This document shows, one piece after another, positions 1-51,430 of a stretch of DNA of 51,430 bases (position 1 is the first letter of the stretch; every line of letters begins with the position of its first letter). Position numbers and translations under genes: made by a program. The notes under the pieces are model-generated. The model was not told where the DNA came from and searched no databases. It saw only the letters and a program-made list of their open reading frames with translations. The stretch is from Leptolyngbyaceae cyanobacterium MP9P1.79 (lineage in GTDB: Bacteria > Cyanobacteriota > Cyanobacteriia > JARCMD01). Location of the stretch: positions 1-51,430 of the forward strand of contig JARCMD010000112.1 in the NCBI GenBank assembly GCA_030248885.1, read 5' to 3'.

Positions 1-302
1 TTAGGGTGAGGGTCTATATTGGCTGTACAACAGTGTTTCCAGCACCTCCACAAAAACTGTCCGAAGTATTGGCCGGGGTGATGCAGCAATAAAAATTAGG
101 TTGGTGACGCGACGATCGGCTTCCTAGCGTCACAACCCTTGCATCCCCAGCAAAGCGAAGCGCTTTTCTCCTCCCAAAATTAACACCTTCGGAGGGGGTC
201 TGGGGGAAGCGTCTCGTCCCCTAGAAGGGGGTTTGGGGGATCACTCCCAAGGGTCGGATGGCTCGGAACCCAGATTTACACCGTGTTCCCAATGCAGCAT
301 GG

Positions 303-362
303 CAGAAGTTTCTGACCTATGAGGAGGCTTATTTTGAGTTTTGAGTTTTGAGTTGGCTGCTC
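303..362. repeat. Dispersed repeat ending in TTTTGAG heptamer tandem copies
   Basis: Three perfect TTTTGAG heptamers lie at 332-352, preceded by AAGTTTCTGACC. The same arrangement, AAGTTTCTGACC followed about 25 bases later by three TTTTGAG units, occurs at 51326-51390. Short heptameric tandem repeats of this kind (STRR) are known from filamentous cyanobacteria. Confidence 0.7.
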
Positions 363-365
363 AGT

Positions 366-460
366 TACAGCACTTTGCAGATCAATGCCGTACAAAATAT
401 ATAACCCCTCGCCTTCAATAGCGAAATTCGATGTACCTAATAGACTTGCAAAGTGCTGTA
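366..460. repeat. MITE-like element with 14-bp perfect terminal inverted repeats
   Basis: TACAGCACTTTGCA at 366-379 is exactly inverted as TGCAAAGTGCTGTA at 447-460. The 67 bp between them carry no coding sequence. The size of 95 bp and the perfect ends suggest a miniature inverted-repeat element or a stable cruciform. No second full copy was seen in this window. Confidence 0.5.
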
Positions 461-920
461 TTTCTACCAGTCTGCACTCGTATCGAGTCCCGCTGCTCCT
501 TGCCGCAGCAGTATAACTCTGTAACTTCAGTCACTAAGCCACTCTTTAAACTGTCACATAATTGCCATGGGAGGGTTGAAAGCTCTGGATATTCTAAAGC
601 TAATCTCTGAGCGAGCTATTTAGACAAACTAGAGGATTCTATGAAATATCCCTACGTTAGCTGACCCATGTGTCATCCTGGTTGATATAACGGGTATAGG
701 TTCTGTGAGTAGCATGGCAAGAATTGCCAGAATGGAACATGTGTGGAGTGATCATTCAGCCTTAAATTAAGCAACGAAATTGTCTCCTGGAAACCTACCG
801 AATTGTCTTGTTTTCAACTCTGTGCTTTGTGACAGATGGGGTGAATCTCTGCTTTGTATCTGCCAGATTGTTGAATTTAACTTTTTGAATTTTTAACCTA
901 ACTTACTCCAGCGAATCTCA

Positions 921-2243
921 ATGAATCAATTTCTTAAGCGCCCTCTTTTGTCTCAAGCTCTGCTCATTGGCGGGACGATCGCAACTGCCGGAGCCATGTA
1001 CTTGTTTGTCCCCGGACTGAGCCGCTCTGTCAAAGCTGCCTTGCAAGATAGTCCCAAGCAAATTGTGGATGAAGCGTGGCAGATTGTGAACCGGGAATAT
1101 GTTGATGGAACCTTTAATCAAGTCGATTGGCAAGCAGTCAGACAAAGCCTGCTGAGCAAAAATTACACCTCTCGTGAAGATGCGTATACTGCCCTTCGGG
1201 GAGCGCTGGAGAAGCTGCAAGACCCCTATACCCGCTTCATGAACCCGAAGCAATTTGAGTCCCTGACAAATCAAACATCAGGCGAGCTATCGGGCGTAGG
1301 CATTCGGTTAGAGGTGAATGAACAGACCAAGGTTTTGACCGTGGTTGAACCGATCGATAACTCCCCTGCCCTCAAAGCCGGCATTCAAGCGGGCGATCGG
1401 ATTCTGGAAATTGATGGCAAGCCGACTCAAGGGATGACTGTAGAAGCAGCTTCAGACCTAATTCGGGGATCAGTCGGTTCTAAGGTAAAGCTGCGGCTTT
1501 CCCGTGAATTTAAGGGCGAGTTTGACGTTCCCCTCGTTCGGGCGCGCATTGAACTGAAAACAGTCACCTACTCTTTGAAGCAGGAAGGACAGTCCAAAGT
1601 CGGCTACATTCGCTTGAACGAATTCAGTAGTCACGCCGCAGAGCAAATGAACTCGGCAATCAAGGCACTGCTAGCTCAGAAAGTAGATGGTTTCGTGCTA
1701 GATCTGCGGGGCAATCCCGGTGGTTTGTTGCAAGCTAGCATTGAAATCTCGCGGATGTGGATGGACAATGGCGCGATCGTTCGTACCGTAGACCGCAAGG
1801 GCGACAGCGACGAAATCAAGCTCAATCGGAGTGCCCTGACCAAACTGCCTCTGGTAGTATTGGTGGATGGCAACTCAGCCAGTTCCAGCGAAATTCTCAC
1901 CGGAGCGCTGAAGGATAACGGTCGGGCCAAAGTGGTTGGTAGCCAAACCTTTGGGAAGGCATTAGTGCAGTCTGTACACGCCCTGTCCGATGGCTCTGGC
2001 TTGGCAGTGACGATCGCCCACTACTACACCCCTAACGGCACAGACATCAGCCAGAAAGGAATTGTCCCCGACATCAAGGTGGATTTATCCGATACCCAAA
2101 AGCAGTTTCTGGCTTCCAATCCTAAACTGATTGGTACGAAGGATGATCCCCAGTATGCTCAGGCGGTTCGGGTGCTGGAGAACATTGCCTTTGCCAAGCC
2201 GGGAGCTAACCAATCAGCCCGGCCAGCAATGAACCCAAATTAG
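921..2243 (+). CDS. ctpB: Carboxyl-terminal processing protease, S41 family
   Basis: This is a 440-residue serine protease of the C-terminal processing (Ctp/tail-specific) family, which trims C-termini of exported proteins; in cyanobacteria the paralogue CtpA matures the D1 protein of photosystem II. An N-terminal hydrophobic segment (about residues 8-28) suggests export to the lumen or periplasm. A PDZ domain spans about residues 119-200 (GVGIRLEV onward, AGDRILEIDG). The S41 core follows, with DLRGNPGGLL near 260, the serine motif DGNSASSSEIL at about 316-326, and the general-base lysine in GSQTFGKALVQS near 346, so the Ser/Lys dyad is intact. The ATG follows a long AT-rich leader. A strong hairpin terminator lies just downstream. 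Which Ctp subtype it is (CtpA, B or C) cannot be settled by eye, so the symbol is tentative. Confidence 0.9.
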   Translation: MNQFLKRPLLSQALLIGGTIATAGAMYLFVPGLSRSVKAALQDSPKQIVDEAWQIVNREYVDGTFNQVDWQAVRQSLLSKNYTSREDAYTALRGALEKLQDPYTRFMNPKQFESLTNQTSGELSGVGIRLEVNEQTKVLTVVEPIDNSPALKAGIQAGDRILEIDGKPTQGMTVEAASDLIRGSVGSKVKLRLSREFKGEFDVPLVRARIELKTVTYSLKQEGQSKVGYIRLNEFSSHAAEQMNSAIKALLAQKVDGFVLDLRGNPGGLLQASIEISRMWMDNGAIVRTVDRKGDSDEIKLNRSALTKLPLVVLVDGNSASSSEILTGALKDNGRAKVVGSQTFGKALVQSVHALSDGSGLAVTIAHYYTPNGTDISQKGIVPDIKVDLSDTQKQFLASNPKLIGTKDDPQYAQAVRVLENIAFAKPGANQSARPAMNPN

Positions 2244-2262
2244 TAAATCACTGAAAGACACC

Positions 2263-2296
2263 AAAGGCGAGAAAGTTTTTTCTCGCCTTTGCTTTA
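2263..2296 (+). terminator. Rho-independent-type terminator of the Ctp gene
   Basis: A perfect 12-bp stem (AAAGGCGAGAAA at 2263-2274, TTTCTCGCCTTT at 2279-2290) with a GTTT loop begins about 20 bases after the Ctp stop codon and is followed by GCTTTAT. It separates the protease from the dynamin-like gene at 2429. Confidence 0.8.
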
Positions 2297-2428
2297 TGTT
2301 GGGTCAGCCTGCACATTTGGGAATTCTGGGGATGCCGGGATCTTACCCTGTCCCATCCTGCAAGCATTCTATTTGTCTTCGTAGCCGGATCTCTCATCTC
2401 TTAAGCTCCTCCTTACCAAAAGATTTCT

Positions 2429-4498
2429 ATGAGTTACACAATCGAGGCCGATCGCTTCATTAATGACCTGGATCGCGTCGGCAAAGTGCGACAGCAGGTG
2501 GCGGGATATTTGGCAAAGATGGCTGAAACCCTGAGCCAAGCGGAGTCCTTAGGAATTGAGTCTTCAGGACAGTTCGGGTTGACGCGGGATATTGAGGATA
2601 TTACGATCGTCAGCAAAAACTTGCGTGAGGGAGTTTTTCGGCTCTTGGTGTTGGGCGACATGAAGCGTGGCAAGAGTACCTTCCTGAATGCCCTGATTGG
2701 CGAAAATCTACTGCCGAGCGATGTCAATCCCTGCACTGCGGTACTGACGGTATTGCGATACGGATCAGAAAAGCAAGTCACCGTGCATTTCAATGACGGT
2801 AGAAGCCCCGAAAAGTATGATTTCCCTACCTTTAAACGGTTGTATACGATCGATCCCGCTGAGGCGAAGCAACTGGAAGAGGCAAAAAAAGAAGCCTTTC
2901 CGGGGGTTGATTACGCAGTTGTGGAATATCCCCTAGCCTTACTGGAAAAGGGAATCGAGATTGTAGACAGCCCTGGACTCAATGACACTGAAGCGCGTAA
3001 CGAGTTATCTCTTGGCTATATCAATAATTGTCATGCCATTTTGTTTGTGATGCGGGCTTCCCAGCCCTGCACTTTGGGAGAGCGCCGTTACCTGGAAAAC
3101 TACATCAAAGGGCGTGGCTTAACGGTTTTCTTCCTGATCAATGCCTGGGATCAAATTAAGGAGAGCCTGATTGATCCCGACGATGCCACCGAGCTACAGG
3201 AAGCAGAAGGCAGGCTGCGGCAAGTTTTTCACTCCAACTTAGCTGAATATTGCCTAGTGGATGGTCACGATGTCTATGAAGAGCGTGTGTTTCCCATCAC
3301 GGCAATTACGGCGTTGCGTCGGCGGTTGAAAAATCCGCCCCTACCCTTGGACGGAACCGGCTTTCCAGAGTTTATGGGGGCGCTGAATACGTTTTTGACC
3401 CAGGAGCGGGCGATCGCCGAACTTCGGCAAGCCAGGACGTTGGCACAGCAAACGAACAACCGCATTCAGGAGGCTGTCAAACGTCGCATTCCATTGCTGG
3501 ATCAAGATATTGACCAACTCAAACAGCGGATTAGCTCTGTAGAGCCAGAATTTACGAAGCTGAGCAACATTCGGGATCAGTTCAAGGACGAGATTAGAGG
3601 GGCCCGCGATCGACGTTCTCGATCGATCGCCGACTCCTTCCGCACCTATGTCTTGAAGCTGGAAAGCACCTTTGAAACCGACTTTCTGCGCTATCAACCC
3701 GACATCAATTTCATGGATTTCCTGAATCAAGGTAAACGTGAGGAGTTTAATGCTGCCTTGCAGAGAGCCTTTGAGCAGTATGTCAATGACAAGTTTTTTG
3801 ATTGGAACTTGACGGCAGAACATCAATTGAATGATGCCTTTGCCCAACTTTCCCGCAGTGCCGCCGAGTATGGTGCATCCTACGCCCGCGTCACGGATCA
3901 AATGACCGAAAAGCTCACTGGACAACGCTTGGAACCCCGTCCCGGCACCACAACAGACTCCAATGCTTCCCCTAGTTGGGCCAATTGGGCCATGGGTCTG
4001 GTATCCATGGCTTCGGGAAACATTGCGGGGATCGCTCTGGCTGGAGTGGGATTTGACTGGAAAAGTATTTTGTTTAACTTAATTACGACAGTCAGTTTGG
4101 GGGCGATCTTTGCTGCCGTGTTGGGGCCGATCGCCATTCCCCTTGTCAGTTTGGGGATCGGAGTCTTTCAAGCCGACCATGCCCGCAAGGAAATGGTCAA
4201 AGGCATTAAAAAGGAACTGATGCAGCACTTGCCCCGCATTGCTCAGGAACAATGGGCCCCGATTCACACAGCCGTGCAGGAATGCTTTGATGCCTACGAA
4301 CGCGAAGTGATCAAGCGCATCAATGAGGACATTCAAGCACGTAAGGCTGAATTGGATAATTTGCTACAACAGAAAGAATGTCGTGAAATCAATCGGGGCG
4401 CGGAACTGTCTCGCCTCCGCACGTTGGAGTCGGACATCTCTGTTCAGCAGCAAGGCGTGGAAACGGCCTACCGTAATCTGCTATCAGCCATATCCTAA
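2429..4498 (+). CDS. Dynamin-like GTPase, first of a tandem pair
   Basis: This 689-residue protein has the hallmarks of a bacterial dynamin-like protein, a large GTPase that binds and remodels membranes. The G1 P-loop GDMKRGKST is near residue 76, the G3 motif DSPGLND near 180, and a G4-like NAWD near 238. After the GTPase domain comes a long helical region (about 330-510), then a hydrophobic block at about 520-585 that could be the membrane-inserting paddle. A helical, Glu/Arg-rich C-terminus follows, as expected for a dynamin stalk. The start is the ATG after AGATTTCT; no strong ribosome-binding site is visible. A second, smaller dynamin-like gene follows 193 bases downstream on the same strand. 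Substrate membrane and process are unknown; Nostoc BDLP and Bacillus DynA are the family precedents. Confidence 0.88.
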   Translation: MSYTIEADRFINDLDRVGKVRQQVAGYLAKMAETLSQAESLGIESSGQFGLTRDIEDITIVSKNLREGVFRLLVLGDMKRGKSTFLNALIGENLLPSDVNPCTAVLTVLRYGSEKQVTVHFNDGRSPEKYDFPTFKRLYTIDPAEAKQLEEAKKEAFPGVDYAVVEYPLALLEKGIEIVDSPGLNDTEARNELSLGYINNCHAILFVMRASQPCTLGERRYLENYIKGRGLTVFFLINAWDQIKESLIDPDDATELQEAEGRLRQVFHSNLAEYCLVDGHDVYEERVFPITAITALRRRLKNPPLPLDGTGFPEFMGALNTFLTQERAIAELRQARTLAQQTNNRIQEAVKRRIPLLDQDIDQLKQRISSVEPEFTKLSNIRDQFKDEIRGARDRRSRSIADSFRTYVLKLESTFETDFLRYQPDINFMDFLNQGKREEFNAALQRAFEQYVNDKFFDWNLTAEHQLNDAFAQLSRSAAEYGASYARVTDQMTEKLTGQRLEPRPGTTTDSNASPSWANWAMGLVSMASGNIAGIALAGVGFDWKSILFNLITTVSLGAIFAAVLGPIAIPLVSLGIGVFQADHARKEMVKGIKKELMQHLPRIAQEQWAPIHTAVQECFDAYEREVIKRINEDIQARKAELDNLLQQKECREINRGAELSRLRTLESDISVQQQGVETAYRNLLSAIS

Positions 4499-4501
4499 TT
4501 C

Positions 4502-4650
4502 AGTGCATCTCACTTTTGCAGATCTCCGATCCGCCCTCATCCCCAACCCTTCTCCCTGGGGAGAAGGGAGCCGGAATTCAAAGTCCCTCTCCCCAGGGAG
4601 AAGGATTTAGGGTGAGGGTGGATCGGGCGGTTGCAAAACTGGGATGCACT
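4502..4650. repeat. 149-bp imperfect palindrome (MITE/REP-like) between the dynamin genes
   Basis: The element begins AGTGCATCTCACTTTTGCAG and ends with its near-complement TTGCAAAACTGGGATGCACT. Inside, CCTTCTCCCTGGGGA pairs with TCCCCAGGGAGAAGG, so nearly the whole length can fold on itself. Related material appears at the left window edge (TTAGGGTGAGGGT) and at 26586-26660. It lies between two co-directional genes and could either attenuate or protect a shared transcript. Confidence 0.8.
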
Positions 4651-4691
4651 CTATTTTAATTCAGTGGGGATCACCACGGAGAGTTGCCAAT

Positions 4692-6362
4692 ATGGGACAA
4701 GATGTAGCTGAGAAACTGGTGGAGAGCCTACGATCGGCCCTCGGACTGCTCGATCGGGAGCAATACCCACAGTTACACCAAGATGGACTAGCCGTGTGCA
4801 ATCACGCCGTTAGTTCCAGCTTTCGGATCGCCGTGTTTGGCCCTTTCAACTACGGTAAATCAACGCTGCTGAATGCATTGTTGGGCAATCGCGCCCTGCC
4901 TATCGATCTGATCCCCACTACCGGAGCCGCGATTCGAGTCAGCTACGGCGAGGAACTGCGAACCCGCATTGTGCTAACCAATGGCACGGAAATTGCAGAA
5001 TCAGGCACCGAAGTTTTGAAGCAGTTTGCCCTGTTGGATGGCGATCGGCAAATGCGCCAAGATGTCTCCTCTGTTCAGATTTTTTGTCCCCATCCGTTTC
5101 TGCAAAATGGGGTGGAACTTTTGGATTTACCCGGCACAAACGATCGGGAAGCCCAGGATGCCCTCGTCCGGGATCAACTTCTGACGGTCGATCTGGTGGT
5201 GCAGGTGTTGGACGCTCGCAAGCTGATGACCTTGGGAGAACGGGAAAATTTGCGGGACTGGCTGCTCGATCGGGGCATCAAAACCGTGGTGTTCGTGGCA
5301 AACTTCATCAACCTGCTGGAAGCCGAAGACCAAAAGCAAGTCCAAAGCCGTCTGCGCTTTGTAGCCGAAAGCTTCCGGGCAGATTTGCCGGATGGGGTGA
5401 GCAACCTCTATCGCGTGGATGCCTTACCCGCTTTGAGAGCCAGATTGAAGGGCGACATGGCGGCCGCCAATGTTACAGGGCTACCGATGTTTGAATCGGC
5501 CCTGCAAGCGATCGTTGCCAGTCGTCACCAAGGCAATGCAGAAGGCACACGGTTGCCCCGCATTGTGGCTATAGCAACCCAAGTACAACGGGCGCTTCAG
5601 GCAAAAGTGGAACAGGTTGGGGCGGAAGTCGGCGAAGTAGATCAAAATTACACTGCTAAATTACAAATCAAACAACGGGCTGAAAAGCTTCTCCAGCAAG
5701 GGTTCGCTGGAAGTATGATCGTGTTGCGGGACTGGCTTTCTTTCTCCACGCTGGTCGATCGCTACCAAACTGATGCCGCTTCCGCTTTGGAACGGGGGAG
5801 CTTCAATGCTTGGGAGCAGGGCGCATTCCGACGGGATCTGCTGGAGCATCAGCAAGCCGTGGTGAAATGGGTTACACAAGCCACGGAAATGTTTGGTCAG
5901 CCTAGTCTTGAGGGGTTAGTGATCCCCTTCTCTAGCCCTCCCTCGGTGTCTTTGCCTCCACCCCCAACCCCAACGACTTCCCAGAAGATTGACCCTAATT
6001 CTGTTGCAGTCGCTACTGGGATCGGGTTTCTGTTTGGAGGCCCGATCGGCGCTGCTGTGGCGGGAGGCGCATCCTACTTGCTAACGCAAAATATGGAACT
6101 GCCCCAACCCCAATCCGATGACGGGTATCGCGCCCGTTGCACCCAAGCCTATGAGGATGCTGCCAAGGAGTATTTGAGTCGCTTCAGTCTCCAAGGGTTG
6201 CCGATCGTCGATCGCTACCAACCCAAGGCACAGCACGCCCTCACCTTTCAGCCCCCTCCCGAAACCCCTAACCTCATCAGCAAGCGCCACGAACTGACCC
6301 TGCTGCAAACAACTTTGAATAACTTGGATGCATCCTTGGGAGCAGCGATCCCACTTTTCTAG
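4692..6362 (+). CDS. Dynamin-like GTPase, second of the pair
   Basis: This 556-residue protein is a smaller dynamin-like GTPase. G1 is GPFNYGKST (about residue 50), G3 is DLPGTND (about 145), and the G4 position is less canonical (VFVANFIN near 200). A Pro-rich stretch (about 415-430) precedes a Gly/Ala-rich hydrophobic hairpin at about 438-465 that probably inserts into membrane. The ATG at 4692 was chosen over one at 4644: the latter lies inside the palindromic repeat, while GGAGAG sits 8 bases before 4692. Side-by-side bacterial dynamins often work as hetero-oligomers, for example Streptomyces DynA/DynB, so cooperation with the upstream gene is a reasonable inference. Its stop is 30 bases from the convergent Uma2 gene. 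Confidence 0.85.
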   Translation: MGQDVAEKLVESLRSALGLLDREQYPQLHQDGLAVCNHAVSSSFRIAVFGPFNYGKSTLLNALLGNRALPIDLIPTTGAAIRVSYGEELRTRIVLTNGTEIAESGTEVLKQFALLDGDRQMRQDVSSVQIFCPHPFLQNGVELLDLPGTNDREAQDALVRDQLLTVDLVVQVLDARKLMTLGERENLRDWLLDRGIKTVVFVANFINLLEAEDQKQVQSRLRFVAESFRADLPDGVSNLYRVDALPALRARLKGDMAAANVTGLPMFESALQAIVASRHQGNAEGTRLPRIVAIATQVQRALQAKVEQVGAEVGEVDQNYTAKLQIKQRAEKLLQQGFAGSMIVLRDWLSFSTLVDRYQTDAASALERGSFNAWEQGAFRRDLLEHQQAVVKWVTQATEMFGQPSLEGLVIPFSSPPSVSLPPPPTPTTSQKIDPNSVAVATGIGFLFGGPIGAAVAGGASYLLTQNMELPQPQSDDGYRARCTQAYEDAAKEYLSRFSLQGLPIVDRYQPKAQHALTFQPPPETPNLISKRHELTLLQTTLNNLDASLGAAIPLF

Positions 6363-6392
6363 AGACTCTGACTTTCTCAGTAAAGTGAGGTT

Positions 6393-7358
6393 TTATACTT
6401 CATCTAAATGATTGACAAATTGGGCGATCGATTCTACCTCTAGCGCCAATTCTCCCAACCTGTCCAATTGCTCCAAACCCACAGTTTGTAACTGAGTTTC
6501 TAGCGTCTCAGGAACAGCGCTAAAACGCAATTGCAGCAGCCGCAGCAACTGTCGGGTAGCAATTTGTTGAGCCTGTTCTGTTTGTTGTTGAGCCTGTTCT
6601 GCCTGTTGTTGAGCCTGTTCTGCCTGTTGTTGAGCCTGTTCTGCCTGTTGTTGAGCCTGTTCTGCCTGTTGTTGAGCCTGTTCTGCCTGTTGTTGGGCTG
6701 CCTCATTCATATGCAATACCAAGTCGCCATTCTGATCGTAGAATCGTAACCACTCCGCTTCATCCTTGTGGAATGTCCCCTCCCAAGCTCCCAACCATAA
6801 GCCTAAAGATTCGCACCAGAGCCAGCCCCGATCGTTGCGTTCCAAAGGCTGATACTCTTGATTCACGTCAAGGTGCCATCCTTCAAATAAGTTGGCATCA
6901 AAAGGATTGAAAATAAAGTAGTTGGAGGTCTTAAAAGTCTGTTCATAGAGAACTTTTTTAGGGCCTCTATCAATAGCAGCCGTGCTAGGGGATAGGAGTT
7001 CGATAATGACATCGGGGTAGCGTCCATTCTCTTCCCATACGACCCACCCCTTACGAGAGCGGCGACCATCCACTCCTAGTACCACGAAGAAATCGGGGCC
7101 CCGAAAGTCTTGATTCCGAGCCTGAGTGCTGCTGTAGTAGAGAAACATATTGCCTCCCACGAAGAAATCATCGCGATCGAGCCAATGCTGTTCGATGGAA
7201 TCAATCAGCAAATTCATAGCTAGGCGGTGACGGTAGTTTTCCAAAGGTATTCCATCATCAAAGATTAAATCAGTAGGCGGCTCAGGTGGTTGCCAATCAG
7301 CGATTGCAGAAGTCTGAGTTGATTCTGTAGTTAGGTCTGTCGTGAGTTCGATCGACAT
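6393..7358 (-). CDS. Uma2-family (DUF820) putative nuclease with repeat coiled-coil tail
   Basis: This 321-residue protein belongs to the Uma2/DUF820 family, which is greatly expanded in cyanobacteria and has a PD-(D/E)XK nuclease fold. Residues about 25-200 form the conserved domain: GPDFFVVLGV, YPDVIIELLSPST with the acidic active-site residues, and LYEQTFKTSNYFIF. The next portion is a glutamine-rich coiled coil made of six near-identical heptads (AEQAQQQ) from a 21-bp tandem repeat. The C-terminal 55 residues (LLRLLQLRF onward) resemble the leucine-rich tail common in this family. Whether the protein cuts DNA in vivo is not known. It lies 42 bases downstream of thrS on the same strand. 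Confidence 0.85.
   Translation of the reverse strand: MSIELTTDLTTESTQTSAIADWQPPEPPTDLIFDDGIPLENYRHRLAMNLLIDSIEQHWLDRDDFFVGGNMFLYYSSTQARNQDFRGPDFFVVLGVDGRRSRKGWVVWEENGRYPDVIIELLSPSTAAIDRGPKKVLYEQTFKTSNYFIFNPFDANLFEGWHLDVNQEYQPLERNDRGWLWCESLGLWLGAWEGTFHKDEAEWLRFYDQNGDLVLHMNEAAQQQAEQAQQQAEQAQQQAEQAQQQAEQAQQQAEQAQQQTEQAQQIATRQLLRLLQLRFSAVPETLETQLQTVGLEQLDRLGELALEVESIAQFVNHLDEV
6570..6697. repeat. 21-bp tandem repeat, about six copies, within the Uma2 gene
   Basis: The unit GAGCCTGTTCTGCCTGTTG plus TT is repeated about six times with almost no divergence. As the unit is a multiple of three, copy-number change would lengthen or shorten the coiled coil in seven-residue steps without breaking the frame. 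Confidence 0.9.
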
Positions 7359-7400
7359 AATTTTACACCTCTTTGGAGTTATTCTACAGTCACAAACTGG

Positions 7401-9221
7401 TTACAAACTCGTCCGATCGCCCACTGCCTGAGCTAGCTTTTGCAACACTTCAGCCACAGGTAAAACGCCCAAATCTCCGCTGGCACGAGTACGGATGCTG
7501 AGCGCGTTCGCCTCCACTTCCTTAGCCCCGATCACTGCCATCACGGGAATTTTCTGGGTTTCTGCATTGCGGATCATTTTGCCCAAGCGTTCACTGCTCT
7601 CGTCCACTTCAACCCGAACTTTGAGCGATCGGATTTGTGTGGCCACCTGCTGGGCAAACGGCCACTGCTCCTCTGTTACAGGCAACAACCGCGCCTGCAC
7701 CGGAGCCAACCACAGGGGGAAGTCTCCAGCATATTCTTCGATCAAAATCCCTACCAGCCGCTCCAGGGAGCCAAATGGGGCGCGGTGAATCATTACGGGG
7801 CGCTTACGGGTGCTATCCGCTGCCACGTACTCCAAGTCAAACCGTTCTGGCAAGTTGTAATCGACCTGCACCGTACCCAACTGCCATTCGCGATCGAGCG
7901 CATCTCGAAAGATGAAATCTAACTTGGGACCATAGAAGGCAGCTTCACCAATGCCCTCAAAGTGATCCATGCCCAAGGTTTCCACAGCCCGACGAATCGC
8001 TCCCTCTGCCTTGTCCCACGCCTCATCCGACCCGATGTATTTGTCAGAAGCAGGATCACGAAAACTCAGCCTCGCCCTGAAATTACTCAATTGGAGACTT
8101 TTGAATACCGATAGAGTTAAATCCACCACGTTGAGAAACTCTTGATCGAGTTGCTCTGGTGTCACAAACAGGTGAGCATCGTCTACCGTAAAGCCCCGCA
8201 CACGAGTCAATCCGCCCAACTCTCCAGACTGTTCATAGCGGTAGACCGTACCAAACTCCGCCAACCGCATCGGCAATTCTCGATACGATCGCAACTCACT
8301 TTTATAAATTTGAATGTGAAAGGGACAGTTCATCGGCTTCATCACAAAGCCTTGCTCCCCAAGGCGAGCGTCGTCATCCTCTGCCATGAGCGGGAACATA
8401 TCTTCGTGATACTTCTGCCAGTGCCCAGAGGTTTTGAACAAATCCACTCTCGCAATGTGCGGCGTGACCACAGGCAGATAGCCGCGCTCGATTTGTTCCT
8501 GTTGTAAGAAATCTTGTAGCGTCGATCGCAAAATCGTTCCCTTTGGGGTCCAGAGCGGCAAGCCGGGGCCAACCAGATCAGAAAAGATAAACAACCCCAG
8601 TTCTTTACCTAACTTGCGGTGGTCACGCTTCAGTGCCTCCTCTTTGCGGCGCTTGTATTCCACTAACTGTTCCGGCGTTTCCCAAGCCGTGCCATAAATC
8701 CGTTGCAATTGCGCCTTGGTTTCATCGCCGCGCCAGTAGGCTCCAGCCACCGATTCGAGGTCGATCGCGTCTGGCTTTAGTTCCGCCGTATTCTCAACGT
8801 GGGGCCCAGCACACAAATCCCACCATTGGTCGCCCAAGTGATAAATCGTGATCGGTTCCTGCAAGCCCTCCAGAATCTCCAGCTTGTAAGGCTCATTAAT
8901 GGCTTTAATCCGCCGTTCTGCTTCCTCGCGGCTGACTTCCTCACGCATAACTGGCAGTTTGCGGTTGATGATTTTGATCATCTCCTTCTTAATTGCCTTC
9001 AGATCCTTTTCGGCAAATGGTTCTGGGCTGTCAAAGTCGTAATAAAAGCCATTTTCAATCCAGGGCCCGATCGTCACCTGCGCCTTAGGAAACAGCTTCT
9101 GCACCGCCATTGCCATAACATGGGAGGCGGTGTGACGAATCTTCTGTAAAAGTTCAGATTCGCTCGTGCGCGGCAGATAAATTTTCTCAGGTTGGGCGTT
9201 CTCAGATTGTTCCGAAGGCAT
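7401..9221 (-). CDS. thrS: Threonyl-tRNA synthetase
   Basis: ThrRS (606 residues) charges tRNA-Thr in the cytoplasm. The N-terminal TGS domain found in E. coli ThrRS is absent; the protein starts almost directly at the editing domain (HTASHVMAMAV, residues 30-40, and DLCAGPHVENT), a shorter form seen in cyanobacteria. The class II catalytic core shows MKPMNCPFHIQIY with the zinc-ligand cysteine near residue 300, motif 2 in RYEQSGELGGLTRVRGF (about 328-344), and a motif 3-like MIHRAPFGSLERLVGIL. The anticodon-binding domain (PVQARLLPV onward) completes it. The ATG at 9221 is preceded by an AT-rich leader; no T-box was found. A tRNA-Thr(CGU) gene lies about 2 kb away. Confidence 0.96.
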   Translation of the reverse strand: MPSEQSENAQPEKIYLPRTSESELLQKIRHTASHVMAMAVQKLFPKAQVTIGPWIENGFYYDFDSPEPFAEKDLKAIKKEMIKIINRKLPVMREEVSREEAERRIKAINEPYKLEILEGLQEPITIYHLGDQWWDLCAGPHVENTAELKPDAIDLESVAGAYWRGDETKAQLQRIYGTAWETPEQLVEYKRRKEEALKRDHRKLGKELGLFIFSDLVGPGLPLWTPKGTILRSTLQDFLQQEQIERGYLPVVTPHIARVDLFKTSGHWQKYHEDMFPLMAEDDDARLGEQGFVMKPMNCPFHIQIYKSELRSYRELPMRLAEFGTVYRYEQSGELGGLTRVRGFTVDDAHLFVTPEQLDQEFLNVVDLTLSVFKSLQLSNFRARLSFRDPASDKYIGSDEAWDKAEGAIRRAVETLGMDHFEGIGEAAFYGPKLDFIFRDALDREWQLGTVQVDYNLPERFDLEYVAADSTRKRPVMIHRAPFGSLERLVGILIEEYAGDFPLWLAPVQARLLPVTEEQWPFAQQVATQIRSLKVRVEVDESSERLGKMIRNAETQKIPVMAVIGAKEVEANALSIRTRASGDLGVLPVAEVLQKLAQAVGDRTSL

Positions 9222-9394
9222 GAATCACGGGCCCTTTTATTGGATGACATTGCCTCTATATTATGTCTGTTGGGTGTAGCTCCTGACTTTCAGCTTCAGC
9301 AGCTTGTGACAAAATATTCATTTGGTTTATTTGAGCTGTGTTACGAAATGTAAATAATGTTAAGATTAGACGAATATGAGTTTATTTTTGAAAC

Positions 9395-9736
9395 ATGTCT
9401 AGTTCTAACTCTTCAGAGCCTAACTTTCTCACAAGTCTACTAGAGCCTCTGTTGGAAGATTTCACTTACTGGTTTGGCCGATCGCAAACGTTGCTAGAAA
9501 ATGAGAAGATTGATTTCTTAGAATCTAGTAAACAGGCTGAATTACTGAATCGAGTTAAGCAGGCTCAAAAAGAAGTGAATACGACTCAGCTTTTACTCAA
9601 AGTCACTGAAGGACAGGTTGGTGTTGAAACCGAAGTGCTGATGCCTTGGCACCGTCTGCTGATGGAGTGTTGGCAAGTTGCCGTTCGCTTTCGTACCGAG
9701 CGTTCTTCTCAAGGAGGACTTGAATCGGAACGATGA
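9395..9736 (+). CDS. DUF2605-family cyanobacterial protein
   Basis: This 113-residue, mostly helical cytoplasmic protein is recognised as a member of the DUF2605 family, found across cyanobacteria and of unknown function. The typical signature is a central EPLLEDFTYWFGRS segment and a C-terminal PWHRLLMECWQVAVRFR block. There is no signal peptide or membrane segment. It is followed after 124 bases by a DUF2973 gene on the same strand. The two families may be functionally linked, but that is inference. Confidence 0.8.
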   Translation: MSSSNSSEPNFLTSLLEPLLEDFTYWFGRSQTLLENEKIDFLESSKQAELLNRVKQAQKEVNTTQLLLKVTEGQVGVETEVLMPWHRLLMECWQVAVRFRTERSSQGGLESER

Positions 9737-9860
9737 GACATCTGGAAGTATGAGAGAAAGAGTTTACAAAGCAAGTTAGTTCGCTCAAACCGCTAACGCA
9801 ATTCTTATAAAAACCAATTTTGGCTAGCAGGAAACTGTTCAGCATTCACTGGAGAAGCAA

Positions 9861-10193
9861 ATGTTTCACTTAATGCACTTACTTTACGTCATTGCCTTTA
9901 CCGTCCTCGCTTTCTTGGCGATCGGTAATTTGCTACGCAATATGATGGTTTTGGGATCTGACTCTAGAACAGGTTGGTCCACATCCCCAAGACCCTCAAC
10001 TTCATCGCGGTCTCGGACTGCTCACCTTCAATTTGTTCCCCACCCAGAGTTTTTGGATGACACGGGCCACGTCATCAATGAACCTCTATTGGTGATGCGC
10101 TCTATGACGGTTGAGGATGCCCGCGAACAACTGGATGCCCTCTATAACTCCTCTCCAGGGAATAACGGCAATGATTCTTCCGCAGAAGCTTAG
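9861..10193 (+). CDS. DUF2973-family small membrane protein
   Basis: This 110-residue protein has one N-terminal transmembrane helix (MFHLMHLLYVIAFTVLAFLA, extending to about residue 30) and a cytosolic tail ending PLLVMRSMTVEDAREQLDAL. This pattern fits the cyanobacterial DUF2973 family, of unknown function. A good Shine-Dalgarno (GGAGAAG) precedes the ATG. A long bidirectional hairpin terminator follows. Confidence 0.8.
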   Translation: MFHLMHLLYVIAFTVLAFLAIGNLLRNMMVLGSDSRTGWSTSPRPSTSSRSRTAHLQFVPHPEFLDDTGHVINEPLLVMRSMTVEDAREQLDALYNSSPGNNGNDSSAEA

Positions 10194-10248
10194 TTTAGAA
10201 AAGTATTAATTGAACGTAAATGTAGCATTCAAGAATCAAGCTCTTCGA

Positions 10249-10295
10249 TAAAGCTATGAAGGCATGAAGTTAAACTTCATGCCTTCATGGCTTTA
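10249..10295. terminator. Bidirectional terminator hairpin between convergent genes
   Basis: ATGAAGGCATGAAGTT (10256-10271) is perfectly inverted at 10273-10288, and the pairing extends outward with one mismatch through TAAAGC. It lies between the convergent genes ending at 10193 and 10332, so it can serve both. Confidence 0.75.
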
Positions 10296-10331
10296 AAGGG
10301 AGTTGATTGTGACTACTTAGCTTTTAAACGA

Positions 10332-10823
10332 TTAGTTACTAAGGGATTTGAGAACCCATCCAATCACAATTCCCAGCCCACCAAAGCGGACAGCTTGCCA
10401 AAAGACTTCTCGTAAACTACTCCAAGACAATAATCGACTCTCTAAAGCATCATCCAGCGTTTCCAACCGCTCACGAATTTGCTTTAGCTCCGCCTTCAGG
10501 CTTGCCGATCGCCCTGCTGCCTGCTGGGGGAGAGATCGTTGAATTTGCGCAAGCTGCTCTTGCAAGTTTGCTCGTTGCTGCTGGTCTTGCTGAATCTGAA
10601 GATAGCGCTGTTTCAGGTTTTGCAAATCTTGCTCGATTGTTTCCAGTGCCTGCTCGAATTCTTGCTCTTCTGGGGCTTGCTCTTCTGGGGCTTGCTTTTC
10701 TGGGCCCTGCTTTTCTGGGGTACGCTCCTCTGGGTTTTGCTCCTTGGGGGGACGATCGCCTCCACTGTTAGCTTTGGTTGCGCCTGGTTCATCAGCCGCA
10801 GGGGAATCAAGGGGTGAGGGCAT
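10332..10823 (-). CDS. Coiled-coil protein with C-terminal membrane anchor
   Basis: This 163-residue hypothetical protein has a charged, Pro/Glu/Gln-rich N-terminus made of imperfect five-residue repeats (EKQAPEEQAPEEQ type). A long coiled coil follows (EQALETIEQDLQNLKQ to about residue 125), and then a C-terminal hydrophobic helix (FGGLGIVIGWVLKSL). It is probably a tail-anchored membrane protein. The ATG at 10823 is preferred to one at 10877, because the latter would leave only 5 bases before the divergent gene at 10883. No function can be assigned. Confidence 0.65.
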   Translation of the reverse strand: MPSPLDSPAADEPGATKANSGGDRPPKEQNPEERTPEKQGPEKQAPEEQAPEEQEFEQALETIEQDLQNLKQRYLQIQQDQQQRANLQEQLAQIQRSLPQQAAGRSASLKAELKQIRERLETLDDALESRLLSWSSLREVFWQAVRFGGLGIVIGWVLKSLSN

Positions 10824-10882
10824 TGAGGATAGGGAGAAATAGTAGAGTAGAGGTAGCTTTAACGTAATTAACTGCAATCATT

Positions 10883-11251
10883 ATGCCCGACCTTGCTCAG
10901 CCCTCATCCAACTTACCCGCAACAAAGATCGCTTCAGTCAAATTAGCGGGATTATCTGAATTTAGTAATTTGGAACTTGCCCAAGCATTACTCGAACGAT
11001 TGACCATCACAAGTTGCGATTGGCATCGGCTAAAGTCTAACCGTAAAGTCCGCGCCAGGGAGTTGTCCGCCGCCGCCCTAGTGTTTTTACTCAAAGATTT
11101 ACCTGAAGAGGGCTTGGTCAGGTTGCAACAGGCTGCGGGGTGGCTCGATCGCTCGGTTTCTGCGCCTCCCTGTCCCACCCACGGACACCACGATATGGGC
11201 GAGGTTTCTTCTCCAACTAGCAGTAGCACTGGAGAGCCTGCCAACCTATAA
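10883..11251 (+). CDS. Conserved cyanobacterial protein, probably DUF6439
   Basis: This 122-residue soluble protein has the conserved block FSNLELAQALLERLTI followed by DWHRLKSNRKVRARELSAAA and LVFLLKD. I recognise the pattern from a small family of cyanobacterial proteins of unknown function, probably DUF6439. The last third (PPCPTHGHHDMGE) is low in predicted structure. It is transcribed divergently from the coiled-coil gene, and the tRNA-Thr gene lies downstream on the opposite strand. Confidence 0.65.
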   Translation: MPDLAQPSSNLPATKIASVKLAGLSEFSNLELAQALLERLTITSCDWHRLKSNRKVRARELSAAALVFLLKDLPEEGLVRLQQAAGWLDRSVSAPPCPTHGHHDMGEVSSPTSSSTGEPANL

Positions 11252-11312
11252 AAGAACCGCGATTCCGGCTTAACTAATTACAGTTCTTGGATCTCTGAAG
11301 CTTCTTTGTGGA

Positions 11313-11384
11313 AGCCGATGGTGGGATTTGAACCCACGACCGCCTGATTACGAATCAAGTGCTCTACCCCTGAGCCACATCGGC
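11313..11384 (-). tRNA. tRNA-Thr, anticodon CGU
   Basis: On the minus strand the sequence folds as a cloverleaf: acceptor GCCGATG/CATCGGC, D-arm GGCTCAGGGGTAGAGC, anticodon stem CTTGA/TCAGG with loop TTCGTAA (anticodon CGT), and T-loop GTTCAAATC. The discriminator is T and the CCA end is not encoded. It reads the threonine codon ACG. Confidence 0.95.
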
Positions 11385-11637
11385 ATAACCCATTGATTAG
11401 TATAAGCCCTACGGGTTGCCTACGCTAGTCATGCCAAAAATTAGAGGAAGAGGTTAAGCCCTAACTAGTGTTTCAAAGGCTACCAGTTTCAAGACTGTTT
11501 GTGGTGTAGACATTTGTACCCTCACTGTCTTGCGCTTGATCCAGGCAGTTTCACTAGGCAGCGTATTGCAGGGATGGAATCTGTCATGATCAAAGGACGA
11601 TCGCTGCCATTAAAACCGCTGTTAAAAATTTAACCCC

Positions 11638-11937
11638 ATGACGAATTCAAATCCAAAGAGACCTGTAAGCAAAAAAACAATAACCAACACTAAACCCTCT
11701 TCACTCAGCCCCGAAAAATACGATCGGTTACGAGCAGAGATGAAGAACCCTTATCGCGGGCTGAGACGATTTGTTTACGGTGCTTTTGCCGCTTCAGGGT
11801 TTATTGGGGGATTTATTTTTTTAATCCAGTTAATTGCAGGGCAAGAGGTTAGTTCCACATTGCCTAACTTTGCTCTACAGGTGGGAGTGGTGGCGTTGAT
11901 GATCTGGCTATTTCGGGTCGATCGTTCCCCAGAGTGA
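11638..11937 (+). CDS. DUF3493-family membrane protein
   Basis: This 99-residue protein starts with a basic, Ser/Lys-rich region, then the family signature LRAEMKNPYRGLRRFVYGAF and two transmembrane helices (about residues 46-66 and 77-93). It ends LFRVDRSPE. DUF3493 proteins occur in cyanobacteria and plastids. Plant homologues have been linked to thylakoid complex assembly, but the bacterial role is not established. The gene converges on the SLH protein gene, whose stop is 25 bases away. Confidence 0.8.
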   Translation: MTNSNPKRPVSKKTITNTKPSSLSPEKYDRLRAEMKNPYRGLRRFVYGAFAASGFIGGFIFLIQLIAGQEVSSTLPNFALQVGVVALMIWLFRVDRSPE

Positions 11938-11962
11938 ACCTGTTGATCCGATCGACTCTCTC

Positions 11963-13630
11963 TTAAGGCAGCGTCACCAGGTAGGGAGAGGACAGTGCAT
12001 CTGCTTTGCCCGTGTTGACCAATGCTTGGTAAACAAAGGCAGCAACCTCTGCGCGGGTCGCCGCTCGGTTCGGATTTAGCTCCTTGGGATTGGGATAATT
12101 CACCACAATTCGGCGCTGGGTAGCTGACGCAACAGGACTGATGGCATAACTCGGAATTTGCGGTGCGTCTTGGAACACGGCATTGAGATTGGTGCTTCCG
12201 GGCTGAAATCCCAGTCCGCTGGCAAGAGATACCAACACCTGCACCCTGGGAATCTGCTGATCTGGCAAGAACAGTCCGTCTGGATAGCCCGAAAGAAAGC
12301 CGCCCTGAACCGAGGTTTCGATCACCTGGAAGCCCCAGAAGTTAGTTTGCACATCACTAAAGTTCACCCTGGCGCGCTGGGGGGCGGGGGTAAACGCTTT
12401 GCTGATGATGGAAGCAAATTGGGCACGCGTTACAGGGTCATTGGGGCGGTAGGTGCCATCACGAAATCCGCTGATGATGCCTCTAGAGGCTAGGGCTTCG
12501 ATGTAAGCTTGGGCCCAGTGACCCTGCACGTCTCTAAACTGGGACGACCCAGAACCTGGGGGCTGAACATTGGCAGCCACAAAGTCTACTTTTCCAGAAA
12601 TTTTCTGGATATCAACGTTGTTACCAACGGCTGCGATCGTATTTTTGGCTGTAGCGTTGTAAATGCTGTAGCGTCTATTGTTGCGAATGATATTGTTGCC
12701 AGGGTTACCTGTCACCCCCAGATCGGGCTGGGCATCGGCGATCGCCACCACGCCATCACGGACGTTGTTTTCAATCACATTGTTTCTCAACACAGGGCGA
12801 GCCGAATTGGACACCACAATCCCATCGTTGTTTTGCGTCACCTGATTACCATCGACTAAGGGTGAGGCCGTGCCCCCGATCGCAATCCCGAAGCCCGTAT
12901 CCTGAAACAGATTACTCCTCACTTCGCCCTGACCCGATCGGGCAAAGGCAATCCCGTTGCCTTGATTTTTAATAAATACATTATTAAAAATCTTGGGGGA
13001 ACTATTACCTGTAATAAAAATGCCATCCCGGAGACTATTCGAGAAAGTATTTGCACTCACGCTAGGGCTGGCAGACTCAACCCACAACGCCGTGCCGCGA
13101 GTCTGAGGATTCGTCACCGTAAATCCTCGTAGCTCACTATTGTTTACCGCCCGGATTGTCACATTTTGCCTTGCAAAGGACGGACTAATATAAATTCCAC
13201 TGCCAATCACCAAAACCCGCTGTCCCTTGGTAGACTCGTCTCCCTGCAAACTCACCCCTTCCTTTAACAGCAGCGGAAAAACTTCCCCAGATTGGCTCGT
13301 ATAACTTCCCGGAGCAACTCGGATCACAGTCCCCGGTTGCGCTTGTTGTAAAGCATAGTTAATGGTTCGGTAAGGGACGCTTTCACTCGTACCTGCCCCC
13401 CCGCTATCGTTACCCAGAGCAGAGTTGACGTAGAGAGTCCTCGCTTGAGCAATTTGGAAGGAGGCGGCGGCAACTGGACGAGTGACCGAACTTGCCCGAA
13501 CCAGTGGATGACCCACACTCCCAATGCCCACTAGAAACAGGGTCAATCCAGCATGAAGCAGCAAAACTCTCGATCGGATGGGATGGCTTCTTGACAAAAA
13601 ACGGTGATGAAAAGACCCCTGATTCGTCAT
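11963..13630 (-). CDS. Surface protein: DUF1565 right-handed beta-helix plus S-layer homology domains
   Basis: This 555-residue exported protein begins with a hydrophobic N-terminus (LLLHAGLTLFLVGIG, about 24-40) consistent with a signal sequence. YVNSALGNDSGGAGTSESVP marks a DUF1565 domain, and short repeats such as NTFSNSLRDGIFITGNSSPK and NNDGIVVSNSARPVL form a parallel beta-helix up to about residue 340. A C-terminal SLH region follows, with DVQGHWAQAYIEALASRGII, FRDGTYRPNDPVTRAQFASI and further, more divergent copies. SLH modules bind cell-wall polymers, so the helix is probably displayed in the envelope. Related architectures are common in cyanobacteria; the ligand or substrate is unknown. 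Confidence 0.85.
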   Translation of the reverse strand: MTNQGSFHHRFLSRSHPIRSRVLLLHAGLTLFLVGIGSVGHPLVRASSVTRPVAAASFQIAQARTLYVNSALGNDSGGAGTSESVPYRTINYALQQAQPGTVIRVAPGSYTSQSGEVFPLLLKEGVSLQGDESTKGQRVLVIGSGIYISPSFARQNVTIRAVNNSELRGFTVTNPQTRGTALWVESASPSVSANTFSNSLRDGIFITGNSSPKIFNNVFIKNQGNGIAFARSGQGEVRSNLFQDTGFGIAIGGTASPLVDGNQVTQNNDGIVVSNSARPVLRNNVIENNVRDGVVAIADAQPDLGVTGNPGNNIIRNNRRYSIYNATAKNTIAAVGNNVDIQKISGKVDFVAANVQPPGSGSSQFRDVQGHWAQAYIEALASRGIISGFRDGTYRPNDPVTRAQFASIISKAFTPAPQRARVNFSDVQTNFWGFQVIETSVQGGFLSGYPDGLFLPDQQIPRVQVLVSLASGLGFQPGSTNLNAVFQDAPQIPSYAISPVASATQRRIVVNYPNPKELNPNRAATRAEVAAFVYQALVNTGKADALSSPYLVTLP

Positions 13631-14048
13631 AATGTTGACTCTACTTTTGCTTGTATGCTTTACTTTTATACTCTAGGCGTACTCAATTGTAGGAGCGGAG
13701 TATCCTGCAAATAAGTCCTTGAATCGACCAGAAGGTTATCGTCTGGATGCTATGCCCTTCCGTTTCCTGGTATAACCTTTTCTAGAAATCTCTTAACGAA
13801 CTAATCTTGATTACATGAAAGTTAAACTCGGTGACCTTCACGTTGCTCGCGAAGTTCCTATGACTTGAATAACTTTTGCGGCATCCTCTAATTCACCTTA
13901 AACGGTTTCAATTTTACAGATGCTAAATTTACAAGCGCTAACAAGGTTTGACGATCGCCCACATAGCTTAACCCCAACAGTTTAAAATACGGCTGACTAC
14001 CTCTGGAGTAAGATGTCGTAGTTCCAAAGTCCCACCTATGGTTGAAAC
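13631..14048. other. Intergenic region containing one palindromic repeat copy
   Basis: This stretch lies between two divergent genes and must carry both promoters; neither is clear by eye. About 115 bp of it (13690-13805) belongs to the GCGAAGCAT repeat family described separately. No gene is evident. Confidence 0.6.
13690..13805. repeat. GCGAAGCAT-family repeat, copy A (diverged)
   Basis: The sequence TCCTGCAAATAAGTCCTTG, followed by AATCGACCAGAAGGTTATC and CCTGGTATAACC, parallels copy B at 14628 base for base with scattered substitutions. The core palindrome has decayed here (GGAGTATCC against GGATGCTA). Confidence 0.65.
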
Positions 14049-14603
14049 ATGATTCGTATTGCAGCTCCTACGATGAAATCACTGAATTCGACGATCGGTC
14101 GCACGTTAATTTGGCTACCTCTAATTTGGCTAGGGTTGAATTTGGGACGCGTCAATGCAGCCGAGAAGATTGTACTTAAATACCGGATCTTTGAAGCATC
14201 CATTTCGGTGAGCGAATTAGCAACCTTTGCGGAAACAGGGGAACTATCTCCGGCGCTCCAGACTTATTTAACTTTGGCAGGACGCGACCCTCAGGAATTG
14301 CGAACAGCGCTGACTGAGAAGGTGAATGTTAGCCCACAATTGCTCGATCGGGTTCTCAATAGTCTGCCTGGAGAAATTTTGTTAGACCAAGTGGGACAGG
14401 TGATTCACACACCTGCGGGTCGCGCCGATCGCCAAGCTCTCAGGGCTGCGATCGTTTTATCTGCGACCCCGGATAGCAATTTGACGCTGCTAGAGATTAT
14501 GCAAAATTATCCTACATCTGAAGTACAGGTTGAGGGCGATCGTCTCGTACAAGTTTATAACCAACTCAGTACCTTAATTAATCAAGTCAAGAACTGGCTG
14601 TGA
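14049..14603 (+). CDS. Exported DUF1400-like protein
   Basis: This 184-residue protein has an N-terminal signal-type segment (LIWLPLIWLGLNLGRVNAAE, cleavage likely after NAA). The mature part, KIVLKYRIFEASISVSELAT onward, resembles DUF1400, a domain found in cyanobacterial proteins either alone or in front of an alpha/beta hydrolase. No hydrolase domain is attached here. It probably acts in the periplasm; function unknown. Confidence 0.7.
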   Translation: MIRIAAPTMKSLNSTIGRTLIWLPLIWLGLNLGRVNAAEKIVLKYRIFEASISVSELATFAETGELSPALQTYLTLAGRDPQELRTALTEKVNVSPQLLDRVLNSLPGEILLDQVGQVIHTPAGRADRQALRAAIVLSATPDSNLTLLEIMQNYPTSEVQVEGDRLVQVYNQLSTLINQVKNWL

Positions 14604-14627
14604 CGCTCTATAATCCCTGCAAGTTCT

Positions 14628-14787
14628 TAGGAGATTTCTGAGCGATATCACCGCTTTAGGGGCGAAGCATCCGGCAAATAAGCCCTTGAATCGATCAGAA
14701 GGTCACTGCCCGGAGGCTAAGTGCAAAGCACACGCTACGCGAACGCCCTTCCAGTGCCTGGTATAAGCTTTCCTGGAAATCTCCTTA
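14628..14787. repeat. GCGAAGCAT-family repeat, copy B
   Basis: It starts GGAGATTTCTGAG just after the DUF1400 gene and contains GGGGCGAAGCATCCGGCAAA, AATCGATCAGAAGGTCACTG and CCTGGTATAAGC. It abuts copy C. The 3' half carries an extra short insert (GTGCAAAGCACACGCTACGC). Confidence 0.75.
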
Positions 14788-14952
14788 GGATCAGGAATTA
14801 AATAACTTACAGAAGTTAGAGACTGGGAAAGGGCGAAGCATTCGGGCAAAAACCTTTGAAACTCAATCATATCCCTTTACCGTAGCTTGCTTCCCGAAGG
14901 GTATGCTTCGCCCATACAGCAGGACTGTTGCATGTTATTTAATCCACGATCC
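14788..14952. repeat. GCGAAGCAT-family repeat, copy C, with 19-bp terminal inverted repeats
   Basis: The left end GGATCAGGAATTAAATAAC matches the inverted right end GGATCGTGGATTAAATAAC at 16 of 19 positions. Inside, GGGCGAAGCATTCGGG faces TATGCTTCGCCC. The element is flanked on both sides by TTA (14785-14787 and 14953-14955); the right-hand TTA is the stop codon of the neighbouring minus-strand gene, as expected if a 3-bp target duplication created it. Confidence 0.75.
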
Positions 14953-15153
14953 TTAGTACGCTAAAGTCTCTAACGTTTCGCGCAGATAGCGGCGCACTTG
15001 GTGGTCAAGATTCGTATCTTGGGGGCGAGTTTCGTCATTGCGCTCAAGTTGCCACCGTTGGAATCCAGAGCTAGAGGCGATCGCCTGCCTGAGATTACTC
15101 CAAATTTCCAAATCTGTAGAAGCGTTGTTGGAAGAAGGGGGAAAACTAACCAT
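14953..15153 (-). CDS. Small conserved cyanobacterial protein, unknown function
   Basis: This 66-residue soluble protein begins MVSFPPSSNN, contains LEIWSNLRQAIASSSGFQRW and ends VRRYLRETLETLAY. I recognise this as a short family conserved in cyanobacteria, whose members usually start close to FPPSSNN; that is why the inner ATG was chosen over a GTG nine codons upstream. Its TAA stop lies exactly at the edge of repeat copy C. Confidence 0.6.
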   Translation of the reverse strand: MVSFPPSSNNASTDLEIWSNLRQAIASSSGFQRWQLERNDETRPQDTNLDHQVRRYLRETLETLAY

Positions 15154-15336
15154 AAACACTTTTGACCAGAGGGGATTCACTAACGATGAAGGGAAACAAT
15201 AGATTTTCTTAAGGTAGCTGAATCTATCATGACAGCATTGTGATGAAACATACTATTTCTCAGTTATCCTGCTTCCCACCCATTTTCTCCGCGTGACAGA
15301 TTCTTACTAGGATCGTATTAAATTAGATCCCTGGTT

Positions 15337-15966
15337 CTACAGGTTATTCAATTCACGGTCTTTTGGAGAAGCTAGGGAGACAATCGGGGGCAAAATTTGG
15401 TTCAATTGCCACCCCGGAATTGTGAAATCGCGGCGAATACTTTCTACAGTGGCTGGTTCTGTTGCGGCGAACTCTGCTTCACTGGCTACTAGTACGCGCA
15501 GCACACTGACTGGAATTTGCAAAAACAGGTTTGCACCGAGAAATGCCACGCCTGCCAGTAGCAATCCTGCCACCCGCCATTCTGGTTGAAAGGGAGCCAC
15601 AGCACTGGCGATCGGAGCCAAATCATACAGCCTTCCCAGCACCCATAACAGAAACAGAGCCGATAAAATTGCTGGCACCTTTACAGACTTGGTTTTGAAC
15701 AGGTTGAGAATTTGGCGTTGGGGAATCGTCAATTGCTCCGATCGCAGGGACAGAGCCACCACACTAAAAATGTAGAACGGACGGGTAAGTTGCATCCAAA
15801 GGACTGGTGCAATCCCCACCGCCGCAACCGCTGCAAACTCTAATCCCACAGGCGCGATCGGGTCGCCCACGGCTAACCCCAGCAGACAGAAGGCTAGGCA
15901 CAGGGGCAGGGCCGCCAGTCCAGCAAGGTGAATCCATAAAAACGGCTCAGACCAGAAGGAGCGCAT
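15337..15966 (-). CDS. Membrane protein of the infB-linked 'low-complexity tail' family
   Basis: This 209-residue protein has about five hydrophobic segments (near residues 10-35, 38-58, 60-75, 95-113 and 128-150), opening with MRSFWSEPFLWIHLAGLAAL. In cyanobacteria a protein of this kind commonly follows infB and often carries a long low-complexity C-terminus; here the tail after VESIRRDF is short. The gene starts 96 bases after the infB stop on the same strand, so it is probably co-transcribed. Function unknown. Confidence 0.75.
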   Translation of the reverse strand: MRSFWSEPFLWIHLAGLAALPLCLAFCLLGLAVGDPIAPVGLEFAAVAAVGIAPVLWMQLTRPFYIFSVVALSLRSEQLTIPQRQILNLFKTKSVKVPAILSALFLLWVLGRLYDLAPIASAVAPFQPEWRVAGLLLAGVAFLGANLFLQIPVSVLRVLVASEAEFAATEPATVESIRRDFTIPGWQLNQILPPIVSLASPKDRELNNL

Positions 15967-16061
15967 AACGTCGGGATGGGGAATAAAGAAGGATAGTTAA
16001 GCAAACTCCCCTCTCTTCAGATGGAAAGGGGAGAATCAACAGTTGGCGATGAACCTGCACC

Positions 16062-19000
16062 TTAATTCGGTGAAAGGGTGCGTCGCTTTGACACCATGCG
16101 GAAGACCTCAATGATGTCGCTGACTGCCCACTCATTGAAGCTGTTTATACCGATACCACATTCATAGCCAGCGTTGACTTCTTTGGCATCTTCCTTCATC
16201 CGCTTGAGCGAATCAGCCACCCCTTCGTAGATCACCTGGCTGCCGCGACGGACACGGACATTGGCATTACGCACTACCTTACCGGATAGGACATAACAAC
16301 CTGCCACGGAGCCCTTGCCCACAGGGAACACGGCACGGACTTCAACCTGACCGAGGAATTCCTCGATCATTTCGGGGTCAAGCAGACCTTCCATCGCCCC
16401 TTGAACATCATCCAGGAGTTTGTAAATGATGTTGTACTCTCGCACATCCACCCCTGCTTGATCCGCTGCCTGTCTAGCACCACTGGCATAAGTTGTGTTG
16501 AAGGCGAGAATGACCGCAGAACTTGCCGCCGCCAAGTCAACGTCGGTTTCAGTCACCTCTCCAGGGGCGGAGAGGAGAACCCTGAGTTGAACCTCGTTTT
16601 GTGGCAGTTGTTTCAGAGAACTGAGAATTGCTTCGATCGACCCTTGGACATCCGCCTTCAGAATCAAATTAAGCTCCTTCAGTTCGCCCTCTTGGGCACT
16701 GGCAGACAAACTGTTCAGAGTCACCCGCCGTGCGCCTAAAGCCTGCTGCTGCAAGCGAGAAATTCGCTGCTGGTCTGTTCTCACACTGGCGAGGGCCCTG
16801 GCTTCTTTCTCATCCTGGAAGACTTCAAAATCATCCCCTGCGGCGGGTACCTCGCTCAAGCCCAGAACTTCTACAGCGAAGGAAGGGGCAGCGGCATCAA
16901 CCCGTTTGCCGCGATCGTCCACCATGGCTTTGACCTTACCCAGGGCTGACCCAGCCACCAAGGTATCGCCAACGCGCAAGGTGCCGTTCTGCACCAAGAA
17001 AGTCGCCACGGGCCCTCGTGCCTTATCCAGGTGAGCTTCAATCACTGTTCCCTTCGCAGAGCGATTGGGATTAGCGTAGAGGTCTTCCACTTCAGCAACC
17101 AGGAGAATCATTTCCAGCAAAAGATCGAGGTTGGTGCCAGCCATGGCACTCACAGGCACCATAATGGTGTCCCCACCAAACTCTTCAGGCACCAGTTCGT
17201 AGGACATCAATTCGTTCTTAACTCGGTCTTGCTGGGCAGACTCTTTATCGATTTTGTTAATCGCTACGACGATCGGCACCTCCGCAGCTTTGGCGTGGCT
17301 AATCGCTTCAATCGTTTGAGGCTGCACCCCATCATCTGCGGCAACAACCAACACCGCAATATCAGTCACCCTAGCTCCCCGGGCCCGCATAGCTGTAAAG
17401 GCTTGGTGTCCAGGCGTGTCAAGGAAGACAACCTGCTGCATTTTGCCTTCATGTTCCACATCCACATGGTAGGCCCCGATGTGCTGGGTAATGCCCCCTG
17501 CCTCACCTTGAGCCACTTTGGTTTTGCGAATGGCATCTAAGAGCGTTGTTTTACCGTGGTCAACGTGACCCATAATTGTCACCACAGGAGGACGACGGAT
17601 AAGATTTTCCAGGTCTGATGCGTCTAGCATCTCAGTCACCTTACGGGCTGAGTCTTTCTTCTCCACAGTCTCCACTTCTACGCCCATTTCCTGGGCCAGC
17701 ATAGTGATGGTTTCAACATCCAAAACTTGGTTAATGTTGGCAGCAATTCCTTTGAAGAACAGAGTCTTGATTAGCTCAGTTTCTTGTACAGCAAGAGTTT
17801 CAGCCAATTCCTGCACAGTCAAACTGCCCGTCAGGGTGATTTTCTCTGGACGTTCTGGTTTTACCTCTTCGGCTCGGCGTTCACGCCGCTCACTGCGAGA
17901 GCTACCCGATTTCCGTTCGCCCCGCTGAGCGACAGAGATAGGAGCCGACGTAACAGGCTTAATTTGTCCTGGACGAGACTTCGGTTTGGCAGGGCGGGCA
18001 AGGGAGAGGCTGACTTGCACTAGCGGTTCTACACCGTCCAAGCCATCAGTTAAGTCCTCGTCGTCGTCATCTTCTACAACTGGGCCACGGCGCTTACCCT
18101 TTGTGGCTGCCTTGGCTGCCTTCTGAGGAAAGTCTTGAACCTCATCCTCGCCATCCTCCCACTCTTTGGTTTTTTTAGCGGCAACTCGTGGGGGAGTTGG
18201 ACGACGCAGACGGAGATCATCGAGTCCAATTACTTCAACGGACTGAGCAGCATCATCCCCAGCACCCCCTGCTGTAGGAGCAGCATTACGGCTAGGAGCT
18301 TCCCGCGGCCCCGCGCCGGGACGAATGGGTTGGGGTCGGCGCAATTCTGGAGTGGGCGATCGAGGTGGCCCTTGGTTAGAGGAGTCTGAAGGAGCAGACG
18401 GTCGGTCTCTACGGCGCTCCAGCACCTCAGTACCTTCACCGGATTGAGTGGTAGGAGATTGCTTCCGCAGGGGTCCGCGTTGACTGGGCGTAGTTGGTGG
18501 CTCACCGCTTTCCGTTCTAGCGTTTCGCAGCACTGGACGCGAGCTAGGGCGAGGACTCTCTCCTCCAGAGTTGGGCGTAAAGCTAGCCGGTGAATGGGCA
18601 GATACTCCAGCCCGTGAGGGAGGCCCGCTAAGGGCTGGTCGCTCGACCATTTTTACAGCGATGGGAGCAGGTTCATCCCGTTTCGATTCCTCTCGCTTTA
18701 GCTCCTCTCTTTTGGCAGTGGCAGGTTTTGCAGCAGCGGGCTGTGCAGCAGTAGGTGTCTCAGCAGTGGGGGCGGGTTCGTCTCTGACCGCTGGCTCTGG
18801 GGTTTGAGTCGGCTCCGGTTGAGCAACAACTTCAAGCACGTCCATGCTCGGCGCATCAGCCACAACTGGCGCAACTTCCACAACTGGAGCGGGTTCTTTA
18901 GGTGGCTCTTGAACGGGAGCCACATCTGAAACAGGGGCTTCCTCAGCGGGAGTCGATCGCGCAGGGCGCGTTGGGGCATTCAAGCGGGGAGATTGGTTTG

Positions 19001-19391
19001 GTTGGGAGGGTGTGTCCTGAGTCTCGCTGGGATCAGGAGGCGCTGGCACCAAATTTTGCTCCACTCCATCCGCAGGCTGAGGCTCGGCACTGGGAGCCGA
19101 TTGATACCTGCGAATTTCCAGGATCTGTGGCTTCTTGACGATCGCTGGCTTACTGACTTGGCGTTGCTGGGAGACCGTTTTAGAAGAGGGAGGGGTTGGC
19201 TTGTTCGGGGCTGATGGGCTGGCTAGAGCTTTCTCAGCCGCAGCGCGAATCCGATCGGCTTCTGTATCGGTAATAGTGCTGCTGTGACTTTTGACCGAGA
19301 TATTAAGCTGATCACAGACGGCTAATATATCTTTGTTTTCCAAATTCAATTCCTTCGATAGCTCATAAATTCTAACTTTGCCGTTGTTCAT
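16062..19391 (-). CDS. infB: Translation initiation factor IF-2
   Basis: IF-2 is the GTPase that brings initiator tRNA to the 30S subunit and promotes subunit joining. At 1109 residues it is long, as in other cyanobacteria, because of a Pro/Ala/Glu/Arg-rich disordered region between the N-terminal IF2_N motif ([18 protein letters not shown]) and the second IF2_N domain near 540. The G domain begins near residue 605 with G1 [10 protein letters not shown]3 DTPGH and G4 NKID. The C-terminal beta-barrel and IF2-C2 domains end at SKRRTLSPN. The ATG at 19391 was chosen; a GTG two codons upstream is also possible. It belongs to the rimP-nusA-ylxR-infB order but is separated from ylxR by about 0.8 kb. 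Confidence 0.96.
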
Positions 19392-20185
19392 CCACACTGC
19401 CCTCTTCGTCCCTTCAAGGTTTTGTTCTTCAAGTTTTTACATACTGACCTGCTACTTCAACGACAACTAATTACAGTTCACTAATATATCGAATCCGTCG
19501 ATCGCAAATCCGTTGGAAGTTAAGTGTCTGCCCAATGGCTTTCACACCCCTCCTCTTTTCCAGTCTAAAGTGTCTCTGTCATAATGACCGTTTTCTCAAA
19601 AGGAGTAGATTAAACGGCTCCTTCCAAGATGGATTTATTCACCATAACTGCGCCTAACCCTATAGACACAAATTTTGAGTTAAGCCTACTGTGTCAGATT
19701 ATTTGGAAACAGTAGTTTAAGGCGTTCAGCAAGCATTTAACAATTGATTAGTACTTTTGCACCGAGCTTTTGCACTGATGACTTATCTAGCTTCCCTCTA
19801 CATTGAATTCACGAGACTGTGAGCTTACCAAAATACAACAGGACGGTTACTTTAGCTTGCAGATCAAGAAAATTTATAGTTGAATCACTTCTTGAATGTG
19901 ACGAAATTACCTCGGAAACCTTACGTAGTTTAGAGTGAAATGCATTCCCTGACCTATTTACGAAGTGATTCTTTAGAAAATGCGATGCAGTATAGGGATT
20001 GTCCAAACAATTTAGAGCGTTAGAGAGTGCTGTTCAAGATCCAGAATTAGCTGTGTTCTTGGCAAGGCTAATTTGGTGGGAAAGACTGTGGGCAATACAA
20101 TCTTCTTGATGAAGACACAAGGCTCTCCCATAGCGCACTTACGGCAATTCTAGCTTACTTAATTTGAACTGTCCTCACCCCCAAA
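19392..20185. other. Long spacer between ylxR and infB
   Basis: About 790 bp without a convincing gene. A 65-codon minus-strand frame at 19809-20006 has no recognisable features and starts without a clear ribosome-binding site. The region may hold a separate promoter and long leader for infB. No strong hairpin was seen. Confidence 0.55.
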
Positions 20186-20455
20186 CTACACGCCCTGCCC
20201 TGTCCCTTGTAACTGGAATCGCAGTTCCTCGTAAAGGGCAGACGGAATGGAGGCTTTGAGGGCACGCCCTAACCTATTTTTTTTCTGAGCCAGTTGCAGA
20301 CAATCTGCTGTGGGACAGAGATAGGCAGAGCGTCCTGCCCCTTGAAAAAGCTGGACTGCATGGGATGGATGGACTCTGACAACACGCCAAAGGTCAGATT
20401 TGGCAGCGACTTTGCGACAGCTCAGACAGCGGCGATAATTGGGTTCCATGGTCAA
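20186..20455 (-). CDS. ylxR: YlxR (DUF448) family RNA-binding protein
   Basis: This 89-residue protein has the family features: the N-terminal YRRCLSCRKVAAKSDLWR motif, the GRSAYLCPTADCLQLAQKK block and a basic C-terminal half (KNRLGRALKASIP). YlxR proteins are small nucleic-acid-binding proteins encoded between nusA and infB. The 26-base distance from nusA supports one transcript. In Bacillus YlxR acts as a nucleoid-associated regulator; the cyanobacterial role is not known. Confidence 0.9.
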   Translation of the reverse strand: MTMEPNYRRCLSCRKVAAKSDLWRVVRVHPSHAVQLFQGAGRSAYLCPTADCLQLAQKKNRLGRALKASIPSALYEELRFQLQGTGQGV

Positions 20456-20481
20456 AGCTATTTTGGTGTCAAGGGGTGCTA

Positions 20482-21816
20482 TTATTCCGCCGCTGCTTCC
20501 TCTGGAGCATCATTTGTGTCTTCCAAGAGAACAGGAGCAGGGCGATCGGACTCTGCCTCAATCTCTTCTATGTCGTCATCCTCCTCTTCCCATTCTTCGG
20601 GTTCCTCTTCTTCAACATCCTTCGCTCTGGCTTGGCGGCGGGCTTCTAGCATGGTCTCGATTTTCCGGCTCTCAGCTTCGTAGTCGTATTTGGCAATGTC
20701 TTTGATGTCGATTTTCCAGCCCGTCAAGCGTGCAGCTAGGCGCACATTTTGTCCTTCCTTGCCGATCGCCAAACTCAGTTGGTCTTCTGCCACTAACACA
20801 TGGGCCTGTCGCTCTTCTGAATCAACCAGTCCCACTTCATCGACCCGTGCTGGGCTAAGGGCATTGGCAATGTAGGTCGCAGGGTCAGGCGACCAGCGAA
20901 TGACATCGATCTTCTCGCCTCGCAATTCATTGACGACGACCTGAATCCGTGATCCCCGCGCTCCAATGCAGGCTCCCACAGGGTCTACATCCCGTTCCAC
21001 AGTATCCACAGCAATTTTGGTGCGGGGGCCAACATGGCGAGACGGAGGATTTGCTTCCCGTGCCACCGCGACAATTCGCACAATTTCATCTTCAATTTCG
21101 GGCACCTCGTTGGCAAAGAGGTACACGACTAAGCCCGCATCAGCCCTGGAAACGGTCAACTGCGGTCCCCGGTGGGCCCCCTCACTGACGCGTTTGAGGT
21201 AGACCTTGAAGGTGGCGTTAGCTCGGTAGTTGTCATTGGGCAGTTGGTCACGCTTAGACAATTCTGCTTCCACTTCGGGTTGACCAAAGCCGCTGCTGAC
21301 CGACATGATCACCGACTGCCGTTCAAACCGCAACACCCTGGCTTGCAGAACGGTGCCTTCCAAGTCCTGGAATTCTTCCTGTACGAGTTTTCGCTGTTGG
21401 TCACGGAGTTTCTGGGCAAGGACTTGCTTGGTTTGAATGGCGGCCATGCGGCCAAAGTCGTTCTGGTCGGGGGTGACATCCAGCACGACGGTATCCCCTA
21501 GCTGGGCTTCATCAGCGACTTCCTGCACTTCTTGCAGAGCGATTTGATGGTCTGGGTTGCTGACGGCTTCCACGATCGTCTTTGTCGCGAGTACCCTAAA
21601 CCCTTCTTCTTCGATATCTAGCTCTACTTCAAAGTTGGCAAAATATTCTTCGTCAAAGTTATTGGTGCTGTCGAGTCGTTGAGTCCGGCGATAGCGCTCG
21701 TAGCCTTTGACCAAGGCTTCACGTAGAGCCGCCTGGACAGAGAGCTTGGGCAGGTTACGTTCGCGGCTGATACCGTCGATGAGTTCTCTAAGTCCAGGAA
21801 GCGTGACCATTGACAT
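20482..21816 (-). CDS. nusA: Transcription termination/antitermination factor NusA
   Basis: NusA (444 residues) binds RNA polymerase and nascent RNA, modulating pausing, termination and antitermination. The N-terminal domain ([20 protein letters not shown] onward) is followed by an S1 domain (about 135-200, [15 protein letters not shown]) and two KH domains: [20 protein letters not shown] and [19 protein letters not shown]. The C-terminus is a short, highly acidic tail ([20 protein letters not shown]), not the AR repeats of E. coli. It follows rimP by 74 bases and precedes ylxR. Confidence 0.96.
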
Positions 21817-21890
21817 AAATATGAATCTCCATAGAAAAAAGCGGAAATGAATGGGGTGGGAGTGCGGGCTATGCCGTCTGCTCTGGGTGC

Positions 21891-22349
21891 CTACCCTTCT
21901 TCTAATTGAACGCGGGTGATGAGGGAACGCGGAATGGTGATGGCCCGACCCTTCTGATTGAGATAAATTGCGGTGTCATCTCGCCGGACTAAGTGCCCTC
22001 GCCACTCAATTTTTCCATCGTGGGGTTCGGTAGTGGTTACAAGGACAGGAAATCCTTTAAAGGAGACGAATTCTCGATCGCTGGCTAGTTCACGGGAAAT
22101 GCCAGGGCTGGAAATTTCCAAAATGTAGCGATCGGGGAGGACATCCGTGGCATCTAGAGTTTCCTCTAGGGCGCGGCTCATGCGTTCACAATCCTCCAGA
22201 CTCGTGTCCTGCTGAGGATTACGGACATCGATCCGTAGAATTGGCGGGGCTTGGTTGGTGTGAAACACAGCCGCCACCACTTCTAATCCCAGGGATGCAG
22301 CTACAGGCTCAGCCAGTTCCACCACTGTTTGGACTAAGGGATGAGCCAT
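21891..22349 (-). CDS. rimP: Ribosome maturation factor RimP
   Basis: RimP (152 residues) assists late maturation of the 30S subunit. The family signature is complete: [60 protein letters not shown]. The ATG at 22349 was chosen because a strong GGAGGA Shine-Dalgarno lies just upstream; an in-frame start 22 codons earlier lacks one. It heads the rimP-nusA-ylxR cluster. Confidence 0.95.
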
Positions 22350-22708
22350 GATTAATCCTCCTTCAATTGCTAACAGAAATCTGTACCTGAGGTGAAGGCT
22401 TAGGACAGGAGTCAAAGCCTGACTCAGAGAAGACTGTGGACTTCAGTGAGGCAAAATTTGTAGTCCGATCGCTAAGCAGCAGGTTAAGCACCTATCTAAA
22501 TCAGCTATGGATTCAGGGGAGTTCAGATGTCCTGTCGTTTGTGAACCTATTCAGGAAAAACATCCACAAAAAAAGTGGGTACCGACCCACTTCCCATGAA
22601 AATAATTCATGAATTTGGCTAGTTAGTAGAAATTAATCCACTTGTGTCTCCTAATTTAACCCATCCTTTTACAAAATGGTTAACTGCAACACACGAAAAT
22701 GGCGGACT
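22350..22708. other. Intergenic region upstream of rimP
   Basis: The region lies between the 3' end of the SDR gene and the rimP start. It holds the SDR terminator (22566-22592) and presumably the promoter of the rimP-nusA-ylxR transcript, which is not obvious by eye. No gene seen. Confidence 0.6.
22566..22592 (-). terminator. Rho-independent terminator of the SDR gene
   Basis: On the minus strand, stem AAGTGGGT/ACCCACTT with loop CGGT is followed directly by seven T residues. It lies about 115 bases after the SDR stop and insulates the rimP operon. Confidence 0.85.
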
Positions 22709-23725
22709 TTAGGCATTGCCATCGGAGTGTCCAAGTCCCAGCAGGGCGGCGATTCCCACGGCAGCAGCAGCGATCGTTCCCCATTTCACTGTTGGGTTCA
22801 TCTCGAACCAGTCGAGAAAGGTGGGAATGGTCAAATGACCAAAGTCGCCTTCAGCTTTGTTATAGCCATCAATTGGCTCGAACAGATTATTTGGAGCGTC
22901 TTCTGACTTCGGCTCATCAGTGCGCTGTCCTTCAAACCCAATCAATAGCAGAAGAGAGTCGGCAAGGGCGGGAGAAATACGTTGTAAGAGATCTAGGACG
23001 CGACCCACATCGCCAGTGATGAAGTCACGGGTTGGATGCTCTGCACAGTAAAGAATGGCATCGGCAACGATGCTGGGTTGGTAGTAGGGTGGCACGCCAG
23101 TGGGTTTTACGCCCAGTTTGGTTCGCGCCTTGTTGTAGAAGGGCGTGTTAATGACTGCGGGCATAATATTGGTGACGCTGATGGGAATTCCAGCGTGGAT
23201 CAGTTCTAATCGCAAAGAGTCTAGGAAGCCTTCGATGCCGTGCTTTGAGGCGGAATAGGAACTCTGGAAGGGAATCGATCGCCTGGCTTCGACTGAGGAA
23301 ACATGAATCAATGCCCCCCGTCCCTCTTGCTTGAGGTGAGGCAGAGCCACCATTGCGCCGTAGACTTGACCCATCAAATTCACGTCAATGACCCGCTTGA
23401 ATTCTTCCGGGGTCACTTCATCGAAGGGAGCAATGACCGCAGTTCCGGCTGCGTGAACCCAGGTATCCAACCGTCCGTAGTGGGCGATCGTTTGGTCTGC
23501 GATCGTTTTCACCTGGTCAAATTCGGCAACATCAGCAACTACGGTGATCGCCTCACTGCCTATAGCCTGAATCTCGCTCACTAGCGATTCCAGCCCTTCT
23601 TTGTTACGGGCAGAGACAACTTGCTTTGCGCCCTTAGCAGCGAATTTAAGGGCAGTTTCGCGCCCGATTCCGCTAGATGCGCCGACGACAACAACGATTT
23701 GATCTTCTATTGGCTTAAGTTTCAT
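22709..23725 (-). CDS. Short-chain dehydrogenase/reductase
   Basis: This 338-residue classical SDR oxidoreductase has a Rossmann motif VVVGASSGIGRETAL (about residues 11-25), an NNAG-like HAAGTAVIAPF, catalytic Ser in LIHVSSVEARR, and YSASKHG (Tyr near 156, Lys four residues on). The chain is longer than the usual 250 residues: the C-terminal 90 residues end in a Gly/Ala-rich hydrophobic segment (TIAAAAVGIAALLGLGH) that may touch a membrane. Substrate unknown. A rho-independent terminator follows. Confidence 0.88.
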   Translation of the reverse strand: MKLKPIEDQIVVVVGASSGIGRETALKFAAKGAKQVVSARNKEGLESLVSEIQAIGSEAITVVADVAEFDQVKTIADQTIAHYGRLDTWVHAAGTAVIAPFDEVTPEEFKRVIDVNLMGQVYGAMVALPHLKQEGRGALIHVSSVEARRSIPFQSSYSASKHGIEGFLDSLRLELIHAGIPISVTNIMPAVINTPFYNKARTKLGVKPTGVPPYYQPSIVADAILYCAEHPTRDFITGDVGRVLDLLQRISPALADSLLLLIGFEGQRTDEPKSEDAPNNLFEPIDGYNKAEGDFGHLTIPTFLDWFEMNPTVKWGTIAAAAVGIAALLGLGHSDGNA

Positions 23726-23767
23726 GGCTTTTACAAGGGTTGATTTTGTGAAAAATTAAACTGCTTA

Positions 23768-23913
23768 GGATCAGGAATTAATTAACTTGCAGAAGTTAGA
23801 GACTGGGCAAGGGCGAAGCATTCGGGCGAAAATCCTTGAAGCTCAATTAGGGCCTTTTGCCGAATGCTTCGCCCCTACAGTCGGACTGTTGCATGTTATT
23901 AAATCCAAAATCT
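23768..23913. repeat. GCGAAGCAT-family repeat, copy D
   Basis: Perfect 15-bp arms GGGCGAAGCATTCGG (23811-23825) and CCGAATGCTTCGCCC (23860-23874) form the core. The left end GGATCAGGAATTAATTAAC and the phrase GGACTGTTGCATGTTATT are shared with copy C. Its right end meets the stop codon of the next minus-strand gene exactly. Confidence 0.8.
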
Positions 23914-24339
23914 CTAGTCTTGACGCTCTTCGTAATCTTCTGAGGAACTGGGTTCTAGCTCCCACCGTCGATCGTCTCGCTCTTCTAATATTTCTGTCGT
24001 GCGAAGGAAAGCGCGATCGTCCATTTCTAGTCCTACGGCTGTGCCCAATTCGTCCACAATGCTTTTATCGGGTGTGGCTGTGGAACCCCCTATGGCTTCA
24101 TCTCCTGCCGATTCTGCTTGATCCCAGGCGGCATCCACATCTCCGCCAGTCAAGGTTGGGCTGACTGCGTTGTACTCCTGTTGCCGATCGCGCATCGTTC
24201 GTCCCCCAATGTTGAATCCCGGCTGGTCATGCACCCCTGTGCCGTAGGACTCGGTGATTGCCTGGGGCAAATCTGTTGATTCCTCGCCTGAAGTTTCCTC
24301 TTGGTCGATCGGCACTGATACATTTGTGGGGTCAGCCAT
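23914..24339 (-). CDS. DUF6335-like hydrophilic protein
   Basis: This 141-residue acidic soluble protein has conserved stretches LPQAITESYGTGV, PGFNIGGRTMRDRQQEY, SPTLTGGDVDAAWDQA and SVGGS-like AIGGSTATPDKSIVDELGTAV. This matches a cyanobacterial family of unknown function, probably DUF6335. There are no membrane segments or catalytic motifs. The stop codon TAG borders repeat copy D. Confidence 0.7.
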   Translation of the reverse strand: MADPTNVSVPIDQEETSGEESTDLPQAITESYGTGVHDQPGFNIGGRTMRDRQQEYNAVSPTLTGGDVDAAWDQAESAGDEAIGGSTATPDKSIVDELGTAVGLEMDDRAFLRTTEILEERDDRRWELEPSSSEDYEERQD

Positions 24340-24549
24340 GATATTCCTTCCTCTTGAGCCTTTAGCGTTACTTAATGCAACATATCGAATCTGCTAGGAC
24401 TGAAACTCCTCAAATAGGCAGAAAAATAAATAGGCAGGAAGATTCGATCGCCGCGGATTAAAGTTAAGAGCAAAAGAGCTAAGAGCGAAATTCGACGGGT
24501 GTGGAAAAATAGTGTCGAGATTTTAGTTTGTAAGTAGGAGTGATGAATT

Positions 24550-25107
24550 GTGCGATTGGTAATTTTAGGGGGGCCGGGAGCGGGTAAGGGAACTCAAGCT
24601 CAACGATTATGCCCACAGTTACAGATTGTCTGGATTTCTACGGGGGATATGTTGCGGCAGGCGATCGTGGATCAAACAGAACTGGGACAAACTGTACAGA
24701 CTTACCTCGATCGGGGAGAGTTGGTTCCAGATGCTGCGATGGTGCAACTGATTCGGCAACGGTTGCTGCAACCTGATGTGGGACAGGGATGGTTGCTGGA
24801 TGGCTACCCCCGCACCGCGTTTCAGGCAGAAGAATTAGATTTTCTGTTGGATGAATTAGGTCAACGCATGACTGAGGCAATCTGGCTGGAAGTTCCCAAC
24901 TTAGTTTTGGTTGAACGATCGCTAGCTAGAGGACGTTCTGATGACCAGCCAGACATCGTACAACGGCGCATTGATATATTTCACGAATCGGCTGCAACAC
25001 TGTTGGACTACTACACCCATCGCCATCGTTTATTCAAAATCAACGGGGATCAACCGATCGCCCAGGTTGAACAAGATATCCTTGCCAGCCTCAGTAACAA
25101 GCAATGA
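24550..25107 (+). CDS. adk: Adenylate kinase
   Basis: Adenylate kinase (185 residues) interconverts ATP + AMP and 2 ADP. It has the P-loop GGPGAGKGTQAQ (about residues 6-17), the AMP-binding STGDMLRQAI and the DGYPRTAFQAEEL motif. It is the short form without an extended zinc LID. Translation starts at GTG (24550); an ATG 7 bases upstream is out of frame. It is followed by rph and a Uma2 gene, probably as one unit. Here adk is not in the ribosomal-protein operon, so it may be a second copy. Confidence 0.92.
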   Translation: MRLVILGGPGAGKGTQAQRLCPQLQIVWISTGDMLRQAIVDQTELGQTVQTYLDRGELVPDAAMVQLIRQRLLQPDVGQGWLLDGYPRTAFQAEELDFLLDELGQRMTEAIWLEVPNLVLVERSLARGRSDDQPDIVQRRIDIFHESAATLLDYYTHRHRLFKINGDQPIAQVEQDILASLSNKQ

Positions 25108-25157
25108 CCTGAGTCGTAACCATCCACCTCGCCTAATTCCCCCACCCCCCAATCCCC

Positions 25158-25877
25158 ATGCCTTGGCAACGCCCCGACGATCGTCAACCCAATCAACTTC
25201 GCCCCGTGAGCTTTCAGCGCCACTTCACCCGCTTCGCCGCCGGATCGGTGCTAACCCAGTGTGGAGACACTCAGGTTCTTTGCACCGCCACCCTGCGAGA
25301 GGGTGTTCCTAAATTCCTCGTTGGCACAGGACAGGGCTGGCTCACGGCTGAGTACCGCATGTTGCCCGGAGCCACACCAGAGCGCCAGGAGCGAGAGTTG
25401 ATGAAGCTTTCGGGGCGCACTCAAGAAATTCAACGCTTAATTGGGCGATCGTTGCGATCGTGCCTTGACATGAAAGCCTTAGGAGAACGCACGATCACGA
25501 TTGACGCAGATGTGCTGCAAGCGGATGCCGGGACTCGCACCACATCTATTACAGGTGGATTTATAGCGTTACGGGATGCGATCGACACCCTGCTACAAAG
25601 TGGCGCTCTAGAGCGATCCCCGCTGCGCTATCACGTTGCTGCTGTTTCCGTGGGGCTGATTCAGGGCGAACCCTTTCTTGACCTCAACTATCTCGAAGAT
25701 GTGGCGGCTGAAGTGGATTTCAATGTGGTGTTGAACCAAGATTTAGACATCATTGAAGTGCAAGGGACAGCAGAAGAACAGACGTTTAACCGTAAGCAAC
25801 TCGATCGAATGTTGGATCTGGCAGAGGCGGGAATTAAGCAATTGCTAGAATTGCAACATCAAACCTTGCATCCTTAA
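25158..25877 (+). CDS. rph: Ribonuclease PH
   Basis: RNase PH (239 residues) is a phosphorolytic 3'-5' exoribonuclease that trims tRNA 3' ends; tRNA genes here lack encoded CCA, which fits a need for 3' processing. Family motifs are present: [76 protein letters not shown]-like (here [20 protein letters not shown]). The ATG lies 50 bases after adk. Confidence 0.95.
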
Positions 25878-25884
25878 GTTGATC

Positions 25885-26454
25885 ATGACCCAACTTCTGA
25901 CTCGCCTCTGGACCGTGGCAGACTACCACCGGATGGAGCAAGCTGGCATTTTCAACGCTGGAGAACGAGTTGAATTACTTGCCGGGCAGGTTGTACCTAT
26001 GGCAGCAAAGGGAACTCCTCACACTGTGTCCTTGACCCGAACTAACGAGTTGATGAGTCGGCTGAGAGAATATGTACAAATGATAGTCAGAATCCAAGAC
26101 CCGATCACTCTAGATGATTACTCCGAGCCGGAACCCGATGTGGTCTTAGTTAGACCTGACCCGCTCTACTACATTGAGCGTCACCCTATTCCTGCTGATG
26201 TGTACCTAGTGATTGAGATTGCAGATTCAAGCTTGGCTTTAGACTGTGGAATCAAAGCTAACCTTTATGCCCAAGCTGGAATTGGCGACTACTGGGTTTT
26301 GGAGGTGAACCAGCGTCAGTTGCGGGTCTTCCGTGAACCTAGTGACGTGGGATATCTCAGCCAACGTGTTTTGCCAGAAACTGCTACCCTTGCTCCGCTT
26401 CAGTTCCCGAATTTGCCGATCGCTATTCAGGATCTACTACCTCTGCTGGGATAG
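25885..26454 (+). CDS. Uma2-family (DUF820) putative nuclease
   Basis: This 189-residue member of the Uma2/DUF820 family has the usual PD-(D/E)XK-like layout: YHRMEQAGIFNAGERVELLA, then EPEPDVVLVRPD, YLVIEIADSSLALDCGIKAN and YAQAGIGDYWVLEV. Unlike the first Uma2 protein in the window it has no coiled-coil tail. The ATG at 25885, seven bases after the rph stop, is preferred over an upstream TTG. Biological role unknown. Confidence 0.85.
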   Translation: MTQLLTRLWTVADYHRMEQAGIFNAGERVELLAGQVVPMAAKGTPHTVSLTRTNELMSRLREYVQMIVRIQDPITLDDYSEPEPDVVLVRPDPLYYIERHPIPADVYLVIEIADSSLALDCGIKANLYAQAGIGDYWVLEVNQRQLRVFREPSDVGYLSQRVLPETATLAPLQFPNLPIAIQDLLPLLG

Positions 26455-26585
26455 TTGATCATCTTTCTGCTAAGAAAATATTTGTAAATTAGTGTGTAGT
26501 CTCTTACACTCGCCTCCTTTTCATGTATGCCTGAAAGGCTTTAAGGCCCGAATTCTGGGGAACTTTGAACGTAACTACTCAGCAT

Positions 26586-26660
26586 ACCCTCACCCTAGGG
26601 AGAGGGACTTCAATCCCCCAGCCCCTTCTCCTTTTTGGGAGAAGGGGCTGGGGAATGAGG
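26586..26660. repeat. REP/MITE-like palindrome
   Basis: The left portion ACCCTCACCCTAGGGAGAGG and the 16-bp perfect hairpin CCCCAGCCCCTTCTCC / GGAGAAGGGGCTGGGG (26616-26631 and 26638-26653) resemble the inner part of the element at 4502-4650. It is followed by GTCCGAAGTATT, also seen near the left edge of the window. Confidence 0.7.
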
Positions 26661-26715
26661 GCAGGCTATCTCTAAAAGTGTCCGAAGTATTGTCAACCTA
26701 TCCTGTCACAGGAAG

Positions 26716-26770
26716 GCTCTTGTGGGTTCTTGTTGATAAGTGTCGCTTAGTGAGAAGAACCCTCAAGAGC
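26716..26770. repeat. Nested hairpin with ATAAGTGTCGCTTA core
   Basis: GCTCTTG/CAAGAGC and GGGTTCTT/AAGAACCC nest around ATAAGTGTCGCTTA. The minus strand of 48023-48061 has the same core and analogous arms, so this is a repeated structured element. Confidence 0.65.
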
Positions 26771-27350
26771 TTTGACGCACTACACCCCTGCTACTTAATA
26801 TTTAATGAAATCATGCTCACTCTAAAGGATGGTCTTTTCAGTTGGATTTGCTACCATACAGAATGGGGAACTAGAATATTCTTAGGAAGACATCTATCTA
26901 AGGCATTACCCCCTTCCATAACTTGCCCTTAATGGGTTAATGTGGATTGAGATGAGTATAAATACACATTGGCTTCCTGGGATTAACTCCTTGAGTCATT
27001 GCTTGTAGAAGCGCAAGTCACAAGGATGGGAATCCTGAAGTGCAACATTCCGATCGGTAATGTTCATTAGTGATATCCAGTTCATCAGCAACCAGGTTTA
27101 CCCACAGCCGTTTTTCATGAGCAAATAGTAAACGTCCAACTAATCAGTATTAGGTGTATCAGTATCAGGTGTAAAAATTAGACCGTAACGTTCTCTAGAG
27201 ACATGACTGTTCTTTAACCTCTTTCAAAGTTTTTAAATTATCCAAGTCAAACTTCATCAGAACTTACAGGCGCATTCATGTTAGGCATTCTTAAAAACAT
27301 TGTTTAATTCAGATGATGCCTTCTCACCCAAAAACTAAAGGGCCTTTCTA

Positions 27351-27806
27351 GTGATTGCTACCTCACCTCGTCCCACAGCACGCAATTGGGGCACCCTTAG
27401 TTTCGCCTCGACGCTGTATCTTTGCCCAATCTTAGATCTTTTACTTGCTGAGGTTCCTGAGCGCTGGCGATCGCAGCTCCGCTTAGGGCTTCAGGAAGCC
27501 TTGGTCAACGCAGCTAAACATGGCAACAACTTAGACCCCAGCAAGAAAGTTTTGGTTCGTTTTTCCCTGGTTGATAACCAATATTGGTGGATTATTTCAG
27601 ACCAAGGGTCTGGATTCTCGCCTCCTGGCTCTCAACTAAATGCTTGCCACAAAACTTTACCCTGTGAAGAAAATGAATGTGGTCGTGGGCTATTTATTCT
27701 TCACCAAATCTTTGATGAAGTGCAATGGAATCCCGAAGGGACAGAACTTAGACTTGGCAAACAGGTGACTCGCTCCAGATTTTCTCTTTTAATGAACAGA
27801 CACTAA
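27351..27806 (+). CDS. RsbW-like anti-sigma/histidine-kinase-type ATPase
   Basis: This 151-residue single-domain protein has the GHKL ATPase boxes: N box LGLQEALVNAAKHGNN, G1 box ISDQGSGFSPP, and G2 box CGRGLFILHQIFDEV. There is no histidine phosphoacceptor domain, so it resembles serine-kinase anti-sigma factors (RsbW/SpoIIAB type), which control sigma factors through antagonist phosphorylation. No sigma factor or antagonist gene lies nearby. The start is GTG; nearby ATGs are out of frame. The next gene begins two bases after its stop, implying translational coupling. Confidence 0.82.
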   Translation: MIATSPRPTARNWGTLSFASTLYLCPILDLLLAEVPERWRSQLRLGLQEALVNAAKHGNNLDPSKKVLVRFSLVDNQYWWIISDQGSGFSPPGSQLNACHKTLPCEENECGRGLFILHQIFDEVQWNPEGTELRLGKQVTRSRFSLLMNRH

Positions 27807-27808
27807 AC

Positions 27809-28126
27809 ATGACTAGATTTGTAAAACCTCGCCCTGACTCTCAACTGCGACGAATGAACTTGGGGCACAAAGCTGATTTCTTTCAAGCTCAGCGCTGGTT
27901 GTTCCAACCAAAGCATTTAGATCTGCTAATTCTCGCGAGTTGTTCTTGCCTGCTCACAGTTCTCTATCAACCCGTTATCGAGTCCCTTAGCCCTGCCCAA
28001 GCCGTAACTCCCTTGGCTGAATCAGCTACATCCCTTGCAGTTTCCCCATTTAGCTCAATCTTAGAAGGTCATTGGGTCGTCTTACAGAAGCGCCACGAGC
28101 AAGCAGAAGACTCGGAAGCAGCTTGA
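27809..28126 (+). CDS. Small protein with one membrane segment, coupled to the ATPase gene
   Basis: This 105-residue protein has a basic N-terminus (KPRPDSQLRRMN), a central hydrophobic helix (LDLLILASCSCLLTVLYQPV, about 38-57) and a C-terminal tail ending RHEQAEDSEAA. I do not recognise the family. Spacing of two bases from the RsbW-like gene suggests they are made together; it might localise or regulate the ATPase, but this is inference only. Confidence 0.65.
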   Translation: MTRFVKPRPDSQLRRMNLGHKADFFQAQRWLFQPKHLDLLILASCSCLLTVLYQPVIESLSPAQAVTPLAESATSLAVSPFSSILEGHWVVLQKRHEQAEDSEAA

Positions 28127-28195
28127 GTAAGACACAGTGCTTTTTGGAAATGTATATAGGTTAAAACTCTATCTCAGTATCTATAACAACCTCGT

Positions 28196-28325
28196 CAGGA
28201 GATTTCTGAGAAAGATGTTACCCCTGTAGGGGCGAAGCATCCGGCAAATAGAGCCTTGAATCAACCAGAAGATTATTGTCCGGATGCTTCGCCTTTACCA
28301 GGTCTCGAACTTTGGGATCTAATTC
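28196..28325. repeat. GCGAAGCAT-family repeat, copy E
   Basis: It begins GGAGATTTCTGAG, like copy B. GGCGAAGCATCCGG (28231-28244) is perfectly inverted at 28280-28293. The loop carries GAGCCTTGAATCAACCAGAA, matching copies A and B. Confidence 0.8.
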
Positions 28326-28371
28326 ATCCCTTAGTCAGTCCACCCTTGGGATGAACTGACTAAGGCACTTC

Positions 28372-30197
28372 TTAAGCAGGCACTATGGCCTTATCGGTTC
28401 GCATCCAAGCGCGGTGTTGTCCGATCACCTCAATAAATGCCTGACTCACTTGCTCCACCTCCGCAGTGCCTTGTCCAGTGATCACACCTTGGTCTTGCTG
28501 CACACGATGACCGTTGCCTGCTAAGTTGGCACTGTTGATGGCTGAAAGCTTCAAGAATTCAATGCCCTCATCGGTGGCGGCGATCGCTTTGCAATGTTTG
28601 TAAGCTTCATCAACAAAGTGGATTGCATCTCCTTCAGCTTTCAACGCGTTGATGCTCTGCGTACCACCTGGCACATAGACCGCATCAAACATCACCGAAG
28701 CACTGGTGAGGAACGTTTTATCCACGGGAATCGCTTGACCCTTTGCGCCCTTGATCTCGCCGCCATACTTGGAGATCACCTCCGATATAATACCTGCCTC
28801 TTGAAGCGCCTGCTTCATCGCTATTAACTGGTCAGCTTCCACACCATCCATTGCCAAAATCGCCACCTTGCGCCCTTTGGGTGTCATGGTCGTGTTTTGC
28901 TGGCTCAGAAATTCCGACTTGCGTCCGTGGTTTTCAGTTGCCGGAGCTTCAGGAGCCTTCATCCCCAGCCCCATCGCCACCATTTTTGCTAACTCATGAT
29001 CAACGTGATTAAAGCGATCGAGCATGAGCTGCTTCACTTCCTTGTTCTTGACTTTGCCCAACTCAAAATGAGACGCGCTGATCAGATGCTCTTTCTCAAT
29101 GGGCGACAGACTGTTCCAGAAAAGCGTTGCTTAGCTGAAATGGTCGCTGAAGCTAGGACTGCGTTCGCGCACCTTTCGCCCTTCAACCTGCTCAGGATAG
29201 GACACGAAAGCCCCTTCACTTTCGGGCGTAGGAGCAGGACGATTACCGCCCAACGAATTTGGTGAATAGTTGACGTGGCTGGTTTTAATTTCCATTTGCA
29301 TCCGACCATCCTGCTGATTGTTGTGGAATGGGCAGAGCGATCGGTTAATGGGCAAGTGCGTGAAGTTGGGGCTACCCAGGCGATGCAGTTGTGTATCGTG
29401 GTAGGAGAAAATGCGCCCTTGGAGCAGCGGGTCATCACTAAAGTCGATGCCGGGCAAGACGTTAGAGGGCTTAAATGCCACTTGCTCGGTTTCCGCAAAG
29501 AAGTTATCAGGGTTGCGATTTAGTTGAATCAAGGATATCAAAGTGCGGAAGCTGCGGGGAAGGGTGCGATCGAACAAAAACCACATAATCATGTGCATGG
29601 ACTCCAGTACCAGCGAGATAAAATCCCAGAAGCTGTCATGGGCGGTGCTGGCTTGCGGAATTTCATTATGGGGTTCAGGCTTAACCGCATGGATGATATC
29701 GGGAAACTTGATGCATCCTGGATAAAGAACACTGGAATGTTGTTGCCTACAATGTCATAATTACCTTCCTCGGTGTAGAACTTCACTGAAAAGCCGCGCA
29801 CGTCACGCACTGAGTCGGCTGCCCCCCGTGAACCAGCCACTGTTGAAAAGCGCACAAATACAGGCGTTTTCACGGTCGGATCTTGCAGAAACTTGGCTCT
29901 GGGATATTCTGCCATCGACTTATAAGGCTGAAAATAGCCGTGGGCACCTGTTCCCCGTGCGTGAACGACTCGTTCTGGAATCCGTTCGCGATCGAAACTT
30001 TGTAGCTTTTCATTAAACTGCAAATCTTGCAGCAGCGTTGGCCCACGCGAACCAACCTTCAGGGAATTATCGGTGTCGTTGATGCCTACGCCTTCATCGG
30101 TGGTCAGGTATGTACCTGGATCTTGACGAAACGGTTCGAGGCTTTTGTCTTTAGCGTTTTCGTTCACTGGCTGTGATTTATCTAGGTTCTCGCTCAT
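28372..30197 (-). pseudogene. katE: Decayed large-subunit catalase (KatE/HPII type)
   Basis: Read on the minus strand, this is a heme catalase with a C-terminal DJ-1/PfpI domain, broken in three ways. The N-terminal part (30197 down) has the distal-His motif [13 protein letters not shown] and [12 protein letters not shown]. Near 29711 one A is missing (GCATC where GCAATC is expected), shifting the frame. In the new frame [20 protein letters not shown] continues, but at about 29530-29545 the text jumps from RTLPRSFRT to [11 protein letters not shown], dropping roughly 100 residues of the core compared with E. coli KatE. The proximal region [12 protein letters not shown] is present. A TAA at 29131-29133 then interrupts FS*ATLFWNSL, probably from CAA. 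The DJ-1-like C-terminus (GRKVAILAMDGVEADQL onward) is intact to the final stop. A working catalase is very unlikely. Confidence 0.9.
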
Positions 30198-30972
30198 AAG
30201 TCTCGCTCCAATTTAGGCTCGCTCCAATTTAGGTGTGCTTACGAATACAGCGTGCAAATTTTGCACACTAAAACTGCGTTGATCATTAAACATCATCAAC
30301 TGCGTCAATAGCTTGCCAAAGCAAGTGTGATCTCAAGGTGAATGTTGGTGCGATCGAATGCTGCTTTGGCTGCACCGATGCATTATTTGCCTTTAAGCCT
30401 AGAGAGAATGCTGTTGGCAGGCTTATGTCTAGAGATAGATTTGAGCGCTGAAGCCAGCTTGTCTCGATCGGCACAAAGATAGAGTAGGACGGCAATAAGT
30501 TTTTGGCAGTAGTTGGGGGCAATAGTTGGGGGCGATCGTAACTCCTTCAACCGTACTCCTCTATTTAGTTCTACATACCGTTGCAGATTATACCGTTGCA
30601 GATTTTCAGGTTTAAACTGGCGCAAGATGGGAATGGCTTGACGCGCTGGGTCTTCAGTTCCTTTGACTCATACCTCAACTTATGGCGATGAGTGGAAATC
30701 GATCGCAGGTTGCAGCAGTAACACGATCGCTGCTACCACCACAGGTGACCCAAAATAAAACCAGATTCAACATTAACCACACTCAACCGACGCTGCCTGA
30801 TTACGTCTAAAGGGAGAGCAAGAAAAATCCAACCCTCGATAGGATTCTTTATGGAATGAGAATGACATACATTCGAGACTTGGTAAGAATATGCTTCGCC
30901 TTTGCCAAATCTTGAACGTTTGAAACTGATTCAATTCCTGATCCTTAAGCAATCAAGAGAGCAATACAAATC
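30198..30972. other. Intergenic region with short duplications and a repeat fragment
   Basis: Small direct duplications occur at about 30205-30236 (CTCGCTCCAATTTAGG twice) and 30577-30606 (TACCGTTGCAGATT twice). Part of a GCGAAGCAT-family element lies at about 30870-30952. Two overlapping minus-strand frames (30286-30522 and 30383-30625) show no protein-like features. The promoter of the old catalase gene should lie at the left end. Confidence 0.55.
30870..30952. repeat. GCGAAGCAT-family repeat, copy F (partial)
   Basis: ATGCTTCGCCTTTGCCAAAT followed by CTTGAACG, and the terminal AATTCCTGATCCTTAAG, correspond to the inverted right half of the family. The left half is missing or decayed. Confidence 0.6.
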
Positions 30973-31479
30973 ATGACCACAATCACAGATCAGGATGCAC
31001 AATTAGCGAAACTGCGAGAGCTAGTCAAGGACATTGATTTTTGTATGCTCACGACGATCGCAGCAGATGGCAGTCTACATAGCCGTCCTATGTCAGCGAA
31101 TGGACAAATTGAGCCAAACGGAGATCTCTGGTTCTTCACCTACGCCGATTCCACCAAAGTCATAGAAGTAACTCGCGTTGAACAAGTCAATGTCAGCTTC
31201 TCCCAACCAGACAAACAGCGCTATGTGTCCTTATCTGGAACGGCTGAACTGGTACGCGATCGGGCCACCTTGCAAGACCTGTGGAAGCCAGAATTGAAAG
31301 CCTGGTTTCCCAAAGAATTGGACGAGCCGGAAATTGCATTGCTCAAAGTGACCGTCAAAACCGCAGAATATTGGGACACTCCAGCGAGTTGGGTGGCAAA
31401 AACGATCGGCTTTGTCAAAGCAGCGACCACAGGTGAGAAAGCAAACAGTGGTGAACACAAAAAACTTAACTTGAAATAG
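30973..31479 (+). CDS. Pyridoxamine 5'-phosphate oxidase-family FMN-binding protein
   Basis: This 168-residue protein belongs to the split-barrel flavin-binding superfamily, close to general stress protein 26-type members. The N-terminal half reads LRELVKDIDFCMLTTIAADG then SLHSRPMSANGQ and DLWFFTYADSTKVIEV, which form the FMN-contacting strands. The middle has VNVSFSQPDKQRYVSLSGTA. The tail contains EYWDTPASWVAKTIGFVKA. Proteins of this group bind FMN or F420-like cofactors; the true substrate cannot be told from sequence. It stands alone on the plus strand. Confidence 0.85.
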   Translation: MTTITDQDAQLAKLRELVKDIDFCMLTTIAADGSLHSRPMSANGQIEPNGDLWFFTYADSTKVIEVTRVEQVNVSFSQPDKQRYVSLSGTAELVRDRATLQDLWKPELKAWFPKELDEPEIALLKVTVKTAEYWDTPASWVAKTIGFVKAATTGEKANSGEHKKLNLK

Positions 31480-31570
31480 CCAGTGGCTCGTGAACAAAAA
31501 GGGTGACGAGCAATAGGGGCGGCTAGGCTTTGATGTTGAGGCGCATGAAATCGTTCTTGGAACCCTCAAG

Positions 31571-31612
31571 CCTCACATAATGCACCTCACATAATGCACC
31601 TCACATAATGCA
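31571..31612. repeat. 14-bp tandem repeat, three perfect copies
   Basis: CCTCACATAATGCA occurs three times without a mismatch at 31571-31584, 31585-31598 and 31599-31612, in the short gap between two convergent genes. Confidence 0.9.
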
Positions 31613-31655
31613 GTAGTGTAAGGCGCGATCGATAACCCGTAAAAGTGTAGTTCGA

Positions 31656-32300
31656 CTACCTACCCCGGAAGCTATTTTGCCCAGTGGAATCCAGCGTAAT
31701 TTGGCACGCGCCTGAATTGGATGTTGAGTCAGCTTGAGCTACAGAGATGCCCAATTGAGCTTGCTGCGCTGCTGATCTACAGGTATAGGCTGCTAGAAGT
31801 AGCCCTTGGCGAGTAAAAACCCGCGTATCGTAGCGATCGAGCTGGGCTGCTTTCCCAAACTGGCTCACAAACCCATAGCGTTCCAGGTAATCCAGCAGAC
31901 TCCAAACCTGCTCATTCACAATCAAGTCTACCCGACGGGCATTCTTACCATCACCAGAGTAAGCCAGCCAATCGCCCAGCAACTTGCCACCGAACTGTTC
32001 CTTTGCCCACCACAAACTAGGAATCGTGGGGCGTGTTTGACAGGCTGTCCGAGACGTAACGACAGCTGTTGCAGCCTGACACCTGCCTGGAGTGACACCA
32101 GAGGTAGGCGATATCAAAGCCGCCAAATCTACGGGGTCAGTGATGGGGAGAATCCGGGAGGGATCAGGAGGTTGCGATCGACTAGAGTCCTTACCAGGCT
32201 CTTGTTGCGCTAAAAAATTGTCCGGCTGCTGTGCCCCAACTGGCTGCATCAGCATAACCAGCGTGACTGACAGCGCCCCCCAACCCAGCAAAACCTTCAT
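31656..32300 (-). CDS. Exported cyanobacterial protein, unknown function
   Basis: This 214-residue protein has a signal peptide (LLGWGALSVTLVMLMQPVGA, cleavage likely after VGAQ) and a polar linker. A conserved-looking globular part follows: TIPSLWWAKEQFGGKLLGDW, NARRVDLIVNEQVWSLLDYL, LERYGFVSQFGKAA and TRQGLLLAAYTCR, with several cysteines. I do not recognise a named domain. The gene starts six bases after the ComFB-like gene, so the two are probably an operon. Confidence 0.7.
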   Translation of the reverse strand: MKVLLGWGALSVTLVMLMQPVGAQQPDNFLAQQEPGKDSSRSQPPDPSRILPITDPVDLAALISPTSGVTPGRCQAATAVVTSRTACQTRPTIPSLWWAKEQFGGKLLGDWLAYSGDGKNARRVDLIVNEQVWSLLDYLERYGFVSQFGKAAQLDRYDTRVFTRQGLLLAAYTCRSAAQQAQLGISVAQADSTSNSGACQITLDSTGQNSFRGR

Positions 32301-32306
32301 TGCTGT

Positions 32307-32798
32307 CTAATACCTATACTCATTGTTCCAGCTAGGCCCCTTAGCAGCGGGGGCTTGCTTTTGCTGCCAGGTAATTTCCCCTCTAGCAGTCTTAACCAGC
32401 GCCTGCTCTACCGTATCTGCGACATTACTCCACGACAAGTCTTCGCGCTTCAGAAGCGTCTTGAGCTTACGCAAAACCACCTGCACTTCTTCATTTTCTG
32501 GAGGGCTGAGGGGAGCCTCAACCCTCAGGGGATCACGCTGTACAGCCACCAATCCCTGTCTCACCGCAGCCGTGATTTGGGTACCAAAATCCCGTCTACC
32601 TCGGACACACTGTTGCCGCCAGCCTTTTTCACTGGTTGCATAAAGAGCAGGCAAGCGATTGAGGGCAAACGCAGCCACCTCTTCCTTGCTGAGGTACCTA
32701 GCCAACCGAGGTTGGATTTGCTGAAATTGTCGTTCTACTTCATCAGCAGTTAACGACTCCATGGCATTTCGATAGGTTAAAGTTCTTTCAGAGCGCAT
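32307..32798 (-). CDS. ComFB-family protein
   Basis: This 163-residue soluble protein contains the pattern of the late-competence ComFB family: EEVAAFALNRLPALYATSEK, a helical region, and a conserved RRDFGTQITAAVRQGLVAVQ. Cyanobacterial ComFB-like proteins have been reported to bind cyclic dinucleotides and influence competence and pili. The C-terminal part (EVQVVLRKLKTLLKREDLSW) is helical. Start: ATG at 32798, although an in-frame ATG at 32762 is possible; neither has a strong ribosome-binding site. Pairing with the secreted protein is notable. Confidence 0.72.
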   Translation of the reverse strand: MRSERTLTYRNAMESLTADEVERQFQQIQPRLARYLSKEEVAAFALNRLPALYATSEKGWRQQCVRGRRDFGTQITAAVRQGLVAVQRDPLRVEAPLSPPENEEVQVVLRKLKTLLKREDLSWSNVADTVEQALVKTARGEITWQQKQAPAAKGPSWNNEYRY

Positions 32799-32895
32799 AG
32801 TTTTTCTGGGAAACGAATGCTAAAGGCAAAGTATTGAGTTTTGTGATGCATCCCTGAATTTCAATAGCTGTAAAAAGACGGTTTAAAAAAGGATT

Positions 32896-32922
32896 TTCGA
32901 TCCTGAGTGCATCAGGATCGAA
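32896..32922 (-). terminator. Terminator hairpin of the aldo/keto reductase gene
   Basis: A perfect 11-bp stem TTCGATCCTGA/TCAGGATCGAA with loop GTGCA (plus-strand sense). On the minus strand it is followed by AATCCTTTTTTAAAC, a T-rich tract. It lies about 120 bases after the reductase stop and before the ComFB-like gene. Confidence 0.75.
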
Positions 32923-33042
32923 GTGCATCTTGCAATACGTCTAATTCAATCTAGCCTTAAAGTAGCTAGATATACAGCCAAATGTTCAAAAATTGGTTGG
33001 ACAAGGGTAAGAAGCGACTCTTCCCATCCTTAGAGTATACAG

Positions 33043-34170
33043 TCAATCCCAGAGTCTGTGCCCTGGAACACTCTGAAGATGTTGGTGAGTGTCTTTCAGT
33101 AGGGCAGGAATGTCTAGATGTTCTGGGCACCTGGGTAGGCAGTCGCCACAGGCAGTACAACGATCGCCCTTCATGCCCGGAAACCAATGCCCTGCATTTT
33201 CTAGCATACCATAGCGGTACTGACCAAAGTCCTTCATATCATAGGCAACGGCTAGATTTCGCAACCGCAGAATCTCTGGGATCGGGATGGCTTCTGGGCA
33301 GGGTAAACAGGCGTAACATTGGCTACAACGGTCAGTGCCTAACACGGTGATCTGGTGGGTATGAAGACGCTGAAGCACCTCCTGCTCCTGCTGAGTTAAC
33401 GGATAATCAGAGTCAGCAAATTGTAGGGAAGGAGACAACTCAGTGGGGTTGGCAGCTCCCAAGCTCAGGGTAGTAATTCGGGGATCGCTGAGCAAGAAGC
33501 GATAGTTTAGCTCTAACGGCGAGAGGGGATGGCATAGGTCTTGCAGCCGTTGGGGCGGGGTGTGCAGTTGCCCTCCTTTATCAACAGGCGAGATAATGAA
33601 AATGCCCATGTCCTGCTGGTGAGCCAGAGCTACGGCTGGGGCGTGGCGCTGAAATAGGTAGTAATAGTGCAGATTGACAAAGGCAAATTTGTGAGTGGCG
33701 ATCGTGGCTAGGATGAGTTCCAGAGACCCGTGGGTGGAAAACCCAACGTGCCGCACTTTACCTGCTGCCACCGCCTGCTCCACCGCTTGCATACAGCCCG
33801 TTGGAGAATTTACCCAGTTCAAATGCTCTTGCGTGTTGAGTCCATGAATGGCTAAGCAATCCACGTAGTCTAAGCCGAGGCGATCGAGGGACTCATTGAT
33901 CCACGCAGCCATCAACGCTGAGTCAGGGGTTGGGGGTAGCTTGGTCGTAATGTAAATGTCTGTCCTAGATAGCCCTAGCGTCCGCAATGCCTCACCCAGA
34001 TAGCGTTCGCTGTGACCGTATCCCCTGGCAGTTTCCACATGATTGATGCCTGCCCCGATCGCCTGTTCGACTGTGGCAAGGGCATTGGCAGGGGAAGCCA
34101 GGCAACGCATCGTCCCCAGAGAGAAAACCGAGAGCGGCAATTCAGTCTGACCAAAGCGACGATAGCGCAT
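33043..34170 (-). CDS. Aldo/keto reductase with C-terminal 4Fe-4S motifs
   Basis: This 375-residue protein has an aldo/keto reductase (beta/alpha)8 barrel: MRYRRFGQTELPLSVFSLGT, HVETARGYGHSERYLGEAL with the active-site Asp position replaced by Glu (HVETA), YITTKLPPTP with the conserved lysine, and LDRLGLDYVDCLAIHG. After the barrel come two ferredoxin-like cysteine clusters, CSQCYACLPCPEAIPI near residue 280 and CTACGDCLPRCPEHLDIP near 340. This architecture is a known subgroup of predicted oxidoreductases. It should be cytoplasmic and redox active; the substrate is unknown. It ends at a clear terminator and starts four bases after the bifunctional nuclease gene. Confidence 0.9.
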   Translation of the reverse strand: MRYRRFGQTELPLSVFSLGTMRCLASPANALATVEQAIGAGINHVETARGYGHSERYLGEALRTLGLSRTDIYITTKLPPTPDSALMAAWINESLDRLGLDYVDCLAIHGLNTQEHLNWVNSPTGCMQAVEQAVAAGKVRHVGFSTHGSLELILATIATHKFAFVNLHYYYLFQRHAPAVALAHQQDMGIFIISPVDKGGQLHTPPQRLQDLCHPLSPLELNYRFLLSDPRITTLSLGAANPTELSPSLQFADSDYPLTQQEQEVLQRLHTHQITVLGTDRCSQCYACLPCPEAIPIPEILRLRNLAVAYDMKDFGQYRYGMLENAGHWFPGMKGDRCTACGDCLPRCPEHLDIPALLKDTHQHLQSVPGHRLWD

Positions 34171-34174
34171 TGGA

Positions 34175-34669
34175 CTAACTACTCAGTCCGCCCCGTTGGG
34201 CAAAGTCTTCGGGTCGGAGGTTGGAAATGAAATCGCGAAAGGCTCGGCGCTCTGCTTCATCGGCATCGCGATCGACAGGAATGGATGCATCAGCCAGCAC
34301 TTCTTCCATCACCCAAATGGGGGTATTCATCCGGATAGCAATGGCAATCGCATCACTGGGGCGCGCATCAATTTCTTTTTTCACATCACCCTGGCGAATG
34401 GTGAGTACAGCGTAGAAGGTATTATCCTGAAGAGAATGAATAATTACGCGATCGAGACTCATTTGCCACTCTTCTAAGAAGTTGACCATGAGATCGTGGG
34501 TCAGAGGGCGGGGTGGGGGTTGGTTTTCCAGGGCACTGTGAATTGCCCTAGCTTGATCTTGACCAATGTAAATTGGGAGGGCCCGCCGCTCGGAACTATC
34601 TCTTAACAGTACAATCGGGTGACGAGTTGCGGCATCCAAAGCAATTCCAGCAACTTTCATCTCAATCAT
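34175..34669 (-). CDS. Bifunctional nuclease family protein (DUF151)
   Basis: This 164-residue protein matches the DUF151/bifunctional nuclease domain: MKVAGIALDAATRHPIVLLR, ALPIYIGQDQARAI, HDLMVNFLEEWQMSLDRVII and the signature DARPSDAIAIAIRMNTPIWV. Homologues in plants have DNase/RNase activity and in bacteria are often linked to stress responses. The gene lies four bases upstream of the aldo/keto reductase gene; the two are probably co-transcribed. Confidence 0.9.
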   Translation of the reverse strand: MIEMKVAGIALDAATRHPIVLLRDSSERRALPIYIGQDQARAIHSALENQPPPRPLTHDLMVNFLEEWQMSLDRVIIHSLQDNTFYAVLTIRQGDVKKEIDARPSDAIAIAIRMNTPIWVMEEVLADASIPVDRDADEAERRAFRDFISNLRPEDFAQRGGLSS

Positions 34670-34984
34670 CGGTTTTGCCTCTAGAAGCCTTTACAGGATG
34701 GGGGGTTATAAAGAAAACGGAGACTGGGAAACGGGCATCTAAGGTGGAGGGGACACTTTATAAAACAGTGTTTTAGATAACACTCTTTCAAAGATTAGAG
34801 TTAACCGTCCAGGTGCCTAAATCATTTCCTGCACTTCAGTATGCCCTGATTTTTGCTTTAATCCATATCATTACGAGATAAAAAATCAAGAAAATCGCCG
34901 ATCCCCTGAACTAAGCACCAGTATAGTTGGGGGCTAAAATAATCTGAAAGAAACAAATTTAATCATGAGTATAGGTAAAAGGTC

Positions 34985-35707
34985 ATGTTCACAGGATTAA
35001 TTCAAGCACTAGGCACAATTCGGCGATCGGGGGAAGATGAGGTGGGGATCACGGTTATATCTGAGTCCGCCCATCTGGTGCTTCAGGAACTGGCGATCGG
35101 CGACAGTATTGCTGTGGATGGCATCTGCTTAACCGTGACCCAAGTTTTACCCCAGGGTTTTGCTGCCGCTGCATCTCCCGAAACCCTAAAGCGCACGAGT
35201 CTAGGGCAACCTCTAAACCCTACATCTGTCAACTTGGAAAGTGCGTTGCGTGTGGGTAGTAAGTTGGGGGGACACTTCGTCACCGGGCATGTGGATGGCG
35301 TGGGTTACTTAGACACCGCAGTCCAAACCGCCAATGCTTGGGAAATCAGTTTCACCGTCACCGATGAACGAGTTGCCCGCTACATTGTGCCCAAGGGAAG
35401 TATTGCTGTAAATGGCATTAGCTTGACGGTTGCCGAGTGCAATGCCACAGGTACCTGGTTTAAAGTGGCTGTGATTCCCCACACCTATAGGGAAACCAAC
35501 CTCAAGGAATTACGCCCTGGTAGTTGGGTCAACTTAGAGGGGGATGTTTTGGGTAAGTATGTGGAAAAATTCCTGCGATCGAACTCCAGAGGCGATTTAC
35601 CTGACCTCCATCCAGCAATGAACTCAGATGACCTCTATCCCCCGTCGATCGCCCTACCCAATGAAGGATTGACCCCGGCATTTCTGGCGGAACATGGCTA
35701 CTTGTAA
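34985..35707 (+). CDS. ribE: Riboflavin synthase alpha subunit
   Basis: Riboflavin synthase (240 residues) converts two molecules of 6,7-dimethyl-8-ribityllumazine to riboflavin. It opens with the invariant MFTGLIQALGTI and has the two lumazine-binding repeats expected of this enzyme: first with SIAVDGICLTVTQV and KLGGHFVTGHVDGVG, second with SIAVNGISLTVAEC and LKELRPGSWVNLEGDVLGKYVE. The C-terminal 35 residues (PDLHPAMNSDD onward) extend a little beyond the usual length. No FMN riboswitch was seen upstream. Confidence 0.95.
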   Translation: MFTGLIQALGTIRRSGEDEVGITVISESAHLVLQELAIGDSIAVDGICLTVTQVLPQGFAAAASPETLKRTSLGQPLNPTSVNLESALRVGSKLGGHFVTGHVDGVGYLDTAVQTANAWEISFTVTDERVARYIVPKGSIAVNGISLTVAECNATGTWFKVAVIPHTYRETNLKELRPGSWVNLEGDVLGKYVEKFLRSNSRGDLPDLHPAMNSDDLYPPSIALPNEGLTPAFLAEHGYL

Positions 35708-35790
35708 GGAGACTTCTGAGAAAAGTTGCCATCATTTCATGGGTGACGCATCCAGCAGATCTATGGTTGATCTGCTGGATGCCTTGAATT
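35707..35790. repeat. GCGAAGCAT-family related hairpin, copy G
   Basis: GCATCCAGCAGATC (35748-35761) is perfectly inverted at 35769-35782 with a 7-base loop. It is preceded by GGAGACTTCTGAG, the same leader that precedes copies B and E, and starts right at the ribE stop codon. It may double as a terminator for ribE. Confidence 0.7.
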
Positions 35791-35838
35791 TGATCTGACG
35801 TTCTAAGAGTGGAAGCCGATCGTGCAACCTGACACGGC

Positions 35839-37401
35839 TTATTGTGCGGCTAAATTTACAGGTTGAGGTTGCTTGGCAGCAGCTTCAGAACCATTGTCAA
35901 GTGACCACCGGCTGTCCTTATCCCCTTTAACACCAGATGCTTCAGGAGTCGTCATGGAAAGGGTGGTAGCACGGGGCTGGTTGAAGGTTAAACCGGGATA
36001 ATTGGCAATCGAAATGCTGCTGAGGTTTAAAGATTCTACAGGAGCAAGATTTGCCTTAGCTACTCCTTCCTGAGAGGGCACCAGACTAGGGAACACAAGG
36101 ATTGTCGCGGTTTTGGACAGGTGGAAATCTTGCCAAGAATTGGCTTGGAAAGGACTGGGTAAGCCTGCAATAGACCCCGCAACAAAGCAGGCAACCCGTT
36201 GATCTGCGACCGCAAGGGAAGCAGATTGGAAAGGATTATCGAAGTTTGCTAAGGCATAGCCTAGTTGAGTGCCAGGATCAACCGTCACCCAGCCTTCGGG
36301 GGTAAGTTGCCGCACTTCAAAGTGCAGGTGCGGGCCGGTGGATAGCCCAGTGCTACCGACTCTACCAATGACGGTACCCTGCTCTACCCACTCTCCGGGC
36401 CGGACAAAAATCTCTGAAAGGTGGGCATAGAGGGTTTCCTGAGTGCCGTTGTTATGCTCTAAGGCGATTACTAAACCATAGCCACCCATGACATCGGCGA
36501 TCGTCACCTTACCCGCAAACGCTGCTACAACTGGGGTGCCCATCGGCGCACCGATGTCTGTTCCAGAATGTAAACGCCACGTTCCCATAATGGGATGTAA
36601 TCGCCACCCAAACACTGATGTGATAGGGGAAGGGACGGAAAGCGGAAAAATCAAGCTGACGTTGCCATTGCCCAACTGCATGGCAGGACGCGGAGTGCGG
36701 TTATAAAAATCTCTGGGAATCGCGGTGTTACCTATCTGAATTCCGTTGGCATCAATATTAATGCCACCCATTCTGACTGAAGTGCCTGGCTGTGGAAGGG
36801 AACCCTGTCCTGGCAATGTTGTAGGGCGATCGGCAAGCTGAGGTTGGCAAATGGCTTGAGGCACTCCCTGCCCATTGTTCAGAACGAGTTGGCATCCCGT
36901 TGTGCGCTCAGATAGCACGACTGATGGTGGGGCTTCATAGGGGGTGGCACCGAGATTATAGTGAGTTGGATCAATATAGACTCCGTTAGCATCAGTTGGG
37001 GAGTTACTGCCAGGGGAGGCGGGCTTCGTTTGACCAACGACAGGGCTGGTTACCAGTTGTGGGCCGGGGGAAGCGACGGGAACAGGTCTGGCTAAAGGAG
37101 CATTCTCAGGTTTCGGAGGAACGACAGGCAACAGTAAGGGAGTTGCAGGTTTGTCAGGCGTTTCAGAAACAGGCTTCTGGGGTGGGGAGGCAGACGGTGC
37201 AGGGACAGCGGTTGGAGGTGTTGTGGCTGGCGATGGGGCAGTGTCAACAATCACAGGAACGACGTAGTTATCTGGTGGGGCTTGGGCGAGGAGGATGCCA
37301 CTGCTCAAAACGCTAAGGCTGCCGAGCCAACCACATCCTTGGGTGAGGAGAGAGGATTGACGCGGAGATTTTGGGGAAATTATTTTACGATGTTTGTTCA
37401 C
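35839..37401 (-). CDS. M23-family peptidoglycan endopeptidase (LytM/NlpD-like)
   Basis: This 520-residue exported protein has an N-terminal signal-type segment (GCGWLGSLSVLSSGILLAQA, cleavage likely near AQA) and a long Pro/Ala-rich linker. The M23 metallopeptidase domain contains zinc ligands HSGTDIGAP (about residue 277) and HLHFEV (about 358), with YGLVIALEHNNGTQETLYAH between them. It should cut peptide cross-links of peptidoglycan in the periplasm. About 130 C-terminal residues after the peptidase domain (AVADQRVACFVAGSIAGL onward) have no recognised domain. Confidence 0.9.
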   Translation of the reverse strand: MNKHRKIISPKSPRQSSLLTQGCGWLGSLSVLSSGILLAQAPPDNYVVPVIVDTAPSPATTPPTAVPAPSASPPQKPVSETPDKPATPLLLPVVPPKPENAPLARPVPVASPGPQLVTSPVVGQTKPASPGSNSPTDANGVYIDPTHYNLGATPYEAPPSVVLSERTTGCQLVLNNGQGVPQAICQPQLADRPTTLPGQGSLPQPGTSVRMGGINIDANGIQIGNTAIPRDFYNRTPRPAMQLGNGNVSLIFPLSVPSPITSVFGWRLHPIMGTWRLHSGTDIGAPMGTPVVAAFAGKVTIADVMGGYGLVIALEHNNGTQETLYAHLSEIFVRPGEWVEQGTVIGRVGSTGLSTGPHLHFEVRQLTPEGWVTVDPGTQLGYALANFDNPFQSASLAVADQRVACFVAGSIAGLPSPFQANSWQDFHLSKTATILVFPSLVPSQEGVAKANLAPVESLNLSSISIANYPGLTFNQPRATTLSMTTPEASGVKGDKDSRWSLDNGSEAAAKQPQPVNLAAQ

Positions 37402-37834
37402 GGTATCCTCACACTGAATCGCTCTTCAACAATTGATCTGGATTGACGCTGCGGTTGTCTGAATTTTTCGATTTCGGAAAATTGAACTGTTGCTCATGGA
37501 GTCTGTCAGGATGACTAGTCTCTACGATCGGCTAATTGGTTCCAAAGGTTCTATTCCAGAAGTCTTGATTTTTAGAAATGAGGGATAGGTGACGCTATGA
37601 ACGGCTCCGCACCTGTACTTTTTTGGAAAACCTATACTTTTTTGGAAAAAAGTTACAAAAAGCCAAAAAACACCTCATTGATTGTACTTGGCTAAGGTCA
37701 ACTAATGTCACATTTCGTAAATTCCTACTCACTGCTTGGCTGAGATCCGGGAGGTGTAGATGCTTCGTAGGGCATTAGTTCAAGGCGCGGGTGGGTCACG
37801 CTAGTATGGATGCGTTCAAATCTGTAGGTTTTTG
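37402..37834. other. Divergent intergenic region with a 19-bp direct repeat
   Basis: It lies between the divergent M23 and pgeF genes and so should contain both promoters. The units at 37612-37630 and 37631-37649 (CCTGTACTTTTTTGGAAAA and CCTATACTTTTTTGGAAAA) are tandem, differ by one base, and could be protein-binding sites. No gene is apparent. Confidence 0.65.
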
Positions 37835-38656
37835 ATGCATACATGGCACTGGCAGCTTTGGGAAGGGCTACCTTACCTGACCTGTAGTTTATTGGCACCC
37901 TGGAAGCACGGTTTTTTGACGCGGCAATTTCATCCCCGATCGCCTAGAAATTTAACCCCAGTGCTGCAACCAAACGCCAAGGCATATCAGGTTAAGCAAG
38001 TGCATGGGGCTGTGGTGCTACGCACAGGCGAGACTAGGAAGCCAAAAATAGAGTTGGGAGACGATCGAGATCGCGTGTCTGCACAAGAGCTAAGTTCTGG
38101 GGAACAGAACCTTTGTGAGGCAGATGGATTGGTAACAGAGCAGGTAAATGAGGCAGTGTGGGTGTGTAGTGCCGATTGTACGCCTGTGTTGATTGCGGAT
38201 GGGAGGACAGGGCAGGTGGCAGCGGTTCATGCGGGGTGGCGGGGCACCGCAGCCAAAATTGTCCCGGAGGCGATCGGTTGCCTCCAGTCCCAAGGGAGCC
38301 GCCTGCAAGACTTACGCTTGGCTTTGGGGCCAGCGATCGACGGAGAGGTTTACCAGGTTGCCCTAGAGGTGGCGGCTGAGGTTGGGGCTACTCTCCTGCA
38401 AGCGGATTCAGGTGCGGCCTTGATGGCAGCCTTGCAGCAACTCTCTCCTGCCCCAGTGCTACCAGATGCGGAGCCGGGGCGAGTGCGGCTGGATGTGCGC
38501 CAAGTCATCCGCTGGCAACTGGAACACTTGGGGATCGCGGCTGAGCAAATTGCCATTGCTCCCCACTGCACCTACCAGGATGCCGACTATTTTTTCTCTT
38601 ACCGACGCGATCGACAGAAAAAGGTGCAATGGTCAGGCATCGTCAGCGGATCTTGA
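37835..38656 (+). CDS. pgeF: PgeF/YfiH-family purine nucleoside phosphorylase (laccase domain)
   Basis: This 273-residue protein belongs to the DUF152/YfiH family, once called multicopper polyphenol oxidases and now known as zinc-dependent purine nucleoside phosphorylases that also edit peptidoglycan precursor errors in E. coli. The metal ligands are in place: KQVHG (His near 55), CSADCTPVLI (Cys near 115) and HAGWRGTAAKIV (His near 132). The C-terminal signature is PHCTYQDADYFFSYRRDR. ATG at 37835 is used rather than the TTG one codon earlier. Confidence 0.9.
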   Translation: MHTWHWQLWEGLPYLTCSLLAPWKHGFLTRQFHPRSPRNLTPVLQPNAKAYQVKQVHGAVVLRTGETRKPKIELGDDRDRVSAQELSSGEQNLCEADGLVTEQVNEAVWVCSADCTPVLIADGRTGQVAAVHAGWRGTAAKIVPEAIGCLQSQGSRLQDLRLALGPAIDGEVYQVALEVAAEVGATLLQADSGAALMAALQQLSPAPVLPDAEPGRVRLDVRQVIRWQLEHLGIAAEQIAIAPHCTYQDADYFFSYRRDRQKKVQWSGIVSGS

Positions 38657-38722
38657 GTTGTCTGAGGGATGGGAAGCGCTCAACAACAAAGCCAAATGAT
38701 GCACGGTCAAGGTAGAAAACGT

Positions 38723-40279
38723 TTACGGTAACCAGCGGGGGCGGAGTCCGGGGAGTAACTCCTCAGCTTGGATTTTGGACTGGGCTGTGAGGTCGGTTAC
38801 CAAGGGAAGGAGCCAAAGCTTGCTAGTGGCGATCGTTTTGCCTTCGTCATTCCACAATCCTTGAGAGGTGGTTGTTGTAGGTTTATTGTCCGTACTGGTT
38901 TGGTCAAACAGCAGGGCCAAGCCATCGGGGGACAGGCTCATTTGAATGTCGCGCTGCTGAGGTAAGAGGAGCAAGGGTTTCATGGTTCCCTGGGAGGGAT
39001 TTTGAGATGATGTGCCCCCGATCGCCGCCTTGAGATTAATGGCCCCCAAGTAGGGCTGCTCCTGATACTCTGCACCGGGGATCAACTCAGTGAGCAGGCA
39101 GTAGAGGGTTTGGTTAGAGGGGCTGAACTGGGCATTGAGAATGGAACCCGTGGTGCGAAAGATCTCCTTTTGCACCCCTTGATTGGTCACGATGAAGAGC
39201 GATCGGGTGTAGTCTGTGTTGAATTTCACCATGGCTGCTTGGGTGCCATCTCTGGCAAAGCTCAGCACTGTGCCAAATTTAGGGAGGAAGTCTAGGGGCT
39301 TACTGGCAGGGTCGAGGGGCAACAGCGCTACTCCCTGCCCTTGGGCAATCACCAAAGATTTGCTGTCGGGCGCAATCAGAAAATTGCCGCTAGTACTGTC
39401 TCCCAGAGGAATTGGCTGCGTTCCTGCGGCTGAGGAAAGCTTCCATAAACGAGCATCTCCCGGTTTCTGCCAGTTTACCCGCTGTACCAGAATTGTTTGC
39501 CCATCTGGTGATAGGTCGAACTTGAGGTTTTGATAGTCTCGACTGTCCAGGAGCAGGTTAACTTTTCCAGGAGGGACAGGAGCAGTTAACGATTTGGCAG
39601 CAGGATCAGCGCTATTTGGGGAAGGCTGAGTGCGTAAACCTGTGGTTACGGTGTAGAGTTGCTGCCGGAGTTGGCTGGAAACCTGAGTTGGCTTGGAGGC
39701 GGTAGATTCGATCGCCGAGAACAAAATCCGATCGCCCTCTGGATAGGCTTTGAAATCCATCACCGTCAAGGTTGGCGGCGTTAGGATTTGCTTCTGCTGT
39801 TGGGTGAAGTTGTAAATAATTAAGCGTCCGCGTTCTTCTCCCTCCACACCGATATAGGCAAAGGCTCGATCGCGCGATCGAAAATGCCCGACGAAAGGTT
39901 GATTCGGCGCGTGTTTCCCCCCTTTGAAGTAGTCGTGGGCACCCTGCAATTGCACTTGATAAATTTCCCCGTAGGGAGCAGGAGCATTCAGGGTATAGGC
40001 CATGCGTCGTCCTGCCCAACTGATGCGCCCTGGTAAGGATGGCTCCAGGCGCAGATTTGCTTCGACGCTGGCGTGATCCATTGGACGGCTAAAGGTGAGA
40101 ATAAACGCCGTATCTTCAGCGCCAATTTGTTGATTTTCCCAGCTAAAATTTTTGACTTTGGCCGTGGTTCGATCGCCGCTCCATAGCAATATCCCAGTCA
40201 GCAACGCCAGTATGACGATAATGATCAGAGCAACGCGATCGAGGGGTTGAAGAAATTTTGCAGATGATGAATTAGGCAT
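38723..40279 (-). CDS. Membrane-anchored protein with TolB-like beta-propeller
   Basis: This 518-residue protein starts with a cytoplasmic tail and one transmembrane helix (VALIIIVILALLTGILLW, about 15-33). An Ig-like domain follows (FILTFSRPMDHASVEANLRL to about 130). The rest is a repeated beta-propeller of TolB/WD40-like type, with blades such as YQNLKFDLSPDGQTILVQRV and SGNFLIAPDSKSLVIAQGQ. It probably faces the periplasm and binds another macromolecule. Function unknown. Confidence 0.75.
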   Translation of the reverse strand: MPNSSSAKFLQPLDRVALIIIVILALLTGILLWSGDRTTAKVKNFSWENQQIGAEDTAFILTFSRPMDHASVEANLRLEPSLPGRISWAGRRMAYTLNAPAPYGEIYQVQLQGAHDYFKGGKHAPNQPFVGHFRSRDRAFAYIGVEGEERGRLIIYNFTQQQKQILTPPTLTVMDFKAYPEGDRILFSAIESTASKPTQVSSQLRQQLYTVTTGLRTQPSPNSADPAAKSLTAPVPPGKVNLLLDSRDYQNLKFDLSPDGQTILVQRVNWQKPGDARLWKLSSAAGTQPIPLGDSTSGNFLIAPDSKSLVIAQGQGVALLPLDPASKPLDFLPKFGTVLSFARDGTQAAMVKFNTDYTRSLFIVTNQGVQKEIFRTTGSILNAQFSPSNQTLYCLLTELIPGAEYQEQPYLGAINLKAAIGGTSSQNPSQGTMKPLLLLPQQRDIQMSLSPDGLALLFDQTSTDNKPTTTTSQGLWNDEGKTIATSKLWLLPLVTDLTAQSKIQAEELLPGLRPRWLP

Positions 40280-40529
40280 TCACACACAAAAAGACAGGTC
40301 TTGAGGTCTAACAGGGAGATAATGATGAATAGACACGAGTGGTCTGTCAAGCAGGATTCTATGGGTTGAAAACCCCAAAATCATAACCTCTGACCAATTC
40401 CAGGCTCACAAATTGAAGCCTGACAAACCACTGGTAGATTCACAGGCAAGAAAGGGTGGCTAGACTCACGCCGCCTTCTACATAGTGTAGTGTTCACTAC
40501 ACCTCTACCCCTCTCATGCAGCAATCCAA

Positions 40530-41126
40530 GTGGCACCTACTTTAACCCATTCCTTAACCCGTTTAGCGGCTGATATTTTCCTGGTTGAGCGATTACTCGA
40601 CCCAGCCCTGTGTGACCATATCGTGCAAGTGGCGGAATGCTGCCCGTTTGAAACTGCGGATATTGATTTAAGTCGGGTAGACATGGAGGTGCGGAGCAAT
40701 GACTTGCTGAGGTTGGGCGGAGCGAATCCTTTGCTGCGATCGACGAATGAGCTACTGGCAGGCAAAATTGTCACAGTACAGCAACTGCTACTGCAAGAGT
40801 ATGGGGTATTGTTCCCCCACGTAGAGGCGTTCACGATTCTGCGCTACCAATCAGGACAATATTACAAACGCCATGTCGATAATTTGCTCTTGGCTAGCCG
40901 CTATGCTGAAATCGCCCACGGGGTACCCACTAGGGATGTGAGTGTCATTGGTTATTTGAATGAGGACTGCCAGGGTGGGGAAACGTATTTCGATCGCCAA
41001 GACCTCAAGGTGCAGCCACAAAAGGGCAGCGTTCTCTTATTTCCCGCCTACTATACCTATCCCCATCAGTCTCTACCCGTACTGGAAGGAAAGAAATACT
41101 CGTTCACAACCTGGTTATTTCACTAG
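40530..41126 (+). CDS. Fe(II)/2-oxoglutarate-dependent prolyl hydroxylase-like dioxygenase
   Basis: This 198-residue protein has the double-stranded beta-helix of the P4Hc family. The iron-binding HxD is in YKRHVDNLL (about 114-118), the distal His in YPHQSLPV (about 178), and the 2-oxoglutarate-binding basic residue in GKKYSFTTWLF. The strands GGETYFDRQD and PQKGSVLLFPAYY fit as well. The substrate, a protein or a free metabolite, is unknown. The start is GTG at 40530; an ATG at 40516 is out of frame. Confidence 0.88.
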   Translation: MAPTLTHSLTRLAADIFLVERLLDPALCDHIVQVAECCPFETADIDLSRVDMEVRSNDLLRLGGANPLLRSTNELLAGKIVTVQQLLLQEYGVLFPHVEAFTILRYQSGQYYKRHVDNLLLASRYAEIAHGVPTRDVSVIGYLNEDCQGGETYFDRQDLKVQPQKGSVLLFPAYYTYPHQSLPVLEGKKYSFTTWLFH

Positions 41127-41147
41127 CTGGAAATAAAAGTACTCTGC

Positions 41148-42008
41148 TCAAGTTTGTGGCGGCCAATCTACTACTTCACTCAGTCGGCTCTTGGGTAGAG
41201 CGAGGCATTGATAGACAGGATTATCTGAGTCTGAGGGCAGCCATTGAGCTTGCTCAATATCGTATAGGCAGTAATCGGCGTTAAGGAGTTCGTGTCTACT
41301 AGCCCAGCCCTTTTCGCCATGAAATTCAATGAGTACAAAGGGTTTAGCCTCTCTAAGCAACCGCCTCATTCCTGGTAAAGCCTGGCTTTCGGCTCCTTCG
41401 ATATCAATTTTAATAAAATCTAGTCGAGAATTGGGGGGAAAGTAGGCATCCAGTGACGTTGCTGGCACCTCAAATGCAGCTTGAGTTAGATTGCCTTCCA
41501 CATCATGGCCCACAATATTCCATTCACAGTGGGAAGGCTCAGTGCCATTAAAGGATGAATAAAGCCGCCCTGGAAACAGTTGGACAACGGAGTTTGAGCC
41601 ATCTGCGATCGCTAGATTCTCAATGTTCACCCAGGATTCAAAGGAATTGAGGCGCACATTGGCTGCAATCTGTTTAACGTTATCGGGGTGAGCTTCAAAG
41701 GCAATCACTCTGCCGTGCCGACCTACTTGCTTTGCCAGGAGCAGGGTGAAGTATCCCAAATTTGCACCCAAATCTGCACAAACCTACCCTGGTTTAACCA
41801 GTTGTTCGATCGTCTGAGAAACCTTAGGTTCATAAAGTCCCTCCAAATGCACTCGATTCATTTGTCCCTGCATTCGGCATCCACTGAGAGCGCCAGCCAT
41901 GGGGTAACCTCGCCAACCAAAGTAGATATTGCCAAGGACTTTAGTCACCGCTCGAATCGGCTTAGGCAGGTGCCCAATGGATTTGTAAATGTGTTGCAGG
42001 TTACTCAT
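41148..42008 (-). pseudogene. FkbM-family methyltransferase interrupted by an in-frame TAG
   Basis: The reading frame gives an FkbM-type SAM-dependent methyltransferase of 286 codons with a TAG at 41784-41786 (about codon 75). Before it, MSNLQHIYKSIGHLPKPIRA to EQLVKPG; immediately after, VCADLGANLGYFTLLLAKQ (the SAM-binding motif I), then RVIAFEAHPDNVKQIAANV, and LDFIKIDIEGAESQALPGM. CAG to TAG is the simplest explanation. The stop falls just before motif I, so the N-terminal product has no enzyme activity, while a restart downstream would need a non-AUG codon. The ATG overlaps the TGA of the phosphorylase-like gene (ATGA), so the two were an operon. Confidence 0.85.
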
Positions 42009-42721
42009 GACATCTGTTTCTCTTTACTAAATAGTGAGGTTGTAACGTTCTGCAAGATACTTAAGCCTTTTAGAGAGCCTGCTATGAGTCGGGTTGCCGC
42101 GATCGGTTGCCGCAGTAGCCCGATCGCCAACGGTATGGGTTGTAGTGATCCCGCCAAGCTAATCGCTGAGGAGAGATCGGGCAGGTTGTGACGACAATCA
42201 TCGCTCACCACTCGCACCATCGCCACTTTAGCGTCGCTCAAGGTTCTTAACACAGCAAACCCTTCCATATCCACCACGTCTGCTCCTGATTTTTGATGCA
42301 GAGCCTGCTTTTCGGTGGCAGACCAAATCAGCCGATCGCTGGTCACCCCGTTTCCCAAGGATGCGCTGGGAGCTAGGCGATCGAATAGCCAAGTGGTCAT
42401 ATCAGAGTCAAAATGTTGAGATACGGGAACTCCTGATGCTGGGTAAAAAAGACAAGTTTGGACAAGGACGATATCTCCCACGGCGCGATCGATCCCAAGT
42501 CCACCACACAACCCCATCACCATCACCTGAAGCGAGGGTGTTGCAAAAAATCCTTGCTGTTGCAGTATTTTGAGATGCCGTAGCACAGGCTCAGTTCCTA
42601 TGGGTAGGGGTAAGACAACTGGCTGAGATATCGATCGCTTTACTCCCCTCAGACCTCGGCAAACAGCTTGATACTCTGCTCCCTGGGGCACCAAAATCAT
42701 CGAAATGGGACAAACATTCAT
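42005..42721 (-). CDS. Nucleoside phosphorylase/MTAN-like protein
   Basis: This 238-residue protein has the PNP/UDP phosphorylase fold. PSLQVMVMGLCGGLGIDRAV corresponds to the glycine-rich phosphate/ribose loop, QTCLFYPASG to the mid region, and GADVVDMEGFAVLRTLSDA to the nucleoside-binding E-M-E type site (here DME). RVVSDDCRHNLPDL carries the catalytic Asp. Homologues include methylthioadenosine nucleosidases and hopanoid-associated phosphorylases; the substrate cannot be chosen by eye. The stop overlaps the start of the FkbM gene. Confidence 0.78.
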   Translation of the reverse strand: MNVCPISMILVPQGAEYQAVCRGLRGVKRSISQPVVLPLPIGTEPVLRHLKILQQQGFFATPSLQVMVMGLCGGLGIDRAVGDIVLVQTCLFYPASGVPVSQHFDSDMTTWLFDRLAPSASLGNGVTSDRLIWSATEKQALHQKSGADVVDMEGFAVLRTLSDAKVAMVRVVSDDCRHNLPDLSSAISLAGSLQPIPLAIGLLRQPIAATRLIAGSLKGLSILQNVTTSLFSKEKQMS

Positions 42722-42869
42722 CAGCGATCGTTCATCAACAGGGAACTTGTGCAGTAGCAGATCACCTCAATCTTCCACTAAAAAACTCTGATCTATCCAC
42801 ACCAATGCATTACTAATGCGTTGTTTGACTTCTGTCCATTAGTAAAAATGTCCGTTCAGCAGAAACGTA

Positions 42870-42900
42870 AAAGATCAAACAAAATCTGATCTTGATCTTT
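42870..42900. promoter_or_regulatory. Candidate operator: perfect 9-bp inverted repeat over the -35 box
   Basis: AAAGATCAA at 42870-42878 is exactly inverted as TTGATCTTT at 42892-42900, with centres 22 bp (two helical turns) apart. The right arm contains the -35 hexamer TTGATC of the promoter for the toxin-antitoxin-like pair, where an autoregulatory antitoxin would be expected to bind. Confidence 0.6.
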
Positions 42901-42920
42901 GCAGGATTTTTGGATATAGT
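42892..42920 (+). promoter_or_regulatory. Sigma70-type promoter of the toxin-antitoxin-like pair
   Basis: TTGATC, a 17-bp spacer and TATAGT form a near-consensus -35/-10 pair. Transcription would begin near 42927, leaving a leader of about 30 bases before the ATG at 42956. Confidence 0.65.
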
Positions 42921-42955
42921 CTTGACATCTCTAAAGATTCTATTTTGGATTTGAT

Positions 42956-43519
42956 ATGAATACGGATTTCTCACAAGATGCTTTCTTTAAGTTTCTAGAT
43001 TATCTATCAGATAAAAATCTTGTCAATTCTCAAACTGTGAGAGCTTGGCGTTCAGCGGCTTCTAGGCTGATGACAGACTTGTCTGAGGCAGAAAAGACTG
43101 ATGTACGTACTATAGATCATGATCTAACAGTGCGTAGAGCAGTCAATCGCGATTCAGACTCACTGTCACCGCAGTCTCTCAAGACTTATCAGCGACGTGT
43201 CGAAATTGCAATTGAAGAGTTTGTCAAGCGACAGAGCGATCCAAGTGGATATAAACCACGCGGCTTAAATGGACAATCCCGTATCAAACCAAGTGGTGAG
43301 CGTACAGCACGTCAAGAACGGATGAAACCATCTAGTGTAATGCCTACAGAAAAGCACGAAAGAGAAACATCGCTTACATCTAGTGATTTAACGCTTTCTT
43401 ATCCTCTTCGTTCTGATTTCTTAGCACAAGTTGTCATACCTCGCGATCTAAATGTTATGGAAGCCAAACGGTTGGGGGCATTTTTGCTGACGATCGCAGT
43501 AGATTACCAACCACAGTAA
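42956..43519 (+). CDS. Putative antitoxin with a tyrosine-recombinase SAM-like domain
   Basis: This 187-residue protein has three visible parts. Residues about 5-95 (FFKFLDYLSDKNLVNSQTVR, SRLMTDLSEAEKTDVRTIDH, LSPQSLKTYQRRVEIAIEEF) resemble the four-helix SAM-like/core-binding domain at the N-terminus of phage integrases, but no catalytic recombinase domain follows. Residues 96-145 are basic and disordered. The C-terminus, LSYPLRSDFLAQVVIPRDLN then VMEAKRLGAFLLTIA, looks like a strand plus helix that could bind a partner. The next gene, 13 bases downstream, encodes a RelE-like toxin, so an antitoxin role is inferred. The SAM-like part could supply DNA binding for autoregulation. It is not a recognised antitoxin class to me. 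Confidence 0.6.
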   Translation: MNTDFSQDAFFKFLDYLSDKNLVNSQTVRAWRSAASRLMTDLSEAEKTDVRTIDHDLTVRRAVNRDSDSLSPQSLKTYQRRVEIAIEEFVKRQSDPSGYKPRGLNGQSRIKPSGERTARQERMKPSSVMPTEKHERETSLTSSDLTLSYPLRSDFLAQVVIPRDLNVMEAKRLGAFLLTIAVDYQPQ

Positions 43520-43532
43520 TGGGAGCAAGGAT

Positions 43533-43937
43533 ATGCAGGACAACCCATCTGATAAACAATCTGAAGATGAACAGGCTTCACAGGAAACACAATCTTCCGT
43601 ACAAATAGAGTTGACTCCCGAATTTCAAAGAAATCTTCGTGATCTGGCAAAGCGATATCGCAACATTCGCTTTGATCTTCAGGGTGTAACTCAGGAGTTA
43701 GAAGCTGGCAATTTTGTTGGCGATCGTATTGCTGGAGTGGGTGAAGGCTACGTTATCTTTAAGGTACGAGTTAGGAACAGAGATATTCAGAAAGGGAAAA
43801 CTGCTGGTTATCGCCTGATCTATCAAGTTGAATCCCCTATCTGTATACTATTACTGATGATCTACTCTAAATCAGACCACGAGGATATTACCGCTAACGA
43901 AATTCACGGAATCCTAGATGAGTTCTATCGAACGTAA
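43533..43937 (+). CDS. RelE/ParE-superfamily toxin
   Basis: This 134-residue protein has a polar N-terminal extension (about 28 residues) and then a RelE-like fold: IELTPEFQRNLRDLAKRYRN, FDLQGVTQELEAGNFVGDRI, GYVIFKVRVRNRDIQKGKTA, GYRLIYQVE and the closing LLLMIYSKSDHEDITANEI. Toxins with this GK(S/T)xGYR...YSKS pattern cleave mRNA at the ribosome or, in ParE relatives, poison gyrase; which applies here is unknown. The Shine-Dalgarno GGGAGCAAGG is strong. It is 13 bases behind the antitoxin-like gene, in the usual antitoxin-first order. Confidence 0.78.
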   Translation: MQDNPSDKQSEDEQASQETQSSVQIELTPEFQRNLRDLAKRYRNIRFDLQGVTQELEAGNFVGDRIAGVGEGYVIFKVRVRNRDIQKGKTAGYRLIYQVESPICILLLMIYSKSDHEDITANEIHGILDEFYRT

Positions 43938-44031
43938 TTGAGCACCTGGACAGGATGCTTGAAATTTATGTTTGTGTACATCGCCTTTAAGAGTCAGTTA
44001 TCCTAAATGCATACAGGTTAGGAGTAGGCTG

Positions 44032-44292
44032 ATGAAAGCGATCGAAGCTACAGGCATTGTGGATGAGAGGGGAAATTTGTCTCTTGATCAGCCTGTGGTG
44101 ATGGCTGCTCAGAGCCGTGTACGCGTCATTATCTTATACTCTGAAAAATTTACAGAAGAAGAGGAGCAAGATCCAGACGACACTCCTTTAGAACAAGTAA
44201 AAGCAAGTCTGAGACGGGCTTTAGAAGAGTCAAAGTCGGGTCAAAGAATTCCGATTTCCCAGATGTGGCAAGGAATCGATACCCAGATCTGA
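44032..44292 (+). CDS. Orphan antitoxin-like small protein
   Basis: This 86-residue protein begins MKAIEATGIVDERGNLSLDQ, continues VRVIILYSEKFTEEEEQ, and ends with a helix, SLRRALEESKSGQRIPISQM followed by WQGIDTQI. This is the layout of small cyanobacterial antitoxins: an N-terminal beta DNA-binding part and a C-terminal helix that wraps the toxin. The usual adjacent toxin gene is absent downstream; the nearest toxin is the RelE-like gene 94 bases upstream, in the reverse order from normal. A clear AGGAG ribosome-binding site precedes the ATG. Confidence 0.65.
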   Translation: MKAIEATGIVDERGNLSLDQPVVMAAQSRVRVIILYSEKFTEEEEQDPDDTPLEQVKASLRRALEESKSGQRIPISQMWQGIDTQI

Positions 44293-44357
44293 ATAGGCGA
44301 TTAGCTTAACATCCAGGTTGAGCAATTCGTGGGTCAAGTAAGTCACGGACATCGGGA

Positions 44358-44379
44358 CAAGGGGCTGAAGCCCCTGTTT
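44358..44379. terminator. Hairpin between convergent genes
   Basis: AGGGGCT (44360-44366) pairs with AGCCCCT (44369-44375), and the pairing can be extended by ACA/TGT with a bulge. It is followed by GTTTG. It lies between the orphan antitoxin gene and the GerMN gene, whose stop is at 44403. Confidence 0.5.
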
Positions 44380-44402
44380 GTATCGAATGGAAGTGAGAAG
44401 CG

Positions 44403-45071
44403 CTACAGATCGAAATCGCGCTCGAAGGCAGTCCGAGTTAGGGGTTGTTCCAGCAATAATCCTTCACCCCCCAAAGTTTCCAACGGTTTACCCTCTACAG
44501 AAATCCATACCTTGGCACTGGGTTCCAGGCTGGTCGCGGTGTAAAGTACCTGGGCCACACGGCTGGTCATGGACGTGCTGCCTCCGCCAGAAACAAAATC
44601 CTTGGATAAATCGATGTGAACCCCATCATTTTTGAGATCGAGGCTGCGTAATTTTGTGCCTTGGGGGATAGTGCTAATGGTGGTGGGGGCGATCGGCCCT
44701 GCCAATAAACGGGCAAAGGCATCCCGCAACGCCGCATCCGGCTCCGTAGATTTCAGCGCTAGGTTATTGGGGGCTAGCTCAATTTTTTGACTCGCATCCT
44801 CTCTCAACCAATACACCTGAACTGAACGGTGCTGGCTAGGTTTAGTAGCTTGGGGTTGACCGGGTTTGACAGTGGGAGAGATGAGGGGTGCAGTGGCGCG
44901 ATCGGGACTATCCGGGGTAGGGTTCTGTGTTGTCCACCATAGAGCAGTGCCAGCAGACACAAGTAGGGCTGAGAGACCTGCGGCGACTCCAAAAGGAAGT
45001 AGGCGGCGGGAGGATTGAGAAGCTCGATTTGGGGCTTGCTCCTCTTGACGCTGTTGTTCTGGTTCTTCCAT
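44403..45071 (-). CDS. GerMN-domain lipoprotein-like membrane protein
   Basis: This 222-residue protein has a short charged N-terminus (EEPEQQRQEEQAPNRAS), one transmembrane helix (LLPFGVAAGLSALLVSAGTA, about 24-43), a Pro/Thr-rich spacer and a C-terminal GerMN domain (VQVYWLRE, LRDAFARLLAGP, GVHIDLSKDFVSGGGSTSM, VWISVEGKPLETLGG). GerMN domains occur in spore germination proteins and in many non-spore-formers, where their envelope role is unclear. The ATG at 45071 has GAGGAG upstream and is preferred over one 26 codons earlier. It follows a DUF2993 gene on the same strand. Confidence 0.85.
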   Translation of the reverse strand: MEEPEQQRQEEQAPNRASQSSRRLLPFGVAAGLSALLVSAGTALWWTTQNPTPDSPDRATAPLISPTVKPGQPQATKPSQHRSVQVYWLREDASQKIELAPNNLALKSTEPDAALRDAFARLLAGPIAPTTISTIPQGTKLRSLDLKNDGVHIDLSKDFVSGGGSTSMTSRVAQVLYTATSLEPSAKVWISVEGKPLETLGGEGLLLEQPLTRTAFERDFDL

Positions 45072-45165
45072 GGGGGAACTCCTCTTAATAAACGGGCTTA
45101 TTGAAAGTTTAGGGTGTGCTAGAGAAGAATTTTGGGTTGCTGACTCCAAAGTAGGGAGGCAACGT

Positions 45166-45954
45166 TCACTTTAAAGCTTGAGGTTCCACACGCACAAAGG
45201 CAGCGATCGTCGCTTGCCCTGCCGTCGTCTTCACAGACAACAGACGAGCAGTAACACCCCTGGCTTCCCACCGATGGAGGTCAAAGCGCTCACTGATCCC
45301 CTGAGTGATTGCCGTAACAATTTCGTCGGGGGTGGTCTCTCCATTCACGAGCAAAACAGGATCGATGAACTGGAGTCGTTGTCCTGCTGTAATTTGCAAT
45401 CCCGATCGGGCCGTGATCACTAGCTTATCGGGGAACCCCTGTTCCTGGAGTTCAATTTGAAACTGCACCCGATCGCCCGCCAAAAACTCCACACGGGGAT
45501 TCAAAAAGTCGTAGCGTTGAATTTGGCGCGCCTGGGGCACATTCGGCAAATTAATGGCTAAGTTGCGAATTTGAGCCGTCAAACCAGGAGCTTGCAACGC
45601 TCGATTCATATCTGCCTCGTCTAAAACCACCCGCACTCCCGCTTGCAACGGTTGCTCTAGCTTGGGCGTACCCTGGCTCACACTGGCAGGATCAATGGCG
45701 ATCGGGTCAGTTTCCAGTTCCAAGACAGCCAGCCGTAAATCCTTGGTGACAAATAACCCCCGCCCCGCCACCTGTAACCGGTCTGCCCGCCCCTGCACAA
45801 TTTGGTAACTGGGGGCATTGTCTACCCGCACCTGAAGCTGCTCCACCGACTGAAACTGCGATCGGATCGCCCCCTCAGCCGTGCGATCGACAATCACCCC
45901 CACCGGGGACACTAGGGCAATCAAACCCGATAACAGCAATGTCAAAACTTCCAC
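45166..45954 (-). CDS. DUF2993 (LmeA-like) lipid-binding-type protein
   Basis: This 262-residue protein starts with a hydrophobic signal or anchor (LTLLLSGLIALVSPVGVIVD, about 4-23) and continues with the DUF2993 pattern: AEGAIRSQFQSVEQLQVRVD, LQVAGRGLFVTKDLRLAVLE, LNEADMNRAL-like VVLDEADMNRALQAPG, and ITAGQRLQFIDPVLLVNGE. The mycobacterial relative LmeA binds phospholipids. It abuts the ProA-like gene (zero bases between them), so they are probably translated from one mRNA. Confidence 0.82.
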   Translation of the reverse strand: MEVLTLLLSGLIALVSPVGVIVDRTAEGAIRSQFQSVEQLQVRVDNAPSYQIVQGRADRLQVAGRGLFVTKDLRLAVLELETDPIAIDPASVSQGTPKLEQPLQAGVRVVLDEADMNRALQAPGLTAQIRNLAINLPNVPQARQIQRYDFLNPRVEFLAGDRVQFQIELQEQGFPDKLVITARSGLQITAGQRLQFIDPVLLVNGETTPDEIVTAITQGISERFDLHRWEARGVTARLLSVKTTAGQATIAAFVRVEPQALK

Positions 45955-47217
45955 CTATCCCCTCGCCTCCCCATTTCCTTGCACAATATGTTTGAGCGTC
46001 GTCAATGACTCCAGCCCGATCAACCCACGCCGTTGCCCCCGCTGATTGGACATGCCCAGAAAAATGGCATCCCGCTGTTTGGGGTTGCGAGAAAAACGGG
46101 GCGAAGCATTGATGTAGGTAGAAGCACTGTTTACACCTAGCGCAAATTGGCGGCTCTCTCGGTAGGATTCGGTTACCAGACAGTCGGCATGGGCGCTGCT
46201 GTGATGATTGATCCAGCCGATCGCACTGTCCAAACTATCTACAGCCTTAAACGCTACGATCTTCGCCAAATAGGGTTGACTCCACTCCGCCTCCTCAACC
46301 AGTTTTAGGTGTGGGAACTCAGCCACCAATTCTGCATCCCCCCGCACCTCAAACCCCTTTTCTATGAGGCTACTCCACAACAGGGTCAGGGCAGAACGAT
46401 TTTGCGTCTGATGAATCAGTACTTTTTCGATCGCATTCACCGGGTCAGGTTCACTTTGATGGCTATCCAGCACCATCCATCGAGCCGTGTCTAGATGACC
46501 TGAGGGCGACCAGTAAAGGTAGCAATTTCCCATCGCCGACTTCAGCACCGGGATCGTGGCTTGACGCACAACCTGCTGGGTGAGACTGGGGCGACCGTAG
46601 GGGATCACTAAATTGATGTACTGATCCTGGGTCACCAAATCTCGAATCGACGTGCCCTCGGCGGGCAATAACTCCAAGCACCCCTCTGGCAACCCTGCCT
46701 CATCGATCGCTGCCTGGAGGGACTGCACAATCATGGCATTTGTGTGGCTGGACTCACTGCCTCCCTTCAAAATCAGACAGTTACCTGTTTTCAAACAGAG
46801 TCCCGCAGCGATCGCCCCCAAACTGGGAAACGCCTCATACACCAGAGCAATCACCCCTAACGGCATGAGTTGACAGTAGGTTTGAGAATGGGCGACTTGG
46901 TAGGCAGAGGTCATCACCCGCCCAATGGGATCAGACAACTCTCCCAAACGGGTCAAGGTGTCGATCGTCATCTGGAGTCGCTCTGGAGTCAGCTTGAGCC
47001 AATCCAAAATCAACTCAGGAACGGCCATCTCTCGGCTCGCTTCTAAATCCAGGGTGTTTGCCTCTAGAACATCATCCTGGTGATGTTTGAGGATGCGTGC
47101 CATTGCCTGAACCGCATGGCTGCGGGCGACCCCACTCGTGGTTGCCAATCTAAGAGATGTTTGATAAACGCGCTGAACGGTACTGCTGGAGTCAAAGGGG
47201 AAAGGGTCGATCGACAT
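45955..47217 (-). CDS. ProA-like gamma-glutamyl phosphate reductase lacking the catalytic Cys
   Basis: This 420-residue protein belongs to the glutamate-5-semialdehyde dehydrogenase (ProA) family, which makes glutamate semialdehyde for proline synthesis. Typical pieces are MPLGVIALVYEAFPSLGAIA, LCLKTGNCLILKGGSES, AIPVLKSAMGNCYLYW-like region, SSAHADCLVTESYRES and SLTTLKHIVQGNG. However, at the active-site position, where ProA has a cysteine directly before NA(L)E, this protein reads DPVNAIEKVLIH, with valine (about residue 260). The usual YESRPNVT is YEAFPSLG and the C-terminal GISTQKLHARGP is MSNQRGQRRGLIG. The enzyme is therefore probably a paralogue with another role or no catalysis. A second, canonical proA is expected elsewhere in the genome. 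Confidence 0.85.
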   Translation of the reverse strand: MSIDPFPFDSSSTVQRVYQTSLRLATTSGVARSHAVQAMARILKHHQDDVLEANTLDLEASREMAVPELILDWLKLTPERLQMTIDTLTRLGELSDPIGRVMTSAYQVAHSQTYCQLMPLGVIALVYEAFPSLGAIAAGLCLKTGNCLILKGGSESSHTNAMIVQSLQAAIDEAGLPEGCLELLPAEGTSIRDLVTQDQYINLVIPYGRPSLTQQVVRQATIPVLKSAMGNCYLYWSPSGHLDTARWMVLDSHQSEPDPVNAIEKVLIHQTQNRSALTLLWSSLIEKGFEVRGDAELVAEFPHLKLVEEAEWSQPYLAKIVAFKAVDSLDSAIGWINHHSSAHADCLVTESYRESRQFALGVNSASTYINASPRFSRNPKQRDAIFLGMSNQRGQRRGLIGLESLTTLKHIVQGNGEARG

Positions 47218-47259
47218 TTAGGTTGAGAAGAGGTTTAAGAGGCAAAGCCCATGTCCCAA

Positions 47260-47667
47260 CTATCGTCTATAAGCTAGCCAATGGAGTAGAGGTACTAGTA
47301 GGGACATAAAGACTAACAGGGCCAAGATGCCAAAGTTCTTAGAATTAGGTTGCAGGTTTGAGACCAGCACTCCTACAACGAATAACATGAGAATGATGAA
47401 CAGTGCGATCGGGAGATAATTATCTCGCAGGCGAGAGTGGGCAATGTGCCACTGGTGCCCTGTCCAGCGCCAAGATTTTTTATAGGGATGGGTTGTCGAA
47501 AGTTGCTCAATGGTGTAGCCGCTCTCCTCAACAACAAAAATTTGCTTGCAACGACTACAGCCGAATGCTTCAGTTAGGGTAATCGATACTAAGCGGCCCC
47601 GCCGATGACAGGTGGGGCACGGATAATCGGCACTTAAGTCAATCTTCTGGGCTTTTTGAGGTTGCAC
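47260..47667 (-). CDS. Zinc-ribbon protein with two transmembrane helices
   Basis: This 135-residue protein has an N-terminal zinc ribbon, CPTCHRRGRLVSI with a second pair CSRCKQIF (about residues 17-41). A basic amphipathic part follows (HPYKKSWRWTGHQWHIAHSR), then two hydrophobic helices (LPIALFIILMLFVVGVLVS and FGILALLVFMSLLVPLLHWL). It is a membrane protein with a cytoplasmic metal site. I do not recognise the family; function unknown. Confidence 0.7.
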   Translation of the reverse strand: MQPQKAQKIDLSADYPCPTCHRRGRLVSITLTEAFGCSRCKQIFVVEESGYTIEQLSTTHPYKKSWRWTGHQWHIAHSRLRDNYLPIALFIILMLFVVGVLVSNLQPNSKNFGILALLVFMSLLVPLLHWLAYRR

Positions 47668-47965
47668 AAGCAGCTATACAACAAAAAAGTTGTGAATCAA
47701 GATGACCTGGAATCTAAGCAATGACCTACTGTCTTGTAATTGTAGCTATGCTTCTCCCGGTCGGCTATTGGATAGCCGCAGTTTTATAGGCTAACAGAAT
47801 CGAGAGATTGCTACTGGGGAAAAGGTGCTAAGAGATGCCTTTAGTAAAGCATCTCTTACCCTGACAGCATTATTTCATCATTCAAGAACTAATAGTATTC
47901 CTCTAAAGGCACATTCCCAGTCAGACCAAGATCCTACGCTAAGCAAGAGGTGTGACGACTTGTCG

Positions 47966-47997
47966 GTAAAAAGAGTATCAAGAAATACTCTTTTTAC
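47966..47997. terminator. Perfect 13-bp hairpin, terminator-like
   Basis: GTAAAAAGAGTAT and ATACTCTTTTTAC flank the 6-base loop CAAGAA. The A- and T-rich bases of both arms would give a bidirectional terminator. Confidence 0.6.
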
Positions 47998-48022
47998 TCC
48001 CATAAAAATCCCAGAGTATCAA

Positions 48023-48061
48023 GGGTTTTTGTTGATAAGCGACACTTATGGACAAAAACCC
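48023..48061. repeat. Nested hairpin with ATAAG(C/T)G...CTTAT core, second copy
   Basis: GGGTTTTTGT and ACAAAAACCC flank a core reading ATAAGTGTCGCTTAT on the minus strand. The same core and analogous arms occur at 26716-26770. Confidence 0.65.
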
Positions 48062-48116
48062 AAGAGTGCTTGGACAAGGGCTAATGATCAGATGATCAAT
48101 TATGGAACAATATCAA

Positions 48117-48188
48117 AGCGGGCAACGCGATTCGAACGCGCGACATTCACCTTGGCAAGGTGACGCTCTACCACTGAGCTATGCCCGC
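48117..48188 (-). tRNA. tRNA-Gly, anticodon GCC
   Basis: On the minus strand: acceptor GCGGGCA/TGCCCGC, D-arm AGCTCAGTGGTAGAGC, anticodon loop TTGCCAA with anticodon GCC, and T-arm GCGCGTTCGAATCGCGT. Discriminator T, CCA not encoded. It reads GGC and GGU. Confidence 0.95.
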
Positions 48189-48386
48189 AAAATTTAATTC
48201 CGTTGTTCTAGGGTCTCAAACTTGGGGAAGTCTGTCAATGCGATCGACTTACTTCTTCTGTTGTCCACAAAGCTTCCCTGACCCTTCACCATCTTAACGG
48301 ATGGTTAGCTAAAGTTTAATCAAATCAGCAGGAACTTGAAAAAGTGCGATTTGAACAGTTCCCAGACTCATAAATTGAAAACTGAC

Positions 48387-50021
48387 CTACGAGATTAGAG
48401 AATCGATCGTCTCTAGAGCCGAAGCTGCAATCATAATTGGCTCTTGGTAAAGCGGCACTGTAAACGTAACCGTTGATCCCAGCCCTTCACCCATACTGTA
48501 GAAATGCACCACTCCACCCATCGCTTCCACCAACTTTTGAGAAATGGTGAGTCCTAGCCCAGTGCCTCCGTATTGGCGGGTGCGCGACCCATCCACTTGG
48601 CTAAAGGATTGGAACAGCTTATCTTGCTTATCTAGAGAAACCCCAATACCCGTATCTGCAACTCTGACCTTCACCATGCCAGGCAGTTCTTTGTCTTGCA
48701 CAGCGGCTTTTTGTTTCGTAATTTCGACGCTAATTGTCACTCCGCCTTCATGGGTGAATTTAATCGCATTGCCCACTAGGTTCAGCATGACTTGGAGTAA
48801 CCGCTGGTAGTTGCCATACAAAATAATCTCATCACGGGTTCGAGGTTTGTGCATCTCAAAGTTCAATCGCTTTTGTTGGGCTTGGGTGCGAGTGAAGTCA
48901 CCAACATGGTTCAACAATTCATCGAGTTTGCAGGGGTTCAGTTCCAACTGCATCTTGCCCGCTTCAATTTTGGCAATATCTAGAATGTCATTGATGATAT
49001 TCAGCAGGTGGAGGGCAGAACGGTGCGCCTCATGAATAAATTCTTTCTGTTCTTCGGGGTCGTCTGCCATCCCGTCCATGACCAGCCTCAGGAATCCCAA
49101 CATGCCATTTAAGGGGGTGCGGAGTTCGTGGGAGGTATTGGCTAAAAACTCACTTTTCAGCCGGGAGGCTTCTTCGGCATGTTTGTGGGCTTCTTCTAGC
49201 TCTTGGTGCTTTTGCATCAAGTCGTCGTTGACGCGCTGGAGTTCGGTGGCCAAGGCTTGACTTTCTGAGAATAGGGTGGCGTGGGCGATCGCTGTCCCCA
49301 CTTGGTCTGCCAGTTCTCGCACGAGTTCTACTTCAGCCTCACTCCACACATAGGAGCAGTCATTTTGATACAGACAAATTAGTCCATTAGGCTGGTCTTG
49401 GTAGCACGTTGCCACCACTAACATGGACTGGGATTGCCCATCCTGGGTTAGGGTATGGGTATTTAAGGCATTGGTACAGAGGGTAGAGGCGATGGCAGCA
49501 GGACGATCGTCCATAGCGGGGGGTGAGCCATTGACATCCAACCGATTGGGTAAGTTCGATCGATGCCACTCGGCGGCGATCGGCTCTATCTGATTCAACG
49601 CCTGATAAAGATGAGGTTCTTGGGCAAGATAAAACGTCTGTCCAAGTAAGACCTCTGTTCCATCCTGAGCATACTCAGCTACAACCTCAGTGTGGAGACT
49701 CTCTAGTTTGTAAGCACAGATAACGCAGCGACTCACATCTAAAGCGGTTCCCAACCCCTTAACCGTCTGTTGCCAAATCGTACTTAAATCCAGAGTGCGG
49801 CGAATATTCCAGGCAATCTGCGGCAACAAGGCTCGGTAAGAATCTGAACTATGCTTCATCAACGGACTATAATCCATTTTCCTTTGCTCTGAGTTCAAAT
49901 TTACACGAAGATCTGTTCCCATACCGGAGACTAGATGGGAAGAATCGGCAGTAAGTTGCAATTCAGGAGAAGAGGTCATAATAGGATGATTCAGACAAGG
50001 TAGGTTAGTCGTTCCATTCAC
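48387..50021 (-). CDS. GAF-domain sensor histidine kinase
   Basis: This 544-residue soluble sensor kinase has a GAF domain at about residues 70-250 (LSTIWQQTVKGLGTALDVSR to LVRELADQVGTAIAHA), then a coiled coil (LQRVNDDLMQKHQELEEAHK). HisKA follows with KSEFLANTSHELRTPLNGML, the phosphorylated His near 298. HATPase_c has LNLVGNAIKFTHEGG, VRVADTGIGVSLDKQ and GGTGLGLTISQKLVEAMGG. No receiver domain or transmembrane segment is present, and no response regulator gene lies alongside. The GAF domain could bind a tetrapyrrole or small ligand, but no chromophore cysteine motif is evident. The start is uncertain: GTG at 50021 overlaps the upstream gene by 17 bases, while ATG at 49979 is also possible. 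Confidence 0.88.
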   Translation of the reverse strand: MNGTTNLPCLNHPIMTSSPELQLTADSSHLVSGMGTDLRVNLNSEQRKMDYSPLMKHSSDSYRALLPQIAWNIRRTLDLSTIWQQTVKGLGTALDVSRCVICAYKLESLHTEVVAEYAQDGTEVLLGQTFYLAQEPHLYQALNQIEPIAAEWHRSNLPNRLDVNGSPPAMDDRPAAIASTLCTNALNTHTLTQDGQSQSMLVVATCYQDQPNGLICLYQNDCSYVWSEAEVELVRELADQVGTAIAHATLFSESQALATELQRVNDDLMQKHQELEEAHKHAEEASRLKSEFLANTSHELRTPLNGMLGFLRLVMDGMADDPEEQKEFIHEAHRSALHLLNIINDILDIAKIEAGKMQLELNPCKLDELLNHVGDFTRTQAQQKRLNFEMHKPRTRDEIILYGNYQRLLQVMLNLVGNAIKFTHEGGVTISVEITKQKAAVQDKELPGMVKVRVADTGIGVSLDKQDKLFQSFSQVDGSRTRQYGGTGLGLTISQKLVEAMGGVVHFYSMGEGLGSTVTFTVPLYQEPIMIAASALETIDSLIS

Positions 50022-50241
50022 CCCGGAGAGGAACAGCAGGATTCCGTTCTAGGGTTCGTGTCAAATCATCGTCTCTGCGGGTTTCACCTTTCAGCCACTG
50101 ACGAATCGCTACTTCGATAATTTTGCTGGGATCGTTAGTTAGATGCTTGATTTTATCGAGTAGCTCCGAGTCTAAATGGACAGAAATCTCTACTTTTTCA
50201 GCGTTTCTAGATTGAGCAGAGTGAGTAGTAGGTTGATTCAT
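50005..50241 (-). CDS. Ribbon-helix-helix (CopG-like) small protein
   Basis: This 78-residue protein has a strand, EKVEISVHLDSELLDKIKHL, and helices NDPSKIIEVAIRQWLKG, the layout of ribbon-helix-helix DNA-binding proteins and of CopG/CcdA-type antitoxins. The C-terminal tail (DDDLTRTLERNPAVPLRGEW) could bind a toxin. No toxin gene is adjacent; the next gene, overlapping or just downstream, is the GAF histidine kinase. It may therefore be a small transcriptional regulator. Confidence 0.7.
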   Translation of the reverse strand: MNQPTTHSAQSRNAEKVEISVHLDSELLDKIKHLTNDPSKIIEVAIRQWLKGETRRDDDLTRTLERNPAVPLRGEWND

Positions 50242-50717
50242 AATCGAGGAAAATTTAAACAGGTTGTTGAAAAATTTAAATAGGGTAGCTAGAGCTAGAC
50301 TTACGGGCTTGAAACTCTGTGAGCCTAATCTCTGTGAGTCTAATCATAGATAATATCAGGGGTTAAAATTTACTGTGACGCTATAGTACATTAGTATGTA
50401 TGTAGATTGTCATGCTGAATTTTATTTGACTTGCGCGGTCAAGCATTAGACTGTCACTTTAGTAGGGTTCTGTGAGTATAGTTCCGCGCCACCTTATCAA
50501 TTGCATTGTACAGTTTGCTTTAAGGAATACCAGTATCGATTCACAGGATTTGATAATTTAAGGAATTAAATATCGCAAGGAAAGATAGCCTCTGCAAGCT
50601 TGGGCTTTCAATCTCTGGCTTCAGTGAACAGCTTTCAGGATGGGCGAAACAGTAAATCCCTCGGTGTAGGAATACTGGGTGTGGAGATACCATAGACCCA
50701 CCCAAAAACTCTAGAAG
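50242..50717. other. AT-rich intergenic region with a 15-bp tandem repeat
   Basis: CTCTGTGAGCCTAAT (50315-50329) and CTCTGTGAGTCTAAT (50330-50344) are adjacent direct repeats with one difference. No gene or clear terminator seen. Confidence 0.6.
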
Positions 50718-51203
50718 CTACAGGTCGTCGCGAGAGAGCAAGGCAGTTCGCCACTTACCCACCACGAAGGAAACAACTTTATTGCGCTTGGAGATAGGGG
50801 CAGGAAACATGATGGCAGGTAGATGTCCCATCGCGGATTCTGTATCAAAGTTCAGGTCAGAGTAGTTGAGCCATGACCCTTCGCGGTGCCACCCAACGGA
50901 ATCGCCGAAGTCAGTATAGTTCTGGGATAGGGTGTGCCAAATTCGTTTCTGAACACTAAAGCCGAAGCGATCGTGACTATGCTCAACCCACAGATGGTCA
51001 ATCATTCGCAGATCTTCACCAGAGATACGTTGAATATCTTCTACCCTGATCCATCCTTCAGCTTCGCGATCGGTAATCCTCAGGATCAGCGCCATTGTCT
51101 CTGCATCTGCTTCTTGCCACTTTTCTTGAGCCAGTAGTTCCCGAAGACGGGTGTAGTCGGTTCCTGTTGCCGAAATCGATTGATTAGAGAACGGTGTATC
51201 CAT
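50718..51203 (-). CDS. GUN4-domain protein
   Basis: This 161-residue protein is essentially one GUN4 domain: DYTRLRELLAQEKWQEADAE, TMALILRITDREAEGWIRVE, IQRISGEDLRMIDHLWVEHS, RFGFSVQKRIWHTLSQNY and the closing VGWHREGSWLNYSDLNFDTE. GUN4 binds protoporphyrin and stimulates magnesium chelatase in chlorophyll synthesis. Cyanobacteria also carry several GUN4-domain proteins with other, unknown roles. This short, single-domain form lacks the extra N-terminal helical domain of the main Gun4, so it may be a paralogue. Confidence 0.88.
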   Translation of the reverse strand: MDTPFSNQSISATGTDYTRLRELLAQEKWQEADAETMALILRITDREAEGWIRVEDIQRISGEDLRMIDHLWVEHSHDRFGFSVQKRIWHTLSQNYTDFGDSVGWHREGSWLNYSDLNFDTESAMGHLPAIMFPAPISKRNKVVSFVVGKWRTALLSRDDL

Positions 51204-51325
51204 CGTAGTCAGTTAAGTCCTTCATGTAGGCTTCACTTTAAACAATTCCCCTTTATCAACTCTTGATTTACATCACACTCACAAAAAGGGGGAGTCGCCT
51301 GACATGAGGGCAGACTTTACGTTTT

Positions 51326-51390
51326 AGCAAAAGTTTCTGACCAGTTAGGGGGATAGTTTTAAGTTTTGAGTTTTGAGTTTTGAGTGCTAC
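51326..51390. repeat. Dispersed repeat with TTTTGAG heptamers, second copy
   Basis: AAGTTTCTGACC is followed by TTTTGAG units at 51364-51384, the same arrangement as at 303-362. It lies upstream of the GUN4 gene, beyond its promoter region. Confidence 0.7.
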
Positions 51391-51430
51391 CCACTTACTT
51401 CTGGTAGCCTGCACTAGTGTTCTGTCAAAA

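What the first reader, a model, noticed from the sequence alone, without database searches (positions are those of the whole stretch)
42956..43937. Toxin-antitoxin-like pair with an integrase-like antitoxin
A RelE-superfamily toxin is preceded, 13 bases away, by a protein whose N-terminal half looks like the SAM-like core-binding domain of tyrosine recombinases but has no catalytic domain. RelE toxins usually pair with HTH, RHH, Phd/YefM or AbrB antitoxins. Reuse of a recombinase DNA-binding domain as an antitoxin would be a distinct class. What is seen: gene order, spacing, toxin motifs (GKTAGYR, YSKSDHEDI). What is inferred: the antitoxin function.
Basis: partly seen in the sequence, partly recalled or inferred. 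Interest (0 to 1): 0.78.

Follow-up and report, generated by a model that had tools for sequence, protein, structure and literature searches.

The report
Toxin module with recombinase-fold regulator gene
A bacterial toxin gene whose usual antitoxin (RelN) sits after it instead of before it has gained, in the usual antitoxin place, a phage-derived gene whose protein looks like the DNA-gripping part of a recombinase and probably acts as an on/off switch for the toxin gene rather than as its antidote.

Summary
The two genes are real and at the stated coordinates, and the fold call is right: residues 1-100 of the first protein (A) model as a tyrosine-recombinase core-binding domain, with no catalytic domain. 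In related cyanobacteria this RelE family is almost always preceded by RelN (canonical relN-relE, 65 of 73 loci). In 8 loci RelN lies downstream, and those are exactly the 8 with A or an A remnant upstream. In at least three of the 8, A is deleted or frameshifted while RelE and RelN stay intact; RelN is kept in all nine related loci. A belongs to phage family phrog_2602, which elsewhere has no toxin beside it. Arrays of GATCTT precede A, precede a stand-alone cyanobacterial A, and precede one group of enterobacterial phage homologues. Best explanation: a derived three-gene module, A-relE-relN, in which RelN is the antitoxin and A an autoregulatory DNA-binding protein. DNA binding, repression and toxicity are inferred, not shown. 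New variant of a known kind (relNE).

The parts
42871..42899 (+). array of GATCTT half-sites (AAGATC at 42871-42876, GATCTTGATCTT at 42888-42899): proposed operator of gene A
   Evidence: only GATCTTGATCTT in the 4.9 Mb genome; at -65 to -78 in all 4 loci with intact A, absent in 4 loci with degraded A; 3 forward copies before the stand-alone A of G298 and 2-3 before one enterobacterial phage subgroup
42892..42920 (+). promoter-like site TTGATC-17-TATAGT, -35 inside the GATCTT array
   Evidence: not above chance by itself; same -35/17/-10 layout read by eye in G308 and G172
42956..43519 (+). gene A, 187 aa, phrog_2602 family; proposed autoregulatory DNA-binding protein
42956..43255 (+). N-terminal domain of A: tyrosine-recombinase core-binding (SAM-like) fold
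   Evidence: AF2 pLDDT 90, Foldseek 3nrw/2a3v/1z1g/2oxo TM 0.54-0.60
43382..43516 (+). C-terminal tail of A (strand-strand-helix, about 45 aa)
   Evidence: 84-93% identical among the three relatives compared; a similar tail on other N-termini (L006)
43533..43937 (+). gene B, RelE-superfamily toxin (relE)
43993..44004 (+). GTCAGTTATCCT, conserved promoter/operator-like element in the relE-relN spacer
   Evidence: pattern in 7 of 9 spacers, 0 of 23 canonical relN upstream regions
44032..44292 (+). gene C, RelN antitoxin (86 aa), the probable real antitoxin
   Evidence: NF050107 E 4.6e-34; present in every related locus

Best explanation
A derived, permuted relNE toxin-antitoxin module with an added regulator gene: A-relE-relN. 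RelE (gene B) is an mRNA-interferase-type toxin; RelN (gene C) is its antitoxin, now downstream and probably transcribed at least partly from its own promoter in the 94-base spacer. A, a phage-derived protein with a recombinase core-binding fold, binds GATCTT half-sites over the -35 of its own promoter and so limits transcription of the A-relE operon. Shown here: gene content and order, homology, single origin on the trees, loss pattern, fold model, conserved repeat arrays. Inferred: DNA binding by A, repression, separate relN transcription, toxicity and neutralisation.
For: RelN adjacent, with the C-terminal half as conserved as in canonical RelN proteins. Of 73 loci of this RelE family, 64 (65 counting one whose RelE frame the script missed) have RelN directly upstream; the 8 with RelN downstream are the 8 with A or an A remnant upstream. 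These 8 RelEs form one side of one branch inside the canonical ones (support 83), and the RelNs likewise (support 59). A is reduced to its tail in G039 and G160, frameshifted in G225, apparently 5'-truncated in G309, yet RelE and RelN frames are intact; in G119 the A tail and RelN remain and RelE is gone. So RelN is kept in 9/9, RelE in 8/9, intact A in 4/9. A is a full-length member of phrog_2602, found without a toxin in G298 and in enterobacterial phages, in one subgroup next to the cI repressor. GATCTT arrays accompany A where intact, including the stand-alone A and one phage subgroup, and are absent where A is degraded. A and B are 13 bases apart, overlapping in G172, as in an operon. Precedents: paaR2-paaA2-parE2 (PMC8630535) and toxin-first mqsRA with separate antitoxin promoters (PMC6918082).
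Against: No experiment shows DNA binding or repression. Core-binding domains hold DNA but usually contribute little sequence specificity (my knowledge). The GATCTT array is not in every phage subgroup (0 exact sites in L074, L079, L091, L140, L156, YP3). Foldseek E-values are above 1; the fold call rests on TM 0.54-0.60 and on all TM>0.5 matches shown being recombinases. The spacer element is not a textbook promoter, and the promoter scan did not report one there.
Confidence: 0.66

Rival explanations
1. One reading: A is the antitoxin of RelE, a new antitoxin class built on a recombinase DNA-binding domain; RelN is a leftover.
For: A sits where the antitoxin normally sits, 13 bases before RelE; it is under purifying selection; most antitoxins bind DNA at their own promoter, so an operator fits this too; the tail is the most conserved part.
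Against: RelN is present in all nine related loci, intact, with conserved C-terminal half; A is deleted or frameshifted in three loci that keep full-length RelE; stand-alone and phage members carry the same two domains with no toxin.
Confidence: 0.1
2. Two-part control: RelN neutralises RelE, and A also contacts RelE (through its tail) or RelN, giving conditional cooperativity at the A promoter.
For: Tail is the best-conserved part of A in this clade (84-93% identical); tight A-relE spacing; many TA complexes autoregulate this way (known biology).
Against: The tail is also present in stand-alone and phage members; no direct test.
Confidence: 0.14
3. A is a passenger: a phage-derived gene that inserted before relE by chance, regulates only itself, and is now decaying.
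For: Lost or broken in at least 4 of 9 loci; stand-alone A exists with its own GATCTT array.
Against: Kept at dN/dS about 0.12 between distant hosts; the A-relE-relN trio stays together in differing neighbourhoods.
Confidence: 0.1

Closest known systems
relNE toxin-antitoxin (ssr1114/slr0664 of Synechocystis; RelN = NF050107)
   Same: same antitoxin family and same type of RelE toxin, side by side on one strand
   Different: order reversed (toxin before antitoxin), RelN set off by an 80-110 base spacer instead of overlapping, extra gene A upstream
paaR2-paaA2-parE2 of E. coli O157:H7 prophage CP-933P (PMC8630535)
   Same: a third gene, a phage-immunity-type regulator, heads a RelE/ParE-superfamily TA operon
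   Different: PaaR2 is described as similar to lambda CI; here the regulator candidate is a recombinase core-binding fold and the antitoxin comes last
toxin-first TA loci with separate antitoxin promoters (mqsRA, PMC6918082; HigBA order)
   Same: toxin gene first, antitoxin with its own promoter (proposed here)
   Different: unrelated antitoxin (MqsA/HigA have HTH domains); no third gene ahead
phrog_2602 phage proteins (function unknown; one subgroup next to cI in lambdoid phages)
   Same: full-length homology to A; GATCTT arrays upstream in one subgroup
   Different: no toxin-antitoxin genes beside them
tyrosine recombinases (lambda Int, integron integrase IntI)
   Same: core-binding domain fold
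   Different: no catalytic domain; extra strand-strand-helix tail

Membership tests
relNE type II toxin-antitoxin | RelN-family antitoxin | tested here: met
   NF050107 116.9 bits, cut-off 70
relNE type II toxin-antitoxin | RelE-superfamily toxin of the RelN-linked type | tested here: met
   nested inside the RelN-linked RelE tree; conserved residues shared
relNE type II toxin-antitoxin | antitoxin gene upstream of the toxin gene | tested here: not met
   RelN lies 94 bases downstream; so filed as a rearranged variant, not as a plain member
relNE type II toxin-antitoxin | toxin inhibits growth and RelN neutralises it | not testable with these tools
   needs expression
phrog_2602 | profile match over full length | tested here: met
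   E 6.8e-14, residues 3-175, profile 4-164 of 173
tyrosine recombinase / integrase | core-binding domain fold | tested here: met
   TM 0.54-0.60 to 3nrw, 2a3v, 1z1g, 2oxo; sequence evidence weak
tyrosine recombinase / integrase | catalytic domain with R-H-R-Y | tested here: not met
   protein ends after a disordered linker and a 45 aa tail
three-component TA with separate transcription regulator (paaR-paaA-parE type) | DNA-binding regulator heads the TA operon and controls it | tested here: inconclusive
   operator-like array and gene order present; binding and control not tested
type II antitoxin (for A) | needed wherever the toxin is intact | tested here: not met
   A deleted or frameshifted in G039, G160, G225 with RelE intact

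The most novel reading that the evidence does not exclude
The core-binding domain of tyrosine recombinases has been turned into a stand-alone, autoregulating transcription factor (phrog_2602) that recognises GATCTT half-sites, used in phage genomes (in one subgroup beside the cI repressor) and, in cyanobacteria, captured as the control gene of a toxin-antitoxin operon.
Probability: 0.5. Interest if true: 0.7.

Novelty: new variant of a known kind. Interest (0 to 1): 0.52.

Why it matters
It offers a testable function and a candidate binding site for a phage gene family of unknown function, some members of which sit next to the cI repressor, and shows how a toxin-antitoxin pair can be reordered and placed under a new regulator. 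It also warns that the gene just before a toxin need not be its antitoxin.

Tried and rejected
Antitoxin role of A: rejected as the main reading because RelN is present and A is dispensable. Second canonical toxin after RelN: none in the window (the next gene lies on the other strand). Plasmid copies of the window's A: no match. First genome-contig scan with A: nothing; an alignment with phage members had no patterns to scan with; the second scan found only two loci, the same as G308 and G309. IMG/VR scans with the cyanobacterial queries: nothing. Whole-A Foldseek against the PDB and BFVD gave no clear match, probably because of the disordered linker; the N-domain alone did better. PADLOC: no defence-system match. 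Literature on recombinase-fold repressors or antitoxins: none found in the library. The idea that the relN spacer element is the ancestral relN promoter carried along: the exact pattern was in 0 of 23 canonical upstream regions, so it is specific to the permuted form or has diverged.

Full report
The observation. Gene A (42956-43519, 187 aa) and gene B (43533-43937, 134 aa) exist as described, 13 bases apart, with the quoted motifs. B is RelE: TIGR02385 E 4.5e-4, PF06296/PF05016 in it and its close relatives, HigB-2 in the PDB.

Gene order in relatives. The RelE family of B is common in cyanobacteria (69 of 194 genomes). I read 73 loci. In 64, and in one more where the script missed the RelE frame, RelN lies directly upstream and usually overlaps RelE: the canonical relN-relE order, as in Synechocystis relNE (antitoxin first; PMC4963859). 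In 8 loci RelN lies downstream; these are exactly the 8 that carry A, or a remnant of A, upstream (window, G024, G172, G308, G309, G225, G039, G160). On the RelE tree the 8 form one side of one branch inside the canonical ones (support 83), and the RelNs behave the same (support only 59). So the order A-relE-relN is most simply a single derived rearrangement. The trees have few columns and many weak forks.

Loss pattern. G024 and G039 belong to one genus and hold the module at one place (next to an SMC-like gene on one side and a TrkA-like gene on the other). G039 has lost a stretch of roughly 0.5 kb that in G024 holds the region upstream of A and its N-terminal part; RelE and RelN remain full length. 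G160 keeps 26 codons of A, with RelE and RelN intact. In G225 A is split between frames. In G309 the first residues of A are replaced by another gene's sequence, which may be a contig artefact. G119 keeps the tail of A and RelN but no RelE. Over nine loci RelN is kept nine times, RelE eight, an intact A four. That is the pattern expected if RelN is the antitoxin and A is an accessory. A caveat: where A and the region upstream of it are gone, RelE may simply be silent.

What A is. By sequence A is a full-length member of PHROG family phrog_2602 (E 6.8e-14), function unknown. Members sit directly after cI in Salmonella phage vB_SosS_Oslo and after a repressor-type gene in related prophages and IMG/VR contigs; others lie elsewhere in phage genomes. 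A stand-alone cyanobacterial member is in G298, 33% identical, with no RelE or RelN of this kind in the 16 kb read. None of these has a toxin-antitoxin pair annotated beside it. AF2 gives an N-terminal helical domain (pLDDT about 90), a disordered linker and a less certain strand-strand-helix tail. The N-domain's matches with TM over 0.5 in the list shown are tyrosine-recombinase core-binding domains: 3nrw 0.60, 1z1g 0.59, 2a3v 0.56, 2oxo 0.54/0.57. E-values there are above 1 and Pfam matches are below cut-off, so the fold is well supported but not proven.

A cis-element that follows A. GATCTTGATCTT stands 65-78 bases before the start of A in all four loci with intact A, and is absent from the four degraded loci tested. 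In the window's 4.9 Mb genome it occurs once, here. The stand-alone A of G298 has three GATCTT in about 30 bases at a comparable position. Enterobacterial phage homologues of the L133 group have two or three, against about 0.0-0.05 per 150 bases in control windows. Other phage subgroups lack the exact hexamer array; in L074, L079 and L080 I see by eye an AAGAC...GTCTT inverted repeat instead. In the window and in G308 a -35-like TTGATC lies inside the array, 17 bases before a -10-like TATA box. This is what an autoregulatory operator would look like; it moves with A and not with RelE.

relE-relN spacer. RelN starts 81-111 bases after RelE in the eight loci (94 in the window). GTCAGYTATYCT recurs in 7 of 9 spacers (the ninth from G119) and in none of 23 canonical relN upstream regions. 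I take it as a candidate relN promoter or operator, by inference only. Toxin-first mqsRA is a precedent for separate antitoxin promoters (PMC6918082).

Mechanism. Best-supported: A limits A-relE transcription by binding GATCTT sites over its -35; RelN, made from downstream, neutralises RelE. Analogue: paaR2-paaA2-parE2, where a CI-like regulator heads a ParE operon inside a lambdoid immunity region (PMC8630535). Shown: homologies, order, single origin on the trees, losses, fold model, element conservation. Inferred: binding, repression, spacer promoter, toxicity.

Verdict. A rearranged relNE module with a recombinase-fold gene ahead, rather than a pair with a recombinase-fold antitoxin. Interesting mainly because it suggests what phrog_2602 does.

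Noticed in passing
G000:C181:3116-3448 (L059): The same genome carries a second RelE of this family with RelN directly upstream in canonical order, so cross-talk between the two modules is possible.
   Followed up: partly
L006:1360-1884 (G002); also G055: A different protein, with an N-terminus that looks like a winged helix, ends in a tail like that of A (LRPDYKVEFELPSDLNTIEAERLAAYIKTLPF); the tail may be a mobile module joined to various DNA-binding domains.
   Followed up: no
L042:7152-7657 (G119): A tail remnant followed directly by an intact RelN with no RelE: an orphan antitoxin left after loss of A and the toxin.
   Followed up: partly
L074, L079, L080, L091 upstream of the phrog_2602 gene: Repressor-linked phage homologues lack exact GATCTT arrays; L074, L079 and L080 carry AAGAC-n-GTCTT inverted repeats, a possible variant operator.
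   Followed up: partly
window 42803-42823: Terminator-like inverted repeat (9 pairs) between the divergent upstream gene and the A promoter.
   Followed up: no
L047:6924-7913 (G160): The upstream part of A is gone; a gene on the opposite strand that looks like a Uma2-family endonuclease now lies next to the 26-codon A remnant.
   Followed up: no
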